Positions 1 to 64,000 of a stretch of 64,000 bases of DNA are shown in pieces (positions within the stretch are counted from its first letter, which is position 1; the number at the start of each line of letters is the position of its first letter). The translations under genes and the position numbers were made by a program. The DNA lies in assembly GCA_900472175.1 (NCBI GenBank), contig UCHD01000014.1:1-64000 (forward strand), read 5' to 3'. The notes below the pieces were generated by a model, which searched no databases, was not told where the DNA came from, and saw nothing but the letters and a program-made list of their open reading frames with translations. This DNA comes from Hyphomicrobiales bacterium. GTDB lineage: Bacteria; Pseudomonadota; Alphaproteobacteria; Rhizobiales; Rhizobiaceae.

Positions 1-146
1 CAGATATGCACGTCGGTGCCGCAGATCGCCGATTTCTTCACCTTGATCAGCACATCGTTGGGACCGGGCACCGGCACCGGCACATGCTCCATCCACAGGC
101 CGGTTTCAGCTTTGGATTTGACGAGCGCCTTCATCATGTTTGTCAT
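1..146 (-). CDS. tdh: L-threonine 3-dehydrogenase, N-terminal fragment (runs off the left edge)
   Basis: The first 48 codons are visible; the rest lies outside the window. The enzyme oxidises L-threonine to 2-amino-3-ketobutyrate with NAD+. The visible part has the [14 protein letters not shown] opening and the ICGTDVHI motif, whose Cys (about residue 42) is the catalytic zinc ligand of this medium-chain zinc dehydrogenase family. The ATG at 146 has AAGGA about 8 bases upstream; an in-frame ATG four codons in is an alternative. It lies just downstream of kbl on the same strand, giving the usual kbl-tdh operon in which the two enzymes convert threonine to glycine and acetyl-CoA. Confidence 0.93.
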
Positions 147-190
147 TCAGCATTCCTTCTTTTGGTCTTTTGGTTGCGCCGGCGTTGCTA

Positions 191-347
191 TCCCCTCTTC
201 TCCCCAGCGGGGAGAAGGGGCCCGTAGGGCGGATAAGGGGGCCGACACGGCACCGCTTCCAATTCCCGGATACTTGCCTCTCGCTTGCGCGCGAAGCATC
301 GCTCCCCCTCATCTGTCCTTCGGACATCTTCTCCCCGCTGGGGAGAA
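191..347. repeat. RIME-like rhizobial intergenic palindromic repeat
   Basis: Two copies of the palindrome TTCTCCCC-N3-GGGGAGAA (198-216 and 329-347) face each other in the gap between kbl and tdh, with a smaller TGTCC/GGACA hairpin beside the second. Paired palindromes around TTCTCCCC are typical of the intergenic mosaic elements scattered through Rhizobiaceae genomes. The element sits inside the kbl-tdh transcript, so it would fold in the mRNA. The identification as a RIME is from memory of the family; the palindromes are seen directly. Confidence 0.75.
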
Positions 348-364
348 GAGGGAGCAAGACGCCC

Positions 365-1552
365 TCAAATCACGCCCAGCTCTTTGCCAACCTCTTCGAA
401 CACCGCAATCGCCCGGCGCACGTCCGCCTCGCTATGTGCCGCCGACATCTGGGTGCGGATACGGGCCTGGCCCTTCGGCACGACGGGGAAGGAAAAGCCG
501 ACGACATAGACGCCCTTTTCCAGCATCTTGGCAGCCAAAGCCTGTGCCAGCGACGCATCGCCGAGCATCACCGGGATGATCGGATGGCCCTCACCGGCGA
601 GCGTGAAGCCGAGCTTGCCCATTTCGCTGCGGAACAGCGTAGCATTGGCCTCAAGCCGCGAGCGCAGCGCGTCGCCATTGTCGATCAGGTCGAACACTTT
701 CAGCGAGGCAGCCGCAATGACGGGTGCGAGCGTGTTGGAGAACAGATAGGGCCGCGAGCGCTGGCGCAGCCACTCGACGACTTCCTTCCTTGCCGAGGTA
801 TAGCCGCCGGAGGCGCCACCAAGCGCCTTGCCGAGCGTGCCGGTGATGATATCCACCCTACCCTCGACGCCGCAATATTCGGCCGAGCCGCGGCCATGCT
901 TGCCGACGAAGCCGACAGCATGGCTGTCATCGACCATCACCATGCCGCCGTACTTGTCGGCGAGGTCGCAGACCCCTTGCAGGTTGGCGATGATGCCGTC
1001 CATCGAGAAGACGCCGTCGGTGGCGATCAGCTTGAAACGCGCACCCTCGGCTTTCTTCAGCTCTTCTTCCAGCGCCGCCATATCGTTGTTGGCATAGCGG
1101 AAGCGTTTTGCCTTCGACAGCCGCACGCCGTCGATGATCGAGGCGTGGTTGAGCGCATCGGAGATGATCGCGTCTTCCTCGCCAAGCAGCGTCTCGAACA
1201 GACCGCCATTGGCATCGAAACAGGACGAATAGAGGATGGTGTCCTCAAGTCCGAGAAACGACGATATCCGCGCCTCCAGCTGCTTGTGCTCTTCCTGGGT
1301 GCCGCAGATGAAACGGACCGACGCCATGCCGTAGCCATAACGATCGAGCGCCTGCTTGCCAGCCGCAATCAGCTCGGCATTGTCGGCAAGCCCGAGATAG
1401 TTGTTGGCGCAAAAATTCAAGACCTTCGCCCCCGACGCAACCTCGATCTCGCCCGCCTGCTTGGACACGATCACCCGCTCCGACTTGTAAAGCCCGGCGG
1501 ATTTCAGCCCGGAAAGCTCCGCGGAAAGGTGGGACAAAAATGCGTTGCTCAT
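365..1552 (-). CDS. kbl: 2-amino-3-ketobutyrate CoA ligase (glycine C-acetyltransferase)
   Basis: This 395-residue PLP enzyme cleaves 2-amino-3-ketobutyrate with CoA to glycine and acetyl-CoA, the second step of threonine degradation after Tdh. It is a fold-type I enzyme of the alpha-oxoamine synthase family: the [12 protein letters not shown] segment, the PLP-binding VDDSHAVG (Asp about 208) and the Schiff-base lysine in [10 protein letters not shown] (Lys about 242) are all present. Length matches the family (about 395-400). I start at the ATG at 1552 because homologues begin [10 protein letters not shown]; the open frame continues upstream without similarity. tdh follows after a 218-bp gap filled by a palindromic repeat. 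Confidence 0.95.
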
Positions 1553-1628
1553 TGCAAATGCAGCCTCGTTTGAGCCGATGACGCTTTTCGCGTAACAGCG
1601 GTTTGAAAAATCCGTTTGGGAACGATGA

Positions 1629-1648
1629 GGAGGGCTGAACCGCCCTCC
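1629..1648 (-). terminator. Possible terminator hairpin between the opine-dehydrogenase-like gene and kbl
   Basis: A 7-bp GC-rich stem (GGAGGGC/GCCCTCC) with a 6-base loop lies about 70 bp beyond the stop of the leftward operon and before kbl. A T-run follows only some 20 bases later on the minus strand, so termination may be weak. It would separate the nine-gene operon from kbl-tdh. Confidence 0.4.
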
Positions 1649-1714
1649 CCTCCTCCGGCCTTGCTCCTTTGTCCGGCAGTTTACCTGACGCGAGAGCAAA
1701 GGCCGGGGCAACGA

Positions 1715-2800
1715 TCAGGCCGCGGTGGCGGCAAACCCGTTATGGCAGAGGTTTTTCAGTTCCTCCAACGACATTGCATCCAGTTGCAGGGCGGTAAGAA
1801 GGTCGTTCTCGGCGGTGAAGTCGCGGCCATACATGGCCGAGAAAATCCGCACACCGGCTTCATGCAATTCTGCAGGGTACCCAGCGAGGCGGCCGATCTT
1901 CGCCGTCATCACCAGACCGAACGGGACATCTTCGGTCACATAACGGCTGTCGGCCGTGGTCGGACCGCTGCCGCCATTGCCTGCTTCGTGCATTTCCTGG
2001 TTCATCTGGGAGATCGAACTCATCGGCACATGGAACGAAAGATGGAAATGCTGGAAGATGTTGCGCACATCAAGACCGAGCTTGGTGGCAATGGCGATCC
2101 GTTCCTGGTCGAGATCCTCGAGAAGACGCCCAACATTTGGCGTGACGTTCTGGCCCTGGCTCCAGCTTTCGCCCCGCTCCATGCGGGTCATGTTGCCGAG
2201 CGCGATCCCCATGTGGTTTTGCGGATTGAGGTTGGAAAGCGCGATCGCCATCAGGCTGCCGCGATCAAGGAAACGGTCGCCGAACAGATCCTTGCACACG
2301 GCGAGACCGGCGGCGCTGCGCGAGGCAGGCACGGTTGCAAGATCAACCTGTTTGCGGATCGTGTTTACATTGACGGATGTGGGGCTGAGCTGCCGGCCGG
2401 ACACAGCCGTGGTTCCCCAGGCGACAATCGTGGCGACGACGCCGCGCTCGGCAAGCAGGCGCGACAGGTACAGCGCGCCGAACGAGGCGTGCGAGCTGAA
2501 GACGACGGTCTGCTCGGCCGTGACGTAAGGCGCAATTGCGTCGAGAACGGTCTTGTGGCCATAGGCCGGGAGCGCGATGACCAGCACGTCCGCGCCGGCG
2601 GCAAGCTCTGCTGCATTTGCTGCGACAGCCGGATGGAACGTGCCTTTGATTGCTCCTTCTGCAGTCAGCGCCGCGCCGGCGGCCAAGGCCTTGGTGCGTT
2701 CGCCGGATGGTGACCACAATGTCACCTTGTGCCCTTGCTGCTCAACAAGAACAGCCGTTCCAAAGGCGATCGACCCCGCACCAACAATACCTACCCGCAT
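1715..2800 (-). CDS. NAD/NADP-dependent octopine/nopaline dehydrogenase-family protein
   Basis: This 361-residue protein opens with a Rossmann motif (GIVGAGSIAFG, residues about 4-14) and its length and C-terminal helical half match the octopine/nopaline dehydrogenase family. Family members reversibly join or split an amino acid and an alpha-keto acid at a secondary amine. Position suggests a catabolic role here: it is the last gene of an operon that starts with an ABC importer, so it may cleave an imported opine-like compound. RBS AAAGGAAA precedes the ATG. The substrate cannot be told from sequence; a ketopantoate-reductase-like enzyme is the alternative, less likely given the C-terminal half. 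Confidence 0.8.
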   Translation of the reverse strand: MRVGIVGAGSIAFGTAVLVEQQGHKVTLWSPSGERTKALAAGAALTAEGAIKGTFHPAVAANAAELAAGADVLVIALPAYGHKTVLDAIAPYVTAEQTVVFSSHASFGALYLSRLLAERGVVATIVAWGTTAVSGRQLSPTSVNVNTIRKQVDLATVPASRSAAGLAVCKDLFGDRFLDRGSLMAIALSNLNPQNHMGIALGNMTRMERGESWSQGQNVTPNVGRLLEDLDQERIAIATKLGLDVRNIFQHFHLSFHVPMSSISQMNQEMHEAGNGGSGPTTADSRYVTEDVPFGLVMTAKIGRLAGYPAELHEAGVRIFSAMYGRDFTAENDLLTALQLDAMSLEELKNLCHNGFAATAA

Positions 2801-2848
2801 TACAATTTCCTTTTCTCGTCAATCTATTGAACCGGTAAAAGCCGGTCA

Positions 2849-3463
2849 TCATTTTGGACGTATCGACGTCCGCTGCACGCCTGGCACGACATCACCGGAT
2901 GCAACCACCAGGAATGCACCGGCCCCGACCGGGCCGACGCTCTTTAGCGAATGGGGTACATCGGCGGCATAGCGCGCCGTTTCGCCCGCCCGCACAATCA
3001 TTGTGCTGCCGGCACTTCGGACGATGATCTCACCCGTGGTGCAGTGCAAATGCTCGATGGTGCCTGCCCCGTGCGGATCGCTTGCCAGCTCCCCTTCCGC
3101 TTCAAAACTCAGGAGATACCATTCGATCAGCGACACCATATTGGCCGGTGACAGGATCTGCAGAGTGCAGCTCCCGTCCGCGCTGCGGATGGTCGGCGTC
3201 AGGTTGCCGGGTTGCAGATCGATGATGGAGCCACCGCCGCGTTCCTCGCTGGCGCCGCCGATCAAACTGTTGAGATCGATCTTGAGCGCGCGCGTCAGGT
3301 GCCAGAGCGTTCCATAGGTAGGATTGGCATTGCCCCTTTCTATTTCCGACAGCATCGAACGCGACACACCGGACATGGCGGCAAGTTCCGCGAGTGTCAG
3401 GTTGAGTTCCTTTCGATAGGCCTGCAAGCGTGGCCCGATTTCGGGCGGATTGATCGAAAGCAT
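2849..3463 (-). CDS. XRE-family transcriptional regulator with C-terminal cupin domain
   Basis: This 204-residue regulator has an N-terminal helix-turn-helix (about residues 12-66, with LTLAELAAMSGVSRSMLSEI) and a C-terminal single cupin (about 110-195, including HLHCTTGEI) that would sense a small ligand. The start at 3463 has a strong GGAGAAGGGGG; an upstream in-frame extension has no family similarity. It lies within the importer/opine-dehydrogenase operon, 41 bp after the AhpD-like gene, so it probably controls that operon. The repeated CCGG-centred sites at 10459-10512 are candidate operators. Confidence 0.88.
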   Translation of the reverse strand: MLSINPPEIGPRLQAYRKELNLTLAELAAMSGVSRSMLSEIERGNANPTYGTLWHLTRALKIDLNSLIGGASEERGGGSIIDLQPGNLTPTIRSADGSCTLQILSPANMVSLIEWYLLSFEAEGELASDPHGAGTIEHLHCTTGEIIVRSAGSTMIVRAGETARYAADVPHSLKSVGPVGAGAFLVVASGDVVPGVQRTSIRPK

Positions 3464-3504
3464 GTTTTGTCCCCCTTCTCCGAACCCGTAAGCGTCGCGG
3501 CCAA

Positions 3505-4080
3505 TCACTCTGTGATCGGCTCGCCAAGTGTGTGCATGAGCCGGTTGGCCCAGCCGAATAGCGATGTGGACAGGATGAGATCGAGGATCTCGTCCTTGCC
3601 CAGGCCGGCCTCCACGAGTGCTGCCATATCGGCAGCGTTTGCATCGGGAGGGCATTTGGAAAGCTTGACCGCGAATGTCAGGATCGCCTTCAGGCGTGGA
3701 TCGATCTCTGCATCGACGCCATCGGAAAAGATCGCCGCGATGACGTCCTCATCCTTGGTCAGCTGGTTGTAGCGGCTGGCATGAACGGCGGCACAGTAGA
3801 TGCAGCGGTTGACAATGGACGCACCGACCGCTCCGATTTCACGCTCGGCGCGCGACAGGCCACCGCGGTTGTACATCACCGCGTTGAACAGCGGCGATCT
3901 GTGTTTCAGGGTTTCGACGTCATGCGCAAGCACAAGAACATAGTCCGAAACCTTGGTATTTGACGGCGTGATCTTCAGCGCCTCAAGTTGCTCGGCACTC
4001 GCTTCGGCAAGGTCAAGCGGTGCCACATAGGGCTTCCAGACCGGGATGTCGGTGGTAAAATCGTGGACAATGTTGCTCAT
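3505..4080 (-). CDS. AhpD/carboxymuconolactone-decarboxylase-fold peroxidase-related protein
   Basis: This 191-residue all-helical protein carries the AhpD redox signature CxxC-x3-H (CIYCAAVH, about residues 92-99), the active site of alkylhydroperoxidase D-like proteins. Its start overlaps the stop of the preceding CMD protein by 4 bases (ATGA), so the two are probably co-translated. It resembles the paired CMD proteins named after Agrobacterium vitis Avi_7169/Avi_7170 in family models, as far as I recall. In this operon it may remove a peroxide or act on a reactive intermediate made by the flavin monooxygenase next door; that role is inference. Confidence 0.82.
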   Translation of the reverse strand: MSNIVHDFTTDIPVWKPYVAPLDLAEASAEQLEALKITPSNTKVSDYVLVLAHDVETLKHRSPLFNAVMYNRGGLSRAEREIGAVGASIVNRCIYCAAVHASRYNQLTKDEDVIAAIFSDGVDAEIDPRLKAILTFAVKLSKCPPDANAADMAALVEAGLGKDEILDLILSTSLFGWANRLMHTLGEPITE

Positions 4081-4577
4081 GCAAGTTCCCGCATCAATTG
4101 CAGACCGGCGGCGACCCTGATCTGATAACTGACGAACGCAACAAGTTCCGATAGTCGCACGATGTCTGCGTCGGCAATCCCGGCTTCCTGCAGCAACTCG
4201 ATGTCACGGCGCGTCGCCTCCTTGGGCGCGTGTGCGACCAGATCGACATGCCGGATAAGCGCCTTCGTTCGAAGGTCGCTGCCACCGTCGAACCAGATGT
4301 CGGCGAGGCGGGCGGCATTGTCCGGCGCGCCGGCCTTCTCCAGCATCGCTTCGAAATGGTCTTCGAAAGCCTTGTGATCGTTGATCTTTGCTATGCGCCA
4401 GGCGAGTGCCGCGCGCTCGGCATGCGATAGGCCGCCGGGATTTTCCGGTGTCAGAGCGCCGTCGTGGGTTTGCTGGGTCAGCGCCACGATGTCGGCCCTC
4501 CCCGCCACCACTTCGGCGAACGCGCTGCCGGGGTCAATACCGGCGATCGCGGCAATCACGTCCTCGTTTTCAGCCAT
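4077..4577 (-). CDS. CMD-domain protein without the redox cysteines (Avi_7170-like)
   Basis: This 166-residue helical protein belongs to the carboxymuconolactone decarboxylase superfamily by overall pattern (LSHAERAALAWRIAKIN, and VRLSELVAFVSYQIRVAAGLQLM at the end) but contains no cysteine at all, so it cannot use the AhpD CxxC mechanism. It is translationally coupled to the cysteine-bearing paralogue downstream (4-bp overlap) and starts 12 bp after the flavin monooxygenase. A likely role is partner or non-redox subunit of the paralogue, as inferred from the coupling and missing residues. Confidence 0.75.
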   Translation of the reverse strand: MAENEDVIAAIAGIDPGSAFAEVVAGRADIVALTQQTHDGALTPENPGGLSHAERAALAWRIAKINDHKAFEDHFEAMLEKAGAPDNAARLADIWFDGGSDLRTKALIRHVDLVAHAPKEATRRDIELLQEAGIADADIVRLSELVAFVSYQIRVAAGLQLMRELA

Positions 4578-4589
4578 GCTATCGTCCTC

Positions 4590-6089
4590 TTATGCCTGCT
4601 TGCGGGCGGCGGTCTGCGTGTTGTCGGGCAAGGGCGATGCTGTCCACTCGTCGCCGCGCAGTTCGGGTGTGTCGTAGTCGAGCAGCCGCTGCCAATACTG
4701 GTCAAAATTCTCGGTATAGAGTTTCGCGGCAATCTCCTGTGCCAGCCATGCCGCGCCTTCGCTGATGCCAGGAATGTCGCCACTGACCTTTCCAAGGCTT
4801 GCCGTGGCGCCCGAATTGAAGCTGTGAATATTGGCAAGCCACGGCGCCTGCCCCGGCTCGCGCTCAAGGAAGGTAAAGTCATTGGCAAGGTAGGGGAACT
4901 TGCCCAGATCGGCATTTTCCTGACCGGCCGGTGGCGTGAAGCGGTCCTGCCACAACAGGATCTTGTCGGCGTAACCGTCGAGTTCCTTGCGGGCCAGCGG
5001 ATCGACGCCGAAACCGGTGCCAAGGATGAGGAAGTCGGCGCGAACCGGCTTGCCCTGCGATGTCTGGATGACGATCTCATCGCCGTCGAGTTCCGTCTTT
5101 TCGACCGCCGCGTCAAAATGGAAATAAGCGTTCGGATGGCGGCTGACACGCATCGTCGAGCCACGGGGAGCGGGCGTCTGCGTGCGCAGCGAATAGTTCA
5201 TGATCTGCCAGCGTCTGGCATCGCCCAGTTGGGGAAAGGCAGCGGTAAACCCGAACGAGCCGATACCCATCAGCTTGTTGACGCAGGGCATTTCCTTGCG
5301 GCGGATGAGATGGCGAACTTCGGTTGCTCCTGCTTCAAGCGCCTCGGCGGCATTGTCGACTGCCGACGCGCCGACACCGACAACGACGACCCGCTTGCCG
5401 CGCAGGGCGGCAAAATCGATCTCATGCGACGAGTGCGCCCAATATTTCTGCGGCAGGCCTTCAACGAAACCGGGAATGCTCGGATGGCCCATTCCGTCGC
5501 GGCCGGTGGCCATCACCACCTTGCGGGCGAGCACCGATTTTTCAGGCGCTCCTTCGCCAGCCAGCGTCAGCCGCATCAACTGCCCCTCGGGCAGGATGGT
5601 CTTGACTTCGATACCGTTCTCAACCGGCAGGGCGAGTACCTTGCGGTACCAGCAAAGGTATTCCATCCACATCGGCCGCGGAATCTTGTCGAGGGTTGCC
5701 CACGTCTCGTTGCCGAACTGGGCAATGTACCAGGCGCGGAAGGTGAGCGATGCCATGCCATAGGCCGGACCGGTCAGCTGCTTGGGCGAACGCAGCGTCT
5801 CCATACGGGCATAGGTCAACCACGGTCCCTCGCGGCCCTGTGGGTTGCGGTCGAAGATGCGGATGTTCTGAATGCCGGCGCCGATCAGTGCAAAGCTGGC
5901 GACCAGACCGCACATGCCGCCGCCGATAACGACGACATCATGCACCTTCTCCTCGCCGTCAGCGGCCGTCGGCACAACCCAGTTTGCCGGCGGATAGCAC
6001 AGGCAGGCAAGATCGTCGCGCACGCGCTGTTCCAGCTCCGGCAAGCTCGCCGCCGCGGATTGGAGCGGTGTCTGTACGTTATAGGTCAT
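4590..6089 (-). CDS. FAD-dependent NAD(P)H flavin monooxygenase
   Basis: This 499-residue protein has two dinucleotide-binding motifs: GGGMCG at about 56-61 (FAD) and GVGAS at about 238-242 (NAD(P)H), plus an ATG-type motif at about 194 and LGTGF in the C-terminal third. That architecture fits class B flavoprotein monooxygenases (N-hydroxylating or Baeyer-Villiger type). It probably oxygenates the imported substrate of the operon. It starts about 96 bp after the ABC ATPase gene and is followed 12 bp later by the CMD protein. The exact reaction is unknown; an N-hydroxylation or C-N oxidative cleavage would fit an opine-like substrate, but this is inference. Confidence 0.82.
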   Translation of the reverse strand: MTYNVQTPLQSAAASLPELEQRVRDDLACLCYPPANWVVPTAADGEEKVHDVVVIGGGMCGLVASFALIGAGIQNIRIFDRNPQGREGPWLTYARMETLRSPKQLTGPAYGMASLTFRAWYIAQFGNETWATLDKIPRPMWMEYLCWYRKVLALPVENGIEVKTILPEGQLMRLTLAGEGAPEKSVLARKVVMATGRDGMGHPSIPGFVEGLPQKYWAHSSHEIDFAALRGKRVVVVGVGASAVDNAAEALEAGATEVRHLIRRKEMPCVNKLMGIGSFGFTAAFPQLGDARRWQIMNYSLRTQTPAPRGSTMRVSRHPNAYFHFDAAVEKTELDGDEIVIQTSQGKPVRADFLILGTGFGVDPLARKELDGYADKILLWQDRFTPPAGQENADLGKFPYLANDFTFLEREPGQAPWLANIHSFNSGATASLGKVSGDIPGISEGAAWLAQEIAAKLYTENFDQYWQRLLDYDTPELRGDEWTASPLPDNTQTAARKQA

Positions 6090-6185
6090 GGTTCATCTCC
6101 GCCGGTCGATGGAACGTGTGGTTCACATTGACTGCCCTGCTGGTCTCTGCCCCACATTCCAATGGATGCGGGGCGCGGTTTTTTA

Positions 6186-7271
6186 TCAATTGTGGGCATG
6201 CCGGTCTGGAATGACCGTCGTGGTTTCGGGCTTCCAGCCGAGCCAGATGTCTTCGCCGCCTAGCTGGGCAACGTCGCTCGGGTGCACGAGCGTGTTGAGC
6301 ATCGCGCCGCCTCCGACTTCGACCATCAGCGAGGTATGGTTGCCCTTGAAGACGCGCTGGCGAATCTTGCCCTTGACGCGGTTTCCGCTGACCGGCTCCG
6401 CAGCCGAGCAATGGATCGCCTCGGGACGCAGAACGACGTAGAGGTGCTCGCCGTGCCGGGGCGTCAGCCCGCCGGGATTGGCGGTAATGGTGATGCCGTT
6501 CCAGTTCAGAGCGGCAACGTCACCCTCCGAGCTTATCACCGTGCTGCGCAGCAGGTTGGTTTCGCCGATGAAATTGGCAACGAAGACAGAGCCGGGCCGC
6601 CCGTAGAGCGTATTGGGGTCGCCCATCTGCTCGATGCGACCCTTGTTCATGACCACGATCGTGTCGGACATGGTCAGTGCTTCTTCCTGATCGTGGGTCA
6701 CGAACATGAAGGTCTTGCCGGTTTTCTCCTGGATCGCCTTGAGTTCGATCTGCATCTGCTGGCGCAGCTTGGCATCGAGCGCAGACAGCGGCTCGTCGAG
6801 CAGCAGAACGTCCGGATCCGGCGCAAGCGCACGCATCAGCGCGACGCGCTGGCGCTGGCCGCCGGACAGTTCGGCCGGCAGACGCGTGGCATAATCCTGC
6901 AGTTGGACGAGTTCCAGCAGTTCCGACACCCGGCGATGGATGCGCTGATTGTCGAAGCCTTTCAACTCAAGGCCGAAGGCAATGTTCTTGGCGATGCTCA
7001 TATGGGGAAACAGCGCGTAGTCCTGAAACACGATGTTGACGTTGCGCTTGTTGGGTGGAACCCGGGTCACGTCCTTGCCACTCAGCATGATGCGGCCGGA
7101 CGTTGGCGTCTCGAAGCCGCCAAGCATGCGAAGCGAGGTGGATTTTCCGCAGCCGGATGGTCCGAGCAGCGTGACGAACTTGCCGGCCTCGATGCTCAGG
7201 TTCAGGTTATCGACGGCGACATGCTTGCCGTAGCTCTTGTTGACATTGTCGAATTGGACGACGGGTTCCAT
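6186..7271 (-). CDS. ABC transporter ATP-binding protein (spermidine/putrescine PotA type)
   Basis: This 361-residue ATPase has Walker A (GPSGCGKST, about 37-45), Q-loop, signature LSGGQRQRV (about 135-143), Walker B (VLLLDEP) and a C-terminal TOBE-type regulatory domain, the layout of PotA/CysA-type importers. It powers uptake with the two permeases and the Tat-exported binding protein upstream. Start and the preceding permease stop overlap as TGATG. Substrate is not predictable beyond the polyamine/opine/amino-acid-derivative class. Confidence 0.92.
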   Translation of the reverse strand: MEPVVQFDNVNKSYGKHVAVDNLNLSIEAGKFVTLLGPSGCGKSTSLRMLGGFETPTSGRIMLSGKDVTRVPPNKRNVNIVFQDYALFPHMSIAKNIAFGLELKGFDNQRIHRRVSELLELVQLQDYATRLPAELSGGQRQRVALMRALAPDPDVLLLDEPLSALDAKLRQQMQIELKAIQEKTGKTFMFVTHDQEEALTMSDTIVVMNKGRIEQMGDPNTLYGRPGSVFVANFIGETNLLRSTVISSEGDVAALNWNGITITANPGGLTPRHGEHLYVVLRPEAIHCSAAEPVSGNRVKGKIRQRVFKGNHTSLMVEVGGGAMLNTLVHPSDVAQLGGEDIWLGWKPETTTVIPDRHAHN

Positions 7272-8065
7272 CAGCGGGTCCTCGCACGGCGGGTGATAAA
7301 TTCGGCGTACAATCCGACAGCGGCCGTAACCACCAGGACAATCGTCGCCATTGCGTTGATTTCAGGAGACATGCCGCCTTGCACCTTGGCAAAGATCAGC
7401 ATGGGCAGCGTCGGGCGGTATCCGCCCAGGAAGAAGGTGCGGACAAAATCGTCGATCGACAGCAGGACGCAGAAGATCATGCCGCCGAACAGCGCGGGTC
7501 CCAGATAGGGAAGCGTGACGCGGAAGAAGGCAACGACACCGTCAGCCCCAAGATCGCGCGCCGCATCGACGAGGTTGCGCGGCATGGAGCGAAGGCGTGT
7601 CAGAGCCATCACCACCACGAACGGTACCGCGTGGACGGTGTGGCCGAGAATGATGGCTGCCGTTCCCGTCGGCATGTCGATGGTCGAGATGAAGATACGC
7701 AGCGAAATCGCCGAAATCATCCCCGGCACGACGGCGGGTAGACATGCAAGGGCGAAGATGATCGTCCGCCCGCGTATGCCATCCGCGACGATCAGCATGG
7801 CGATCCAGGTGCCGAGCGTGGTCGCAGCGAGCGTAGAGGCAGCAGCGATCATGATCGAATAGAGGCATGCTTCCAGGAACTGCTTGTCCTGCATGACCTT
7901 GGCGTACCAGTCGAGCGTCCAGTCGCCGATCGGGAAAGCGACGAAATTGGCGTCCTTGAAGCTCATCGCCATCATCAGCGTAAGCGGCAGCAGCAGGTAG
8001 AGGATGAAGGCCCAGTAGAATGCGGTCAGCGTTGTGCGCGGAGCGTCGGAAACCATGTTGCGCAT
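7271..8065 (-). CDS. ABC transporter permease (PotC type)
   Basis: This 264-residue inner-membrane protein has about six hydrophobic segments and the EAA-type coupling motif (DAARDLGADG) typical of PotC permeases. I start it at the ATG at 8065, which overlaps the stop of the preceding permease as TGATG; the open frame extends further upstream but in that gene's antiparallel codons. It pairs with the PotB-type permease to form the channel of the importer. Confidence 0.9.
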   Translation of the reverse strand: MRNMVSDAPRTTLTAFYWAFILYLLLPLTLMMAMSFKDANFVAFPIGDWTLDWYAKVMQDKQFLEACLYSIMIAAASTLAATTLGTWIAMLIVADGIRGRTIIFALACLPAVVPGMISAISLRIFISTIDMPTGTAAIILGHTVHAVPFVVVMALTRLRSMPRNLVDAARDLGADGVVAFFRVTLPYLGPALFGGMIFCVLLSIDDFVRTFFLGGYRPTLPMLIFAKVQGGMSPEINAMATIVLVVTAAVGLYAEFITRRARTR

Positions 8066-9051
8066 CAGATCGCACTCCCTTTCTTGCCGCCGACGAGGCG
8101 CATGAAGATACCGGCCGCGATCAGGGCTGTTACCAGCATGATCAAGGCGAAGGCTGCACCCACCGGCCATTTGTCACTTGCGCCGTGGAAGAAGCCGCTG
8201 ATCGTTTCGGGGAACATGACGGTGTTGGGACCGCCGAGTAGCATGGGGGTTGCAAAGACGCCGATGCAGGTCAGGAACACCAGAGAACACCCGGACACGA
8301 TACCATCCTTGGACAGCGGCAGGATGATCCTGCGAAAGCGTGTGAACGGTCCGGCACCGAGGTCGGCAGCAGCATCGAGATACTGGCCCGGAATCTTCTC
8401 GATCGCCGAGTAAAGTGGCAGAAGCATATACAGGCAGATGAGGTAGACCAATCCGAAGCCGAGCGAGAACGATGTGTAAAGCATCGGAATCGGCCGGTCG
8501 ATCAGCCCGATTTCGCGCAACAGCACGTTGACCGCTCCGCGATTGGCCAAAAGCATGATCACCGAAAATGTGCGGATCAGTTCTCCGGCCCAGAATGGCA
8601 CCAAGAGCAGCAGCAGTGCCTTGGAACGGCCTTCCGGCTTGACGATCTTGGCGACATAGTAGGCGACCGGATAGACCACGACCAAAGTGGCGGCGGTTGC
8701 GGCGGTTGCAAAGATGAAGCTCTTGATCAGGGGCGTAAAGTAGAGCGACTCCCGGAAAAAGATCGCATAGTTGTCGAGGGTAAAATGCGATTCCACGCCC
8801 GGCTGGACCGGATAGTGGGACAGAAGACTGATCTTCAGCATCTGATAAATTGGACCGATATGCAGCATGATCAGCCAGATCAGTGGCACGCCGGCAAGAA
8901 GGATGACGCGGCCGATCGGAGACTCGACTGCGGCCCCCAGCGTGTGCCGGTAGATTGCGGAATTGACGATCCGCGCTATGCCGGTCGAGTACTTGGGTAT
9001 GGACGCACTGCGCCCTGCCGCATCCCCGGCTATCGTGTTGCTATTCACCAT
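8065..9051 (-). CDS. ABC transporter permease (PotB type)
   Basis: This 328-residue permease has a longer N-terminal tail than PotC-type partners, about six membrane segments and the coupling motif DAAADLGAGPFTRF. The ATG at 9051 is chosen over a TTG nine codons upstream. It follows the binding-protein gene after a 154-bp spacer that holds a stable stem-loop, and is translationally coupled to the next permease. Confidence 0.9.
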   Translation of the reverse strand: MVNSNTIAGDAAGRSASIPKYSTGIARIVNSAIYRHTLGAAVESPIGRVILLAGVPLIWLIMLHIGPIYQMLKISLLSHYPVQPGVESHFTLDNYAIFFRESLYFTPLIKSFIFATAATAATLVVVYPVAYYVAKIVKPEGRSKALLLLLVPFWAGELIRTFSVIMLLANRGAVNVLLREIGLIDRPIPMLYTSFSLGFGLVYLICLYMLLPLYSAIEKIPGQYLDAAADLGAGPFTRFRRIILPLSKDGIVSGCSLVFLTCIGVFATPMLLGGPNTVMFPETISGFFHGASDKWPVGAAFALIMLVTALIAAGIFMRLVGGKKGSAI

Positions 9052-9143
9052 CAAACAATCTCGGTTGGCGCAGCCCAACTGGTGTCGCCGTAAACCGGCG
9101 GTCAGTCATTGCGCGTTGTTAGGCTTGCAGGCCCTTGGCCGCC

Positions 9144-9180
9144 ACCTGCCCGGAGATCATCGAAATGCTCCGGGACAGGT
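9144..9180 (-). other. Stem-loop after the binding-protein gene (mRNA stabiliser or partial terminator)
   Basis: ACCTG and CCCGGAG pair with CTCCGGG and CAGGT (12 base pairs with one bulge). The hairpin lies just past the binding-protein stop, inside the operon. Such hairpins commonly keep the binding-protein mRNA more abundant than the permease mRNA; no T-run follows, so full termination is unlikely. Confidence 0.6.
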
Positions 9181-9205
9181 GAAGGCTTATGCAGGCTTGG
9201 CCTCG

Positions 9206-10315
9206 TTAGGCCGCCTTGACCTCTGCAGTCGCGCGGTCGATCATCTCGTTCTTCATGTCGCGGTTGATCGACGAGAAGAAGATGATGCGGTCGACTTCTT
9301 CCTGCGACAGTGTCGAAGCGAGTTTTTCGCGGTCGTTGAGCAAGTCGGCAACGCCATTCATCGTCGAGCTGTAACCCGACTGGCGGGTCATGGCTGCACC
9401 GACCTCCGGGCTGGCCAGGATTGCATCGAGCAGCTTGTAGGCGTTCTCGGCATTCGGCGCGTTGTTGACGACGTTGAGCGTGTAGCAGAAGCCGAACGTG
9501 CCTTCCTTCGGCACCGACAACTGAATCGGATGGCCATCCATGATGAGCTTGGCAGCCGGGCCGGACCACGAATGTGCAAGGTAGATGTCCTCATTGATGA
9601 ACATCTGCTGCACTTCGGAACCGGCATCATAGTACTTGCGGACCATATCCTTGTGCTTGATCAGCAGGTCACGTGCTTCGTTGGTTGCCTTCTGGGCGAT
9701 TTCCGGCTTGCCGGCATAGGTGACGAAGTCGCCGTCATGGCCGAGATACTGCATGGCAATCGTCATGAAGTCGCTGACGATGTAGGATGTCTGCCCCTTG
9801 TACTGCGGATCGAACATGATCTCCCAGCTTGGCGCTTCCTTGACATAGTCGACATTGCGGGCAAGGCCTTCATAACCGGCCAGGATTGGCAGGCCCCAGA
9901 GATTGCCGTCAATGCGCGCCCAGGGGGCGTCCTGATAAGCGGTGTTGAGGTTTTTCCAGTTCGAAATCTTGCCGGTATCGAGCGGCTGAAGCAGCTTCGA
10001 GCTGATGAACTGAGAATAACGATGACCGGCCACGGTCACCATGTCGGTTGAAGGGTTGGTGCCTTCGGCCGTCAGCAGATTGTACTGCTTTCCCTGGTCG
10101 TCCGTCAGACGGATCCTGACTTCGATCCCGGTGTCCTTCTGGAACTTTTCGAGAAATTCCTGCGGCAGGAACTTGTCGTAGGTCGTCACGTTAAGGACAC
10201 CGTTTTCCGCCCAAGCGGGGCGTGGACGAATAATGGAAGGCATTGCAAGAACAGCCGCGCCTGTGCCGAACAGTTTCAGCGCAGTTCTACGGGTCGTCGT
10301 CAACTTGTCACTCAT
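9206..10315 (-). CDS. Tat-exported extracellular solute-binding protein (PotD type)
   Basis: This 369-residue periplasmic binding protein opens with a twin-arginine signal (TTRRTALKLFG, residues about 7-17, then a hydrophobic stretch and an ARPAWA-like cleavage region). The body matches PotD/PotF-like binding proteins for spermidine/putrescine-type importers. It is the first gene of the leftward operon, with RBS GGGGAA before the ATG. It would capture the operon's substrate in the periplasm and deliver it to the permease pair downstream. The Tat signal suggests folding before export. Confidence 0.92.
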   Translation of the reverse strand: MSDKLTTTRRTALKLFGTGAAVLAMPSIIRPRPAWAENGVLNVTTYDKFLPQEFLEKFQKDTGIEVRIRLTDDQGKQYNLLTAEGTNPSTDMVTVAGHRYSQFISSKLLQPLDTGKISNWKNLNTAYQDAPWARIDGNLWGLPILAGYEGLARNVDYVKEAPSWEIMFDPQYKGQTSYIVSDFMTIAMQYLGHDGDFVTYAGKPEIAQKATNEARDLLIKHKDMVRKYYDAGSEVQQMFINEDIYLAHSWSGPAAKLIMDGHPIQLSVPKEGTFGFCYTLNVVNNAPNAENAYKLLDAILASPEVGAAMTRQSGYSSTMNGVADLLNDREKLASTLSQEEVDRIIFFSSINRDMKNEMIDRATAEVKAA

Positions 10316-10458
10316 TTAAGTTCCCCTTTTTTTGATTTGAACTTGTATCGAGCCTATAATCCGGAATTGCTCGCGCTTTGTTGCAGCCACGGCTCCGCTC
10401 AGGCCGCATTCGTGCCCAGACATGATAAATCTGTTAAGATAAGGCCTCCCCGCCTTTG

Positions 10459-10512
10459 TCCGGTATAGCGCATTACGTATCCGGTAAACAGGAATTGACC
10501 TTTATACCGGAT
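10459..10512. promoter_or_regulatory. Repeated CCGG-centred half-sites upstream of the binding-protein operon (candidate XRE operator)
   Basis: TCCGGTATA (10459-10467), ATCCGGTAAA (10479-10488) and TATACCGGAT (10503-10512) are copies of one half-site; the first and last form an inverted repeat and the first two a direct repeat at 20-21 bp, about two helical turns. They lie some 145-200 bp upstream of the first gene of the leftward operon. The operon encodes its own XRE-cupin regulator, the natural candidate to bind here. The wider gap 10316-10861 holds no convincing gene; its right half carries the copper promoter. Confidence 0.5.
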
Positions 10513-10730
10513 GCTTGTCAAGCGCATTTTCGGGAAAGTTACTGTGAAACTCGAGACTTCGCATCTGCGCTGCCTGACGGCCTTGCTTATGATGAGAGGC
10601 TTATGCGCCCGGTAATTGCGTTCGCCTCGTGTCTACTCTCAGGGGCTGCCGGCGCCGCCGTACATGGGTGACCGTGCTGTTGAGACGAGAGCCCCATCGC
10701 AGTTTTTGCAATTAGGCCCCGCCGTGTCTC

Positions 10731-10761
10731 TTGACCTTACCAGTGTTGTAACCTTTACGAA
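10731..10761 (+). promoter_or_regulatory. MerR-type (CueR/HmrR-like) promoter of the copper operon
   Basis: TTGACC (10731-10736) is followed by a 19-bp spacer and TACGAA (10756-10761). The spacer holds the dyad TTAC-N7-GTAA, in the same place as TTCC-N7-GGAA in the two promoters of the copA/copZ locus. A 19-bp spacer with a central dyad is the hallmark of promoters activated by MerR-family metal sensors. It reads toward the copper operon beginning at 10862, leaving a leader of about 90 bases. The likely activator is HmrR, encoded at 30922-31371. Confidence 0.65.
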
Positions 10762-10861
10762 TAATCCGAATCGGAAAACTCTTGTTGCCGCCTCGGCGAG
10801 ACAAATTTTCCGAGGGATTTGTTCCAACCGGGATTAGGCTGCCGCAAGCAGCCAATGAAGT

Positions 10862-11254
10862 ATGGGCGCGATGTATCGGATTATATTCCGGAAATTGCTG
10901 ATTGCGATTAGACTGGCGATCGTTTTGTCGCTTGCCGGTTATTCGCTGTCGACGGCAAATGCAGCTATGCATAATCCGTCGTCCCCTGGTGTCTCGGTGC
11001 AAATGTCTGCGGTAATGCAGCACGGTGACGGCGTTCAAATGAGCGCGCATGATCATCGCGGGACAGTTTCGGCTGATGATGACGCCTCGAAATCGGCGCA
11101 GCAGGAATGCTGCGAGGACTTCTGTATCGGGCTCGCTATCATCGTGTCCGCAGACACCGTTGCCGGGCCGGTCGTGTCGTCGATCCGCGAATTCATCGAC
11201 GACCAGCCGTCGTTCGGCGAACTCCATTCCCTTCACCGCCCTCCAAGTCTCTGA
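10862..11254 (+). CDS. Small secreted hypothetical protein of the copper operon
   Basis: This 130-residue protein has an N-terminal hydrophobic segment ending in STANAA, consistent with a signal peptide, then a Met/His-bearing middle (MSAVMQHGD, MSAHDHRG) and a cysteine cluster (CCEDFC). His, Met and Cys ligands suggest metal binding. I do not recognise a named family; a DUF2946-like protein is possible. The ATG at 10862 and a second at 10871 are both usable starts. As first gene behind the MerR-type promoter it probably has a periplasmic role in copper handling. Confidence 0.65.
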   Translation: MGAMYRIIFRKLLIAIRLAIVLSLAGYSLSTANAAMHNPSSPGVSVQMSAVMQHGDGVQMSAHDHRGTVSADDDASKSAQQECCEDFCIGLAIIVSADTVAGPVVSSIREFIDDQPSFGELHSLHRPPSL

Positions 11255-11345
11255 ACAGGGCCTGCCCGTCCTCACGGGCCTGAACGTGCGTATGTGGGCG
11301 TAACCGGCCCGCGGCGCCGCTGATATCTCCTATTCGGATTACACC

Positions 11346-11573
11346 ATGAAACTCAAATTTCTGGTGGCCGCCCTATCGCTCCTTGTGAGTGGTTGCGCAG
11401 CCACGTTGCCTCCTGACGTCATCGCTTCGGGTGAATCTGCCGGTGCGCCGGCGAATGTTCGTCCACAGCATTACCATAGCCCCATTTCCAGCTACACCCA
11501 CCGCGTCCCCGTCGATCCAAAGCCGTGGCGGGACCAGAACGGCGCTCAAGCTCCACAGGGAGGCGCGTCATGA
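11346..11573 (+). CDS. Small lipoprotein of the copper operon
   Basis: This 75-residue protein has a short signal peptide ending in a lipobox (LLVSGC, Cys at about 17), so it should be a membrane-anchored lipoprotein with a 58-residue Pro- and His-containing tail. Its stop overlaps the next gene's start by 4 bases, so it is translationally coupled to the TolC-like protein. Function unknown; the coupling suggests it helps assemble or anchor that outer-membrane protein. Confidence 0.7.
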   Translation: MKLKFLVAALSLLVSGCAATLPPDVIASGESAGAPANVRPQHYHSPISSYTHRVPVDPKPWRDQNGAQAPQGGAS

Positions 11574-13030
11574 CCTTCATCAAGCTGAAACTCGCGGCAA
11601 CCATCGCCGTGCCTCTTATCCTCGGTGGGTGCGTCTCGGCGTCGGAATATGCGCAGAAGAATGCCGGGTTCTCGTCCGTCTCGGCCACAACAGCGCAAGT
11701 GACGGGAAAAAACACCGTCTGGGTTCAGAACCAGCAGGACGCCCAGGCCGTCGCAGGCCAGGTGAAAAGGCTGCTGGCGCGCAAGAGCATTGATGCCGAG
11801 ACGGCGGTGCAGGTTGCGCTCCTCAACAACAAGGGTCTTCAGGCGGCTTATGCCGGTCTTGGCGACGCAGCTGCGGATGCGTGGCAATCGACAATGTTCG
11901 TCAATCCGACCGTTGGCGTGGGGCTGACAGGGATCGGTACGCCGGGTTTGGCGGCGTTCAAGTCCGTCGAAGGCGTGATTGCCGCCAATCTGTTGGCTCT
12001 CGCCACTCACAAACGCAATGTGGACATCGCCGATACCGGGTTCCGCAAGGCTCAGCTCAATGCGGCCCTGCAAACCCTGCAGCTTGCCGCAGATACAAGG
12101 CGTGCCTGGATCAGCGCCGTTGCATCGTGGGAGACGGTCGCCCAGCTCAACCAGGCGCAAGTGACGGCAGATGCCGCGTCGGAACTTGCCAAGAAACTCG
12201 GCGAAACGGGAGCGATGACCAAGGGCGGCCAGGCGCGTGAGCATGTGTTCTATGCCGAACTGGCGGGGCAGAGCGCCAAGGCGCGGCTTGAAGCCCGGCT
12301 TGCGAAGGAAGAACTGACCCGGCTCATGGGGCTTTGGGGTTCGGACATCGAGTACCAGATTCCCAACCGCCTGGCGCAACTTCCAAAAGGCCTGATCAAA
12401 CGAGATCAGATCGAGGCCGAAGCCTTGAAACGCCGTGTCGACCTGCAGATGGCCAAGCTCGATCTCGACGGGACTGCCAAGTCATACAAACTGACCGAAG
12501 CAACGCGATACGTGACCGATCTGGAAATCCTGTCCGGTTTCGAGACGGAGCGCGAACTGGAGGATGGCGAGAGGAGTGCCGATACCACCGGCAATGTCGA
12601 GCTCGAGTTCGTGATCCCGATCTTCGACAGCGGCAAGGCCCGGATGCGCAAATCGGAGCTGGCCTATATGCGGGCTGCCAACCTGCTTGCGGAAAAGGCT
12701 GTGAACGTCCGTTCCGAAGCGCGCTCCGCCTACCAGGCCTATCGCGCCAACTACGATATCGCCCGGCACTACCGCAACAGTGTCGTGCCGCTTCGCACCA
12801 AGATCGAGGAAGAATCCCTCCTCACCTACAACGGCATGATCACCAACACATTCGAACTGCTCACCGACAGCCGCGAGAAGATCAATTCGACCCTTCTGGC
12901 CGTCAATGCAAAACGTGACTTCTGGTTGGCCGAAGCCAATCTCGCTCCTGCCATCTATGGCGGCGGTGCGGGCGCAGCGAGCGGCGAAACGGAGGTGGCA
13001 GCTGCCGCTGAAGGCGGCGGCGGTCACTGA
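11570..13030 (+). CDS. TolC-family outer-membrane lipoprotein of the copper operon
   Basis: This 486-residue protein has a lipobox (LILGGC) and the long alpha-helical, Ala/Gln-rich repeats of the outer-membrane efflux protein family, with two related halves. Such proteins form the outer-membrane duct of RND efflux systems. Start is the ATG at 11570, coupled to the small lipoprotein; an upstream in-frame start would lie inside that gene. No RND pump or membrane-fusion protein is encoded nearby, so it may serve a pump encoded elsewhere or have a separate copper-related role. Confidence 0.85.
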   Translation: MTFIKLKLAATIAVPLILGGCVSASEYAQKNAGFSSVSATTAQVTGKNTVWVQNQQDAQAVAGQVKRLLARKSIDAETAVQVALLNNKGLQAAYAGLGDAAADAWQSTMFVNPTVGVGLTGIGTPGLAAFKSVEGVIAANLLALATHKRNVDIADTGFRKAQLNAALQTLQLAADTRRAWISAVASWETVAQLNQAQVTADAASELAKKLGETGAMTKGGQAREHVFYAELAGQSAKARLEARLAKEELTRLMGLWGSDIEYQIPNRLAQLPKGLIKRDQIEAEALKRRVDLQMAKLDLDGTAKSYKLTEATRYVTDLEILSGFETERELEDGERSADTTGNVELEFVIPIFDSGKARMRKSELAYMRAANLLAEKAVNVRSEARSAYQAYRANYDIARHYRNSVVPLRTKIEEESLLTYNGMITNTFELLTDSREKINSTLLAVNAKRDFWLAEANLAPAIYGGGAGAASGETEVAAAAEGGGGH

Positions 13031-13045
13031 GAAAGGACAAGAGAT

Positions 13046-14395
13046 ATGTTCAATAGAAGACAAATGCTGGGTGCCGGTGCCGCGTTGGTGTCGAGCGCTG
13101 CATGGGCGCAGACCTCCAACAAGGGGCTGCCTGAGGCTGCGGTCATGGAAACGGCCGCGACACAAACGCCGGTCCGCCCCTCTTCCGGGCCGGACTATAC
13201 CCCTGTCGTAACGCTGAACGGCTGGACACTGCCGCACCGCATGAACAACGGCGTCAAGGAGTTTCACCTTGTTGCCGAACCTGTCGAGCGTGAAATGGCA
13301 GACGGAATGACGGCGCGCCTCTGGGGCTATAACGGCCAGTCTCCGGGGCCGACGATCGAGGCTGTCGAAGGCGATCGCGTCCGGATCTTCGTCACCAACA
13401 AGCTGCCCGAACACACCACGGTTCACTGGCATGGGATGATCCTGCCGTCGGGCATGGACGGGGTCGGCGGTCTGTCGCAGGCGCATATCCCGGTTGGCAA
13501 GACCTTCGTCTACGAGTTTGACCTCGTGAAGTCTGGCACGTTCATGTACCACCCGCATTCGGACGAAATGGTCCAGATGGCCATGGGCATGATGGGGATG
13601 TTCGTCATCCATCCCAAGGACGAGAAGTTTATGCGCGTCGACCGGGATTTCGTGTTCCTGCTCAGCGCGTTCGACATCGATCCCGGCACCTATGTTCCGC
13701 GCGTCATGGAAATGACGGACTTCAACTTGTGGGCCTGGAACAGCCGCGTCTTTCCGGGGATCGACCCGCTCGTCGTCTCGAAGGACGACCGGGTTCGGGT
13801 GCGCGTCGGCAATCTGACCATGACCAATCACCCCATCCACATGCACGGATATGACTTCGAGGTCACCTGCACCGATGGTGGCTGGGTCAGGCCCGAAGCC
13901 CGCTGGCCCGAGGTCAGTATCGACATCCCCGTCGGAGCGATGCGGGCTTACGAGTTCGATGCCAAATATCCGGGCGACTGGGCAATCCACTGCCACAAGT
14001 CGCATCACACGATGAACGCCATGGGCCATGACATTCCGACATTCATCGGCGTGGACAAGAAGGACGTTGCTGAAAAAGTCAGGAAGGTGCGCCCGGAATA
14101 TATGCCGATGGGAACTGCTGGCATGGCGGACATGGGCGAAATGGAAATGGAAATTCCGGAAAACACCGTTCCGATGATGACGGGATGGGGGCCGCATGGG
14201 CCGATCGAAATGGGCGGAATGTTCTCCGTGGTGAAGGTCCGTGAGGGCATTGCGGCCGACGATTACAGCGATCCCGGCTGGTACGAAAACCCACCCGGTA
14301 CACAGGCTTGGGAGTGGACGGGCGCGCTTCCCGACACGGCCAAGGCAAAAGACGCAAAGACGCAGATCACCCCTAAACCGATGAAGCACGGCTGA
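13046..14395 (+). CDS. Multicopper oxidase (periplasmic copper detoxification)
   Basis: This 449-residue protein carries all four multicopper-oxidase copper motifs: HWHG (about 127-130), HPH (about 169-171), HPIHMHG (about 262-268) and HCHKSHHTM (about 315-323). These hold the type 1, 2 and 3 coppers that oxidise Cu(I) or organic substrates with O2. Met-rich stretches follow the second motif (MVQMAMGMMGM) and occur near residues 344-375, as in CopA/CueO-type cuprous oxidases. An N-terminal RR motif and hydrophobic stretch (NRRQMLGAGAALV) suggest Tat export. It would convert toxic Cu(I) to Cu(II) in the periplasm. RBS AAAGGA about 10 bases upstream. Confidence 0.93.
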   Translation: MFNRRQMLGAGAALVSSAAWAQTSNKGLPEAAVMETAATQTPVRPSSGPDYTPVVTLNGWTLPHRMNNGVKEFHLVAEPVEREMADGMTARLWGYNGQSPGPTIEAVEGDRVRIFVTNKLPEHTTVHWHGMILPSGMDGVGGLSQAHIPVGKTFVYEFDLVKSGTFMYHPHSDEMVQMAMGMMGMFVIHPKDEKFMRVDRDFVFLLSAFDIDPGTYVPRVMEMTDFNLWAWNSRVFPGIDPLVVSKDDRVRVRVGNLTMTNHPIHMHGYDFEVTCTDGGWVRPEARWPEVSIDIPVGAMRAYEFDAKYPGDWAIHCHKSHHTMNAMGHDIPTFIGVDKKDVAEKVRKVRPEYMPMGTAGMADMGEMEMEIPENTVPMMTGWGPHGPIEMGGMFSVVKVREGIAADDYSDPGWYENPPGTQAWEWTGALPDTAKAKDAKTQITPKPMKHG

Positions 14396-14435
14396 TCGTG
14401 CAATGTTTCGCATCAAGCAACCAAAGGACTGCATC

Positions 14436-14915
14436 ATGAAGACTGCAATTATCGCCCTGTTTTTCGCAGCACTCGCCTCTCCCGTTCTTGCATCCGGTTC
14501 ACACGCCGGTGGCCACGGTGAAGCCATGGCTGTTGGCGAGCCCGGCACGAAGGCGAAAGCCACCCAGACCATCCGGGTCACCATGAAGGAGACGGACGAC
14601 GGCAAGATGATCTTCACGCCGAATACGTTCAAGGTCCGCAAGGATCAGACCATCGTCTTTGCCATCAAGAACGCCGGCGAACTCGACCACGAATTCGTGC
14701 TCGACCAGGAAGACAAGATCATGGAGCACAAGGCCGTGATGGAAAAATTCCCGGAGATGGAGCACGAGGATCCGAACGCAATCCGGCTGGCTGCCGGAAA
14801 ATCCGGCGAAATCATCTGGAAATTCACCAATGACGGCACGTTCAAGATCGCCTGCCTTGTGCCCGGGCATTACGACGCCGGCATGCACGGCGATGTGACC
14901 GTCGCCAAGAAATAA
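14436..14915 (+). CDS. Periplasmic cupredoxin
   Basis: This 159-residue protein has a signal peptide (to about ALAS/residue 20) and a cupredoxin domain with type 1 copper ligands His85 (ELDHEF), Cys140, His145 and Met150 in CLVPGHYDAGMHG. The His/Met-rich linker before the domain may bind extra copper. The ATG at 14436 has AAAGGA upstream. It probably shuttles copper or electrons with the multicopper oxidase encoded 40 bp upstream. Confidence 0.9.
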   Translation: MKTAIIALFFAALASPVLASGSHAGGHGEAMAVGEPGTKAKATQTIRVTMKETDDGKMIFTPNTFKVRKDQTIVFAIKNAGELDHEFVLDQEDKIMEHKAVMEKFPEMEHEDPNAIRLAAGKSGEIIWKFTNDGTFKIACLVPGHYDAGMHGDVTVAKK

Positions 14916-14937
14916 ACCTTCTCAAGGAGATAAGATC

Positions 14938-15222
14938 ATGAAATCCATCATCATGCTTGCAACTGCAGCCATGCTCGCAGCAACCGTGGCATCCGGTGCG
15001 TTCGCCGCTGAATTCACCAAGGGCACCGTCAAGAAACTCGACGTCAAGGCCAAGAAGGTCACCCTCATTCACGAGGAACTGAAGAACCTCGAAATGCCGG
15101 CGATGACCATGGTGTTCCGTGTGAAGGACGATGCCATCCTCGGAAAGCTCAAGGAGGGCGCGAAAGTCGAATTCGTCGCAGAGCGGGTCGAAGGCAAGCT
15201 CACGGTCACTGACGTCAAGTAA
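14938..15222 (+). CDS. CusF-like periplasmic copper-binding protein
   Basis: This 94-residue protein has a signal peptide (to about AFAA) and a small beta-barrel domain. His45 and the Met cluster of LEMPAMTMVF (Met53, 56, 58) sit where CusF holds its His-Met-Met copper site. It would bind Cu(I) in the periplasm and pass it on. It is the last gene of the copper operon, with RBS AAGGAG 8 bases before the ATG and a strong hairpin downstream. Confidence 0.88.
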   Translation: MKSIIMLATAAMLAATVASGAFAAEFTKGTVKKLDVKAKKVTLIHEELKNLEMPAMTMVFRVKDDAILGKLKEGAKVEFVAERVEGKLTVTDVK

Positions 15223-15263
15223 TCCGCGATCCTAAGCGCGCGGCTCTTGAAATGGCTACGTCC

Positions 15264-15290
15264 GTCCCCCCGCTGACCGGGCGGGGGGAC
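15264..15290 (+). terminator. Hairpin terminator after the copper operon
   Basis: A 10-bp perfect GC stem (GTCCCCCCGC/GCGGGGGGAC) with a 7-base loop lies 42 bp past the CusF-like stop and before the convergent siderophore operon. The T-run is poor, but the stem is strong enough to separate the two convergent units. The rest of 15223-15431 shows no gene. Confidence 0.65.
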
Positions 15291-15431
15291 GATCTATTGT
15301 TGATCGCAGACCGGCAACGTTATGAAGCCAGTGTCGCGTTGGCCAGTGTGAGGATTTCCTCCTGCTCGCTGCAGATCCAGGCAACGCCGCATTCGTCCGT
15401 GCCTTTGCAGATGAATTCCCGGCCTATCGGC

Positions 15432-16190
15432 CTAGACGAAATAGGTGACGATGCGATTGCCGTGGAGTTCGTGCACGTCAAAAGTGGTGTCGTAAACCGC
15501 TTGCAGAACATCCGGCCGAACGATGTCATCTGGGGTTCCCTGGAAGGCGACCGTGCCGTTGCTCATGGCGACGATATGGTCCGAATAGCAGGAGGCGAAG
15601 TTGATGTCGTGAAGGACGATGACGATGGTCTTGCCAAGTTCGGTTGCTGCCTTTTGCAGCAACTTCATCATCGTGACGGCGTGTTTCATGTCGAGATTGT
15701 TCAGTGGTTCGTCGAATAGAACATAGTCGGTATCCTGACAGAGTACCATCGCAACGAAAGCACGCTGGCGTTGCCCGCCGGACAGCTCATCCAGGAAACG
15801 GTCGGCCAGCGTCTGCAGATCGAGATAGGCGAGTGCTTCTTCGATTTTCCGGCCGTCAGCGGCGGTCAAGCGGCCCTTTGAATGGGGATAACGGCCGAAC
15901 TCGACCAGATCCCGCACAGTCAACCGCGCCGTCATTGTATTGTCCTGCCGCAATATCGACAGGCGCCGGGCAAGGGCATCACTGGGTGCCGAGACAATGT
16001 CCAGGCCATCAATCGCTATCATACCGCTGTCGAGCGGAAGCAGCCGGCTGATCAAGGACAGAAGCGTGGATTTTCCCGCGCCGTTCGGGCCGATGATTGT
16101 GGTTATGCCGCCGGCTGGCAGCGTAAGGCTGACACCATTGACAACGATGGTCTCGCCATAGCGCTTGGTTGCATTCTCGATCGAGATCAT
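15432..16190 (-). CDS. Ferric-siderophore ABC transporter ATP-binding protein
   Basis: This 252-residue ATPase has Walker A (GPNGAGKST, about 33-41), signature LSGGQRQRA, Walker B (YVLFDEP) and an H-loop (VLHDI), with the size and sequence of FecE/VctC-type iron-chelate importers. It overlaps the permease gene before it by 4 bases. Last gene of the siderophore operon. Confidence 0.93.
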   Translation of the reverse strand: MISIENATKRYGETIVVNGVSLTLPAGGITTIIGPNGAGKSTLLSLISRLLPLDSGMIAIDGLDIVSAPSDALARRLSILRQDNTMTARLTVRDLVEFGRYPHSKGRLTAADGRKIEEALAYLDLQTLADRFLDELSGGQRQRAFVAMVLCQDTDYVLFDEPLNNLDMKHAVTMMKLLQKAATELGKTIVIVLHDINFASCYSDHIVAMSNGTVAFQGTPDDIVRPDVLQAVYDTTFDVHELHGNRIVTYFV

Positions 16191-17158
16191 CGTGCACCTT
16201 TCCGGATCAGCAAAACAATGAAAAACAGCCCGCCGACAAACTCGATGACGATGCCAAGCGCGGTGTCGAAGGCAAACAGGCGTTCAAGGATCATCTGACC
16301 GCCAACGAGACTGATCATCGCAAACAGAACCGCAGCCGGCAGCACGAACCGATGCTTGGCGTTGGCAATGAGCTGATAGGCAAGGCTCGCCACCAGCAGG
16401 CCGAAAAATGTCACTGGACCAACGAGGGCCGTGGATACCGAAACAAGGATCGCGATGACGACGAGGATCATCGTCGTCACACGACGGTGGTCGACTCCCA
16501 GGTTGATTGCCGTCTCCCGGCCCAATGACATGACGTCGAGAGACGGAGATATGCGCCATGCGAAAAAGCTTGCACCCCCGACCATCAGAAGGGAAATTCC
16601 GAGCAGGTTCGGATCGACGCTGTTGAAGCTTGCAAAAAGCCTGTCCTGCAAAACGATAAAGTCGTTGGGATCAATGACGCGCTGCAAAAAACCGGAAAAA
16701 CTGCGGAACAGGATGCCGAAAATGAGCCCGACAAGGATAAGCGTGTGGAGGCTTCTCACGGCGCCAGAAAACAGCCAACGATAGAGCAAGCAGGAAAAAA
16801 AGATCATGATGGCGCATTCCACGGCGAACATCAGCCGTGGATCAATCGCCGTGACGGCCTGTGCGCCAAGGGTGAAAACGAGGCATGTCTGAATCAGGGC
16901 ATAAAGTGCGTCAAACCCCATGATCGAGGGGCTTAGAATGCGATTGTTGCTGACGGTCTGGAACAGCACGGTCGAAACCGCGATGGAATAGGCGACCAAC
17001 AGCATGGCTAGAAGCTTTGCGCCGCGAAACGGCAGGATGAAGGACCAATTGCCCTTTACCCCGATCGTCATGAAAAAGATGCATACGGCTACACAAAGTG
17101 TAGCCGTGATGACAAGAAACCGGATCGAGGCTCTATTTCTGGACAAGCTAGGTGGCAC
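16187..17158 (-). CDS. Ferric-siderophore ABC permease (FecCD family), second subunit
   Basis: This 323-residue membrane protein has about nine to ten hydrophobic segments and the FecCD-family layout, with the PVTFFGLLVASLAYQ segment near the ATPase contact. The start is a GTG at 17158 with GAGGAA upstream, overlapping the end of the first permease by 11 bases. It forms the channel with the permease encoded just before it. Confidence 0.92.
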   Translation of the reverse strand: MPPSLSRNRASIRFLVITATLCVAVCIFFMTIGVKGNWSFILPFRGAKLLAMLLVAYSIAVSTVLFQTVSNNRILSPSIMGFDALYALIQTCLVFTLGAQAVTAIDPRLMFAVECAIMIFFSCLLYRWLFSGAVRSLHTLILVGLIFGILFRSFSGFLQRVIDPNDFIVLQDRLFASFNSVDPNLLGISLLMVGGASFFAWRISPSLDVMSLGRETAINLGVDHRRVTTMILVVIAILVSVSTALVGPVTFFGLLVASLAYQLIANAKHRFVLPAAVLFAMISLVGGQMILERLFAFDTALGIVIEFVGGLFFIVLLIRKGAR

Positions 17159-18137
17159 GGGACTGTTTCCTCAGTACGAGATAGAGGAAAAACACGCTTC
17201 CAAGTACACCGAGAACGGTTCCAACCGGAATTTCGAACGGGGCTATGACGATACGCCCGGCAATATCGCAGACCAGAACAAGTCCGGCACCAGTGAGCGC
17301 AATCCAAGGCAATGACCGGCGCAACCGGTCGCCCATCGCCATGCTGACGATATTGGGAACGATCAAACCCAAAAACGGTACCATCCCGACAGTCACCACC
17401 ACGCAGGCCGTGACCATGGAAACGATCACAAGGCCGAACCTGACCACCTGAATGTAAGTCAGTCCCAGATTGGTTGTGAACTGTTCGCCCATGCCGATCA
17501 CCGTAAACCGGTCGGCGGCGGCATAGGCGGCGATTGTCAAGGCAAGCGACAACCACAGCAACTCGTAACGGCCCTTGATAACCGATGAGAAGTCGCCGGT
17601 GGTCCAGGCACTCAGTGATTGCATCATATCGTAACGATAGGCAAAAAATGTGGTAATCGCGCTGATCACGCCACCCAGCATGATGCCCACCAGGGGCACC
17701 ATCAGGGCAGAGCGGAGCGGGAATTGCCGCAGAATCATCAGGAATATACCGGTGCCGGCCAGCGCAAACAGTGTCGATACGAGCATCTTGCCATAGACGG
17801 GCAGTCCCGGCGCCAGAAGCAGCACGGCGAGGATGCCAAGGCTGGCGGATTCAACCGTTCCTGCCGTTGATGGCTCGACGAAGCGATTGCGGGCCAGCAT
17901 CTGCATGATCGTACCGGAAACAGCCATGCCGACACCTGCCAGAACCAGGGCCAGGGTGCGCGGCACACGGCTTTCGAACAGCAATAGCTGTGCCGTCGCA
18001 TCGCCGTTGGTGAAAAGCGAGACAAGCGACAGCTCGCTGACACCAACCATGACGCTGGCACCCATCAGAACGAAAAGAAGAAAGAGAGCGCCAAAAAGTT
18101 TCAAGAGTCTGCAACGAAAAAAATGAAAGGATTGCAT
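17148..18137 (-). CDS. Ferric-siderophore ABC permease (FecCD family), first subunit
   Basis: This 329-residue membrane protein matches the BtuC/FecC permease family, including PFLGLIVPNIVSM near the ATPase-coupling helix. I start at the ATG at 18137, which has GAAGGCGG directly upstream; a TTG at 18185 would overlap the binding-protein stop and adds no family sequence. It pairs with the second permease downstream. Confidence 0.92.
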   Translation of the reverse strand: MQSFHFFRCRLLKLFGALFLLFVLMGASVMVGVSELSLVSLFTNGDATAQLLLFESRVPRTLALVLAGVGMAVSGTIMQMLARNRFVEPSTAGTVESASLGILAVLLLAPGLPVYGKMLVSTLFALAGTGIFLMILRQFPLRSALMVPLVGIMLGGVISAITTFFAYRYDMMQSLSAWTTGDFSSVIKGRYELLWLSLALTIAAYAAADRFTVIGMGEQFTTNLGLTYIQVVRFGLVIVSMVTACVVVTVGMVPFLGLIVPNIVSMAMGDRLRRSLPWIALTGAGLVLVCDIAGRIVIAPFEIPVGTVLGVLGSVFFLYLVLRKQSRAT

Positions 18138-18181
18138 CCGCCTTCGTAAAGGGAGGATGCGGCAAGTCAAAACGTTGCTTC

Positions 18182-19111
18182 TCAATCTTGATTCAACGCT
18201 ATGGTCAGCTGGTTCACCGTTTTCTGCATGGCAGTGATGCCGCCGCCAACCAAATACCAGGACATGCCGTCAAGATAGACCACGCGTCCATTCTTCCAGG
18301 CGTTGGTCTGGTGAACGATCTCGTTATCGAGATATTGTTTTGCTGATGTCCCGTCACGTCCGATAGAGGAATCCCGGTCGATGACATAGAGCCATTCCGG
18401 ATTGGTTTCCAAGAGGAACTCGAAGGAGATCGCCTGTCCATGATTGCCGCTCTTCAGGCCCTGGGCTGCTGGCGCCACGCCATAATCGCTGTGGAGCATG
18501 CCGAAACGCGAACCAGGACCATAGGCGCTCATCTTGCCGCCGGTCGTCAGGATCAGCAGGCCTTTGCCAGCAGTGGCAGACTTTTCCTTCAGGGCGGCCG
18601 TCGAACTGTCGAGCTTTTCAAGCAGCATTGTGGCTTCCGTCTTCTTGTTGAAGATAGCGGCCAGTGTGCGGACATTGGTTTGGGCGCTTTTCATATAGTT
18701 TTGAGGATCGACGGTAAGATCGATCGTCGGCGCGATTTTGGCGAGCTCTGCGTATTTTGCAGCCGAGCGGCCGGCCACGATGATCAGGTCCGGTGCCGCA
18801 GCGTTCACGGCTTCATAGTCCGGCTCGAACAGGGTGCCGATCGACAGGTATTTGTCGTCCTTGTAGGCGCCCAAATAGTCGGGCTTGGGACCTGAAGGAA
18901 CCCCGGCGACCTCAATGCCGAGCGCATTCAGCGTATCGAGCGCTGCGAGATCGAACGTGAGCACCTTTTTCGGAACGGAGGAAAGGGTGGTTTCGCCTTT
19001 TGCATGGCGGATCGTCACATTAGCCGCTTGCGCCATGTGTCCGAACCCAGCAAGGGCGAGAAGACCGGCGAGGGCAAGGGCAAGAAACTGTCTCTTACGT
19101 GTAGAGATCAT
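18182..19111 (-). CDS. Periplasmic ferric-siderophore-binding protein
   Basis: This 309-residue protein has a signal peptide (to about residue 29, AQA) and a class III binding-protein fold with a PxxVLTFDLAALDTLNALG opening typical of the FatB/VctP/CeuE group, which bind catecholate or related siderophores. It has no lipobox, so it should be soluble in the periplasm. It follows the TonB receptor by 52 bp, with RBS GGAGAAATC before the ATG, and feeds the two permeases downstream. Confidence 0.92.
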   Translation of the reverse strand: MISTRKRQFLALALAGLLALAGFGHMAQAANVTIRHAKGETTLSSVPKKVLTFDLAALDTLNALGIEVAGVPSGPKPDYLGAYKDDKYLSIGTLFEPDYEAVNAAAPDLIIVAGRSAAKYAELAKIAPTIDLTVDPQNYMKSAQTNVRTLAAIFNKKTEATMLLEKLDSSTAALKEKSATAGKGLLILTTGGKMSAYGPGSRFGMLHSDYGVAPAAQGLKSGNHGQAISFEFLLETNPEWLYVIDRDSSIGRDGTSAKQYLDNEIVHQTNAWKNGRVVYLDGMSWYLVGGGITAMQKTVNQLTIALNQD

Positions 19112-19163
19112 TTGATTTCTCCTGTCTGTCCAAGCGCAACCACTCGGACGTCATCATCTGCTG

Positions 19164-21326
19164 TCAGAAATTAGCCGTCATGCTCAGCCAGAAGCGGCGG
19201 CCTTCCATTGTGGTATTGAAATCGGTTTGTTCGACCTGCTTGTCGAGAATGTTGTAGATTGCCGCGTTCATCGTGAGACCATCGTTGAAGGCGTATTTCG
19301 CACCGATATCGAGGGTCGCGTAGGCGGCGTACTCGCGGCCCGGCCGACCGTCGATGGTGACAGGTTTTCCATTCGTGCCGATGCGATCCCCAGCCGCTGT
19401 CTCCTTGCCGTGATAATTGGCTGAAGCCCATGCATCAAGGCCATCGACAGGCGTCACCCAGTCGACACGGAGGTTGGCCATATGCTCCGGTGTGCGGGCA
19501 AGCGGAAAGCCCTTGTAGGCTCCGGTTTGCTGTTCGGACTTCGTGTAGGTGTAGCTTCCGCGAACCGCAATGTCCCCGGTGGCGTGCCAGGTCGCGGCCA
19601 GCTCGACCCCCTGGATGACGGCAGCATCAATGTTATAGTTGTACCAGAGGAGATAATTCGGGTCTTCACTCCAGCGCGCTGGCTTGCCAGCGGAGTCGAA
19701 TACGGGAGCGTTGGAAATCTTGTCCTTGAAATTCGTATAGAAATAGGTTGCGCCAAGTGTCACATCTCCCTTATCCCAGAGAGCACCCAGTTCGTAGCTG
19801 GTACTGGATTCTGCCTTGAGACTGGGTTCGCCGATGATGACACTGCAATTTCCAGTCGGACCATAGGTGCACCTGGCTCCGCCGGAGGTATAGGCATAAC
19901 CCGGCGCGATCGTGCGAATATCCGGTGCACGGAAACCGGTGGACACGCCGCCCTTGACCGTCAGCTCGTCCGTCGCATTCCAGACACCGTAGATCCGCGG
20001 GCTGAGATGGTAACCGTATTCCTGATGATGGTCCAACCGCAGGCCCGTTGTCAGGGCAAAGGTGTCGGTCATCCGCCACTCGTCTTCACCAAACAGCGCC
20101 CACTGGGTCGCTGAGAACATCTCATCCTTTCCTGTTCGGCGTCCTGGATTCTGGTCCTTGAGCTGCGCCTCGAAATATTGTCCACCCGTCACCAGCGTAT
20201 GATCGCCCATTAGCTCAAATGGCGTGGTGAACTTGCCGTCGATCACGGTGTTGCGGATCTCAGGTGACCGTACGTTGGCAACGAACCGGCCATTAACGGG
20301 ATCATAGGTGTAGTTCGTGCGCTCTGCCCATTCCTGCGAGATCGAGAAATCCGAGGTGGTCGGCCCCCAGCGGCCGGTATGGGCTAACGACCAATGGTCG
20401 CGTTTGTTGGTGTTGAATGTGCCGTTCGCCAGCGCCGAGAGCGTGTTCGCCGGAGAAGCCTCCCTCCGTAGATTGGCTATACCGCCCTCCAGATAGATGT
20501 CATGGTCTTCGTTGGGGGTGTAGGTCAGCCGTCCTGAAATATCATATTCCTTTGAGGCCGTGACGCCGCTCAAGAACTGGTCTTCGCCGCGCTTCAGGCC
20601 GCGCCCCCATATCTGCATGCCGACCACATCTTTGAGGATAGGGCCGCTGGCATACCAGCTGGCCTGCCCGCTATTGCCGAAACGGGAGTGCTGCTGGATC
20701 GTCGCATCGGTTGTGACCGATCCGGACCACGTATCGGCAACCTTGCGGGTAATGATGTTGATCACGCCACCCATGGCATCGGAACCATACAGCGATGACA
20801 TCGGCCCACGCACGATTTCGATACGTTCGATAGCCGAAACCGGCGGTACGAAGCTCTGTTCGAACCCGGAATTGCCGTTGGTACGCGCATCGCGCGTGCT
20901 TTGGCGCCGGCCGTCGACGAGAAGCAAGGTATAGGCGCCCGGCAGCCCCCGGATGAAGATGTCCTTTTCGTTGGCAACGCCGGTCACGGCGACACCCTGC
21001 ACTTCCCGCAGGGCGTCGGTCAGATCACGGAATGCACCTTTTTCCAGCTCTTCCCGTGTCACAACGGTGATGCTGGCCGGTGCTTCCTTGACGTTCTGCT
21101 CGAAGCCGCTTGCGGTCACGACAAGTTGTTCAAGGACGGTAGCCTTGCTCGAGGCGTTCTGGGCAAAGGCTGCGGACGGAATGCTGAGGGCTGTTCCCAT
21201 CATGCAGAGTTGAAACAGGCGGCCGGATCTAACTGAAAGAATTGATGAATACTTATCGCTTACTTGAGTTTCACCATTCCCTGCTATGCCGCCTCGAACG
21301 TCAACCTGCCCCATTTTCCCCACCAT
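19164..21326 (-). CDS. TonB-dependent siderophore receptor
   Basis: This protein of about 720 residues has a signal region, a TonB-box-like LVVTASGFEQ segment, a plug domain (RGLPGAYTLLLVDGR, then ERIEIVRGP) and a long C-terminal beta-barrel ending in Phe (SMTANF). It imports a ferric siderophore across the outer membrane for the ABC genes downstream. The ATG at 21326 has only a weak RBS; an ATG four codons later (21314) follows GGTGGGG and may be the true start. A TonB/ExbBD set is not in the window. Expression is probably iron-controlled through the ICE-box-like site upstream. Confidence 0.93.
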   Translation of the reverse strand: MVGKMGQVDVRGGIAGNGETQVSDKYSSILSVRSGRLFQLCMMGTALSIPSAAFAQNASSKATVLEQLVVTASGFEQNVKEAPASITVVTREELEKGAFRDLTDALREVQGVAVTGVANEKDIFIRGLPGAYTLLLVDGRRQSTRDARTNGNSGFEQSFVPPVSAIERIEIVRGPMSSLYGSDAMGGVINIITRKVADTWSGSVTTDATIQQHSRFGNSGQASWYASGPILKDVVGMQIWGRGLKRGEDQFLSGVTASKEYDISGRLTYTPNEDHDIYLEGGIANLRREASPANTLSALANGTFNTNKRDHWSLAHTGRWGPTTSDFSISQEWAERTNYTYDPVNGRFVANVRSPEIRNTVIDGKFTTPFELMGDHTLVTGGQYFEAQLKDQNPGRRTGKDEMFSATQWALFGEDEWRMTDTFALTTGLRLDHHQEYGYHLSPRIYGVWNATDELTVKGGVSTGFRAPDIRTIAPGYAYTSGGARCTYGPTGNCSVIIGEPSLKAESSTSYELGALWDKGDVTLGATYFYTNFKDKISNAPVFDSAGKPARWSEDPNYLLWYNYNIDAAVIQGVELAATWHATGDIAVRGSYTYTKSEQQTGAYKGFPLARTPEHMANLRVDWVTPVDGLDAWASANYHGKETAAGDRIGTNGKPVTIDGRPGREYAAYATLDIGAKYAFNDGLTMNAAIYNILDKQVEQTDFNTTMEGRRFWLSMTANF

Positions 21327-21399
21327 TGAATCACACCAAAATAACTTGAGAAAGTTAGTCCACTTAGTTATTGGCGCTATGGAGGGTCAATCGCGTTGT

Positions 21400-21416
21400 T
21401 TTAGAATGATTCCAAA
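21400..21416. promoter_or_regulatory. ICE-box-like Irr operator
   Basis: TTTAGAA-N3-TTCCAAA matches the Irr iron-control element TTTAGAA-N3-TTCTAAA with one mismatch. It lies 74 bp upstream of the receptor start and 48 bp from the divergent LysR-TrpD2 gene, so it could control either. It fits iron regulation of the siderophore operon. Confidence 0.6.
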
Positions 21417-21464
21417 TTCGAGAAAACGCAAACTAATCATCTCAGTCACATAAACGGAAAAGAT

Positions 21465-22946
21465 GTGGAGCGGAAAAGTGTAATTTCACGCCGTGAACCG
21501 GCGTCAACAACGGCTGGCGACAGGCTTGAGCGCCATGGACAATTGCGGCTTCTGACGGCCTTCGATGCGCTTCTGCGCGAAGGCACAGTTAGCCGGGCAG
21601 CGGCCAGCATGGGTCTGCAGCCTCCGGCGATGAGTCGTATTCTTTCGCAATTGCGCAGCCTTTATGGCGACCCGCTGTTTATCCGCACCGGCCACGGCCT
21701 CCTGCCGACGCCTTTCGCCGAGACCATGCGCTTGCGCGTCCGTGCGCTTACTGCGGAGGCCGATGATCTGATGCAGCCAGGTATGCACCCTGCCGGCATG
21801 GTGCAACCGCAGCAGTCATTGGGTTGGGATAAACCGAGCCTGCTGAAGATTCCGCCGCTTGCTCTGCGCCCAAGTGTGATGATCGAGGGACAACCGACAC
21901 CGGCAGACTTTGCCGCCAAACTTGCGCTCATTGGCCACAATGCTCCTCCGGAGCGCCGCCTCGCCAAATACATCGCGACGATCGGCAGGGGGCCAGGCCA
22001 AAGCCGGCCACTCAACCAGAACGAGGCCGCAGATGCGCTGGCCATCATCCTTGATGGCGCGTGCGACCCTGTTCAGGTGGGCGCGTTGCTGGCGATGGTT
22101 CAGTATCGCGGCATGACTGCAGCGGAGGTCGCGGGCTTTGTCGAAGCCGCGAGGCGGCATATAGGGGCTGCGCCGAACATGGAAAATCTCGCGGATATAG
22201 ACTGGCCCTGCTACATTTCGCCCAAGCTGAAACGGGCGCCTTGGTTTATTCATTCAGCCCGTCTCGTCGTCATGGCCGGCCACAGCGTGGTCCTGCATGG
22301 TGATCATGGTCAGGGCGAGGATTCCGGCAAGCTGGAAATGGCTTGCGAGCGGGCTGCGATTCCCGTGTGCCAAACCTTGCATGAGGCAAGGACTGCAATG
22401 AAAAGGGAAGGCATCGCCTACCTGCCACTGGCTGCCATGTCGGCCCAGATCAAGAGGCTGGTCGGTCTTTATCCCCTGCTTGAAATGCGGCTGCCACTGA
22501 GCACCGTCGTCCATCTGCTCAATCCGCTCGGTGCACGCCTAAGCCTCCTTGGTGTCACCAAGCCATCGCATCGGGAACTTCACAGGGAGGCTGCGAAGCT
22601 GGCGGGGATGGACAATATTTGCATCATCGGCAGCAATCGGGATTTCGCCGAATTCACACCCTTCCGCTCAACGACGCTTTTCCGGCTGATAGATGGCGAG
22701 CCCGCCGATACCATCATTCCGATGCGCCCTACGCCCCCCACCCAAACGCCGACCGGATTTTCCAGCCGGGAATATTGGGAGGCCGTCTGGACCGGGGCCG
22801 CCCGCGACGAGGTGGCGGAAACAACCATTATCACGACAGCTGCCGCAGCGCTGATGAGCCTGCGAAAAGGCACAGCCACTTCTTTCGACGCGATTTGTAA
22901 GGAAGCGGCCGCACTTTGGGAGACGAGATCGAAACGGCCGTCTTGA
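21465..22946 (+). CDS. LysR-type HTH fused to a TrpD2/YbiB-like glycosyltransferase-family domain
   Basis: This 493-residue protein has a LysR-type winged HTH at about residues 24-85 (REGTVSRAAASMGLQPPAMSRI), then about 360 residues resembling the anthranilate-phosphoribosyltransferase-like TrpD2/YbiB family (QNEAADALAIILDGACDPVQVGALLAMVQYRG... is the helical entry domain), not the usual LysR effector domain. TrpD2 proteins bind nucleic acid and lack Trp-biosynthesis activity, so the fusion is probably a regulator. The start is a GTG at 21465. It is divergent from the siderophore receptor, and may regulate it. Confidence 0.8.
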   Translation: MERKSVISRREPASTTAGDRLERHGQLRLLTAFDALLREGTVSRAAASMGLQPPAMSRILSQLRSLYGDPLFIRTGHGLLPTPFAETMRLRVRALTAEADDLMQPGMHPAGMVQPQQSLGWDKPSLLKIPPLALRPSVMIEGQPTPADFAAKLALIGHNAPPERRLAKYIATIGRGPGQSRPLNQNEAADALAIILDGACDPVQVGALLAMVQYRGMTAAEVAGFVEAARRHIGAAPNMENLADIDWPCYISPKLKRAPWFIHSARLVVMAGHSVVLHGDHGQGEDSGKLEMACERAAIPVCQTLHEARTAMKREGIAYLPLAAMSAQIKRLVGLYPLLEMRLPLSTVVHLLNPLGARLSLLGVTKPSHRELHREAAKLAGMDNICIIGSNRDFAEFTPFRSTTLFRLIDGEPADTIIPMRPTPPTQTPTGFSSREYWEAVWTGAARDEVAETTIITTAAAALMSLRKGTATSFDAICKEAAALWETRSKRPS

Positions 22947-23281
22947 TCGCGGTGCCGCTGTGGTTTCGAGAAGGCCGGATGCTGACCCGGCACAGATCGG
23001 CTTCCAATCCCGTGTGATTGGCGCGTCTGATCTGCAGGTCCCGCGCTCTTCCGCACCGATCGTGATGAAGTAATGTGATGCGCTGGATGGCACTATGGCC
23101 GTCGCATTCCCGGCTCAGCGGCATACAGATCTTTTTCACCGCTGTACCTGAATGCGGTTGCGCCCTGAATGCCAATATGGCTTGTTGCTACATTGATTGC
23201 CGATGACGATCGAGGAGGATCGCCAGCGGAACGTGATGAAAGTGCACCGTATTTCGTTTGTCACCATCTGGGAGGAAAAAC

Positions 23282-24586
23282 ATGAGACGCTCATTTTTCA
23301 CATCGACCGCACTCGTGGCGCTCTCGCTTGCGCTGCCGGCAAGTGCCTATGCCGCAACCGATCTGCAATGGTGGCATGCGATGACAGGCGCCAACAACGA
23401 AGTTGTCAATCAACTGGCCAAGGAGTTCAACGAGAGCCAGGCCGAGTACACGATTACCCCGGTCTTCAAGGGCACCTATCCCGAAACGCTGAATGCCGGT
23501 ATTGCCGCCTTCCGTTCGCAGCAGGCACCGGCGATCATTCAGGTTTTCGATGCGGGTAGCGGCGTGATGATGGGGGCCGAAGGCGCGATCGTTCCTGCAG
23601 CCGATGTCCTGCAGAAGGGCGGCTACACGTTCGACAAGTCGCAATATCTCGCCGGCATCGCGGCTTACTACTCGAAACCGGACGGCACGATGCTGTCCTT
23701 CCCCTACAATTCATCCTCGCCGATCCTCTACTACAACAAGGATATTTTTGAGAAGGCCGGGCTTGACGCCGACAACCCACCGAAGACATGGCCGGAAGTG
23801 TTCGATGCTGCCAAGAAGATCAAGACCAGTGGCGCCGCTGCTTGCGGCTTTACATCCACCTGGCTGACCTGGATCCAGACCGAGAACTTTGCCGCGTGGA
23901 ACAATGTTGCCTATGGCACCCATGAAAACGGTCTTGGCGGCAATGACGTCAAGCTCGAGTTCAACTCCCCTCTCTTCGTCCAGCACTTCCAGTCGATCGC
24001 CGATCTCGCCAAGGATGGAACCTTCCGCTACGGCGGCCGGACATCCGAGGCCAAGCAGCTGTTCATGTCGGGCGAGTGTGCAATCCTCACCGAATCCTCC
24101 GGCGGCCTGGGCGATATCATCAAGTCCGGCGTGAAATACGGCATCGGCCAGCTTCCCTATTACGAAGGACATGGCCCGCAGAACACGATTCCAGGCGGCG
24201 CAAGCCTTTGGGTCTTCGGCGGAAAGAGCGACGAGGAATACAAGGGCGTCGCCCAGTTCTTCAATTTCCTGTCGCAGACCAAGATCCAGGCCCGCCTGCA
24301 TCAGGTGTCCGGCTACATGCCGGTGACAAATGCTGCCTATGAAGACACCAAGAAATCCGGTTTCTATGACAAGAACCCCGGCAGAGAAACGCCGATTCTG
24401 CAGATGATGGGCAAGGCGCCCACCGAAAATTCCAAGGGTGTTCGCCTCGTCAACCTGCCGCAGGTTCGCGACATCATGAATGAGGAATTCGAGGCGATGC
24501 TGGCTGGCCAGCAGGACGCCAAGGCAGCGCTCGACAAGGCCGTCGAACGTGGGAACGCTGCCATCACCGAAGCCGTCGGTAACTAA
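23282..24586 (+). CDS. ugpB: sn-glycerol-3-phosphate-binding protein
   Basis: This 434-residue periplasmic binding protein has a signal peptide (to about SAYA) and the UgpB hallmark [17 protein letters not shown] at the start of the mature chain. It binds sn-glycerol-3-phosphate or glycerophosphodiesters. RBS GGGAGG precedes the ATG at 23282; an upstream alternative (23258) adds eight residues before the signal peptide. First gene of a full ugpBAEC operon. The 335-bp gap upstream (22947-23281) holds no gene; I could not identify a convincing pho box in it. Confidence 0.95.
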
Positions 24587-24669
24587 CCCTCCGGTCACCC
24601 GTCGCCCGCATGCGTTTGCGGGTGGCGGGGACGCCGTCTCGCTGCCCGTCCGCCGCTGGAGGAGAGCCT

Positions 24670-25551
24670 TTGCACAACGTTGCGTTTCCCAACAAGATCC
24701 TGCCTTATCTGCTGATCGCGCCGCAGATCATCCTGACAGTCATCTTCTTTTTCTGGCCCGCCAGCCAGGCCCTGTATCAGTCCATGGTCCGGCAGGATCC
24801 GTTCGGCCTGAAAAGCGGGTTCGTTGGCCTTGCAAACTTCAAGGCGGTTCTGTCCGATCCGAACTATATTCACGCTCTGCAGGTCACGGTCGTCTTCAGT
24901 CTTTTGACTGCCCTTGTCTCCATGGGCGTCGCCTTGCTCCTCGCCACTGCCGCAGACAAGGTGGTGCGCGGTCAGGGTTTCTATCGCACGCTGCTGATCT
25001 GGCCCTACGCGGTCGCACCCGCGGTTGCCGGCATGCTCTGGCTGTTCATGTTCAACCCGGCAATGGGCACGCTCGCCTATCTTCTGCGCCGCAACGGCTT
25101 TGCCTGGGATCCGCTTTTGAACGGCAATCAGGCAATGTCACTGGTCGTGGTTGCCGCCGCCTGGAAACAGATCAGCTACAATTTCCTGTTCTTCGTGGCA
25201 GGCCTGCAGGCCATCCCCAAATCACTGATCGAGGCTGCCTCGATCGACGGCGCGCGCGGCAGCAGGCGTTTCTGGACCATCGTCTTCCCGCTGCTTGCCC
25301 CGACCACGTTCTTTCTCCTGGTCGTCAACACGGTCTATGCCTTCTTCGACACGTTCGGCATCATCCATGCCGTCACCGGAGGCGGTCCGGCCAAGGCCAC
25401 CGAAACCCTGGTCTACAAGGTTTACAACGACGGCTTCGTCAATCTGAACCTCGGGTCCTCGGCGGCCCAATCCGTCATTCTGATGGTGATCGTCATCGGG
25501 CTCACCGCCTTTCAGTTCCGCTTCGTCGAAAAACGGGTGCACTATGGTTGA
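24670..25551 (+). CDS. ugpA: sn-glycerol-3-phosphate ABC permease UgpA
   Basis: This 293-residue permease has six membrane segments and the coupling motif [14 protein letters not shown]. The start is a TTG at 24670 with GGAGGAG 6 bases upstream; upstream in-frame ATG codons lack an RBS and extend into non-conserved sequence. It partners UgpE. Confidence 0.93.
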
Positions 25552-25560
25552 GGGCAAGAG

Positions 25561-26409
25561 ATGATCGAAAAACGTCCCATCGCCAACCTGATCGGCCACC
25601 TCATCCTGATCCTCGGGATCATCATCGTTGCCTTCCCGATCTACTACACGTTCATCGCCTCGACGGCGACCTCCGAGGCGATCATCCGCCCGCCGATGTC
25701 TCTGCTTCCCGGCGGCCATATGGTGGAAAACTACACCGAGGCCATGGCGGGCGGCGTCGAGCGTGTCGTCGGGGTCAGCCTGGAACGGTTGCTCTTCAAC
25801 TCTTTCGTCGTGGCGATCGCGATCGCCGTCGGCAAGATCGTGATTTCCTTCCTCTCGGCGTTCGCCATCGTCTTCTTCCGCTTTCCCTTCCGCATGGCGT
25901 TTTTCTGGATGATTTTCGTGACGCTGATGCTGCCGGTAGAGGTGCGCATCCTGCCGACCTACAAGGTCATCGTAGATCTCGGTTTGATCGATACCTATGC
26001 CGGATTGACACTTCCGCTGATGGCATCCGCCACCGCGACGTTCCTGTTTCGTCAGTTCTTCCTGACGATCCCCGGCGAACTGGTCGAGGCGGCACGCATC
26101 GACAATGCCGGGCCATTCCGCTTCATGCGCGATATCCTGCTGCCGTTGTCGCGCACCAATATCGCCGCGCTGTTCGTCATTCTCTTCATCTACGGCTGGA
26201 CGCAGTATCTCTGGCCGTTGCTGGTTACCAACGATGCCAAGATGAACACGATCATCATCGGCCTGCGACGCATGGTCGATTTCACCGACGCATCGACACC
26301 CTGGAATTACGTCATGGTGACGGCGATCCTCGCCATCATCCCACCCATTCTGGTGGTGGTGCTGATGCAGCGATGGTTCGTCAAAGGTCTCGTGGATACG
26401 GAGAAGTAA
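25561..26409 (+). CDS. ugpE: sn-glycerol-3-phosphate ABC permease UgpE
   Basis: This 282-residue permease has six membrane segments and the coupling motif [13 protein letters not shown]. It starts 9 bp after ugpA and shares one base with the ATG of ugpC (TAATG). It completes the channel with UgpA. Confidence 0.94.
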
Positions 26410-27446
26410 TGGCCAATATCATCCTGAACGACGTTCGCAAAAAATATGGCCCGGTCGAGGCCATCCAGGGCGTGTCCCTTGATATCGCCGACGGCGAACT
26501 GGTGGTGCTGGTCGGTCCGTCCGGCTGCGGGAAATCGACACTCCTGCGCATGATTGCCGGTCTCGAAAGCATCACCGGCGGCACGATCTCGATCGGCGGC
26601 CGCGTCGTCAACGAGCTCGAACCATCCGAGCGCGACATCGCCATGGTGTTCCAGAATTATGCGCTTTATCCGCACATGACGGTCCGTCAGAATCTCGCCT
26701 ACGGCCTGAAGAACCGCAATACGCCGAAAGACGAGATCGACCGGCGTATTGCCGATGCCGCAAAGGCGCTGGAAATCGAGCCCTTTCTCGATCGCAAACC
26801 TCGGCAATTGTCCGGCGGCCAGCGGCAGCGCGTCGCCATGGGCCGCGCCATCGTCCGCGAACCGGCGGCGTTCCTCTTCGATGAGCCCCTCTCAAACCTC
26901 GATGCCAAGCTGCGCGTCCAGATGCGCGTCGAGATCAAGCGCCTGCAACGGGCGCTCGCCACCACCAGCGTTTACGTGACCCATGATCAGATGGAAGCCA
27001 TGACACTGGCCGACAGGCTCGTCGTCCTGAATGCCGGCCGGATCGAGCAGGTCGGCACTCCGATCGAACTTTACGAAAAACCACAAACGACGTTCGTGGC
27101 GACGTTTATCGGCTCCCCCTCGATGAATCTGTTGCCGCTGGAGAATTCGGACGCCGGACGCAAACTGGCGATACCTGCGGGTACGGCCACCGTTGGCGTC
27201 CGTCCGGAGGATCTACGATTGTCTCAATCGGATGCAGCCGGTAACGAGTTTTCGATTGGGCTGACTGTCCTGGCGGTAGAACTCGTTGGTGCGGAAAGTT
27301 TCGTGCACGGTATCCTGCCCAACCGCCACCCCATCGTCTTCCGCGTGCCCGGCCGTGCCGCCATTGCTCCCGACGCAAACCTGACCGTCTGTGCCAGCGT
27401 CGAAAAGCTGCATTTCTTCGATCAAAATGGCCAGCGGTTGACGTAA
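26409..27446 (+). CDS. ugpC: sn-glycerol-3-phosphate ABC ATPase UgpC
   Basis: This 345-residue ATPase has Walker A (GPSGCGKST), LSGGQRQRV, Walker B (FLFDEPLS) and a C-terminal TOBE-type domain as in MalK/UgpC. It powers uptake for UgpA/E. The open frame continues far upstream in another frame of ugpA/E, but the start at 26409 is set by coupling to the ugpE stop. It is the last ugp gene; no ugpQ follows. Confidence 0.94.
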
Positions 27447-27796
27447 ACGGCTTTCTGCGGGCCGGGTTTCGGGAGTGGGGAATTTTGTGTGCGCCACATT
27501 GGCATGGTGGGATGCGCGTTTTTGAAATGCAAGGCATGGTCTCGAACGGCCGACGGGATGCGTGCGACTAAATTCCGCTCCCGGCTCGCGTTTTAAGAGG
27601 GGCGGTTCACTCTGACCGGCTTGGCTAGGGGGCGGCACTTGAAAGCCGCCTTCCGTTTGCCTTGAGCACTCTTCGGGATATCGCCACCTTGCCGATCATT
27701 GCCATCGTCAAGCAGCGCGGCCGCCATATCGAACGCATCTTGACGGCGCTGGATATGGCACGCTTGAGGTCGATGTAGTCCGCTGCCGGCCTCGCC
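27447..27796. other. Gap between ugpC and the copper locus; possible coding remnant, no confident gene
   Basis: No supported gene. On the plus strand about 27664-27780 reads as a 39-codon open stretch ending in a stop (LSTLRDIATLPIIAIVKQRG...), with a TTG but no clear RBS. It could be a small helical protein or a relic. I see no clear terminator after ugpC. Confidence 0.3.
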
Positions 27797-27985
27797 TCAT
27801 GCCCGGCCTGTGTTGGTTTTTGTGTATGGCTTGCCGGCGGCCGGCATATCCACCCCGGACATCTCCATTTCGTGCATATCATGATCTCGCATCGGGTCGT
27901 TCTTGATCATCTGGCTTTGCGTGATCACCAGACCGGCGCTGATCGCGAGCGAACCTGCGATGAAGATCGGCGTCAGCTTGTTCAT
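27797..27985 (-). CDS. Small Met/His-rich membrane-anchored or exported protein
   Basis: This 62-residue protein has an N-terminal hydrophobic segment (about residues 5-22) and a tail with Met, His and Asp in MRDHDMHEMEMSGVDM. Such clusters bind Cu(I)/Cu(II). It overlaps the copZ stop by 4 bases, so the two are co-translated and share the copper promoter. I do not recognise a named family; the likely role is periplasmic copper binding beside CopZ. Confidence 0.7.
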   Translation of the reverse strand: MNKLTPIFIAGSLAISAGLVITQSQMIKNDPMRDHDMHEMEMSGVDMPAAGKPYTKTNTGRA

Positions 27986-28194
27986 GATGCCGCTTCCGTT
28001 TCGTTCGCTGTTGCCGGATAGCCGGCTTCTTCGAGAACCTTCTGGAGGGCCGCCGCAGTCGCGGTCGTCTTGACCTTGACCGTCCGTGTGGCCGGATTGG
28101 TCTCGATCCCGGCGTCGGGGTCGATGGACTGGATCGCCTTGGTGACGGATCTGGCGCAGCCGCCACAGGTCATGTTTTCAATTTTTAGTTCCAT
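27982..28194 (-). CDS. copZ: Copper chaperone CopZ (HMA domain)
   Basis: This 70-residue protein is a single heavy-metal-associated domain with GMTCGGC-type metal motif (MTCGGCARS, Cys10 and Cys13). It binds Cu(I) in the cytoplasm and hands it to the P-type ATPase CopA, encoded divergently 160 bp away. The ATG at 28194 is chosen because it begins exactly at the HMA domain; longer readings run through the intergenic promoters. Confidence 0.92.
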   Translation of the reverse strand: MELKIENMTCGGCARSVTKAIQSIDPDAGIETNPATRTVKVKTTATAAALQKVLEEAGYPATANETEAAS

Positions 28195-28225
28195 TGGAAT
28201 TCTCCTTGCTTGACTGACGACGCTG

Positions 28226-28256
28226 AAGATGGGGTTTCCAACCATGGGAAGGTCAA
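28226..28256 (-). promoter_or_regulatory. CueR/HmrR-type promoter of copZ
   Basis: On the minus strand TTGACC (28256-28251), a 19-bp spacer containing TTCC-N7-GGAA, and CATCTT (28231-28226). The spacer and the -10 match the copA promoter, and the spacing is that of MerR-activated promoters. It drives copZ and the small Met/His protein. Confidence 0.85.
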
Positions 28257-28282
28257 GTGGCGCGAAAAGGAAAAATTTGCTA

Positions 28283-28313
28283 TTGACCTTCCCATGGCTG
28301 GAAGCTCCATCTT
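28283..28313 (+). promoter_or_regulatory. CueR/HmrR-type promoter of copA
   Basis: TTGACC (28283-28288), a 19-bp spacer with TTCC-N7-GGAA, and CATCTT (28308-28313). This is nearly identical to the divergent copZ promoter 27 bp away. It drives copA (28355) and probably hmrR. HmrR is the predicted activator on copper. Confidence 0.85.
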
Positions 28314-28354
28314 CTGTCCGAACCTGAATTTCGGAATAAGAAAAGGAGGCGGCT

Positions 28355-30859
28355 ATGAATGCCCCCGTTCGAGCAACAGTCTTATCTGCAGCGCTATCGC
28401 TCCCCATCGAGGGCATGACCTGCGCGTCTTGCGTTGGCCGTATCGAAAGAGCGCTCAAAGCCGTTCCAGGCGTTGAAACCGTCTCGGTGAACCTGGCGAC
28501 GGAACGCGCGAGCATCACGACCAGCGCGGCTGTTGCCCGCGGCAAGCTTGTCGAAGCCATCGAAAATGCCGGTTATTCCGTGCCGGTAAAATCTGCCGGC
28601 GCAGCCGGCCCCACGGAATTGGCGGTTGAAGGCATGACCTGCGCATCCTGCGTCGGCCGTGTCGAGCGCGCGCTGAAGGCGATCCCCGGGGTGACGCAGG
28701 CGGTCGTCAACCTGGCGACGGAGCGTGCCACGATCCACGGAACCGCCGATGCGGCGGCCCTGATTGCTGCGATCGGCGATGCCGGTTACGCGGCGAGGGT
28801 CATTGGCGCGGCCGGCGGCAAGGGTGGCGAGGACGAGAATGCCGAGCGTGCAGAAAAGAAGGATGCGGAGCGCCGCGAACTGACCCGTGATTTCACCATC
28901 GCGGCAGTGCTGACGGCGCCGATCTTCTTCATCGAGATGGGATCGCACCTCATCCCGGGCGTGCACGGCATCATCGAATCGACGATCGGCATGCAGTGGA
29001 GCTGGTACATCCAGTTCGCACTGACAACGCTGGTGCTCTTCATCCCGGGCATCCGGTTTTACGACAAGGGGCTGCCAGCGCTCTGGCGCCTTGCGCCCGA
29101 CATGAATTCGCTGGTGGCCGTCGGTTCGCTCGCAGCCTACGGGTATTCGCTGGTCGCAACCTTCGCACCGGGGTTCCTGCCGCCCGGAACGATCAACGTC
29201 TATTTTGAGGCCGCCGCCGTCATCGTGACGCTTATCCTGCTCGGGCGCCTGCTTGAAGCCCGCGCCAAGGGCCGCACGTCGGAAGCCATCAAGCGCCTGG
29301 CTGGCCTGCAAGCCAAGACGGCGCGTGTCCGCAAGGATGGCAAGACGATCGACCTGCCGATCGGTTCGGTCGTTTCCGGCGATATCGTCGAGGTTCGCCC
29401 CGGCGAACGCCTGCCCGTCGATGGCGAGGTGGTCGAGGGTGCCAGCTATGTCGACGAGTCGATGATTACCGGCGAACCGATCCCGGTTTCAAAGTCGTTG
29501 GGCAGTGCGGTTGTCGGTGGCACGGTCAACCAGAAGGGCGCGTTCGCCTTCCGCGCTACCGCGGTCGGCAGCAATACCGTGCTGTCGCAGATCATCCGCA
29601 TGGTCGAAGAGGCCCAGGGCTCAAAGCTGCCGATCCAGGCGCTGGTCGACAAGGTCACCATGTGGTTCGTGCCGGCGGTTTTCGCCATTGCGGCGTTGAC
29701 CTTTGCCGCCTGGCTGACGCTTGGCCCGTCGCCCGCGCTGACCTTCGCGCTGGTCAATGCCGTTGCCGTTTTGATCATCGCTTGCCCGTGTGCGATGGGC
29801 CTGGCGACGCCAACCTCCATCATGGTGGGAACCGGCCGTGGCGCCGAACTCGGGGTCCTCTTCCGCAAGGGTGAGGCGCTCCAGTTGCTCAAGGACGCCA
29901 AGGTCGTGGCGCTGGACAAGACCGGCACGCTGACTGCAGGCAAGCCCGCTTTGACCGACCTGGAGCTGGGCGCCGGTTTCGACCGTTCGACCGTCCTTCG
30001 TCTCGTCGCTGCCGTCGAGGCCAAGTCGGAACACCCGATCGCCAGCGCGATCGTCGATGCGGCCACCGGAGAAGGCATGTCGCTGCCGGCCGTGTCGAAC
30101 TTCGAATCGGTGACAGGATTCGGCGTCAAGGCCATGGTCGAAGGCAAGCGTGTCGAGATCGGCGCGGACCGTTATATGGTCGAACTCGGGCATGACGTGG
30201 CAGCATTCGCCATGGTTGCCGGACGTTTGGGCGATGAGGGCAAGTCGCCGCTTTATGCCGCAATCGACGGCAAGCTCGCGGCGATCATCGCCGTGGCCGA
30301 CCCGGTCAAGGACGCCACGCCTGCGGCCATCAAGGCGCTGCATGCGCTTGGTCTCAAGGTTGCGATGATCACCGGCGACAATGCCCGCACGGCGAACGCC
30401 ATCGCGGCCCGGCTTGGGATCGACGAGGTGGTGGCGGAAGTGCTGCCTGACGGCAAGGTCGATGCGGTTCGCCGTCTCAGGGCCAAGTACGGCAAGGTTG
30501 CTTTTGTCGGCGACGGCATCAACGACGCGCCTGCGCTGGCGGAGGCGGATGTCGGGCTCGCCATCGGTACTGGGACCGATATCGCCATCGAGGCGGCGGA
30601 TGTGGTGCTGATGTCGGGCAGCCTGCAGGGCGTACCGAACGCGATCGCTCTGTCAAAGGCGACGATCGGCAATATCCGGCAAAACCTGTTCTGGGCGTTT
30701 GCCTACAACACGGCTCTGATCCCGGTTGCGGCGGGCCTGCTTTATCCGGCCCATGGCATCCTGCTGTCGCCGGTCTTTGCCGCGGGCGCCATGGCATTGT
30801 CGAGCGTGTTTGTGCTCGGCAACGCATTGCGGTTGCGCACGTTCAAGACGGTCCACTGA
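28355..30859 (+). CDS. copA: Copper-exporting P1B-type ATPase CopA (ActP)
   Basis: This 834-residue ATPase exports Cu(I) from the cytoplasm. It has two N-terminal HMA domains, each with [10 protein letters not shown] (Cys about 23/26 and 96/99), the CPC membrane metal motif (about 477-479), the phosphorylation site DKTGTLT (Asp about 521) and a [10 protein letters not shown] hinge motif. Eight membrane segments are expected. RBS AAGGAGGCGG precedes the ATG. It works with CopZ, encoded divergently, and is followed by the regulator gene. Confidence 0.97.
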
Positions 30860-30871
30860 CAAATCGCACCG

Positions 30872-30894
30872 GCCGGCCCTATATCGGGGCCGGC
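30872..30894 (+). other. Stem-loop between copA and hmrR
   Basis: GCCGGCCC pairs with GGGCCGGC around a 7-base loop, between the copA stop and the regulator start. No T-run follows, so it may only lower read-through into hmrR or stabilise copA mRNA. Confidence 0.5.
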
Positions 30895-30921
30895 TGATGT
30901 ACCATTTTAAGGAGAACATCG

Positions 30922-31371
30922 ATGAACATCGGGCAGGCATCAAAAGCATCGGGGGTTTCGGCCAAGATGATCCGTTATTACGAGCAGACCGGCCTCATTC
31001 CGGCTGCAGACCGGAAATCGTCCGGCTACCGCGATTATTCCGACACCGACGTCCATATGCTGCGCTTCATCCGCCGCGCACGTGATCTGGGTTTTTCAGT
31101 TGCCGAGATCAGCGATCTCCTCGGCCTGTGGCGGGACGACGCCCGGCAAAGCGCCGAGGTCAAGCGCCTCGCCCAGGGCCACATCGACGAGCTCCACAAG
31201 AAGATCAAGGGGCTTCAGGACATGGCCCAGACGCTGACAACGCTGGTCAATACCTGCTCCGGCGATCACCGTCCCCACTGCCCGATCCTGCAAAGCCTCG
31301 AGAGTGGCCTGGCGGATGAGGATCTGTCGGTCCAGCCCCGTCCCGGCGCCGTCGCACGCCTATCATCGTGA
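30922..31371 (+). CDS. hmrR: Copper-responsive MerR-family regulator (HmrR/CueR)
   Basis: This 149-residue regulator has the MerR winged HTH (SGVSAKMIRYYEQTGLI), a long coiled dimer helix and the Cu(I)-binding loop C112-x7-C120 (CSGDHRPHC), the same Cys spacing as CueR. It senses cytoplasmic Cu(I) and activates promoters with 19-bp spacers; three such promoters are in this window. RBS AAGGAGAA before the ATG. It follows copA on the same strand and is probably co-transcribed. Confidence 0.93.
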   Translation: MNIGQASKASGVSAKMIRYYEQTGLIPAADRKSSGYRDYSDTDVHMLRFIRRARDLGFSVAEISDLLGLWRDDARQSAEVKRLAQGHIDELHKKIKGLQDMAQTLTTLVNTCSGDHRPHCPILQSLESGLADEDLSVQPRPGAVARLSS

Positions 31372-31410
31372 AGCAAGCGCCGGCCTGCCATGCATCGCTT
31401 GGGGCCGGAT

Positions 31411-32847
31411 TTACGGTGCCGATGGTTTGATGTCGCTGCTGTCTTCACAAAGCCTGCTCGCGTTTAAAAGTCCCCATCCGAACACCGGATCTTTTCCCGG
31501 CTTGCCAATGTCATCGGTAAATTGTTTTATCTTTGCCTCCAGACGTTCAATAGACATGTCTGGCTCACCTGCAATCAGAACCGAAACCGCGGCTGTGACA
31601 AAGGGGGCAGCGAAGGATGTTCCTGTCTTTTGGCGGGCACCGGAGATGGACGCCGCAGTCCAGACCCCGACGCCGGGCGCGGCAATGTCGATATAGTCGC
31701 CGCGTACGGCCCGGCGATAAGGGTTGCGTCCCTTGTCAACTGCCGTCACGGCGATCACGTCGTCATAAGCCGCAGGATAAACAGGCTTGGCGTTCGGACC
31801 ATCATTGCCGGCGGCAGCAACGAGAATCATCCCGCGATCGGTCGCCGCTTTCACCGACTTCTTGAGAACCGCATTCTCTGGTCCGCTCAAGCTCAGGTTG
31901 ACGACCTTGACGTCGCGCCTCGCAAGCAGATCCAGGGCGCGCACGAGGTCGTAGATGTTGGCGATATCGGTAGATTTTCCGTGCCGCTGAAAGGCATCCA
32001 CAGCGATAAGTTCCGCGCCGGGCAGCAGACCCGGGACGCGGCTATCTTGAGCCCCGATCAGGAGCGCGGCGACGGCAGTCCCGTGCTGTGCCCCTGATTT
32101 TGTCTTTTCTCCTTCGCTGAGGCGAATGACTTCCAGCCGAGTCTGGGTTAGGGTGACGTGATCGGCGTTGATCGCGGTGTCGATGAGGCCGATGCGGTGC
32201 GGCGTCGCACATCCGGCGGCCTCGCCGGTCGGCCATCCAACGATCTCACGGACGAGCGCGCAACTCTCCCCTGCGCAGCCTGCCGCGTCCCCAGATTGCG
32301 GTTGGTAAAAATGGTTGAAGTCAATGGTAGCCGTTGCGCTGCGGGCAGCAACGGCGGCGCGCGCCATTGCCAGCGTCATGCCCGAGGGCACGATGAGCCG
32401 CACCATTTCGGCGCCGATGAATGAAATCTGGGTGCGATCATCCACAGCAAACCCCTCTTGAATCAATCCGGAGATCGCTGCTTCCTCAAGGCCAATCGCG
32501 ATAAGTTCGTTTTTCGCACGCTCTGGCACCGCGATTGGACGGCGTGCGGGTGCACGGCGCTCGCGGGAAGGCCAGCGAAAGAGCGAACGCAGGTCGCGGA
32601 AGGTGTCCCCGCCCCGATGATATCCGGCGTTGCCACCGTCTCCACTGCGGCCGTTACTGCCGCCGCCGCGGCCACCACCACCGCCGCCGCCATCATTACC
32701 ATCGTCACCACCGTCATCATCGTCCGCAAAAGCGGCGGGAACGCTGAATGCGCCTTCATTGAGCGGCAGGGGTAGTACCGCCATTGCTCCGGCGGTGATC
32801 GCGGCCACGAGAAGGCGCGATGGTTTTGTCTTGACGATGTGCAGCAC
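31411..32847 (-). CDS. Secreted subtilisin-like serine protease (peptidase S8)
   Basis: This 478-residue protein has a signal-like hydrophobic N-terminus (about 11-40), an unusual Asp/Gly-rich linker at about 42-76, a propeptide-like stretch, and an S8 catalytic domain with Asp223 (GLIDTAIN), His255 (GAQHGTAVA), oxyanion Asn348 (AAAGNDG) and Ser411 (TGTSFAAP). The start is a GTG at 32847 with AGGAGA upstream; the frame runs further upstream without family support. It faces an ECF sigma/anti-sigma pair, so it may act with that extracytoplasmic response, which is inference from position. Confidence 0.85.
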   Translation of the reverse strand: MLHIVKTKPSRLLVAAITAGAMAVLPLPLNEGAFSVPAAFADDDDGGDDGNDGGGGGGGRGGGSNGRSGDGGNAGYHRGGDTFRDLRSLFRWPSRERRAPARRPIAVPERAKNELIAIGLEEAAISGLIQEGFAVDDRTQISFIGAEMVRLIVPSGMTLAMARAAVAARSATATIDFNHFYQPQSGDAAGCAGESCALVREIVGWPTGEAAGCATPHRIGLIDTAINADHVTLTQTRLEVIRLSEGEKTKSGAQHGTAVAALLIGAQDSRVPGLLPGAELIAVDAFQRHGKSTDIANIYDLVRALDLLARRDVKVVNLSLSGPENAVLKKSVKAATDRGMILVAAAGNDGPNAKPVYPAAYDDVIAVTAVDKGRNPYRRAVRGDYIDIAAPGVGVWTAASISGARQKTGTSFAAPFVTAAVSVLIAGEPDMSIERLEAKIKQFTDDIGKPGKDPVFGWGLLNASRLCEDSSDIKPSAP

Positions 32848-32968
32848 GGCCGGTCTCCTGTGGCAGCTTCGTATTCCAATCTCTCGGACCGGGAAGCCAT
32901 TTTCGATCAAACTATCTTGAAAATACGTTTGACTCGACAGGTTATTCCCCGCTGTGCAAAAAAGCGGA

Positions 32969-33511
32969 ATGACCAATGACATGCAGACAGTACCGGACCG
33001 GCTGGTTGCCTTCCTGCCGAACCTCAGGCGTTTTGCGATCTCACTCTGCCGTTCGAGGGAACTGGCGGACGATCTCGTGCAGGCGGCATGCGAGCGCGCC
33101 ATACTCGCAGCCGACAGCTTCATACCGGGCAGCCGGTTCGACGCATGGATGTTCCGCATTCTGCGAAATCTGTGGATCGATCACCTGCGCCGCCAGAAAA
33201 CGGCAGGGCCTCACGACGAGCTGGAGGAAGCGCGTGATGTCTCGGTTCCCTCCGGCGAGGCGGCATCGCTTGCGCGGATGGATTTGCGCGAAGTCTCCAG
33301 CGCCCTGCAGAAGCTGCCGGATGAGCAGCGCGAAGTTCTCGTGCTCGTTTGCGTCGAGGAACTGAGTTACCGCGATACGGCTGAGGTTCTGTCCATCCCA
33401 ATCGGAACGGTGATGAGCCGCCTTGCTCGGGCACGGAAAAATCTTGCGGAACTGACTGGAATAAGTTTCGGGGAAAAACGTTCGTTCGATACCAAGGGGG
33501 GCGTTGCATGA
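32969..33511 (+). CDS. ECF-family RNA polymerase sigma factor
   Basis: This sigma factor of about 180 residues has region 2 (RELADDLVQAACERAI...RFDAWMFRILRNLWIDHLR) and region 4 (LPDEQREVLVLVCVEELSYRDTAEVL...GTVMSRLARARK). It would direct polymerase to a small regulon under an envelope signal. Starts at 32969 or 32981 are both plausible ATGs (a GTG lies at 32954). It overlaps the anti-sigma gene by 4 bases, which fits tight co-regulation. Confidence 0.9.
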   Translation: MTNDMQTVPDRLVAFLPNLRRFAISLCRSRELADDLVQAACERAILAADSFIPGSRFDAWMFRILRNLWIDHLRRQKTAGPHDELEEARDVSVPSGEAASLARMDLREVSSALQKLPDEQREVLVLVCVEELSYRDTAEVLSIPIGTVMSRLARARKNLAELTGISFGEKRSFDTKGGVA

Positions 33512-34251
33512 CTGAACACGATTTTGACGACGAGACATTGATGGCTTTCGCCGATGGCGAACTGGACGAAGCGACAAGCGTGCGGCTGGAAGCTGCCCTT
33601 GCAGCCGACGAGGCTCTGGCCGAGCGGCTGGCCGTATTCTTCGAAAGCCGCCAATTGGTCGCCGACGCTTTGAAGCCATTGATCGACGAACCGGTTCCGG
33701 AGGCGCTATTGCAATCGGTTCGCCGGATGGCGGAGGAGGCGAAAGACGGGGCATCCGCGGGCAGTAACGTTGTGCCGTTACGTCCGAAGCACCGGCCGGT
33801 CAATCGTTGGACAGAGCACCGCTGGGTCCTGCCGCTGGCGGCAAGCATCGTGGCGGTGATTACAGGTGTTGTCGGTTTCACGGTGGGCCGCAATCTGGAT
33901 CCGGCCACGATGGATTCCAGCGCACAAATAGCTGCTGTGCTCGATCGCGAGGCATCTGGACGGGATGTTGCGCTCGGAACATCCGGTGAGACGCTGCATG
34001 TCATCGCCACCTTTCGCGACAAGAACGGCTCCCTTTGCCGCGAGTATGAATTGAAGCAGCCGTCGAAGAGTACGCTCTCCATCGCCTGCCGCCAGGATCA
34101 GACCTGGGTTACGCAGCTCGCCCTGACATCTGCAAGGGCGGTGGGCTATGTGCCTGCCTCGTCACAGGAAATGATCGATTCCTATCTTTCCTCGATCGAG
34201 GCCGGCGCACCAATGTCGCTCGAGGAAGAGCGCGGGATCCTGGTGCCCTGA
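33508..34251 (+). CDS. Membrane anti-sigma factor
   Basis: This 247-residue protein starts with an acidic helical anti-sigma-like segment (LMAFADGELDEATSVRLEAAL), has one membrane segment at about residues 108-128 (LPLAASIVAVITGVVGFTV) and a periplasmic tail. The zinc-binding HxxxCxxC motif of ZAS anti-sigma factors is absent. It is coupled to the sigma gene before it (4-bp overlap) and should hold that sigma at the membrane. Confidence 0.85.
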   Translation: MTEHDFDDETLMAFADGELDEATSVRLEAALAADEALAERLAVFFESRQLVADALKPLIDEPVPEALLQSVRRMAEEAKDGASAGSNVVPLRPKHRPVNRWTEHRWVLPLAASIVAVITGVVGFTVGRNLDPATMDSSAQIAAVLDREASGRDVALGTSGETLHVIATFRDKNGSLCREYELKQPSKSTLSIACRQDQTWVTQLALTSARAVGYVPASSQEMIDSYLSSIEAGAPMSLEEERGILVP

Positions 34252-34327
34252 ATGAATATTTGCGAGCGCCGGGAATAAGTCTATCCCGGCACCGTTGTTC
34301 CCGCATCGATTGATGAGGAGAACGGCG

Positions 34328-35044
34328 ATGGTATTGACCCTTCTGAAGAAACCGCAGCCCCGATTGACCTTTCTCTGCCGCAAGGAGGATGAGGGGGTAA
34401 TCCCCGCTCCCGTGCGCGCCAAGACGGCGCTGCCTGAATGGTTCCGCAGGCTGCCGCCTGTCGATGAGGCGCAAGTCTCGCCCACCAACAGCGGCTTGAC
34501 CGTGAAACGCTGCATGCCTTTCCTCGATGCCATGGCGGCGGGCTGGGTGATCGGCCTGGCGGCAAACGTGCGCATGGAAATCTCCGATGGCGGCAAGACG
34601 GTCGATTGCGGTTGGGATTTTGACCGTACGCTTGTCAGCAACCATGCCAGCCACCAGGTCGCCGGCAATCCACGTGAGCCGTTGCCACCTTGCAAGTTCC
34701 ACAATTACTGGACTATTCGCACGCCGCCAGGTTGGAGCTGCCTGTTCGTGCCGCCGCTCAACCGGCCGAACGGTGTCTTCGAGGTTGTCGCCGGCGTCGT
34801 CGACACCGATACCTACCAGTCGGAAATCCATTTCCCCTTTTTTGCCACCGGCGAAGACGGTCTGCATATGCTGGATCGCGGTACGCCGATCGTCCAGGTC
34901 ATCCCTTTCCGGCGCGACGCATCCGACCTCGACGCGGACATCCGTAGCGAAAGTGCTGCGGAGGGTGGCGTCCGCCAGGCGATCCTGCGCAAGACACTTG
35001 CCTCCGACGGCTGGTATCGCCGGTTCGCCCGCGCCCAGCGATAG
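34328..35044 (+). CDS. DUF6065-like protein of unknown function
   Basis: This 238-residue cytoplasmic protein has no signal or membrane segment. Its KTALPEWFRRLPPV and CMPFLDAMAAGWVIGLAANV segments recall the DUF6065 family known from phages and proteobacteria; that assignment is from memory. RBS GAGGAG precedes the ATG at 34328. It follows the anti-sigma gene by 76 bp and may be part of the sigma regulon. Confidence 0.65.
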   Translation: MVLTLLKKPQPRLTFLCRKEDEGVIPAPVRAKTALPEWFRRLPPVDEAQVSPTNSGLTVKRCMPFLDAMAAGWVIGLAANVRMEISDGGKTVDCGWDFDRTLVSNHASHQVAGNPREPLPPCKFHNYWTIRTPPGWSCLFVPPLNRPNGVFEVVAGVVDTDTYQSEIHFPFFATGEDGLHMLDRGTPIVQVIPFRRDASDLDADIRSESAAEGGVRQAILRKTLASDGWYRRFARAQR

Positions 35045-35221
35045 TTTTCAAACCGGTTTGCCGTGTGCTAGCGGTCGCTGCCCGCCAGCGCTGGCTATCC
35101 TGTATGCTCCATGCAAGGCCTTAGTTTAATTGAAAATATTTTTGTTTTCTTGGGAATAGGAATAGCCCGCCGCCGTTTCTCCCCTGCAGTCAACGAGGCT
35201 GCCACTCAAAGGAGAAACGGC

Positions 35222-35569
35222 ATGAAGAAGTTCATCGCAATCCTAAGCGCATTCTTGGTGGTCGGAGCGGCTGCGCCCGCGCCAGCTATCGCCGACGACC
35301 CGGTCACACGCTTCCTGCAGAAGAAGACCGGAAGCAACACGGCAAGCCACGCCCGCTACAACCGCGATCGCGACGGCGACCGGCGCAGCGACTCGAACTC
35401 GAACCGCAATTCCAACAGTTCATCGAATTCTTCCCAGAATTCCAGCTCGAATTCGAACTCCAACAGCAGTTCCAATTCGTCGAGCAACTCCAGTTCGAAC
35501 AGCTCGTCCAATTCCTCAAGCAACTCGAGCTCGAATTCTTCCTCCAATTCCTCGTCCGACGACGATTGA
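35222..35569 (+). CDS. Secreted Ser/Asn-repeat protein
   Basis: This 115-residue protein has a signal peptide (to about AIADD) and then residues about 57-112 made almost entirely of SSSN/NSNS repeats, ending in DDD. The repeat is a low-complexity, highly polar, probably disordered tail. RBS AAAGGAGAAA precedes the ATG. No family recognised; a cell-surface linker or spacer role is a guess. The underlying DNA is a degenerate 12-base tandem repeat, so length may vary between strains. Confidence 0.75.
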   Translation: MKKFIAILSAFLVVGAAAPAPAIADDPVTRFLQKKTGSNTASHARYNRDRDGDRRSDSNSNRNSNSSSNSSQNSSSNSNSNSSSNSSSNSSSNSSSNSSSNSSSNSSSNSSSDDD

Positions 35570-35602
35570 AACTGAACCTGGAACCCCGAAAGGAGGGCGA
35601 TT

Positions 35603-37081
35603 ATGGCCCTATATGCAATCGCCCCCTTGGAACCCCACGCCGGCCGGTGTGGGGTTCCGTCTCTGGCTGCTGACCGCACCGTGCCGCTTGCCCGCGTCAA
35701 ACAGATTGTCGCAGCGATCGTGCTCGTCTTCAGCGCCATGCTTATCTTCCTGGCGATCGACGGCCTCACCGTCAGCATGCGGCTGACACTGGCGATCTTC
35801 GTCGCAACGATTGTCGCCTGGACCATTCTAGACTTACCGGATACGCCCGTGGCTCTCGCCGGGGCCGCCCTCTTGCCGGTCTTCGGCGCGATCGACGAGG
35901 ACGTGCTTTACCGCTCGCTCGGCAATGACATTGTCTGGCTGATGCTGGCGGCTTTCGTCGTTGCCGGCGTGCTACGCCAGGTCGGCGTGATTGAGCAGAT
36001 TATCCGCCGGCTGCTCGCCCGGCTGGCTACAGTGCAAGGCCTGTTCTGGGTGTTGACGCTGTTGATTTTTGCCACCGCCTTCATCATCCCCTCGACTTCA
36101 GCACGCGCGGCCATCCTTGCGCCGGTCTATCTGGGACTTGCCGCGGCGATCGGCAATGCGCGGATCAACCGGGCACTGGCGTTGCTCTTTCCTTCGGTTA
36201 TCCTGCTTTCTGCCGGTGCATCGCTGATCGGCGCTGGTGCCCATCTCGTCGCTGCCGGGATGATAGAGAGCCTGGGCAAGAAAAGCCCAGATTTTCTGGG
36301 TTGGATTGCACTTGCCGGCCCTTTCTCGCTTCTGTGCTCGCTGCTTGCATGCGCCGTTCTGCTGCATCTTTTCTTGACCAGCGAGGAGCGGACGATGGCG
36401 ATCGCTGCGCGCCCCGCCGACGAGGCCCCGACCCCGCTGAGCCGCCAGCAGTGGGCCGTGATTGCCGTCACTGGTGCAATGATCATGCTCTTCGCCGCAC
36501 AGCCCCTGCACGGCATCGGCATGCCGATCATCGGCATCGGCGCCGCCCTTCTCTTGGCGACTGAGCGGGTTTCCGGCTTGCCCTTGAAAGCAGCGCTTAA
36601 GGGCGTGGAATGGAATCTCCTGCTCTTTCTTGCCGGCACGCTGGTCATCGGCGAGGCGCTGCTTCAGACCGGTACGGCACAGGTTATCGCCCAGCGGGTC
36701 GTTGGTCTGGCCGGTAGTAGTATCGCGGCCTGGCCTTCACTCATCATCGGGTTTGCAGCCATCGTGGCGGCTCTCTCCCATCTCGTCATCACCTCACGCA
36801 CCGCGCGGGCGACTGTCCTCATTCCGGCCCTTGCTTTGCCCCTTGCAGCCCTCGGCGTTGACCCGCTCAATCTCGTGATGGTCGTCACACTGGCGAGCGG
36901 ATTTTGCCAGACGCTGATGGTTTCCGCCAAGCCGGTGGCCTTGTTCGGCGCGATGGATCCGCCGGCTTTCGGGCAAGCCGATCTGTTCCGGCTCGCCGGC
37001 TTCCTGATTGTGCCGTTCGTCGGGCTGCTTGTCATTTTCGCCACGTGCATATGGCCGCTACAGGGCTTGCCTCTGCGTTGA
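35603..37081 (+). CDS. SLC13/DASS-family anion permease
   Basis: This 492-residue protein has about twelve membrane segments and the SLC13/CitT/ArsB-like layout, with the duplicated half-turn motifs PSTSARAAILAP and SHLVITSRTARATVLIP that bind the carboxylate or sulfate. It would move a dicarboxylate, sulfate or similar anion. The start is 33 bp after the Ser/Asn protein; RBS GAAAGGAGG. The glycerate kinase downstream is separated by a terminator. An arsenite or silicate carrier is an alternative. Confidence 0.82.
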   Translation: MALYAIAPLEPHAGRCGVPSLAADRTVPLARVKQIVAAIVLVFSAMLIFLAIDGLTVSMRLTLAIFVATIVAWTILDLPDTPVALAGAALLPVFGAIDEDVLYRSLGNDIVWLMLAAFVVAGVLRQVGVIEQIIRRLLARLATVQGLFWVLTLLIFATAFIIPSTSARAAILAPVYLGLAAAIGNARINRALALLFPSVILLSAGASLIGAGAHLVAAGMIESLGKKSPDFLGWIALAGPFSLLCSLLACAVLLHLFLTSEERTMAIAARPADEAPTPLSRQQWAVIAVTGAMIMLFAAQPLHGIGMPIIGIGAALLLATERVSGLPLKAALKGVEWNLLLFLAGTLVIGEALLQTGTAQVIAQRVVGLAGSSIAAWPSLIIGFAAIVAALSHLVITSRTARATVLIPALALPLAALGVDPLNLVMVVTLASGFCQTLMVSAKPVALFGAMDPPAFGQADLFRLAGFLIVPFVGLLVIFATCIWPLQGLPLR

Positions 37082-37102
37082 ACGATGCGCGCAAACAAAG
37101 GA

Positions 37103-37127
37103 AAAGGCCGCCATGAGCGGCCTTTTT
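37103..37127 (+). terminator. Rho-independent terminator after the SLC13 permease
   Basis: AAAGGCCGC/GCGGCCTTT stem with 5-base loop followed by TT, 22 bp past the permease stop. This should end the 35603 transcript. Confidence 0.85.
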
Positions 37128-37143
37128 ATTTAGCCGGCTAAAT
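37128..37143. promoter_or_regulatory. Perfect 16-bp palindrome upstream of glycerate kinase
   Basis: ATTTAGCCGGCTAAAT is a perfect inverted repeat 82 bp upstream of the glycerate kinase ATG and adjacent to the terminator. It may be a repressor operator or a secondary part of the terminator. Confidence 0.45.
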
Positions 37144-37225
37144 TTATTTTGTTTTTGCGGAATAGATTTCGGGCCGTCGCGTTCTTCGGCTGTCACATCG
37201 TTGTCACAGTAGAAAGGAACACCCC

Positions 37226-38401
37226 ATGTCTTTCACAGTTCTCGTCGCTCCGTCGGGTTTCAAGGAAAGCCTGTCGGCCGATCAGGCCGCGGATTGCATC
37301 GAAAGCGGCGTTCTGCGCGCCTTCCCAGGCGTTACCGTCATCAAGGCACCAATGGTTGATGGTGGCGAGGGGTTCACCAAGGCGCTCGTCAAGGCGACCG
37401 GCGGCACGCTGCATCACCTGACCGTGTGCGGCCCGGTCAACAACCCCGTCGAGGCGCATTTCGGCTTCCTCGGTGGCAGCGACGAGCCGACCGCCGTCAT
37501 CGAAATGGCGGCCGCAGCCGGGCTCAGCCTCGTGCCGCGCGATCAGCGCAATCCCTGCCTGACGACGAGCTACGGTGTGGGCGAACTGGTGCGTGCAGCA
37601 CTCGATCGAGGTGCGCGCCGCATCCTGCTCGGTTGTGGTGACAGCGGCATCAATGACGGTGGCGCAGGCATGGCCGAAGCGCTCGGCATCAGGCTTCTTG
37701 ACGGATCAGGCAATCCCTTGCCCCGTGGCGGTGCAGCACTTGCCGACCTTGCCGCCATCGATATCACCCGCCGCGATCCGCGCCTTGACGGGGTGCGCAT
37801 CGATGCCGCCGTCAATTGGCACAATGTACTCCTCGGCGAACGCGGAGTGGCGCGTATTTTCGGGCCGCAGAAGGGTGCAACACCGGCGCAGGTGGAGCTA
37901 CTCGCAACCGCGATGGAGACGTACGCCACCGCCATTCGGTGCGCGACGGGCATCGATGTCGGCATGGCCCCCGGGTCCGGTGCCTCCGGCGGGCTCGGCG
38001 CTGCTGTGCTCGGCCTGCTCGGCGGTAAACTGCACCCGCGCTACGACATCGTCATGCAGTATCTGGAGCTCGACCGGTTCATCGCGGAGGCCGATCTGGT
38101 CATTACCGCGGAGGGCAGCCTCGACGGACAGACCCCCTTCGGAAAGGTGCCAGCCGAAGTGGCTTCCAGGGCAAAGATTGCCGGCGTGCCCGTCATCGCC
38201 CTCGCTGGCACCATCGGGAAAGGCGTTCGCCTCAATTTCGAGCATGGCATCGATGCTTTCGCCTCCATACTGAGCAGGCCATGCTCGCTGGAGGACGCGA
38301 TCTTCAGTGCCCCGAAACTGCTTTCCCGGGCAGCCGAAGATGCAGCGCGTATGGTTATGGTGGGGATGAAGCTTGGCGCAAGATGGCGCCAGGTAGCGTG
38401 A
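37226..38401 (+). CDS. Glycerate 2-kinase (GarK/GlxK family)
   Basis: This 391-residue enzyme phosphorylates D-glycerate to 2-phosphoglycerate with ATP. It matches the type I glycerate kinase family by the opening APSGFKESLSADQAADCIE, PMVDGGEGF, GDSGINDGGAGMAEALG and TAEGSLDGQT motifs and by length. RBS AGAAAGGAAC precedes the ATG. It feeds glycerate from glyoxylate or hydroxypyruvate into central metabolism. A palindrome upstream may be its control site. Confidence 0.93.
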   Translation: MSFTVLVAPSGFKESLSADQAADCIESGVLRAFPGVTVIKAPMVDGGEGFTKALVKATGGTLHHLTVCGPVNNPVEAHFGFLGGSDEPTAVIEMAAAAGLSLVPRDQRNPCLTTSYGVGELVRAALDRGARRILLGCGDSGINDGGAGMAEALGIRLLDGSGNPLPRGGAALADLAAIDITRRDPRLDGVRIDAAVNWHNVLLGERGVARIFGPQKGATPAQVELLATAMETYATAIRCATGIDVGMAPGSGASGGLGAAVLGLLGGKLHPRYDIVMQYLELDRFIAEADLVITAEGSLDGQTPFGKVPAEVASRAKIAGVPVIALAGTIGKGVRLNFEHGIDAFASILSRPCSLEDAIFSAPKLLSRAAEDAARMVMVGMKLGARWRQVA

Positions 38402-38475
38402 TCACTCACGGCGCACCGCTCCACCGATTCTAAGTAGGTTCTTTTACAGGTAAACCGAACCTCGAAACCGGCTCG

Positions 38476-38510
38476 CCGGACAATGCCGCCTCCGATGCCG
38501 CATTGTCCGG
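38476..38510. terminator. Intergenic hairpin between convergent glycerate kinase and dps
   Basis: CCGGACAATG pairs perfectly with CATTGTCCGG around a 15-base loop. No T-run, but its place between two convergent genes fits a bidirectional terminator. Confidence 0.55.
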
Positions 38511-38537
38511 TTCAATCACCGTTCTTGCCTGCTCCGA

Positions 38538-39059
38538 TCAGGAATTGCCCTTGCGGCTTGTTTCGAACAGGAACCAGACGCGCTGTTCGGTTTCGTCTAT
38601 CCAGTTTTCCAGCAGGCTTGCGCCGGCGACATCGCCGTATTCGTCGCACAGGGAGCGCGTTTCGCGCATGCTGGCCAGCAGGTCGGAATTGTCGTCGCGC
38701 AATTCGGCCAGCATGTCCTGCGGATCTACGTAATCGGCATCGTTGTCTGAAATCCGTTGAAGCCTGCTGATATGGCCGATCGAGCGCAGCGTCGTGCCGC
38801 CGATCTTGCGGACGCGCTCCGCCAGCGGATCGGTCATTGCCAGGATCTGGGCAGCCTGTTCGTCGAACAGCAGGTGATAGTCGCGGAAATGCGGACCGGA
38901 CATATGCCAGTGAAAGTTCTTCGTCTTCAGGTAAAGGGCAAACGTATCGGCAAGCAGAGCTGTCATCGCGCCGGAGATATCCCGGGTTGCGTCTTCAGAG
39001 AGGCCGGACGGTGTTCTCAAGGGTGCCATACGGCGCGCGCGTGGTGTCTTTTCGGTCAT
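38538..39059 (-). CDS. dps: Dps ferritin-like DNA-protection protein
   Basis: This 173-residue protein is a Dps-type miniferritin with the ferroxidase motif NFHWHMSGPHFRDYHLLFDE (residues about 48-67) and a Lys/Arg-rich N-terminal tail of the kind that binds DNA. It stores iron and protects DNA from H2O2. The ATG at 39059 is preceded by AGGAACC. Convergent with glycerate kinase. Confidence 0.94.
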   Translation of the reverse strand: MTEKTPRARRMAPLRTPSGLSEDATRDISGAMTALLADTFALYLKTKNFHWHMSGPHFRDYHLLFDEQAAQILAMTDPLAERVRKIGGTTLRSIGHISRLQRISDNDADYVDPQDMLAELRDDNSDLLASMRETRSLCDEYGDVAGASLLENWIDETEQRVWFLFETSRKGNS

Positions 39060-39094
39060 GGCTGGGTTCCTTGCTTCGGATTGACAAGCCTGTT

Positions 39095-39280
39095 TCAGCG
39101 GATGCGTGGGTGAGACATGGGGGCAGCGGCAGACTCTGGTTCGTCCAGAGCCTCCTTCAAGAAATCGTCCTGTTCACGCCAGCGATTGTGCGGCAGGGCG
39201 AGACCTTGCGGGTCGAGCGGTTCCGGCAGCGAGGCGAGCGCGTCGCGAAGGTGTTCGGGTTCGTTGGCGGCTTTTCTCAT
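39095..39280 (-). CDS. Small hypothetical protein upstream of dps
   Basis: This 61-residue reading starts at ATG 39280 with AAAAGG upstream and encodes a polar, helix-prone peptide (NEPEHLRDALASLPEP, FLKEALDEPESAAA) with no signal or membrane segment. It has normal codon composition and sits 35 bp before dps on the same strand. I do not recognise it; it could be real or chance. The gap 39281-39513 holds no gene. Confidence 0.4.
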   Translation of the reverse strand: MRKAANEPEHLRDALASLPEPLDPQGLALPHNRWREQDDFLKEALDEPESAAAPMSHPRIR

Positions 39281-39513
39281 GGCCTTTTATCCCCGTGCAT
39301 CATTCGTGGATCATCTGCACGCAGAGAGGATATAGGCAGCGCTCCCGATGTTGCAGGGGGACTTTCCCGGATTTTTTACTTTTTTGCCTGCGGTGGCGTG
39401 CCGGTCTGAAGGATTGCCGGTCCGCAGCAGGTTTCGCGGTGCTGGCCGGGGGATCGTCATGCGAATGGACAAGCACTCGCCCGGATGCGGGGCAAGCAAA
39501 CCTGCCGGTTTTC

Positions 39514-40134
39514 TCAGTGAGATATGCCGGATTTGGCCGACTGTCCCCCCCACCCCTCGCTATCCTGTGTCTGGGGCAGGCCGTAGTGCGGGCGTGATCG
39601 CGCTTTCATTTTCAGCAGGGTCAGCAATTCGTAGCCTCCCGTCCACCGCCCGAAGCCACTGCCGATATTGATATGGCCAGCTTGCCCGAGATTTCGGACC
39701 TCGCTCTTCCAGAGCCGGCTGTAGAGCGACAGGTTTTCCAGCGGCATGTAGATATCATTCAAGCTTCCGACGGTGATCGCCGGAAAGGGCAGAATGCGGG
39801 TCGGCATCCGGCCAAAATGGATGGCGCCCGGATGTAATTTTTCCGTGGTGGACAGATCGCATGGCGCCACCAACAACGCGCCCTTGATCAATTTTGCTGC
39901 AGGCCCCTCGGCGCATTTGGCGGCCAGCAGACAGCCAAGACTATGTGCAACGATATAGGCTGGTCCTTCCCGAGCAAGGACATCCTCCAGGCGTTTTGTC
40001 CAGAGTTCGATCCTTGGGGATTTCCAGTCGTCTTGCTCGACCAGACGGCTTTCCGCGTTATCCTTGAGCCAGAACCTTTGCCAATGCCCGTCGTCGGACC
40101 CGTTCAACCCAGGCAGGATCAGGGTAGATGTCAT
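39514..40134 (-). CDS. RBBP9/YdeN-family serine hydrolase
   Basis: This 206-residue alpha/beta hydrolase has the family opening LILPGLNGSDDGHWQRFW, the nucleophile elbow AHSLG (Ser about 65) and the late LGQAGHINIGSGFG motif carrying the catalytic His. It is cytosolic. RBS unclear; start at ATG 40134 fits the family. Substrate unknown in general for this family. Confidence 0.88.
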   Translation of the reverse strand: MTSTLILPGLNGSDDGHWQRFWLKDNAESRLVEQDDWKSPRIELWTKRLEDVLAREGPAYIVAHSLGCLLAAKCAEGPAAKLIKGALLVAPCDLSTTEKLHPGAIHFGRMPTRILPFPAITVGSLNDIYMPLENLSLYSRLWKSEVRNLGQAGHINIGSGFGRWTGGYELLTLLKMKARSRPHYGLPQTQDSEGWGGQSAKSGISH

Positions 40135-40161
40135 GTGCGTGCTCCTTACCGCGTGACGCCG

Positions 40162-40347
40162 TCAACTCTGGAAGTAGGAAGACCGCTCCAGGGCGGAGAT
40201 TTGCCGGGAAATCTCGGATATGCGCTCGTACAGATCACGGCGCGCGCGGTAACCCATTCTGGAAAAGCCCGCATCATCCAGATCGAGCTTGGCTTCCAGT
40301 TGATCCCTCATGGTTTGAAGGCGGTCAAAATGCCTGAGCAAGCTCAT
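40162..40347 (-). CDS. Small helical hypothetical protein
   Basis: This 61-residue protein is highly charged and helix-prone (LRHFDRLQTMRDQLEAKLDL, RARRDLYERISEISRQISALE). The ATG at 40347 follows GTGAGGATCGG, a better RBS than an ATG 9 codons earlier. It starts 27 bp before the hydrolase gene on the same strand and may be co-transcribed. Not recognised. The gap 40348-40648 shows no gene; the sRNA lies beyond it. Confidence 0.55.
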   Translation of the reverse strand: MSLLRHFDRLQTMRDQLEAKLDLDDAGFSRMGYRARRDLYERISEISRQISALERSSYFQS

Positions 40348-40648
40348 CCGATCCTCACATTTGCGGCGCGGCATCTTGAGGTCTGCCGGTCAGGGAGCAT
40401 TATTATCCATAAATTTAGTGGACAAAAGGAATCGCAGGCTATCCCTGGCGAGGATTGCGGAAATTCGAGACTGCCGGTCATTGAGATAGGGAAAAAATGC
40501 GCCGGGAAATGCGCTTGTCAGCTTTTCACTTCGGTCGCGGTATTTCCGGGGGACGCTGTTGCGTTTCCACGGTGAGCAAAAAAATGCAGATTGGCGGCCG
40601 GCTTTGGGCAAAACGTTTCATTTTACGGTGGCCGCAGGATGCCATTCG

Positions 40649-40677
40649 TTGTTCACGGTCGTTGCATTGAGCATACT
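40649..40677 (+). promoter_or_regulatory. Predicted sigma-70 promoter of the sRNA
   Basis: TTGTTC, a 17-bp spacer and CATACT resemble an alphaproteobacterial housekeeping promoter. Start would fall at about 40684, right before the first hairpin of the predicted sRNA. Confidence 0.5.
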
Positions 40678-40683
40678 GGGCTC

Positions 40684-40791
40684 AGTTGAAGTTCCCGATG
40701 CGCTCTCCTCCCGGTCCATCGCCTTCAACTGTTCCCTCTGGAGGTTGATCCTTCAAAACTCAGGGTCTCCATATGCTGGAGGCCCTTTTTT
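40684..40791 (+). ncRNA. Predicted trans-acting sRNA with anti-Shine-Dalgarno loop (cuckoo/alpha-r14 type)
   Basis: About 108 bases. The first hairpin has a perfect 9-bp outer stem (CAGTTGAAG/CTTCAACTG, 40683-40731), an inner CGATG/CATCG stem and a loop with CTCCTCCC (40705-40712), complementary to ribosome-binding sites. It ends in a textbook terminator (40763-40791: GGGTCTCCA/TGGAGGCCC, then TTTTTT). Loops with CCUCCUCCC define the alphaproteobacterial cuckoo RNAs and the rhizobial alpha-r14 family, as I recall them. No open reading frame is served by the terminator. Targets would be repressed by blocking translation. Confidence 0.65.
40763..40791 (+). terminator. Rho-independent terminator of the sRNA
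   Basis: Nine paired bases (one G-U), 5-base loop and six T residues. It reads on the plus strand, against the direction of the pseudouridine synthase gene, so it must end a plus-strand RNA. Confidence 0.8.
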
Positions 40792-40871
40792 CTGGCGTCG
40801 TACAGGAAGGGTGCCGGATACGAAGTGTGGTTGAAGCCCCGCACGCGGCAGATTGCGCAATTGGGGCGGCT

Positions 40872-41669
40872 TTACTTGGTTTTCGTCCGCTGCCGCAGGA
40901 TCTCGATCTCGTGGCGATCGAGTGGACGGGCCTTACCTTTCTCCAAGTCACCGAGAGTGATGTCGTCGATTGCAACCCGGATCAAACGAAGGCATTCGAT
41001 ATCAAGCCCTTTGAGCATTCTGCGGATCTGCCGATTGCGGCCCTCCCGCAACTCGACTTCAAGCCAAGTGTTTTTATCGCCCGAGCGCAGGATCCTGACG
41101 GATGATGCTTTGAGCGTTTCACCCCCCTCGCTGACGCCGCGGTGCATCTGGGCAATCATATCATCGGTCGGCATGCCCTTTACCTGAACATGATAAATCT
41201 TCCCGACATGGGTGGCCGGGTCGAGCAGACGTTGAGCGAGCACCGTGTCGTTGGTAAACAGCAGCAAACCTTCGCTGGCCTTGTCCAGACGGCCGATGGG
41301 GGAAAGGAAAGGGTTGTCCATCTGTGCGAGGCAATCAAAGACCGTTGGCCGCCCTTCCGGATCAACCCGCGTGGTCACCATGCCCCTTGGCTTGTTGAGC
41401 ATGAGATAGACGCTGGATTGTGCAACAATGCGCACACCGTCGACTGCGATCAGATCCGTGCGAACGTCTGCCCATGTCAGGATATCGGTGACAACCCGCC
41501 CGCCGAGTGTCACGCGCCGTTCGGCCACGAGCTTTTCGGCTTGTGTGCGGGAGCAATAGCCAAGTTTGGACAGCGCACGGCAGATGGTTGCGCGCGCGCC
41601 GTTATCAGATGCCTGTTTTGCCAAGACGAAATTTCCTGGAGCTTTGCTGTCTGAACTGCGCCGAGACAT
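40872..41669 (-). CDS. rRNA pseudouridine synthase (RsuA/RluB family)
   Basis: This 265-residue enzyme has an N-terminal S4 RNA-binding domain (ICRALSKLGYCSRTQAEKLV) and an RsuA-type catalytic domain with GRLDKASEGLLL (catalytic Asp) and EGRNRQIRRML. It converts uridine to pseudouridine in ribosomal RNA. The ATG at 41669 (MSRRSSDSK) is favoured over a start 53 codons upstream in unconserved sequence. Which rRNA site it modifies cannot be told. Confidence 0.88.
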   Translation of the reverse strand: MSRRSSDSKAPGNFVLAKQASDNGARATICRALSKLGYCSRTQAEKLVAERRVTLGGRVVTDILTWADVRTDLIAVDGVRIVAQSSVYLMLNKPRGMVTTRVDPEGRPTVFDCLAQMDNPFLSPIGRLDKASEGLLLFTNDTVLAQRLLDPATHVGKIYHVQVKGMPTDDMIAQMHRGVSEGGETLKASSVRILRSGDKNTWLEVELREGRNRQIRRMLKGLDIECLRLIRVAIDDITLGDLEKGKARPLDRHEIEILRQRTKTK

Positions 41670-41851
41670 GCCCTGTTGCTTGTTACTGCGCAGCCCATCT
41701 GCCGGGCGTTGCGCGATCAAACGCAGATGGTATCGAAATCCCGCAGAACTGCAACGGATGCGCAATGGTGGTCGACTGATGATGTCCGGAACCTGGCCGT
41801 CCCGAACGTCAGGCCAGGGCTTCTTCAACGTTCGGGCTAGGCGCCGGTTTT

Positions 41852-41869
41852 CGAGAGTTTAGACTCTCG
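41852..41869. other. Stem-loop in the 41670-42001 gap
   Basis: CGAGAGT/ACTCTCG with a TTAG tetraloop. No T-run either side. Nothing else in the 332-base gap looks like a gene or RNA. Confidence 0.4.
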
Positions 41870-42001
41870 CCGAAGGTGGATCACGATATTCGCCGTCATG
41901 CCGCTGCGTTTAGCCAAACCCGGCTCGAAGTCAAGCCGAACGGCTGCGGCGTTTTACCCATCATACAACGGCGATCCTCGCGATTAGCGCGCCGGGATAT
42001 C

Positions 42002-43246
42002 TCAGTTTGGAGCCTTCGGTGACGCGGCCAGACGGTCCCACGCCACGACTGGTTCAGTCTTCGGGAATGGTTTGAACGTCATGGCGATCAGGAAGGCACC
42101 GATGCCGATGCCCCACGCGCCGATATAGAGCCAGCTGTAGGTTGCAAACGTATCGTAGATGAGGCCACCGGCAATGGGGCCAGTTGCCATGCCAAGGCTT
42201 CCGGCCATGGCCGTTCCACCAATGACGGTACCCATCATCCGTTGCGGAAAATTTTCGCGCGCCAGCACCGCATAAAGCGGCATGACGCCCGCATAGATGA
42301 AGCCGAACAGGGCTGCTACCGCATAGAAAGACGAAAGCTCACGGACGAAGACGTAGGCAAGTGCCCCGAAAGCTTGGATGAGCAGACCGATGACCAGGAT
42401 GCGCTTGGCGCCATACCGGTCGCCGAGCAGGCCGAAGGCGACGCGGCCCCCCATGCCTGCCAGGCCCTCTACGGAATAGATGGAGACGGCGGCGATCATC
42501 GGGATGCCGCAAGTGACGGCGTAGCTGACGGTGTGGAAGATCGGTCCTGAATGGGTGGCACAGCAAAAGAAGTTGGTGAGCATCAGGACAATGAACTGGG
42601 GCGAGCGCAGCGCCTGTGCCGTGGTTATGCCGGATTGTGGACCCTCGCTACCCGAGGCATCATCGCTTTCATGCTCCTGTGCTGGTGGGCTGCGGACCAG
42701 AAGCGAAACCGGGATCATGATGACTGCGGCGAGCGCTGCGATGATGAGGAGCGAGGTTCGCCAGTCATAGACGGAGACGAGCCAGGCGGCGAGCGGCGAC
42801 ATGGTCATCGGCGCCATGCCCATACCGGCGGACACGAGCGAGACCGCAAGGCTGCGATGCGTATCGAACCAGCCGGTGACACATGCCATCATCGGCGCGA
42901 AGATGGCAGCGGTGGCTGCGCCGACCACGAGCCCGAAGACCAGTTGGAACTCGACAAGCGATGCGGCCCGGCTGGCGACCGCCAGGCTGGCGGTGAGGAT
43001 GATGGAGCCGGTCAGTACGACAATGCGAGGCCCCCACCGGTCAGACAGCGCGCCCCAGACCATGCTGGCCAACGCCATGGCAAGGAAACCGATGGTCATG
43101 GCACTGGATATGCCGGTGACCGACCAGCCGGTGTCCCTTGCGATTGGCAGAAGGAAGACTGGCAGGGAAAACACCGCGCCGATGGCGAGGCAGCCGAGCA
43201 GGCCGCCGGCAGCGACGATGACCCAGCGATAGGTAGAAGCTTGCAT
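42002..43246 (-). CDS. MFS transporter
   Basis: This 414-residue carrier has twelve membrane segments and the MFS loop motif GALSDRWGPR (after segment 2) and a matching GLLGDRYGAKR in the second half. Its layout resembles the oxalate/formate antiporter group (monocarboxylate-type). Start at ATG 43246 follows CGGAGA. Substrate unknown. It precedes the SRPBCC gene's end by a 157-bp gap on the same strand. Confidence 0.88.
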   Translation of the reverse strand: MQASTYRWVIVAAGGLLGCLAIGAVFSLPVFLLPIARDTGWSVTGISSAMTIGFLAMALASMVWGALSDRWGPRIVVLTGSIILTASLAVASRAASLVEFQLVFGLVVGAATAAIFAPMMACVTGWFDTHRSLAVSLVSAGMGMAPMTMSPLAAWLVSVYDWRTSLLIIAALAAVIMIPVSLLVRSPPAQEHESDDASGSEGPQSGITTAQALRSPQFIVLMLTNFFCCATHSGPIFHTVSYAVTCGIPMIAAVSIYSVEGLAGMGGRVAFGLLGDRYGAKRILVIGLLIQAFGALAYVFVRELSSFYAVAALFGFIYAGVMPLYAVLARENFPQRMMGTVIGGTAMAGSLGMATGPIAGGLIYDTFATYSWLYIGAWGIGIGAFLIAMTFKPFPKTEPVVAWDRLAASPKAPN

Positions 43247-43403
43247 GGCGTGTCTCCGTTTCAAGGACCCGATGCTTCTGCCAGCCGTTCCGGCGGCCGG
43301 TTAGGTGGATAGATTGAGCCGTTCGCGGGTCAAGTCTACGAGGATGTCGCGCCGCCGCAAAGGATGATGTTGCCGGCACAGGCAACCCGTCAGCAAAGCC
43401 GCC

Positions 43404-43883
43404 TCAGGCTGTCAATGCCCGCTCTTTCGACGTTATCGGATCGCCGACATTGGGTGTCCCCTTGCCAGTCTCGATGAGTGCCCGCAGACTTTTGGTAACG
43501 TACGTGGTCCAGCCTTCAGAGCAGGCATCGTAGCATTCGTAATCGGGAACCAGACCTTCATGGGTCATGCGAACCTCTGTCCGGTCACCGGTGCGGGAAA
43601 TGTCGAAGACAATCTGCGTACCCGTCCATTCGGTTTCGTCCTGCGTAAAGCTGAAATAATTGGTAAGCACGAGCCAGACGACTTTGCTGTTCGGGACGAG
43701 TTCGGTGACCCGGATCTTGCAAAGGTGGATGTCCTGATAGTGATAATCGAATTCGCCGCCGGCCTTGTCGGTTGGTCCTGCGATCGCCTCCGACCACCAT
43801 CCACGAACATTGTTGATTGCCGCAAAGGCTGCTGCCGGCGGCTGGGTCACGGTAAAGCGCACAGTGAAATTATCATTGTCCAT
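43404..43883 (-). CDS. SRPBCC/AHSA1-type domain protein
   Basis: This 159-residue protein has the START/SRPBCC pattern (FTVTQPPAAAFAAINNVRGWWSEAIAGP, then a WTGTQIVFDIS barrel strand and a C-terminal helix WTTYVTKSLRALIETG). Such cytosolic domains bind hydrophobic ligands. Two ArsR-type operator repeats lie upstream; in rhizobia these proteins are often partnered with an ArsR repressor gene, which is missing here. Confidence 0.85.
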   Translation of the reverse strand: MDNDNFTVRFTVTQPPAAAFAAINNVRGWWSEAIAGPTDKAGGEFDYHYQDIHLCKIRVTELVPNSKVVWLVLTNYFSFTQDETEWTGTQIVFDISRTGDRTEVRMTHEGLVPDYECYDACSEGWTTYVTKSLRALIETGKGTPNVGDPITSKERALTA

Positions 43884-44015
43884 AACGGTCTCCAGTCCTT
43901 CGGTTAAAGCTCGATCTACCCGGCAAGCGTATCCTGCGGGATCGAGACGTTCAGGTTTTCAGGCAATCCCGCCGTTGTTCCGGCGTGGAGCATGCGGTCG
44001 AGAGTTTCTCATTCA

Positions 44016-44072
44016 TTCAACCGTATGGATGAATATATACGGCCGACGAAGATAGTCAACCGTTTAGTTGAA
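44016..44072. promoter_or_regulatory. Two ArsR-type operator repeats between SRPBCC and the glutamine-synthetase-like gene
   Basis: TTCAACCGTATGGATGAA (44016-44033) and TCAACCGTTTAGTTGAA (44056-44072) are two copies of one imperfect dyad (TCAAC-N6-GTTGA), 40 bp apart or about four helical turns. The pattern resembles operators of ArsR repressors that control SRPBCC genes. They lie between divergent genes, so either or both may be repressed. The rest of 43884-44281 holds no gene. Confidence 0.55.
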
Positions 44073-44281
44073 TTATGGTACGTTACGGTCAAGCCGGATC
44101 GCGAGCTCACGGATTTCACCGAAGATCATGCCGCTCAGATGCACACAATTTCCAATGTGATCTCAAGGCTACCGTGACTCCAGGCCCGCTGTGCCGTTGA
44201 CATCCCAGCCGGTTTTCTCCGATGTTGCCGATCGGAAACCGCAGACATGTACGCGATGCCGAAGTCGTTACGGAGCACATG

Positions 44282-45634
44282 ATGAACAACGAAAAACATG
44301 GCCTTCCTGCAGAACAGGAAGCGGCGCGTGGCGCCTATATTCTGGCGGCAACATGCGATCTCAATGGCTGCTTTCGCGGCAAGCGCGTCGAGGCCACATC
44401 GCTCGGCAAAATCTTGAAGAACGGCATCCGCATGCCGATGTCGTCCATCGGTGTCGATATCTGGGGAACGGATGTCTTTGCAAACTCCCTGACGCTGGAT
44501 CAGGGCGATCTGGATGGTATTTGCGAGCCGACGGAGCGCGGGCCGATCCCCTTGGCCTGGTCGGCAATGCAGGCGCAATTCGTGCCGATGTGGATGCGGA
44601 TGGAAACCGGCGAGCCCTTCTTCGGTGATCCGCGCCGCACGCTGGCCGATGTCCTCGAAAGGTTCCGCGCCGTTCAACTGACTCCGGTCGTGGCGACGGA
44701 AGTGGAATTCTACCTCATCGATCCCAAGTCACCGCGGGCCAAGCCGCTGACCCGGATGCCGGTCGGCCATGCGGATGCCAAGGATACGATCTATTCGCTG
44801 GAGGAACTGGCCGAGGTCGGGCCTTTCCTCGACGATGTCTATGCGATGGCTGCCGCATGCGGTGTCGCCGTCGATGCCGCCACGTCGGAAAGCGGGCCGA
44901 GCCAGTTCGAGTTCAACCTGATGCATGGTCCTGATGCTCTGAAGGTGGCCGACGATACCGTTTTCTTCAAGCAGATCGTTCGCAATATGGCCCGCAAGCA
45001 CGGGTTTGCTGCGACCTTCATGGCCAAGCCCTACCCTGCCCATTCCGGCAGCGGCTTGCATGTGCATTTCAGCATCGCGGATGCGCAAGGCCGCAATGTC
45101 TTCGATAACGGCGGTCCCGAAGGCACGGTTCTGATGCGGCAGGCCGTGGCGGGACTGATCGATGCCATGCCCGATTGCACCGCTCTGTTTGCGCCCCACC
45201 TGAATTCGTTTCGCAGGCTCTGCCCGGATAGCCTGGCGCCCACCACGGCCGCCTGGGGTTACGAAAACCGCACGGCCGCCATTCGTATTCCTGGCGGCCC
45301 TTCTGTTGCCCGCCGTATTGAACACCGGGTCGCTGGCATCGATGCCAATCCTTATCTTGCCATCGCTGCCATTCTGGGGGCGGCGATCGACGGGATCACC
45401 CGGCACGCCGAGCCGCCAGCGCCAACGGCGGGCAATACTTACGCCAGCGATGCGCAGTCCCTTCCCGCAACATGGCCGGCGGCTCTCGATCTCTTCGAGC
45501 AAAGCGAGATCGTCAAACGGATTTTCCAGCCGAAACTGATCGAGATGTTCTCGACCTGCAAACGCCAGGAACTTGCCGTGTTCAACCGCGATATTTCCGA
45601 CCTGGAATATGCGAGCTACCTGCACAGCGTCTGA
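44282..45634 (+). CDS. Glutamine-synthetase-family gamma-glutamyl-amine ligase
   Basis: This 450-residue enzyme has the GS-family metal and catalytic motifs (ATEVEFYLID, SGSGLHVHFS, NRTAAIRIPGG, NPYLAIAAILG) but not the adenylylation site of GlnA. The family includes PuuA-like ligases that couple glutamate to putrescine or other amines. The ATG at 44282 has GGAG at 44273; an ATG three bases earlier is also possible. With the ethanolamine-type permease and aminotransferase downstream it suggests amine catabolism by a gamma-glutamyl route. Confidence 0.85.
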   Translation: MNNEKHGLPAEQEAARGAYILAATCDLNGCFRGKRVEATSLGKILKNGIRMPMSSIGVDIWGTDVFANSLTLDQGDLDGICEPTERGPIPLAWSAMQAQFVPMWMRMETGEPFFGDPRRTLADVLERFRAVQLTPVVATEVEFYLIDPKSPRAKPLTRMPVGHADAKDTIYSLEELAEVGPFLDDVYAMAAACGVAVDAATSESGPSQFEFNLMHGPDALKVADDTVFFKQIVRNMARKHGFAATFMAKPYPAHSGSGLHVHFSIADAQGRNVFDNGGPEGTVLMRQAVAGLIDAMPDCTALFAPHLNSFRRLCPDSLAPTTAAWGYENRTAAIRIPGGPSVARRIEHRVAGIDANPYLAIAAILGAAIDGITRHAEPPAPTAGNTYASDAQSLPATWPAALDLFEQSEIVKRIFQPKLIEMFSTCKRQELAVFNRDISDLEYASYLHSV

Positions 45635-45877
45635 CGCGGCGCATCCCGGCAGTTCAACGCCGCAGCCAGCGTCAAAGGATTGTCATTGCGTTGTGGCGCG
45701 AAGGCATACGCCGATCGGTTCCTGCAAGTTGAACCGACCTGTCTGTGCGTTTTGTCATAGTTGAAACAGTCAACCCTAATTTTCTTAAGTGGACCACGAC
45801 CGCTGGGCTCAGCAGCATGCGGCCGCGCATTATCGGCTTCTTTTTTGGTAAATGCGGCATTTTGGCGCATGGCTGTC

Positions 45878-45936
45878 TTGACCAATCGGATGGGGCGCAA
45901 TATTCGTTGGAGGAAAATAATTTGCCTTTAAGGCAA
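45878..45936 (+). promoter_or_regulatory. Promoter and perfect palindromic operator of the permease operon
   Basis: TTGACC (45878-45883), a 17-bp spacer and TATTCG (45901-45906) form a promoter. Just after the expected start lies TTGCCTTTAAGGCAA (45922-45936), a perfect 7-1-7 dyad and likely repressor site. Together with GGGAGG before 45971 they set up the small-protein/permease operon. The rest of 45635-45970 shows no gene. Confidence 0.6.
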
Positions 45937-45970
45937 CATTGGACTTGAAGGCGTATTCTGGGAGGAACGC

Positions 45971-46282
45971 ATGATAATCCACGAGGCGGGTGCCGACGCG
46001 CACCTTGCGACGCGCATCGACCGGATGCATTCCCGCGACAGGGCTGGCTTGATTGTCTTCATAACCGTGCTCTGGTGCACGATGGTGTTCGCACTGGTGA
46101 CGATCTGGCCGTACATCTCCGTACCTGCCATCCGTATCATCCTGACGGCCGCCTGCGGTCTGGTCCTGGTGTTCAACACAGCCGCCATTGTAGCGATGCT
46201 CCGGCACTATCACGAGGACAAGCACTTCATCTACGGGCTCGACCTCAAGCATCTCGACGAGATGCGCCGGCGCCGGCGTTAG
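45971..46282 (+). CDS. Small two-TM membrane protein of the permease operon
   Basis: This 103-residue protein has a soluble His/Asp-bearing N-terminus, two membrane segments (about 27-48 and 54-76) and a basic cytoplasmic tail (EMRRRRR). Not recognised. RBS GGGAGG before the ATG; it is followed 9 bp later by another small membrane protein. Likely accessory subunit of the permease downstream. Confidence 0.7.
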   Translation: MIIHEAGADAHLATRIDRMHSRDRAGLIVFITVLWCTMVFALVTIWPYISVPAIRIILTAACGLVLVFNTAAIVAMLRHYHEDKHFIYGLDLKHLDEMRRRRR

Positions 46283-46291
46283 GAGGGGATC

Positions 46292-46675
46292 ATGGCTTAC
46301 AAACCGCCGAAACAGAGTTTTGCCGGGCAGATTTTCGACGTTATCACCCTTCTGGTTTTAACCGTGGGCGCCCTATACCTTCCGCTCTATCTTGGCCTCG
46401 CGGGGGCTGCGAAAACGCCAGCCCCGATTGCCAACCCGACATGGGAAGCCCTTGGCCAGAATGCCACCGAGCAGCAGCAATGGGCAGCCCTTGGTGTGAC
46501 CGATCCGGCCGCCGCCAACGATATCATCACTGCCCGTTTCGATTATTCGTTCAGCTGGATGGCTCTCGTGGTCATGGCAATCCTGGTGATTGGATATTTC
46601 GTGCTGGTCGTGCGGTTGTCGGACAAGGAATATCGCGACGTCATTGCTGAACGCTTCGGCGTCAAGAAGAGATAG
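46292..46675 (+). CDS. Second small two-TM membrane protein of the permease operon
   Basis: This 127-residue protein has membrane segments at about 15-37 and 88-112 with a polar loop of some 50 residues between them. Not recognised. RBS TTAGGAGG precedes the ATG. It sits between two other micro membrane proteins before the permease. Confidence 0.7.
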   Translation: MAYKPPKQSFAGQIFDVITLLVLTVGALYLPLYLGLAGAAKTPAPIANPTWEALGQNATEQQQWAALGVTDPAAANDIITARFDYSFSWMALVVMAILVIGYFVLVVRLSDKEYRDVIAERFGVKKR

Positions 46676-46685
46676 TGGGGCTCCA

Positions 46686-46853
46686 ATGGATATCTGGACT
46701 ATTCTGGAATATGCGGCATGGGCCCTTTCGGCGCTCTTTGCCCTTTTGATGCTGTCGGACATGATCCGCATCGATACGACCTATGACAATGAGCTGCTGA
46801 CATCATCCCGCGAAGGCGAGATCGAGGCGGCAGCTGAACGTCACACGCTGTGA
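46686..46853 (+). CDS. Third small membrane protein (one TM) of the permease operon
   Basis: This 55-residue protein has one membrane segment (about 5-25) and a polar tail. RBS GTGGGGC weak; ATG at 46686 fits the spacing. Short but conserved-looking in place between the second small protein and the permease. Confidence 0.6.
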   Translation: MDIWTILEYAAWALSALFALLMLSDMIRIDTTYDNELLTSSREGEIEAAAERHTL

Positions 46854-46863
46854 GGGCCTGGAC

Positions 46864-48261
46864 ATGGTAGACACCAAAACTGCTCCCGGTCAGCCTGAAC
46901 GGCTGCAATTGCTGCGCGTCCTTGGCCCCGCCCATATCTGGGCGCTCGGCGTCGGGATCGTTCTGGTCGGCGAATATATGGGATGGAATTTTGCCGTCGG
47001 CAAAGGCGGCATGATTGCCGGTCTGATCGCCTGCTGGGTGGCTGGCCTGCTTTACACCTGCGTGGCAATGATCGATTCCGAGGTGACATCGACGGTTGCC
47101 GCCGCCGGTGGCCAATATGCGCAGGCCAAGCACATCGTCGGGCCGCTGATGGCCTTCAATGTCGGGCTGTTCCTGGTCATGGCCTATACGATGCTCGAGG
47201 CCGCCAATGCCATCACCATCGGCTTCCTGCTCGATACGGTGGCCGGAATGCAGGGCCATAGCGGCCTGCATCAGCAGCCGTTCATCGTGCTTTGCATCAT
47301 GTTCCTGGCATGGCTGAATTATCGCGGCGTTTTGGCAACGCTGACCTTCAATCTCGTCATCACCGCCATCGCCTTCATGGCCATCATCGCCCTGTTCCTG
47401 TCGGTGCAGTTCGGCGTGTCGAGCGTTCCGCTCGATTTCTCGGCGGTGACGACCGATCCGATGCCCTATGGATGGATCGGAATTCTCGCTTCGCTGCATT
47501 TCGGTCTCTGGTATTATCTCGGCATCGAAGGCACCTGCCAGGCTGCCGAGGAAGTACGTTCACCCGCCCGCTCTCTTCCCTACGGCACCATGGCCGGCAT
47601 CATGACGCTGCTGATTGCCGCGACCATGACCTGGTATGTCTGCTCCGGGCTTATCCCTTGGGAATATCTCGGCCAGGCCGGCACACCGCTGTTTGATGCG
47701 GCGCGTGTCACGGGCAATCGCGGGCTGATGGTTCTGTTGTTCATCGGCACGATGTTCTCGACGCTCGCTTCGGCAAACGGCTGCATCAACGATGCGTCAC
47801 GCGCCTGGTTCTCGATGGGCCGCGACCGCTATCTGCCGATCTGGTTCGGTGCCGTGCATCCGGTCTATCGCACACCGTATCGGTCGATCATCTTCCTTGT
47901 GCCGATTGCCTTGATCTTCGCGCTCGGCGCTCCGCTTGACCAGGTCGTCACGTTCTCGATCCTGTCGGGGTTGCTGGGCTACACGTTCATGACCTTCAAC
48001 ATGGTGATGTTTCGCAAGAAATGGCCGCTCGACACGATCAAGCGCGGTTACGTCCACCCGATGCATCCGTTGCCGACGATCGTGCTTCTGATCCTGTGCG
48101 CCACCGCCTATGTCGCCGTCTTCCTGGGGTACGGGACACAGCTCATCGCGATGGTCAGTTTCTACATCATCGCATCGCTGTGGTTCCACTTCCGGCGCTA
48201 CCGGTTCGTGCGTCGAGGCGACCAGTTCACCATGCCCTGGCCACGGCCGGAGGGATATTGA
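46864..48261 (+). CDS. APC-superfamily permease, ethanolamine-type
   Basis: This 465-residue transporter has twelve membrane segments and the amino acid/polyamine/organocation pattern, with GIVLVGEYMGWNF in segment 1 and EVTSTVAAAGGQYAQAK after segment 2, as in ethanolamine permeases. It follows three small membrane proteins in one operon. Ethanolamine or a similar small amine is the likely substrate. Confidence 0.85.
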   Translation: MVDTKTAPGQPERLQLLRVLGPAHIWALGVGIVLVGEYMGWNFAVGKGGMIAGLIACWVAGLLYTCVAMIDSEVTSTVAAAGGQYAQAKHIVGPLMAFNVGLFLVMAYTMLEAANAITIGFLLDTVAGMQGHSGLHQQPFIVLCIMFLAWLNYRGVLATLTFNLVITAIAFMAIIALFLSVQFGVSSVPLDFSAVTTDPMPYGWIGILASLHFGLWYYLGIEGTCQAAEEVRSPARSLPYGTMAGIMTLLIAATMTWYVCSGLIPWEYLGQAGTPLFDAARVTGNRGLMVLLFIGTMFSTLASANGCINDASRAWFSMGRDRYLPIWFGAVHPVYRTPYRSIIFLVPIALIFALGAPLDQVVTFSILSGLLGYTFMTFNMVMFRKKWPLDTIKRGYVHPMHPLPTIVLLILCATAYVAVFLGYGTQLIAMVSFYIIASLWFHFRRYRFVRRGDQFTMPWPRPEGY

Positions 48262-48271
48262 TCTGAACACA

Positions 48272-48299
48272 ACCCGCAGCCTGATCAGTGGCTGCGGGT
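48272..48299 (+). other. Stem-loop between the permease and the 48322 gene
   Basis: ACCCGCAGCC pairs perfectly with GGCTGCGGGT around an 8-base loop. No T-run; it may attenuate read-through into the next genes. Confidence 0.55.
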
Positions 48300-48321
48300 C
48301 CAGTATCCGGAGGGAACAGGG

Positions 48322-49017
48322 TTGACGATCTATTATCTGCTCTTCGCCTTTGCCCTTTTGGCTGTCGCCTGGTTCGTCCGCGCCGCCATGCGCGGACACC
48401 GGCAGGCCATGCAACTGCGCGGCCGGTTGCTCGACGAAGCCCATGGGCTGCTCACCGAACCGGGCATCAGCATTGCAGCGGATCAGTTTCCAATCGTCAC
48501 TGGCCGGATCGAAGATGGCCGTCATGTCAGGATCGAACTGATAGCCGATACGATGGTGACACGCCGCCTGCCGCAGCTCTGGCTGAAGGTGATGTTGTTC
48601 GAGCGTGCTGCACGGGACTGTCCGTCACTCGGCGCGCTCGCCCGTCCCACCGGTTCGGAATACTATTCGCTCGTTCACGGGTTTGCGGAATGGATGCGCC
48701 CACCCGAGATGAGCATGTCCTTGCTGATGCGCGGCGACGGGCAGGCGAGCGCTGAACAGGCGGCCATCGCCGGGCGGCATTTTCAGCGTCTGTTTGCCGA
48801 TCAGAAGGTCAAGGAAGCCGTGATAACCGCCAAGGCGGCCCGGCTCGTTTATCAGGCATCGCAAGGGGAGCGTGCGGCGCACATGTTTTTGCGGCAGGCA
48901 CGGTTTTCGCTCGAGACGGTTCCGGCTGCAACGATCGCTCAGGCCATTGTGCTGACGGCAGGCCTGAGTACGATTTACGCTGAAGCAGACAGTGTGCCTG
49001 TCTTGCAAGTTGCTTGA
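48322..49017 (+). CDS. Membrane-anchored hypothetical protein
   Basis: This 231-residue protein has one N-terminal membrane segment (about 3-20) and a soluble domain of unknown type. The start is a TTG at 48322 with GGAGGGAACAGGG upstream. Not recognised. It precedes a small membrane protein and the L,D-transpeptidase, so it may be an envelope protein. Confidence 0.7.
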   Translation: MTIYYLLFAFALLAVAWFVRAAMRGHRQAMQLRGRLLDEAHGLLTEPGISIAADQFPIVTGRIEDGRHVRIELIADTMVTRRLPQLWLKVMLFERAARDCPSLGALARPTGSEYYSLVHGFAEWMRPPEMSMSLLMRGDGQASAEQAAIAGRHFQRLFADQKVKEAVITAKAARLVYQASQGERAAHMFLRQARFSLETVPAATIAQAIVLTAGLSTIYAEADSVPVLQVA

Positions 49018-49026
49018 AGGCTGCTC

Positions 49027-49284
49027 GTGTCGAAACCGATAAATCCCTATCTCGTTCTTCTTCTGTCGATCATCCTGCCGGGTGCCGGCCATGTCGCCGT
49101 CGGCGAAGCACGCCGCGGGCTGGCATTCGCGCTGTTCGTCCTGTTGTTTTCGTTCCTGACCTACATGACCACCACGCCGGAACAGTCCTTTATCGGCCGG
49201 CATGCGGGCGGTCTTTTCATCTGGGCACTGTCGATCCCGGATGCCTATCGCCGGGCACGGATCCGGTTTTCGATGAGACCCTAG
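49027..49284 (+). CDS. Small three-segment membrane protein
   Basis: This 85-residue protein has hydrophobic segments near residues 8-20, 31-47 and 60-72 and a basic tail. The start is a GTG at 49027 with GAAGG upstream. Not recognised. Possibly part of the small envelope cluster that ends with the OmpA lipoprotein. Confidence 0.55.
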   Translation: MSKPINPYLVLLLSIILPGAGHVAVGEARRGLAFALFVLLFSFLTYMTTTPEQSFIGRHAGGLFIWALSIPDAYRRARIRFSMRP

Positions 49285-49395
49285 GTGTAGATGAGACGCT
49301 CGTTGAAAGAATCGGGTTCGAAGAGTTTTCTGTTGTAGCAAATGAAAAATCTGTTTTACTGGCATCTCGCGGATTGGCTTTGGGGGATATTGCCG

Positions 49396-50061
49396 ATGGT
49401 GTCGACACGCAGAAATATAGTGCTTGGTGGCTTGGCGTTACTTGGCGCCGGGGCGGTGCAGAAGCCGGCGCTTGCGGCGGCTGCCTCCTATTTTGCCGGA
49501 ACCGCCGTCGATAATGGTGTGACGTTCCGGACGACCAATTTTAACAAGATCGACAAACGTTGGCGGCGTCAGGTCGTCAAATATTTCAGCAGCGAGCCGA
49601 TTGGCACGGTTGTGGTCGATACGCGTAACCATTTTCTCTATGTCATCATGGAGAACAAAACAGCCATCCGCTATGGCGTCGGCGTCGGCCGCGATGGCTT
49701 CAAGTGGTTTGGCCGCGCGACGATCGACCAGAAATCGCTGTGGCCGCGCTGGACGCCGCCAGCCGATATGCGCAAGCGCCATCCTGAATTGCCCGAATTC
49801 GTCGATGGAGGATCACCGAAGAACCCGCTCGGCCCCCGCGCGATGTACCTGCATCGCGATGGCGTCGATACCGGCTACCGCTTCCACGGTACGCTGGAGC
49901 CGGGCAGTATCGGCAAGGATGCCTCCAGCGGCTGTATCCGCATGTTCAACGAAGATGCCATCGATCTTTATCAGCGTTGCCCCATCGGAACGGCCGTGCA
50001 GGTGCTGCCGCATATTGCTGACCAGGCTCCCCAGGTCAGTGACGCAACCCCGGTCGAATGA
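49396..50061 (+). CDS. L,D-transpeptidase (YkuD family)
   Basis: This 221-residue protein (start at ATG 49396; an ATG at 49342 is possible) has a twin-arginine-like signal (STRRNIVLGGLALLGAG) and the YkuD active site HGTLEPGSIGKDASSGCIRM, with catalytic Cys. It makes 3-3 cross-links in, or attaches lipoprotein to, peptidoglycan in the periplasm. GGGGG precedes 49396. The OmpA lipoprotein that follows by 12 bp also binds peptidoglycan. Confidence 0.9.
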   Translation: MVSTRRNIVLGGLALLGAGAVQKPALAAAASYFAGTAVDNGVTFRTTNFNKIDKRWRRQVVKYFSSEPIGTVVVDTRNHFLYVIMENKTAIRYGVGVGRDGFKWFGRATIDQKSLWPRWTPPADMRKRHPELPEFVDGGSPKNPLGPRAMYLHRDGVDTGYRFHGTLEPGSIGKDASSGCIRMFNEDAIDLYQRCPIGTAVQVLPHIADQAPQVSDATPVE

Positions 50062-50073
50062 GGAATATCCTTG

Positions 50074-50610
50074 ATGCCTGCTAAGATCGGATACACGCCG
50101 CACCTTCTCGCTGCGGCCATGCTTCTGCTGCTCGCCGCCTGCAACACCACCGATATTGCTTCTGTCGAAGAGCCTTCTGCGGTTCCGATGTCCGGCCAGA
50201 CCAACGACCCGGCACCCGGTTTCGAAACCGTCTCAGCTGGCAGTGAAGAGGATTTTATCCTCAATGTCGGGCGGCGCGTCTACTTTACGCAGGATTCGGC
50301 GGCGCTCGATTCCGTCGCCAAGGCGACGCTGGATAACCAGGCGACCTGGCTCAACAGCAACCCGCGCTGGCTGGTCAAGCTGCAGGGATTTGCCGACGAT
50401 TCAGGGTCAGCGTCCAAAATGGAAACGCTGTCGCAGAAGCGCGCGGATGCGGCGATGGCCTATCTCACTTCGAAGGGTGTCGACCCAGGGCGCATGTGGG
50501 CCAAGGGCTATGGTAACGACCGGGAAGTCCGCGACTGCACGGATCGTTCGTGCAAGGTGCAGAACCGTCGCGTCGTCGCCAACCTGCGCACCCAGCGCGA
50601 CGCACTCTGA
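50074..50610 (+). CDS. OmpA-family lipoprotein (Pal-like)
   Basis: This 178-residue protein has a lipobox (LLAAC), and a C-terminal OmpA/Pal peptidoglycan-binding domain (GFADDSGSASKMETLSQKRADAAM, then QNRRVVANLR). It tethers the outer membrane to the wall. ATG 50074 follows GAGGAATATCC; a TTG one codon earlier is the alternative. The gap 50611-50815 shows no gene. Confidence 0.88.
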   Translation: MPAKIGYTPHLLAAAMLLLLAACNTTDIASVEEPSAVPMSGQTNDPAPGFETVSAGSEEDFILNVGRRVYFTQDSAALDSVAKATLDNQATWLNSNPRWLVKLQGFADDSGSASKMETLSQKRADAAMAYLTSKGVDPGRMWAKGYGNDREVRDCTDRSCKVQNRRVVANLRTQRDAL

Positions 50611-50815
50611 TCGCAGATTGCTGCACAATAACTCAGGCTAATTGTCGGCGATTGTTGCAGTATCTGCCTTACGATTGCCGTGGGCAGACTGTGACGTGGC
50701 TGCAGTATCATCCACCTCGCCGGTGACCACCGATCGGTTTGTCGACGTGGCTCTTCCGAAATCAGGCACCCGGCATCTTTAAGACAGAGAGCCGAGTGCC
50801 TCAAGCTTGGGGCGG

Positions 50816-52153
50816 CTAGCTCACCCGCTTCAGCGCATCACCAAGTATCGAAACGATATCCTCGATATGGGATTTTTCGGCGATCAGTGGCGGCGAGAAG
50901 GCGATGATATCGCCGGTGACGCGGATCAACAGGCCGCGCTCGAAGCAATCGACGAAGACATCGTAGGCGCGCGCGCCGGGCGCCCCATCGCGGGAGGCAA
51001 GCTCGATCCCGGCGATCAGGCCGATCGTGCGGATATCCGAAACGTACGGCAGCCCCTTCAACGCATGCATGGCCGCATGCCAATCGTCCTGCAGGTCGGC
51101 GGCGCGCGTCAACAGGCCTTCGTCCCGGTAGATGTCGAGCGTTGCAATACCGGCGGCGCAGGCTGCGGGATGGCCGGAATAGGTATAGCCGTGGAACAGT
51201 TCGATCTGGCCCTCCGGTCCGTGCATCAGCGCATCGTGCACCTTGCGGCTGGCAAAGACGGCCCCCATCGGGATGGTGCCATTGGTCAAGCCCTTTGCCG
51301 TGGTGACGAGGTCAGGTGTTACACCAAAATAGTCCGTGGCAAACGACGCACCGAGGCGGCCAAAGCCGGTAATCACCTCGTCGAAGATCAACAGGATGCC
51401 GTGGGTCGAGCAGATCTTGCGCAGCCGCTCGAGATAGCCTTTCGGCGGGATCAGGACGCCGGTGGAACCGGCAACCGGCTCGACGATGCAGGCGGCGATG
51501 GTTTCGGCGCCATGCAGGGCGACCAGTCTTTCAAGATCGTCGGCAAGCTCGGCGCCATGCTCCGGCTGTCCTTTGACGAACGCATTCTTCGTAAGATCGT
51601 GCGTGTGGCGCAAATGGTCGGTGCCGGGAACAAGCGGGAAGACGCGGCGATTGTTGACCAACCCGCCGACGGAAATGCCGCCGAAACCGACGCCATGATA
51701 ACCGCGTTCGCGGCCGATCAACCGTGTCCTCGTCCCCTGCCCGATCGACCGCTGATAGGCGATTGCAATCTTGAGGGCGGTGTCGACGGATTCCGAGCCG
51801 GAGCCGGTGAAGAACACGCGATCGAGCTTGCCATCCGGACCGCCGGGCGCAATCTCCGCCAGCCGCTCGGCAAAGTCGAAGGCGATCGGGTGTCCCATCT
51901 GGAAGGACGGTGCAAAGTCCAGATTGAGAAGCTGTCGCTCGACGGCGGACGCGATCTGGCGGCGGCCGTGACCGGCGTTGACGCACCAGAGGCCTGCGGT
52001 ACCATCCAGAATTTTCCGGCCGTCGATGCTGGTGTAATACATGCCTTCCGCCGAGGCGAGCAGGCGTGGCGCCGCCTTGAATTGGCGATTGGCAGTGAAT
52101 GGCATCCAGTAACTGTCGAGTACCGGGGTGTTTGGCTTGCTGTGCTGGTTCAT
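50816..52153 (-). CDS. Class III omega-amino-acid aminotransferase (beta-alanine:pyruvate type)
   Basis: This 445-residue PLP enzyme has the class III motifs (GSGSESVDTALKIA, DEVITGFGRLG with Asp258, and the Schiff-base lysine in TTAKGLTNG, Lys287). It removes an omega-amino group from compounds such as beta-alanine or putrescine derivatives, giving aldehydes. It is divergent from an XRE-cupin regulator and close to amine-metabolism genes. Confidence 0.9.
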   Translation of the reverse strand: MNQHSKPNTPVLDSYWMPFTANRQFKAAPRLLASAEGMYYTSIDGRKILDGTAGLWCVNAGHGRRQIASAVERQLLNLDFAPSFQMGHPIAFDFAERLAEIAPGGPDGKLDRVFFTGSGSESVDTALKIAIAYQRSIGQGTRTRLIGRERGYHGVGFGGISVGGLVNNRRVFPLVPGTDHLRHTHDLTKNAFVKGQPEHGAELADDLERLVALHGAETIAACIVEPVAGSTGVLIPPKGYLERLRKICSTHGILLIFDEVITGFGRLGASFATDYFGVTPDLVTTAKGLTNGTIPMGAVFASRKVHDALMHGPEGQIELFHGYTYSGHPAACAAGIATLDIYRDEGLLTRAADLQDDWHAAMHALKGLPYVSDIRTIGLIAGIELASRDGAPGARAYDVFVDCFERGLLIRVTGDIIAFSPPLIAEKSHIEDIVSILGDALKRVS

Positions 52154-52268
52154 GGCGACCTCCTGTGAGAGTGCGATGACGCCATGATTTCATATGCCCA
52201 AACAAGTCCTTTTCTATTGAGCCATAAGTCATTGAAAAAGCTTGGTGGTGGTTGTAATAGTTTGGATA

Positions 52269-52284
52269 TTTCGAACATGCGAAA
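52269..52284. promoter_or_regulatory. Inverted repeat upstream of the XRE-cupin regulator
   Basis: TTTCGAACATGCGAAA is a dyad (TTTCG/CGAAA) between the divergent aminotransferase and regulator genes, 12 bp before the regulator start. It could be the regulator's own operator, controlling both genes. Confidence 0.5.
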
Positions 52285-52295
52285 CAGGAAAACTC

Positions 52296-52844
52296 ATGTC
52301 GGTCGATATCGGAAACCGGTTGCGCCATGTGCGGCTGCTCAACAATCTGTCGCAGCGGGAACTGGCCAAGCGGGCGGGCGTGACCAATTCGACGATTTCG
52401 CTGATCGAGTCCAATTCCTCCAACCCGTCGGTCGGCGCACTGAAACGCATTTTGGATGGCATCCCCATCGGGCTTGCGGAGTTTTTCGCCTTCGAGCCGG
52501 ACCGTCCGAAGAAGGCGTTCTACCGGGCCGACGAGCTGGTGGAAATCGGCAAGGGGCCGATCTCCTATCGCCAGATCGGCGATAACCTGTTCGGCCGCAG
52601 CCTGCAGATCCTCAAGGAATGTTATCAGCCCGGCGCCGATACCGGCAAAGTGCCGCTGGTACACGATGGCGAGGAAGGCGGGATCGTTCTGTCCGGGCGG
52701 CTGGAAGTGACCGTTGACGACGAACGCCGGGTCCTTGGACCGGGCGACGCCTATTATTTCGAAAGCCGCCGACCTCACCGGTTCCGGTGCGTCGGCCCGG
52801 TGGCATGCGAGATTATCAGCGCCTGTACGCCGCCGACCTTTTAA
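52296..52844 (+). CDS. XRE-family regulator with cupin domain (PuuR-like)
   Basis: This 182-residue regulator has an N-terminal HTH (about 10-64, QRELAKRAGVTNSTISLIES) and a C-terminal cupin (VLSGRLEVTVDDE and PGDAYYFESRRPHRF) that resembles the polyamine-pathway regulator PuuR. Start ATG 52296 follows AGGAAA. Divergent from the aminotransferase, which it probably controls, sensing an amine or aldehyde. Confidence 0.88.
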   Translation: MSVDIGNRLRHVRLLNNLSQRELAKRAGVTNSTISLIESNSSNPSVGALKRILDGIPIGLAEFFAFEPDRPKKAFYRADELVEIGKGPISYRQIGDNLFGRSLQILKECYQPGADTGKVPLVHDGEEGGIVLSGRLEVTVDDERRVLGPGDAYYFESRRPHRFRCVGPVACEIISACTPPTF

Positions 52845-52864
52845 GATCGGGTGTTTCTATTGGC

Positions 52865-54307
52865 TCAATGCTGTCCCGGCTTGACGTTTGCGGGTATCGG
52901 GCAGGTGTAGGGCTGCCCTTCCATCTTACCGTCCCATTCCGCCTTCGCCTCAAAACGAAGCTCCTCCGAGGTCGCCAGGTCAAGGCCGGTCGCCGCAAGT
53001 ACCTTTGCCGCATGTACCATGGCCTTGTGGGCCGCCGGGCTTCGGCCCTGCGCCACCACCTGCCAGGTGTGCGGATTGGTGCCGATCGCCCAAGCGGGCG
53101 CCCAGCACTGTGCCGTCGGGGTCACCCGGCTGACGTCACCGACATCGGTCGAACCTGCCCGGAAATGCGATTGACCTTCGAAGGCGCGCAATCCGAGATG
53201 CAGTGCCGTTGAGCCATCGATCTTGTCCTTGGAAAAGACATCGCTCTTGATCTGGTAAAGCCGGATACTGCTCTTGACCGCCTCGTCGGTAAAGGTGGCC
53301 TGGATCTTTTTTGCGAAAGCGATGTCATCGTTATCGAAAGGAACCGGACCGAGCGCCACCATATTGTCATGGATAGCATTTTCGAGTGTCAGATTGGGGA
53401 GGAGGTTTGTCGACGCCGTGTCAAACACAGCCTCGACCTCTGTTTCTGTCATTGTGGCAGCCCCCTGCGCGACTTTTCCCACCCGCTCGGCAAGGGCGAG
53501 CGCCTGCGTCATTTCCGGTGCGCGGATCAGGTAAAGCACTTCGGCCTTGGCTTGTACGACATTGGCGGCCCGGCCGCCGGCATCGGTGACGGCATAGTGA
53601 ACGCGGCAATCCTGCGGCATGTGTTCGCGCAGAAAATTGACGCCGACATTCATCAGTTCGGCGGCATCGAGTGCTGAGCGGCCGAGATGGGCGCTGTTGG
53701 CAGCGTGCGCCGCCACGCCCTTGAACCGGTAATAGGTTTCGAGCACGGCCAGATTGTTGGTGGACCGAACCCCGTTGAACGGGGCTGGATGCCAGGTCAG
53801 CGCCGCATCGACATCATCGAACGCACCGGCGCGGACCATGAAGGTCTTGCCGGAGCCACCTTCTTCTCCGGGGCAGCCGTAATAACGCACGGTTCCCGGC
53901 AGCCCTTCGGCCTTCAGATGCTTCGCAAGCGAAATCGCCGCCAGCAACGAACCGGCGCCGAGAAGATTGTGGCCGCAGCCATGGCCGGTGCCATCGGCTG
54001 TCAATGGCTGCAGAGCATCGACACCCGCCATCTGGCTCATGCCCGCCAAAGCATCAAACTCGCCGAGAAAGGCGATCACCGGTTTGCCGCTGCCGAACTC
54101 GCCGATGAACGCCGTATCCATATCCGCGATGTTCTTCCGGACGGTAAAGCCATTCTGCTCCAGCATTCCGATCAGCAGGGCCGACGACCGGTGCTCGTCG
54201 AATTTCAGCTCGGCGAAATCCCAGATCTGGTCGCTGAGCGCGGTAAACTGCGGCGCCATGGCGTCGATGGCAGTGGTCAGGGAAAGCAGGGAAGATTTGT
54301 CGGGCAT
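52865..54307 (-). CDS. M20-family amidohydrolase (AbgB-like)
   Basis: This 480-residue metallo-amidohydrolase has the M20 motifs GTGHGCGHNLLG, GCPGEEGGSGK, HAANSAHLG and late GSTDVGDVSRVTP. AbgB-type enzymes split p-aminobenzoyl-glutamate and related acyl-amino acids. The ATG at 54307 follows GAGGATACC; a start 25 codons upstream lies in unconserved sequence. It is the last gene of the peptide-ABC operon, so it may hydrolyse the imported acyl-amino-acid or dipeptide. Confidence 0.88.
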   Translation of the reverse strand: MPDKSSLLSLTTAIDAMAPQFTALSDQIWDFAELKFDEHRSSALLIGMLEQNGFTVRKNIADMDTAFIGEFGSGKPVIAFLGEFDALAGMSQMAGVDALQPLTADGTGHGCGHNLLGAGSLLAAISLAKHLKAEGLPGTVRYYGCPGEEGGSGKTFMVRAGAFDDVDAALTWHPAPFNGVRSTNNLAVLETYYRFKGVAAHAANSAHLGRSALDAAELMNVGVNFLREHMPQDCRVHYAVTDAGGRAANVVQAKAEVLYLIRAPEMTQALALAERVGKVAQGAATMTETEVEAVFDTASTNLLPNLTLENAIHDNMVALGPVPFDNDDIAFAKKIQATFTDEAVKSSIRLYQIKSDVFSKDKIDGSTALHLGLRAFEGQSHFRAGSTDVGDVSRVTPTAQCWAPAWAIGTNPHTWQVVAQGRSPAAHKAMVHAAKVLAATGLDLATSEELRFEAKAEWDGKMEGQPYTCPIPANVKPGQH

Positions 54308-54350
54308 GGGTATCCTCGCATCGACGCAAATCCGGCGTCGGAAATCCGGT

Positions 54351-54372
54351 CCGGCGGATCGCAATCCGCCGG
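54351..54372 (-). other. Stem-loop after the peptide-binding-protein gene
   Basis: CCGGCGGAT/ATCCGCCGG with a tetraloop, between the binding-protein stop and the amidohydrolase start. Likely stabilises the binding-protein part of the operon mRNA. Confidence 0.6.
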
Positions 54373-54427
54373 TTCTGTTCATCGTGATAGAGAAGGTGAC
54401 GCGCCGCCGCGGCAGCGCAATGGACGC

Positions 54428-55972
54428 TTAGTCCTCGACCGACACTTCCCACAGGCGGGCGTTGGACTGCCAGACCGGCTGGCCCTTCAGCGTCTTGGTT
54501 GCGCCCCAGACGTCAACCATGTCGTAGAGGAAGATGCCGGGCATTTCCTGCAACATCAGTTCATGGAACTGGTCGAAGATCGCCTGACGCTTTTTCGGGT
54601 CGATTTCGGCATAGGCTGCCTTCATCAGTTCGCGCGCCTTCGGATCGTCCCACATCAGCGAGGCGTTCTTGTCCTTGTCGCCGACATAGAAGCTGTACAT
54701 CAGCGCCGGGTCGAGGCGTGGCGAGACGGATTGCGAGATGATCTGGTAGTTGCCGGAGCGGCGGCGATCGACCTGCGTGGCATAATCGATCACCTCGATC
54801 TGAACGTTGAGCCCGATCTGCTGCAGCATCGCCTGCGCCATCACCGCTGCCGGAAAGCTCGGCACGTTGCCGCGCTTGTTGGCAATGATGCTGATCGGCT
54901 CACCCTTGTAGCCGGAGGCGTCGAGTTCTTTCTTGGCCGCTTCCAGATCATAGGGAAGACGCTTCTTCTGCACATCGCTGTAATAGACGCTGTCCGAGGA
55001 GATCATCGAACCGTTCGCCTCTCCCGTGCCGTTCGATGCGGCGGCGACCAGCTGATCGAGGTCGAGTGCCTGGGCCATGGCGCGGCGGATGGCCGGCTTG
55101 CCAAGGATGGGATCGCGGGTCTGGATATAGAACAGGTTCTTGCCGTTGTTGCGGGCAATGATCAGCTGCGTGGTTTCGCTGTCCTTGAATTCCGGGATGA
55201 GATCGGGGGAGATTTCAGCCGTGTCCAGCACACCCGATTGCAAGCCTGCCTTGACGGTTGAAGCATCGGGAATGACCATGAACTTGACGCCATCGGCCAA
55301 TGGCCGCTTCGAACCGACCATGCCATCCGGCTTGCCGTCGTTCTTCGGCGAGACATAACCGTCATACTTGGCCAGATGAACGTATTCGCCCTTCTTCCAT
55401 TCGTCCCACTGGAATGGACCGGTTCCGATCGGCTTGTCGAACGTACCGCCGGCAGAAACCGAATCCGGTGAAATGATGCCGGTGTAGCCACATTCCGGGC
55501 GCGACATCAGGCCGAGGAAAACGGCCGATGGCTTTTCGAGCGTCATCGTCACCGTCGCAGCATCGACAGCCTTGATACCGGTGACATGCACCGCGCCATT
55601 GCCGTCGAAATCCTTGAGGCAGGTCCATTTGGTTGCCGGATCCATGTAGCGGTTCCAGTTCCAGACGACATCTTCGGCCGTCAGCGGCTTGCCGTTGTGA
55701 AACTTCACGTCACCACGCAGCTTGAATGTGTAGCTCAGGCCATCCGGCGCCATGTCGACGCTTTCGGCCAGAAGCGGCTTGACTTCGCCATTGTTGGCGT
55801 AGCCGACCAGGCCTTCGACGATATGCAGGATAATGCTGTCGGTATTGCCGTCGCGGTTGACGCCGGGATTGTTGCTGCGCAGGTCGGAGCTTTGCGCCAC
55901 GACGATATCGCGGGCGGCGGCGGTGCCGGCAAGTGCTGCCAGCATGGTGCTGGCCAGGAGAATTGTCTTCAT
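54428..55972 (-). CDS. Dipeptide-type ABC substrate-binding protein
   Basis: This 514-residue periplasmic protein has a signal peptide (to about TAAA/ARD) and the DppA/OppA layout, including the KFHNGKPLTAEDVVWNW segment of the peptide pocket region. It captures the operon's substrate for the two permeases and the fused ATPase. It is followed by a stem-loop and the AbgB-like hydrolase. Confidence 0.92.
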   Translation of the reverse strand: MKTILLASTMLAALAGTAAARDIVVAQSSDLRSNNPGVNRDGNTDSIILHIVEGLVGYANNGEVKPLLAESVDMAPDGLSYTFKLRGDVKFHNGKPLTAEDVVWNWNRYMDPATKWTCLKDFDGNGAVHVTGIKAVDAATVTMTLEKPSAVFLGLMSRPECGYTGIISPDSVSAGGTFDKPIGTGPFQWDEWKKGEYVHLAKYDGYVSPKNDGKPDGMVGSKRPLADGVKFMVIPDASTVKAGLQSGVLDTAEISPDLIPEFKDSETTQLIIARNNGKNLFYIQTRDPILGKPAIRRAMAQALDLDQLVAAASNGTGEANGSMISSDSVYYSDVQKKRLPYDLEAAKKELDASGYKGEPISIIANKRGNVPSFPAAVMAQAMLQQIGLNVQIEVIDYATQVDRRRSGNYQIISQSVSPRLDPALMYSFYVGDKDKNASLMWDDPKARELMKAAYAEIDPKKRQAIFDQFHELMLQEMPGIFLYDMVDVWGATKTLKGQPVWQSNARLWEVSVED

Positions 55973-55996
55973 TGTTCTACCCTCTTTTTTGATTGG

Positions 55997-56860
55997 TTAT
56001 GACTGGAATTCGTCCCAGCAGGCGCGCGACAGCCTGCCGATGGTTTCAAGTGACATAGTGTATCCTGGCGTCCCGTCCGGCATCGCCTGCGGCACCTGGT
56101 CGGTATAGGCGGCGATGATGTAGAACGGCGCGCCCTCGCGGTAGACGACGCCCGCGTCCATGCGGCCACGCTTGCCGCGACCGCCCTTGCTCGCCACCTT
56201 GGTTTCGAATGGCAGGCGCGAATGAATGCCGTAGCGCAGGACCTGGTTCCTCAACGTCTGCAGGGCATATTGGCAAAGCTCCATCGGGCAGCCGAGCTTG
56301 GCAGCGGCGGCAGCCGAGGTCTGCGCATCAAGAATGGTCTGCAAGAGCATGACCTGGTCGTTTGCCGTTGTTGTCGTCACAGCACCAAGCGCGTGGTCCG
56401 GCGACAGGGCCAAAGGCGGGATCAGGAATCGGTGATGGGTGCCGCTCATGCCGATCGTCTTGCAATAGAGATCGACCTCTTCCAGCGTCAGCCGCTCGAA
56501 CACCATCTTGGTGCAGACATTGTCGCTCAGCACCATCATGCCGGTGATCGCGTCGCGCAGCGAAATGACGATGCCAGGTGTCAGGTAACGGAAGATACCG
56601 CTTGCCACTTCTTCAGCGAAGCGCTCCTCGTAGACGATCTGTTCGTTGAGATCGAGGCGGCCCTCGCCAACAGCCTTCAGGGCCGCCATCATGATCGAGG
56701 TTTTTCGCGTGCTGGCTGACGGGGTTTCTTCGTCCGCGCCGCGGCCAAAGGTTTCGCCGGTCAACAGGTTACGCACACAGTAGCGGGTGATGAAGGGTTG
56801 CGCATCGCAGATCGCGTTCAGCCGCTCAGCTGCCTTGCTCGAAGTGGTCATCGTGTTCAT
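55997..56860 (-). CDS. Signal-less serine beta-lactamase-fold hydrolase
   Basis: This 287-residue protein has the class A beta-lactamase/penicillin-recognising motifs SxxK (S50-T-R-K53), SDN (S112-D-N) and a KGG box (KGGRG) but no signal peptide, so it should act in the cytoplasm. It is embedded in the dipeptide-transporter operon, one base after the fused ATPase stop. A role cleaving an imported peptide or lactam is suggested by position; antibiotic resistance from the cytoplasm is unlikely. The Glu166 equivalent is not obvious. Confidence 0.78.
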   Translation of the reverse strand: MNTMTTSSKAAERLNAICDAQPFITRYCVRNLLTGETFGRGADEETPSASTRKTSIMMAALKAVGEGRLDLNEQIVYEERFAEEVASGIFRYLTPGIVISLRDAITGMMVLSDNVCTKMVFERLTLEEVDLYCKTIGMSGTHHRFLIPPLALSPDHALGAVTTTTANDQVMLLQTILDAQTSAAAAAKLGCPMELCQYALQTLRNQVLRYGIHSRLPFETKVASKGGRGKRGRMDAGVVYREGAPFYIIAAYTDQVPQAMPDGTPGYTMSLETIGRLSRACWDEFQS

Positions 56861-56861
56861 C

Positions 56862-58490
56862 TCAGGCCTCCAAACGCCATTTCAGTTTGACCCCGCCATT
56901 TTCGTTCAGATCGAGCGCGGGGATGGCCGAGAGAAGGCGCCGCGTATAGGCCTCCTTCGGCTTGTCGAAGATCGTGTTGCGATCGCCTTGCTCAATGATC
57001 CGGCCGTCCTGCATGACGATCACGCGGTCGGCCACCTGCTCGACGACGCCGAGATCGTGGCTGATGAACAGGCAGGAGAAGCCGTAGCGCTTCTGCAGAT
57101 CGGAAAAGAGGGTCAGCACCTGCGCCCGGACGGTCACGTCGAGCGCTGAAACCGGCTCGTCGGCGATCAGGAATTTCGGCCGCCGGGCAATGGCGCGGGC
57201 GATGGCGACGCGCTGGCGCTGGCCGCCGGACAGTTCATGCGGATAGCGCAGGGCATATTCAGTGCCGAGCCCGACTTCCTCCAGCGTTTCATAAGCCCGC
57301 TTCTTCTTTGCGGCGCGGTCGATATCCGGCACCAGCCGCAGGGCTTCCTCGACCAGCGCAAGGATCGTCATGCGCGGATCGAGCGACGAATACGGATCCT
57401 GGAAGACCATCTGGCAATTCAGACGGTAGTCCCGCCAGTCCGCAGACCGTTCACGTCCCTGAAACAGGATGTCGCCTGAACTCTGGTTGACCAGCCCGGC
57501 GATGGTGCGGCCAAGCGTCGTCTTGCCGGAACCGGAACCGCCAACCAGTGCGACCACCTCGCCCGCATGAATATCGACGTTGACGCCGTGCAACGCCCGC
57601 TTTGGTACGGCCTTCTTGAACAGCGATTTGCGGCCGGGATAATCGACGACGATGTTGCGTGCGGAGATCATCGGTGCCGAGACGGTATCGATGGTGCGGA
57701 CGTCGCCCCGGATCGGCAGAGACGAGAGCAGCTTGCGCGTATAAGGATGCTGCGGCTTTTCGAGGATCTGTTCGGTCGTCCCCTGCTCGACCAGAGATCC
57801 TTTTTCCATCACGACGATGCGGCTGGTGTAACGTGCCACCATCGGCAGGTCATGGCTGATCAGGAGAACTGCTGTACCCTCGGCCTTGGTCAGCTCGACC
57901 ATCAGTTCCATGACGTCGCGCTGGATGACCGCGTCGAGTGCTGTTGTCGGCTCGTCGGCGATCAAAAGCGCCGGCTTCAGCAACATGACGGAAGCAAGCA
58001 TGATGCGCTGGCGCATGCCGCCGGAGAACTCGTGAGGATAGGCGGACAGCGCGCCTTCTGGATCGCGGATTCCAACGCGCTGAAGCATGGCAAGGATGCG
58101 CTCGCGCCGCGTGGCTGGTGGCATGTTGGTGTGGAGCGTCAGCCCCTCCTCCAGCTGCCAGCCGATGGTCATCGACGGGTTGAGCGAAGTCATCGGCTCC
58201 TGGAACACCAGGCCGATTTCGGCACCGCGCAGTTCACGCAATCCCGCTTCGCTCATCGACAGGACGTCGCGGCCCTTGAAGGTCACCTGCCCGCCCGTCA
58301 CCTTGATGGCCGGAGGGAGGAGCGAGATGATCGCGCGGGTCGCCAGCGACTTGCCGGAGCCGCTTTCGCCAACGATGCCGAAGATTTCGCCCGGCTCGAT
58401 GTCGAAGCTGACTTTCTTTACTACCTCGACGCCACGATGAACGACCTCAAGGGACAGATCGCGCACGCTGAGAAGTCTTTCCTGTGTCAT
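56862..58490 (-). CDS. Dipeptide-type ABC ATPase, two ATPase domains in one chain
   Basis: This 542-residue protein joins two ATPase domains (DppD-DppF fusion). Walker A motifs GESGSGKS (first) and GGSGSGKT (second), each with its own LSGG signature (the first variant SGGMRQRI, the second LSGGQRQRV) and Walker B. It powers the two permeases. It overlaps DppC-type permease by 4 bases and leads directly into the beta-lactamase-fold gene. Confidence 0.92.
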
Positions 58491-59305
58491 TTCAGACCTC
58501 GCATGCGGGGATCGAGTTTGTCACGGAGCGCGTCGCCGAGAAGGTTGATGCCAAGCAGCGTCAGCGCAATGCAGAGACCGGGGAAGAGACCGAGCCAGAC
58601 GGCCTGCTCGATGAATGGCCGGCCTGCCGCCAGCATGTTGCCCCAGGTGGGGGCCGGTGGCGGTACGCCGAGGCCGAGAAAGCTCAGAGCACTCTCCGAA
58701 AGGATGGCCCAGCCGAACATCGAGGTGGCAAGAACGGTGATCGGCGCCAGGCAGTTGGGCAGGATATGGCGCATCATCGTGAACAGTTCGCTGTTGCCCA
58801 TGATCTTCGAGGCTTCGATGAATTCGCGTTCGCGCAGCGACAGCACGGCGCCGCGGACCACACGGGCCATCGACGGCGTATAGGCGATACCGAGTGCAAA
58901 GATGATGCCGTACTGGTTCGCGCCGAATACGGCGAGCAGACCGAGCGCCAGAAGGATGCCTGGAAAGGCCAGCAGCGCATTGTTGATTGCCATGATCACC
59001 GCATCGACCCAGCCGCGTGCATAACCGCTGACCAGTCCGATCAGCGTCCCGGCGATTGCTGCGAGCGAGACCGTGAGGAAACCGATCCAGACGCTGGCAC
59101 GGGCGCCGACGATGATACGGCTCAAGACGTCGCGGCCGAACTCGTCGGTTCCGAGCCAATGTTCGGCGCTTGGCGCTGCCAGGCGGGCGGTGAAGCTGAG
59201 CTTCATCGGGTCGTACGGCGTCCAGAAGAGACCGAGCAGTGCGACGGCAAGCAGAAGAGCGATCAGAACACCGCCGATGAGGCCGTTGAATGTATAGTTT
59301 TTCAT
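58487..59305 (-). CDS. Dipeptide-type ABC permease (DppC type)
   Basis: This 272-residue permease has about five to six membrane segments and the peptide-transporter coupling motif EASKIMGNSE. It overlaps the neighbouring genes by 4 bases on each side (59302-59305 and 58487-58490). Pairs with the DppB-type permease. Confidence 0.92.
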   Translation of the reverse strand: MKNYTFNGLIGGVLIALLLAVALLGLFWTPYDPMKLSFTARLAAPSAEHWLGTDEFGRDVLSRIIVGARASVWIGFLTVSLAAIAGTLIGLVSGYARGWVDAVIMAINNALLAFPGILLALGLLAVFGANQYGIIFALGIAYTPSMARVVRGAVLSLREREFIEASKIMGNSELFTMMRHILPNCLAPITVLATSMFGWAILSESALSFLGLGVPPPAPTWGNMLAAGRPFIEQAVWLGLFPGLCIALTLLGINLLGDALRDKLDPRMRGLK

Positions 59306-60246
59306 TCGGCCACCACACGCGGATCAAAGAGAGGATAGAGCAGGTCGACGATCAGGTTGACGAGCACATAGGACAACGCCACGAACAGCAGGCAGCCCTG
59401 AATGACGGGATAATCGCGCTGGAAGATGGCATCGACCATCAGCCGGCCGAGACCGGGAATGGTGAAGACCGTTTCGATGACGGCGATGCCACCCAAAAGG
59501 TTGCCGAGGATCAGGCCGATCATCGTCCAGGTTGGTCCGAAGGCGTTCTTGAAGGCATGCTTCCAGAGGACGGCGCTTTCAGACAGACCCTTTGCCCGTG
59601 CATGCGTGATGTAATCGAGGCGGAGCACTTCAAGCGTCGAAGCGCGCGCCATGCGGATCAGCACGCCCATCTCATGGATGACCAGCGTCATGACTGGCAG
59701 GACGAGATACAGCAGGCCGCCGACGAGATTGTCGCCGATCGAGACATAGCCGAGGACCGGCAGCCAGCCGAGCTTCAGGCCAAAGAACAGTAGCAGCAGC
59801 AAGCCGAGCCAGAATGTCGGGATTGACAACAGCACGGTGGCAGTGCCGACGAGCGCCAGGTCGGTCAGGCTGTTCTGCCGCCAGGCGGCAATGACGCCGG
59901 CCGGAACGGCGATCAGACTGGCCAGGAACACTGCGACAAGCACGATCTGGGCGCTGACGGCAAAATGTGAGACCACCAGTTTCAGCACCGGCTCACCGGT
60001 GACGATCGACTTGCCAAAGTCGCCGGTCAGTACGTTGCCGCCCCAGATCAGGAATTGTTCCGGCATCGACTTGTCGAGGCCGAGTTCAGAACGCATTTCG
60101 GCGATCTGTGCGGGCTCAGCCATGTCACCCAGCATCAAAGCTGCCGGGTCGCCGGGAATGAAGCGGATGAGTGCGAACACCGTGATCGAGACGATCACGA
60201 CTGTTGGCAACGCCATAAACAGGCGATTGAGAATAAATCGGAGCAT
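59302..60246 (-). CDS. Dipeptide-type ABC permease (DppB type)
   Basis: This 314-residue permease opens with the typical DppB N-terminus (RFILNRLFMALPTVVIVS) and has the coupling motif near LDYITHARAKGLSE. It is first in the operon; the regulator LysR gene lies 178 bp upstream. Confidence 0.92.
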   Translation of the reverse strand: MLRFILNRLFMALPTVVIVSITVFALIRFIPGDPAALMLGDMAEPAQIAEMRSELGLDKSMPEQFLIWGGNVLTGDFGKSIVTGEPVLKLVVSHFAVSAQIVLVAVFLASLIAVPAGVIAAWRQNSLTDLALVGTATVLLSIPTFWLGLLLLLFFGLKLGWLPVLGYVSIGDNLVGGLLYLVLPVMTLVIHEMGVLIRMARASTLEVLRLDYITHARAKGLSESAVLWKHAFKNAFGPTWTMIGLILGNLLGGIAVIETVFTIPGLGRLMVDAIFQRDYPVIQGCLLFVALSYVLVNLIVDLLYPLFDPRVVAE

Positions 60247-60321
60247 CGGTTCCCCTGAACACGATTGGAAGCGGGAAGTCTGCCGTTGGCCGGCTTGTTT
60301 GTGGCAGGACTATGATGGTTT

Positions 60322-60355
60322 TGACAAATATGCGCAATATTATGCGATTTTGTCA
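60322..60355. promoter_or_regulatory. Large dyad upstream of the peptide operon (candidate LysR site)
   Basis: TGACAAA (60322-60328) and TTTGTCA (60349-60355) are perfect arms around an AT-rich core with TATGCG repeats and a CGCA/TGCG dyad, in the 178-bp gap between the operon start and the LysR gene. LysR proteins bind such imperfect dyads. The minus-strand TTGTCA arm may also serve as a -35. Confidence 0.55.
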
Positions 60356-60424
60356 TATCCCTATGCGGATGTGGATCGGCCTGCCTGGCGCTGGATATTC
60401 GAAAAATGCAAGCGCCAAAACCAG

Positions 60425-61333
60425 TTAACGCGGTTGTTGCGATAGCGCGATCTGGCGCTTGAGTGCATCCATCAACGCCTGCGCTGCAAGCGACGGCGGC
60501 ACGCTTGCCGGTTTCGCAAGGCCGAATTCCTGCGTGGATACCGGAATGAACGGACGCTGGACGATTCGCAGGTGCCGGTAGAGATTGGCGTAAAAGCTGC
60601 TGATGATGCCGACGCCGAGACCGTGGGCGGCATAGGCGCAGGCCGAGCTATTGGTATGGGTCTCGATCTTGACGTTCTGTTTTACCCCTGCCCGCTTGAA
60701 CGTCTGATCGAGCAGCATGCGCGTCGGCCGCTGGCGACCGATCAGGATCAGCGGAATGTTGCGCAGGTCCTTCGGGGTAATCTGCTGTAGCTCTGCGAGC
60801 GGATGATTTTCCGGAATGACGCAGACGCTGACGCCGCTTGCCACCGGCTCCATTTCAATGGCCGGCCCCACCTCTCCCTCATAGCGCAGGAAGCCGAAAT
60901 CGATGACCCGCTGCTCGACCAGCCGGGTGATCGCCGTCGTCGTTTCAAAAAAGGTCTCGATGCGGACGCTGGGGAATTCCCTTGCATAATCCGTCAGCAT
61001 TGCCGGGGCGAAGTCCTCCCACATGCTGCTTGGCAGCCCGATGCGCACGACCTCGGGTCCAGCGGCACCGCTGCGCAAATCCTCGGCGAGACCTGAGAAA
61101 CGGTTGAGGCCAAGCAGGATGTTCTCAGCGTCGCGGGCAAGAATGGTCGCCTCCGGCGTCGGGATCAACCGCCCCTTGTCGCGGGCGAACAGATTGAGCG
61201 ACAGGTCGGATTCGAGCTGTGCCAGTAGCCGGCTGACGCCGGACTGGCTTAGTCCCATGCTTTTCGCCGTTGCGATCGTCGATCCCGTCGCAAGCAGGGT
61301 CTTGAGCACTTCCAACTGCCGAAAATTGATCAT
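60425..61333 (-). CDS. LysR-family transcriptional regulator
   Basis: This 302-residue regulator has the LysR HTH at the start (NFRQLEVLKTLLATGSTIATAKSMGLSQSGVSRLLAQLE) and a LysR substrate-binding domain. ATG 61333 follows GAAGAGGC; the longer reading upstream is not family sequence. It lies just upstream of the peptide operon on the same strand and probably controls it through the dyad at 60322. Confidence 0.9.
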   Translation of the reverse strand: MINFRQLEVLKTLLATGSTIATAKSMGLSQSGVSRLLAQLESDLSLNLFARDKGRLIPTPEATILARDAENILLGLNRFSGLAEDLRSGAAGPEVVRIGLPSSMWEDFAPAMLTDYAREFPSVRIETFFETTTAITRLVEQRVIDFGFLRYEGEVGPAIEMEPVASGVSVCVIPENHPLAELQQITPKDLRNIPLILIGRQRPTRMLLDQTFKRAGVKQNVKIETHTNSSACAYAAHGLGVGIISSFYANLYRHLRIVQRPFIPVSTQEFGLAKPASVPPSLAAQALMDALKRQIALSQQPR

Positions 61334-61613
61334 CACCCATGCCTCTTCAACGCGAAATCGGGATTGCCTTTCCGATGGGTAGCGCCTGAGCGCGGGGAAA
61401 GCAAAAGGCGTCCTTGCTGCACTATCAGGTGGACGCGACGATATGCTGGGGCGGCGCGCCATGAGGAAGCGGTCCCTGTTGATAGGCAACCGGATGTCGG
61501 GCGTTGGCGCAGGGAAAGGGACGTTGCGAATAGCCCAAAAACGGACCTTTTAAGTTGTGTTTTTTTGAGTTATGCAACCTATGTTATTTGTATAAATTCT
61601 ATTGGAGGTTGCA

Positions 61614-62885
61614 ATGTCGAGTGTAATTTCACAGTCAATACGGACGATACATGCAATGCCGACAGCCGAACCCGTCACGTTCGGATCACTGAAATTGATA
61701 TTCACCGATCTCTTCGATTACCGTTGGAACGATAGTGGCAGCGGCGGAAATTATGACGGTGCTTTCTACAAGCCCCGGGCTCCTCTTGACGGCTTTCGCT
61801 CGCTGGGCAGCCTTGGTGTCAGTGGCTACGACGACCCCAACAACAAGTATTGGGCCCTGTGCGTCGCAGCCACCGACGAGGATCCCAGCGCTGTTCGGGC
61901 GCCAACCGGCTATCAATGGATATGGGATGATTCCGGCTCTGGCGCGAATGACGACGGTGCATGCTGGCGGCCAATTCCACCGGACGGTTATGTCGCTCTC
62001 GGCGATGTCTTCGTCACCTCGCATGGAGAGCCGTCTGTCGAGGACGTCTGGTGCGTGCGCGCCGATCTGGTTGGAGACGGCATCGTCGATGAGTGGGTCT
62101 GGGATGATGCGGGCACCGGGTCCGACGACGATTTCAGCGCGTGGAACATTTCGCCGATGAACATGTTTGTCAGCGAAACGCAGATGCTGATTGCACCAAA
62201 CACGTTTATTGGATGCCAGGGCCATGAGAGGGCAAGTACAGCTGTCTATGTGCTGAAAGTCAATGCGCCGACGGTGTATGCGGGCGTTCCCCCCGTGCCG
62301 TCACTCCCGAATCGATCCAGACCTGAGCCCTTCTCAAATGAAGACTGGGACCGGAAGGTAACACTTCCGTTCACCGCGATCGTCGACGACCAGCATGATC
62401 TGGCCTGGAAAGTTGCCCATTCGCAATTCTATGTCCTGGAGCGCTGGATCAATTTCGAGCTTGTGGGGTTCTACGACAACGGCACCGAGAAGGACAACGA
62501 GATGGATGTCGTCGTCGAAACCGGGGTGTCCCAGCAGCAGACCGATACGTTCACCCACGAGGTCGGCATCAGTATCAGTTATGAAAGCGGCATCAAGGCC
62601 GGTCCCGTCAGCACCAAGGTATCGGGCACCCTTTCCTACAAGTTCGGCTATCAAAGCGCGACCCAGGTGGGCAGTTTCCGCAACCAGTCCATCAAGACGG
62701 TACTGACGACGCCTGCCGAACATTGCGCGGCCATGTGGGCGCAGCGGAACGCCTTCAAGCTGCGTCGCAGTGACGGCAGTTTGGTCGCCAATCCTTTGAT
62801 GATGGAAGACAACGTTCCTGACTTCTACGTCCGCCAGTTCCCGGCACCAACGATCTCCAAACCGTTGCGCGTCAAGGGGCGCTGA
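61614..62885 (+). CDS. Protein with three Vps62/DUF946-like repeats and possible aerolysin-like C-terminus
   Basis: This 423-residue protein has no obvious signal. Its N-terminal half (about 30-190) has three copies of a WxDxGSG-type repeat (residues about 38-44, 104-110, 163-169) spaced some 60 residues apart, matching the Vps62/DUF946 domain. The C-terminal half (about 230-423) is Thr/Ser/Gln-rich beta sequence (VSQQQTDTFTHEVGISI, TKVSGTLSYKFGYQSATQV) reminiscent of aerolysin-type pore-forming proteins. RBS GGAGG before the ATG. Could be a secreted or released toxin-like or lectin-like protein; assignment is by pattern only. Confidence 0.65.
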   Translation: MSSVISQSIRTIHAMPTAEPVTFGSLKLIFTDLFDYRWNDSGSGGNYDGAFYKPRAPLDGFRSLGSLGVSGYDDPNNKYWALCVAATDEDPSAVRAPTGYQWIWDDSGSGANDDGACWRPIPPDGYVALGDVFVTSHGEPSVEDVWCVRADLVGDGIVDEWVWDDAGTGSDDDFSAWNISPMNMFVSETQMLIAPNTFIGCQGHERASTAVYVLKVNAPTVYAGVPPVPSLPNRSRPEPFSNEDWDRKVTLPFTAIVDDQHDLAWKVAHSQFYVLERWINFELVGFYDNGTEKDNEMDVVVETGVSQQQTDTFTHEVGISISYESGIKAGPVSTKVSGTLSYKFGYQSATQVGSFRNQSIKTVLTTPAEHCAAMWAQRNAFKLRRSDGSLVANPLMMEDNVPDFYVRQFPAPTISKPLRVKGR

Positions 62886-62892
62886 TCGCATC

Positions 62893-62921
62893 GACAGGAG
62901 GCGGCGATGCCGCCTCCTGTC
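62893..62921. terminator. Hairpin terminator between the Vps62-like gene and the convergent MFS gene
   Basis: GACAGGAGGCGGC/GCCGCCTCCTGTC, a perfect 13-bp stem with a 3-base loop, 8 bp past the plus-strand stop and 6 bp before the minus-strand stop. Bidirectional use is likely. Confidence 0.75.
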
Positions 62922-62926
62922 TCGCC

Positions 62927-64000
62927 TCAATGAGGTCTTGGAGTTCGTCCGCGAGTATCGAGATAGAGCATCAGGCCAAGGCCGATCAGGCCGGCGAAGG
63001 CACCAAGGATCGAGGTGCCGGAATAATCGCTGAAGCGGGTACCGATCGCAAACAGGATGGCGCTCAATCCGCCGCTCAGAAACAGGTTTACCGAGATCAA
63101 CGAACTGCCGAGGCCCGGACGGTCGGCAATGAGATCCTGGATATAGGTGATTGGGATACTGATGAGCGCCGCGGCGGCAAAGGCGCTGAGCAGGGTCAGG
63201 GCATAGACATGCCACGGAGCCGAGGAAAGCCCGAGCAGAGTGAGGTAGACAGCATAAAGCGCCGTGCTGATCGCAAGCGCCGTCACCGCGCGCAACTGCA
63301 TGCGCGCCCAGACGAAGATGAAAACAACTTCCAGAAAGGCGACGATGCCGACAATCACGCCAATATCCGTTACGGTCCCGCGCGCTGCACCGGTGATAAT
63401 CAGCGGCTGCACTGCGGCGTTGACATGCAGGGTAGAGGTGATCAGCGAGATCGCCATCAGGCGGCCGAAGACGCTGGGTGCGAAGACCTCGCCGAAGGAT
63501 GCGAGATAAGAGTGACGATGACTTCTTTCCGGCGGGGGGCCCTTTGAAGCTGGCAATTTGAAGAAGATCAGCGCCAGATTGGCAATGCAGCCAAGGCAGG
63601 CAAGCAGGTAGGCGGGTAGCATGCTGCCGCGCCCGACCAGAACCAGCGCCACCAGGCCCGGGACCAGAACCCAGGCGACCGAGATCGCGGCGCGAACACT
63701 GGAATTGATCGCCGCCGCATCGCGCCCGCCCTCTGCATTGGCAATGGAGCGCACATTGGCAAACAGCAGCGAGGTCATCGAATTGTAGACCGGCAGCATG
63801 ACCAGCGTGCAGAAGACGAAGCTCGCAGGAACCGGTACGGCATAGACGAGGCCGTAGCCAAAGACCCCGAACGACATGACGGTCATCAGCAGGATCCGGT
63901 AATTGCCGATGCGATCGGCGAGCACGCCGACCCAGAGGCTGACGATGACGTTGACAGCTGCGGCCGCGAAAATCAGGACGGAATAGAAGCCATTGCTCAG
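62927..64000 (-). CDS. MFS sugar-efflux-type exporter, 5' end missing
   Basis: The visible 357 codons continue in frame to the right edge, so the N-terminus is outside the window. The sequence has about ten to twelve membrane segments with the MFS motif GVLADRIGNYR and ends in a basic tail. Overall it resembles SetA/SetB sugar-efflux carriers. Substrate unknown. Confidence 0.85.
   Translation of the reverse strand: MSNGFYSVLIFAAAAVNVIVSLWVGVLADRIGNYRILLMTVMSFGVFGYGLVYAVPVPASFVFCTLVMLPVYNSMTSLLFANVRSIANAEGGRDAAAINSSVRAAISVAWVLVPGLVALVLVGRGSMLPAYLLACLGCIANLALIFFKLPASKGPPPERSHRHSYLASFGEVFAPSVFGRLMAISLITSTLHVNAAVQPLIITGAARGTVTDIGVIVGIVAFLEVVFIFVWARMQLRAVTALAISTALYAVYLTLLGLSSAPWHVYALTLLSAFAAAALISIPITYIQDLIADRPGLGSSLISVNLFLSGGLSAILFAIGTRFSDYSGTSILGAFAGLIGLGLMLYLDTRGRTPRPH

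Follow-up and report, generated by a model that had tools for sequence, protein, structure and literature searches.

A LysR-type helix-turn-helix fused to a TrpD2-type domain beside siderophore uptake genes: a candidate one-component regulator

The locus and the fusion protein

The window analysed here, a stretch of 64,000 nucleotides from a Rhizobiaceae genome (GCA_900472175.1, contig UCHD01000014.1), carries a gene with a GTG start (21465..22946, forward strand) encoding a 493-residue fusion of a LysR-type helix-turn-helix (HTH) and a TrpD2-type domain. Divergent from it lies the gene of a TonB-dependent receptor of the catecholate, CirA/IreA-like type (19164..21326, reverse strand), and beyond this on the same strand are the genes of a siderophore ABC system, namely a substrate-binding protein or SBP (18182..19111), two permeases of the iron-siderophore/B12 type (17148..18185 and 16187..17158) and a FecE-like ATPase (15432..16190). 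The best NCBIfam matches of the receptor are below their cut-offs, as is the best match of the SBP, the catechol type SstD.

The initial annotation had seen in the fusion a LysR HTH followed by TrpD2/YbiB-like sequence in the place of a LysR effector domain, which was confirmed. The winged HTH occupies residues 27-86 (21543..21722, forward strand; Pfam HTH_1, E 1.4e-15), and the TrpD2-type phosphoribosyltransferase-fold domain residues 159-491 (21939..22937, forward strand), while a Pfam-type family search (E ≤ 0.001) found no LysR effector domain of the PBP2, substrate-binding type. Searches with the whole model (VIA-align, Foldseek) brought up TrpD/YbiB matches; a separate model was therefore made of the HTH part, and both this model and its Foldseek matches identify a LysR DNA-binding domain. 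DSSP of the N-terminal model assigns the linker helix by which LysR-type transcription regulators (LTTRs) dimerise to residues 83-103 (21711..21773), so that the N-terminus has both hallmarks of an LTTR, the winged HTH and the linker helix. It is followed at about residues 105-145 (21777..21899) by a disordered linker, a stretch of low confidence with pLDDT below 50 at 105-119, 121-123 and 132-140. Comparison of the structure model with YbiB and TrpD identified residues 157-493 as a TrpD/YbiB fold, i.e. a phosphoribosyltransferase fold rather than a LysR effector domain. As predicted from sequence and models, then, the protein consists of an HTH and a phosphoribosyltransferase fold with a flexible linker between them. 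It resembles LTTRs in its HTH_1 domain, its linker helix and, at most loci, its divergent gene arrangement, but differs from them in having the effector domain swapped for this fold.

By profile, the C-terminal domain belongs with NF006564 (PRK09071, 'glycosyl transferase family protein'; 330.6 bits against a cut-off of 257), with which it has DWP, PW, HG and W-G positions in common. PRK09071 is a family of stand-alone proteins, whereas here the HTH is in the same open reading frame (ORF), and the two groups are apart in a tree of 87 rows with and 29 without the HTH. The 29 stand-alone rows are also without the S-P and R-D residues that mark the fusion. The resemblance to YbiB/TrpD2 proteins lies in the phosphoribosyltransferase III fold that characterizes them and in the loss of the PRPP motif. 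Identity to YbiB is, however, about 19%, the NCBIfam YbiB model scores 75 bits, far below its cut-off of 185, and in the parts of the YbiB study consulted no HTH is described for that protein (PMC10123104). Profile searches found no further enzyme family in the fusion, and a search of PHROGs matched two families of unknown function.

Distribution of the fusion

The HTH and the TrpD2 domain share one ORF in 24 of 247 genomes of the family, that of the window included. In the same set, one further genome (G154) has a fusion with a truncated HTH and another (G078) a fusion split over two frames, and no full-length match was present in the three other genomes of the same genus that were drawn. A class sample of 337 genomes, spread over families so that it hardly covers the own family and can show the fusion to be rare outside it but not absent, gave the full fusion in the own genome only (E ≤ 1e-40), the other 33 matches being to the TrpD2 part alone. 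In a phylum sample of 398 genomes, 57 encode a domain above the NF006564 cut-off, comprising three fusions, 27 checked cases without an HTH in the ORF and 27 left unchecked. A scan of named genomes reduced 236 encoding stretches to 80 loci from Rhizobiaceae in the broad sense, Azospirillum, Microvirga, Pannonibacter, Azorhizobium, Novispirillum and others. At all 80 the TrpD2 ORF carries the HTH, at least in part; A2 comprises the window and 61 of these 80 loci, L084 having been left out for a stop in its translated stretch. In a tree of fusions, 29 stand-alone proteins and the TrpD of the own genome, all 87 fusion rows, which count one record twice (L040 and L083) and owe their label to the HTH match itself, form a single clade with a modest support of 0.70.

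Had the HTH and TrpD2 parts been separate genes in close relatives, the fusion would have been in doubt, but the sole split case encountered is that of G078 (L031:195-2447). There the adjoining receptor gene is broken too, and the two appear to decay together. In Neorhizobium sp. NCHU2750 (L041:7938-9989), the fusion ORF continues into IalB-domain sequence to give 683 residues in total, which may be due to loss of a stop codon or to an error in sequencing. Among the titles and opening parts of abstracts that targeted searches of open-licence PubMed Central articles listed, none describes an HTH-TrpD2 fusion.

The siderophore neighbourhood

The link with iron uptake, which had been noted from the neighbouring receptor, turned out to be tighter than could then be known. 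Within the flanks fetched (up to 10 kb), a receptor is found at 77 of the 80 named loci and an SBP plus permease at 52, and only one locus, on a contig of 3.4 kb, has neither. The tie thus holds at 79 of 80 although receptor type, divergent gene and orientation vary: the divergent gene encodes a receptor at 52 loci and an SBP at 18, nine loci have the receptor downstream and one has another arrangement. Likewise, in annotated relatives from Shinella, Pararhizobium, Azospirillum and Agrobacterium, the gene of a 'glycosyl transferase family protein' is accompanied by a receptor gene and a siderophore ABC operon, in an order that varies. No receptor or SBP plus permease was found in 16 regions around stand-alone TrpD2 genes (mean 17 kb), a weak control in that these are 16 of 17 regions (L148 omitted) and come from other lineages. 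Around 13 stand-alone PRK09071 loci (L149-L165; 52 neighbour proteins), siroheme synthase, NrfD, DsrC, DsrE and CobB/CobQ-type proteins recur two to four times each, hinting at a role different from that of the fusion. Near the siderophore operon of a Shinella locus (L036:635-1491) lies a pair of genes for a RES-domain protein and an Xre/MbcA/ParS antitoxin.

The own genome has two receptor matches at E ≤ 1e-6, one of them the receptor of the window. Across the 247 family genomes, the fusion occurs in 21 of the 27 with a close SBP (at least 56% identity, a threshold picked after the list had been viewed) and in five of the 220 others (Fisher p 1.2e-20); these 26 fusion genomes include G154 and G078, and the 27 exclude G231, whose SBP has 57% identity over only 196 residues and whose inclusion would give 21/28. 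Of the 21 genomes with both, 17 have the SBP on the contig of the fusion, and G096, G230, G170 and G078 have it on a different one; in G096 and G230 the receptor adjoins the fusion all the same. Where a close SBP is lacking, the receptor adjoins the fusion in four genomes (G216, G190, G154 and G051), and the fifth (G102) has an SBP of 51% identity about 5 kb from the fusion. The receptor by the fusion in G216 (L172:5898-7969) gives two alignments that abut (query 34-392 and 392-720), as a frame break would. Several observations count against the regulatory role proposed below, among them the modest support for the single clade and the four genomes in which SBP and fusion are on different contigs. 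In addition, six of the 27 genomes with a close SBP lack the fusion, which is therefore not essential to the operon, and in G040 (L170:6248-6418) a close receptor with a box-B-like site (see below) occurs with no fusion gene.

Cleft residues of the TrpD2-type domain

Alignment with the TrpD of the own genome places DWPxYxSP at the GTGGD loop, xHG at KHGN and RDxA[EQ] at the metal-binding DE loop. Neither the GTGGD loop, which binds PRPP in anthranilate phosphoribosyltransferase, nor the metal-binding DE is thus present in the fusion, and of KHGN only HG is retained, its histidine (H278) being kept in 86 of 87 fusions. The resulting signature (S252-P253, H278-G279 and R392-D393, counted among the tree rows) separates the two groups: position 252 is S in 87/87 fusions and G in 29/29 stand-alone proteins, position 253 P in 83/87 and K in 29/29, and position 392 R in 87/87 and G in 26/29, with three gaps. 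Because fusions and stand-alone proteins differ so sharply just at the active-site loops, this comparison points to a cleft that has been remodelled and is being kept by selection for some new function, the lining of the cleft by the fixed residues being read solely from the alignment to TrpD.

The initial interpretation of this domain, as a second DNA-binding unit that might bind a phosphoribosyl ligand, fared less well than the fusion itself and its siderophore tie. YbiB needs two arginines for DNA binding, according to the parts of that study consulted (PMC10123104). At the positions of these residues (R92 and R123), mapped by us from alignments, stand-alone proteins are basic at both in 29/29 cases, whereas the first is basic in 62/87 fusions and the second R in 12/87; DNA binding by two domains is not supported. 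Pointing the other way, the fusion TrpD2 domains are slightly more basic, with a median net charge of +1 (n = 87) and of -4 for the stand-alone ones (n = 29). We would favour an effector or dimerisation role for the TrpD2 half over a second role in DNA binding. A phosphoribosyl ligand is unsupported, the PRPP and metal motifs having been replaced. Sensing of an anthranilate-like catechol by the old anthranilate site is weakened by the alignment of the arginine in TrpD's anthranilate-binding helix with non-basic residues. A new pocket in the domain is possible.

The shared promoter region

Two elements stand out between the fusion gene and its divergent neighbour. Box B (21400..21416), a palindrome TTTAGAATGATTCCAAA, resembles the published Irr box (ICE). 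Element A (21342..21371), an imperfect dyad TAACTTGAGAAAGTTAGTCCACTTAGTTAT that is partly IRO-like, starts 58 bp before it. The column profile also shows conservation of GGTCAA (21385..21390, reverse strand), the reverse complement of TTGACC and possibly the -35 element of the receptor promoter, and of CGCAA beside box B (21427..21431); a scan with a promoter consensus gave no match.

Of 77 intergenic regions extracted, 58 remained after removal of near-duplicates and 57 after a length limit, which dropped that of L038, scanned separately. Motif discovery found box B in 57/57 distinct regions (at least 12 bits) and element A in 48/57 (at least 14 bits), against 0/570 single-base shuffles for each, both of these being in-sample tests. 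When box B was trained on 41 receptor-neighbour regions and applied to 16 held-out SBP-neighbour regions, scores of 5.2-18.7 were obtained; 16/16 lie above the 95th percentile of the shuffles (2.0), 14/16 above the 99th (6.6) and at least 9/16 above the maximum (11.8). When the spacing was left free, those element A sites that score had their start 56-59 bp ahead of box B, whether the receptor or the SBP is divergent; L088, at 53 bp, is the one exception. In the Azospirillum-type loci, box B is downstream of the fusion in 10/10 scanned, about 100 bp before the annotated receptor in A. lipoferum, and its flanks resemble the others (CAACG in 7/10, GCAA in 10/10). Element A is absent from these ten loci and from all five Microvirga regions of the set; four of the latter (L087, L100, L103 and L117) have another stretch in common at the same place, about AGCTANTAGGTT. 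At the level of sequence comparison, architecture, siderophore neighbourhood and shared promoter region are all conserved.

For box B, an Irr box is the best reading: its pattern recurs in the own genome with no mismatch at mbfA, one at a cysteine desulfurase gene and two each at bfr, rirA and a siderophore SBP-like gene; at up to two mismatches there are 11 sites, six at identified iron-related genes (that of the window included). The site at rirA (G000:C12:75084-75100, L183) lies about 140 bp upstream of that gene. Since a reversed control pattern gave seven sites, single sites with two mismatches are weak. Flanks of the CAACG/GCAA type are missing at the mbfA, bfr and cysteine desulfurase sites. 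The own genome encodes both an Irr equivalog and RirA. Irr could not be ruled out by way of the Azospirillum-type loci, as Azospirillum carries an Irr equivalog too (L217). The consensus of box B contains a T-N11-A dyad of the LTTR type, and equals the Irr-box pattern at mbfA, bfr and rirA as well.

As for element A, the IRO box is given as TGA-N9-TCA in the part of the source consulted (PMC6386902), and the window has the close TGA-N9-TCC, with further departure in several SBP-type loci. Six SBP regions without a fusion were available, of which L171 begins inside the SBP and so fell outside the promoter scan; upstream of the SBP, a perfect TGA-N9-TCA is found in L169 and L170 and element A in L168, the last of which counts against the proposed role of the fusion. 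Both elements are consistent with known iron regulators, and each may equally be read as a candidate operator of the fusion; none specific to it was isolated from the shared promoter regions scanned.

Proposed role and alternatives

We lean towards reading the fusion as a one-component regulator that controls transcription of the siderophore uptake genes next to it and whose effector domain is the TrpD2 cleft. The LTTR linker helix and the helical domain of TrpD2 would both serve in dimerisation, and the HTH would bind the shared promoter. Receptor and ABC genes would be switched, probably activated, once a small molecule connected with the catecholate siderophore being taken up sits in the remodelled cleft; both the ligand and the sign of regulation are ones that we infer. 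Acting at the Irr-box-like and IRO-like elements, Irr and RirA would set a level that depends on iron, and the genes might in this way answer both iron need and substrate. A substrate-responsive regulator of catecholate uptake fits the locus, since a LysR HTH would then be on a dimeric sensor fold, next to a likely target and subject to general iron control. IrgB, a LysR-type protein encoded divergently from irgA, is set apart from the fusion by its ordinary LTTR effector domain. It is described, in the part of the source consulted, as activator of the IrgA enterobactin receptor of Vibrio cholerae, and is a functional parallel to the role proposed here. More tentatively, an anthranilate-phosphoribosyltransferase fold might here serve as the effector domain of a LysR-type protein whose remodelled cleft (S252-P253 and R392-D393) would sense a ligand that is a catechol or derives from a siderophore, and would gate expression of the receptor, which would make the fusion a new class of one-component regulator.

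Alternatively, the TrpD2 half could be a YbiB-like module for DNA or a partner protein that lends nonspecific DNA affinity or cooperativity and senses no ligand. The TrpD2 fold with its lost PRPP motif, as in YbiB so far as the source consulted describes it, and the slightly more basic charge of the fusion domains would be consistent with this. The DNA-binding arginine positions are nevertheless unconserved, the YbiB model score is far below its cut-off, and a nonspecific DNA clamp leaves unexplained the fixed residues in loops aligned to the active-site loops of TrpD, making this an unlikely reading. These invariant cleft-loop residues, together with the retained histidine of KHGN and the siroheme and Dsr genes near some stand-alone relatives, would also suit a bifunctional protein in which the TrpD2 half has kept enzyme activity towards a siderophore, ribosyl or tetrapyrrole compound and the HTH adds autoregulation. 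With GTGGD and the metal-binding DE replaced and no other enzyme family found, we regard such a protein as decidedly unlikely.

The neighbourhood might also reflect only the packing of an iron regulon, the fusion being controlled by Irr or RirA and having its target genes elsewhere. These two regulators can account for box B and element A, in line with the failure to isolate a fusion-specific operator. Such packing alone is difficult to reconcile with the presence of receptor or siderophore ABC genes near almost every named locus despite the varying arrangement, and with the established tendency of LTTRs to control a divergent neighbour, and seems to us most improbable.

If the fusion is indeed a regulator of siderophore uptake, it would show plainly that an enzyme fold can take the place of a LysR effector domain, and for this domain the conserved neighbourhood supplies a candidate ligand class and a target. 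It would also give the little-understood TrpD2 fold a testable job, beside the unclear role of YbiB, and correct the misleading label 'glycosyl transferase', which hides the HTH. That annotation, as 'glycosyl transferase family protein', is borne by 18 of the 20 plasmid rows listed, many of which are near-identical Agrobacterium plasmids.
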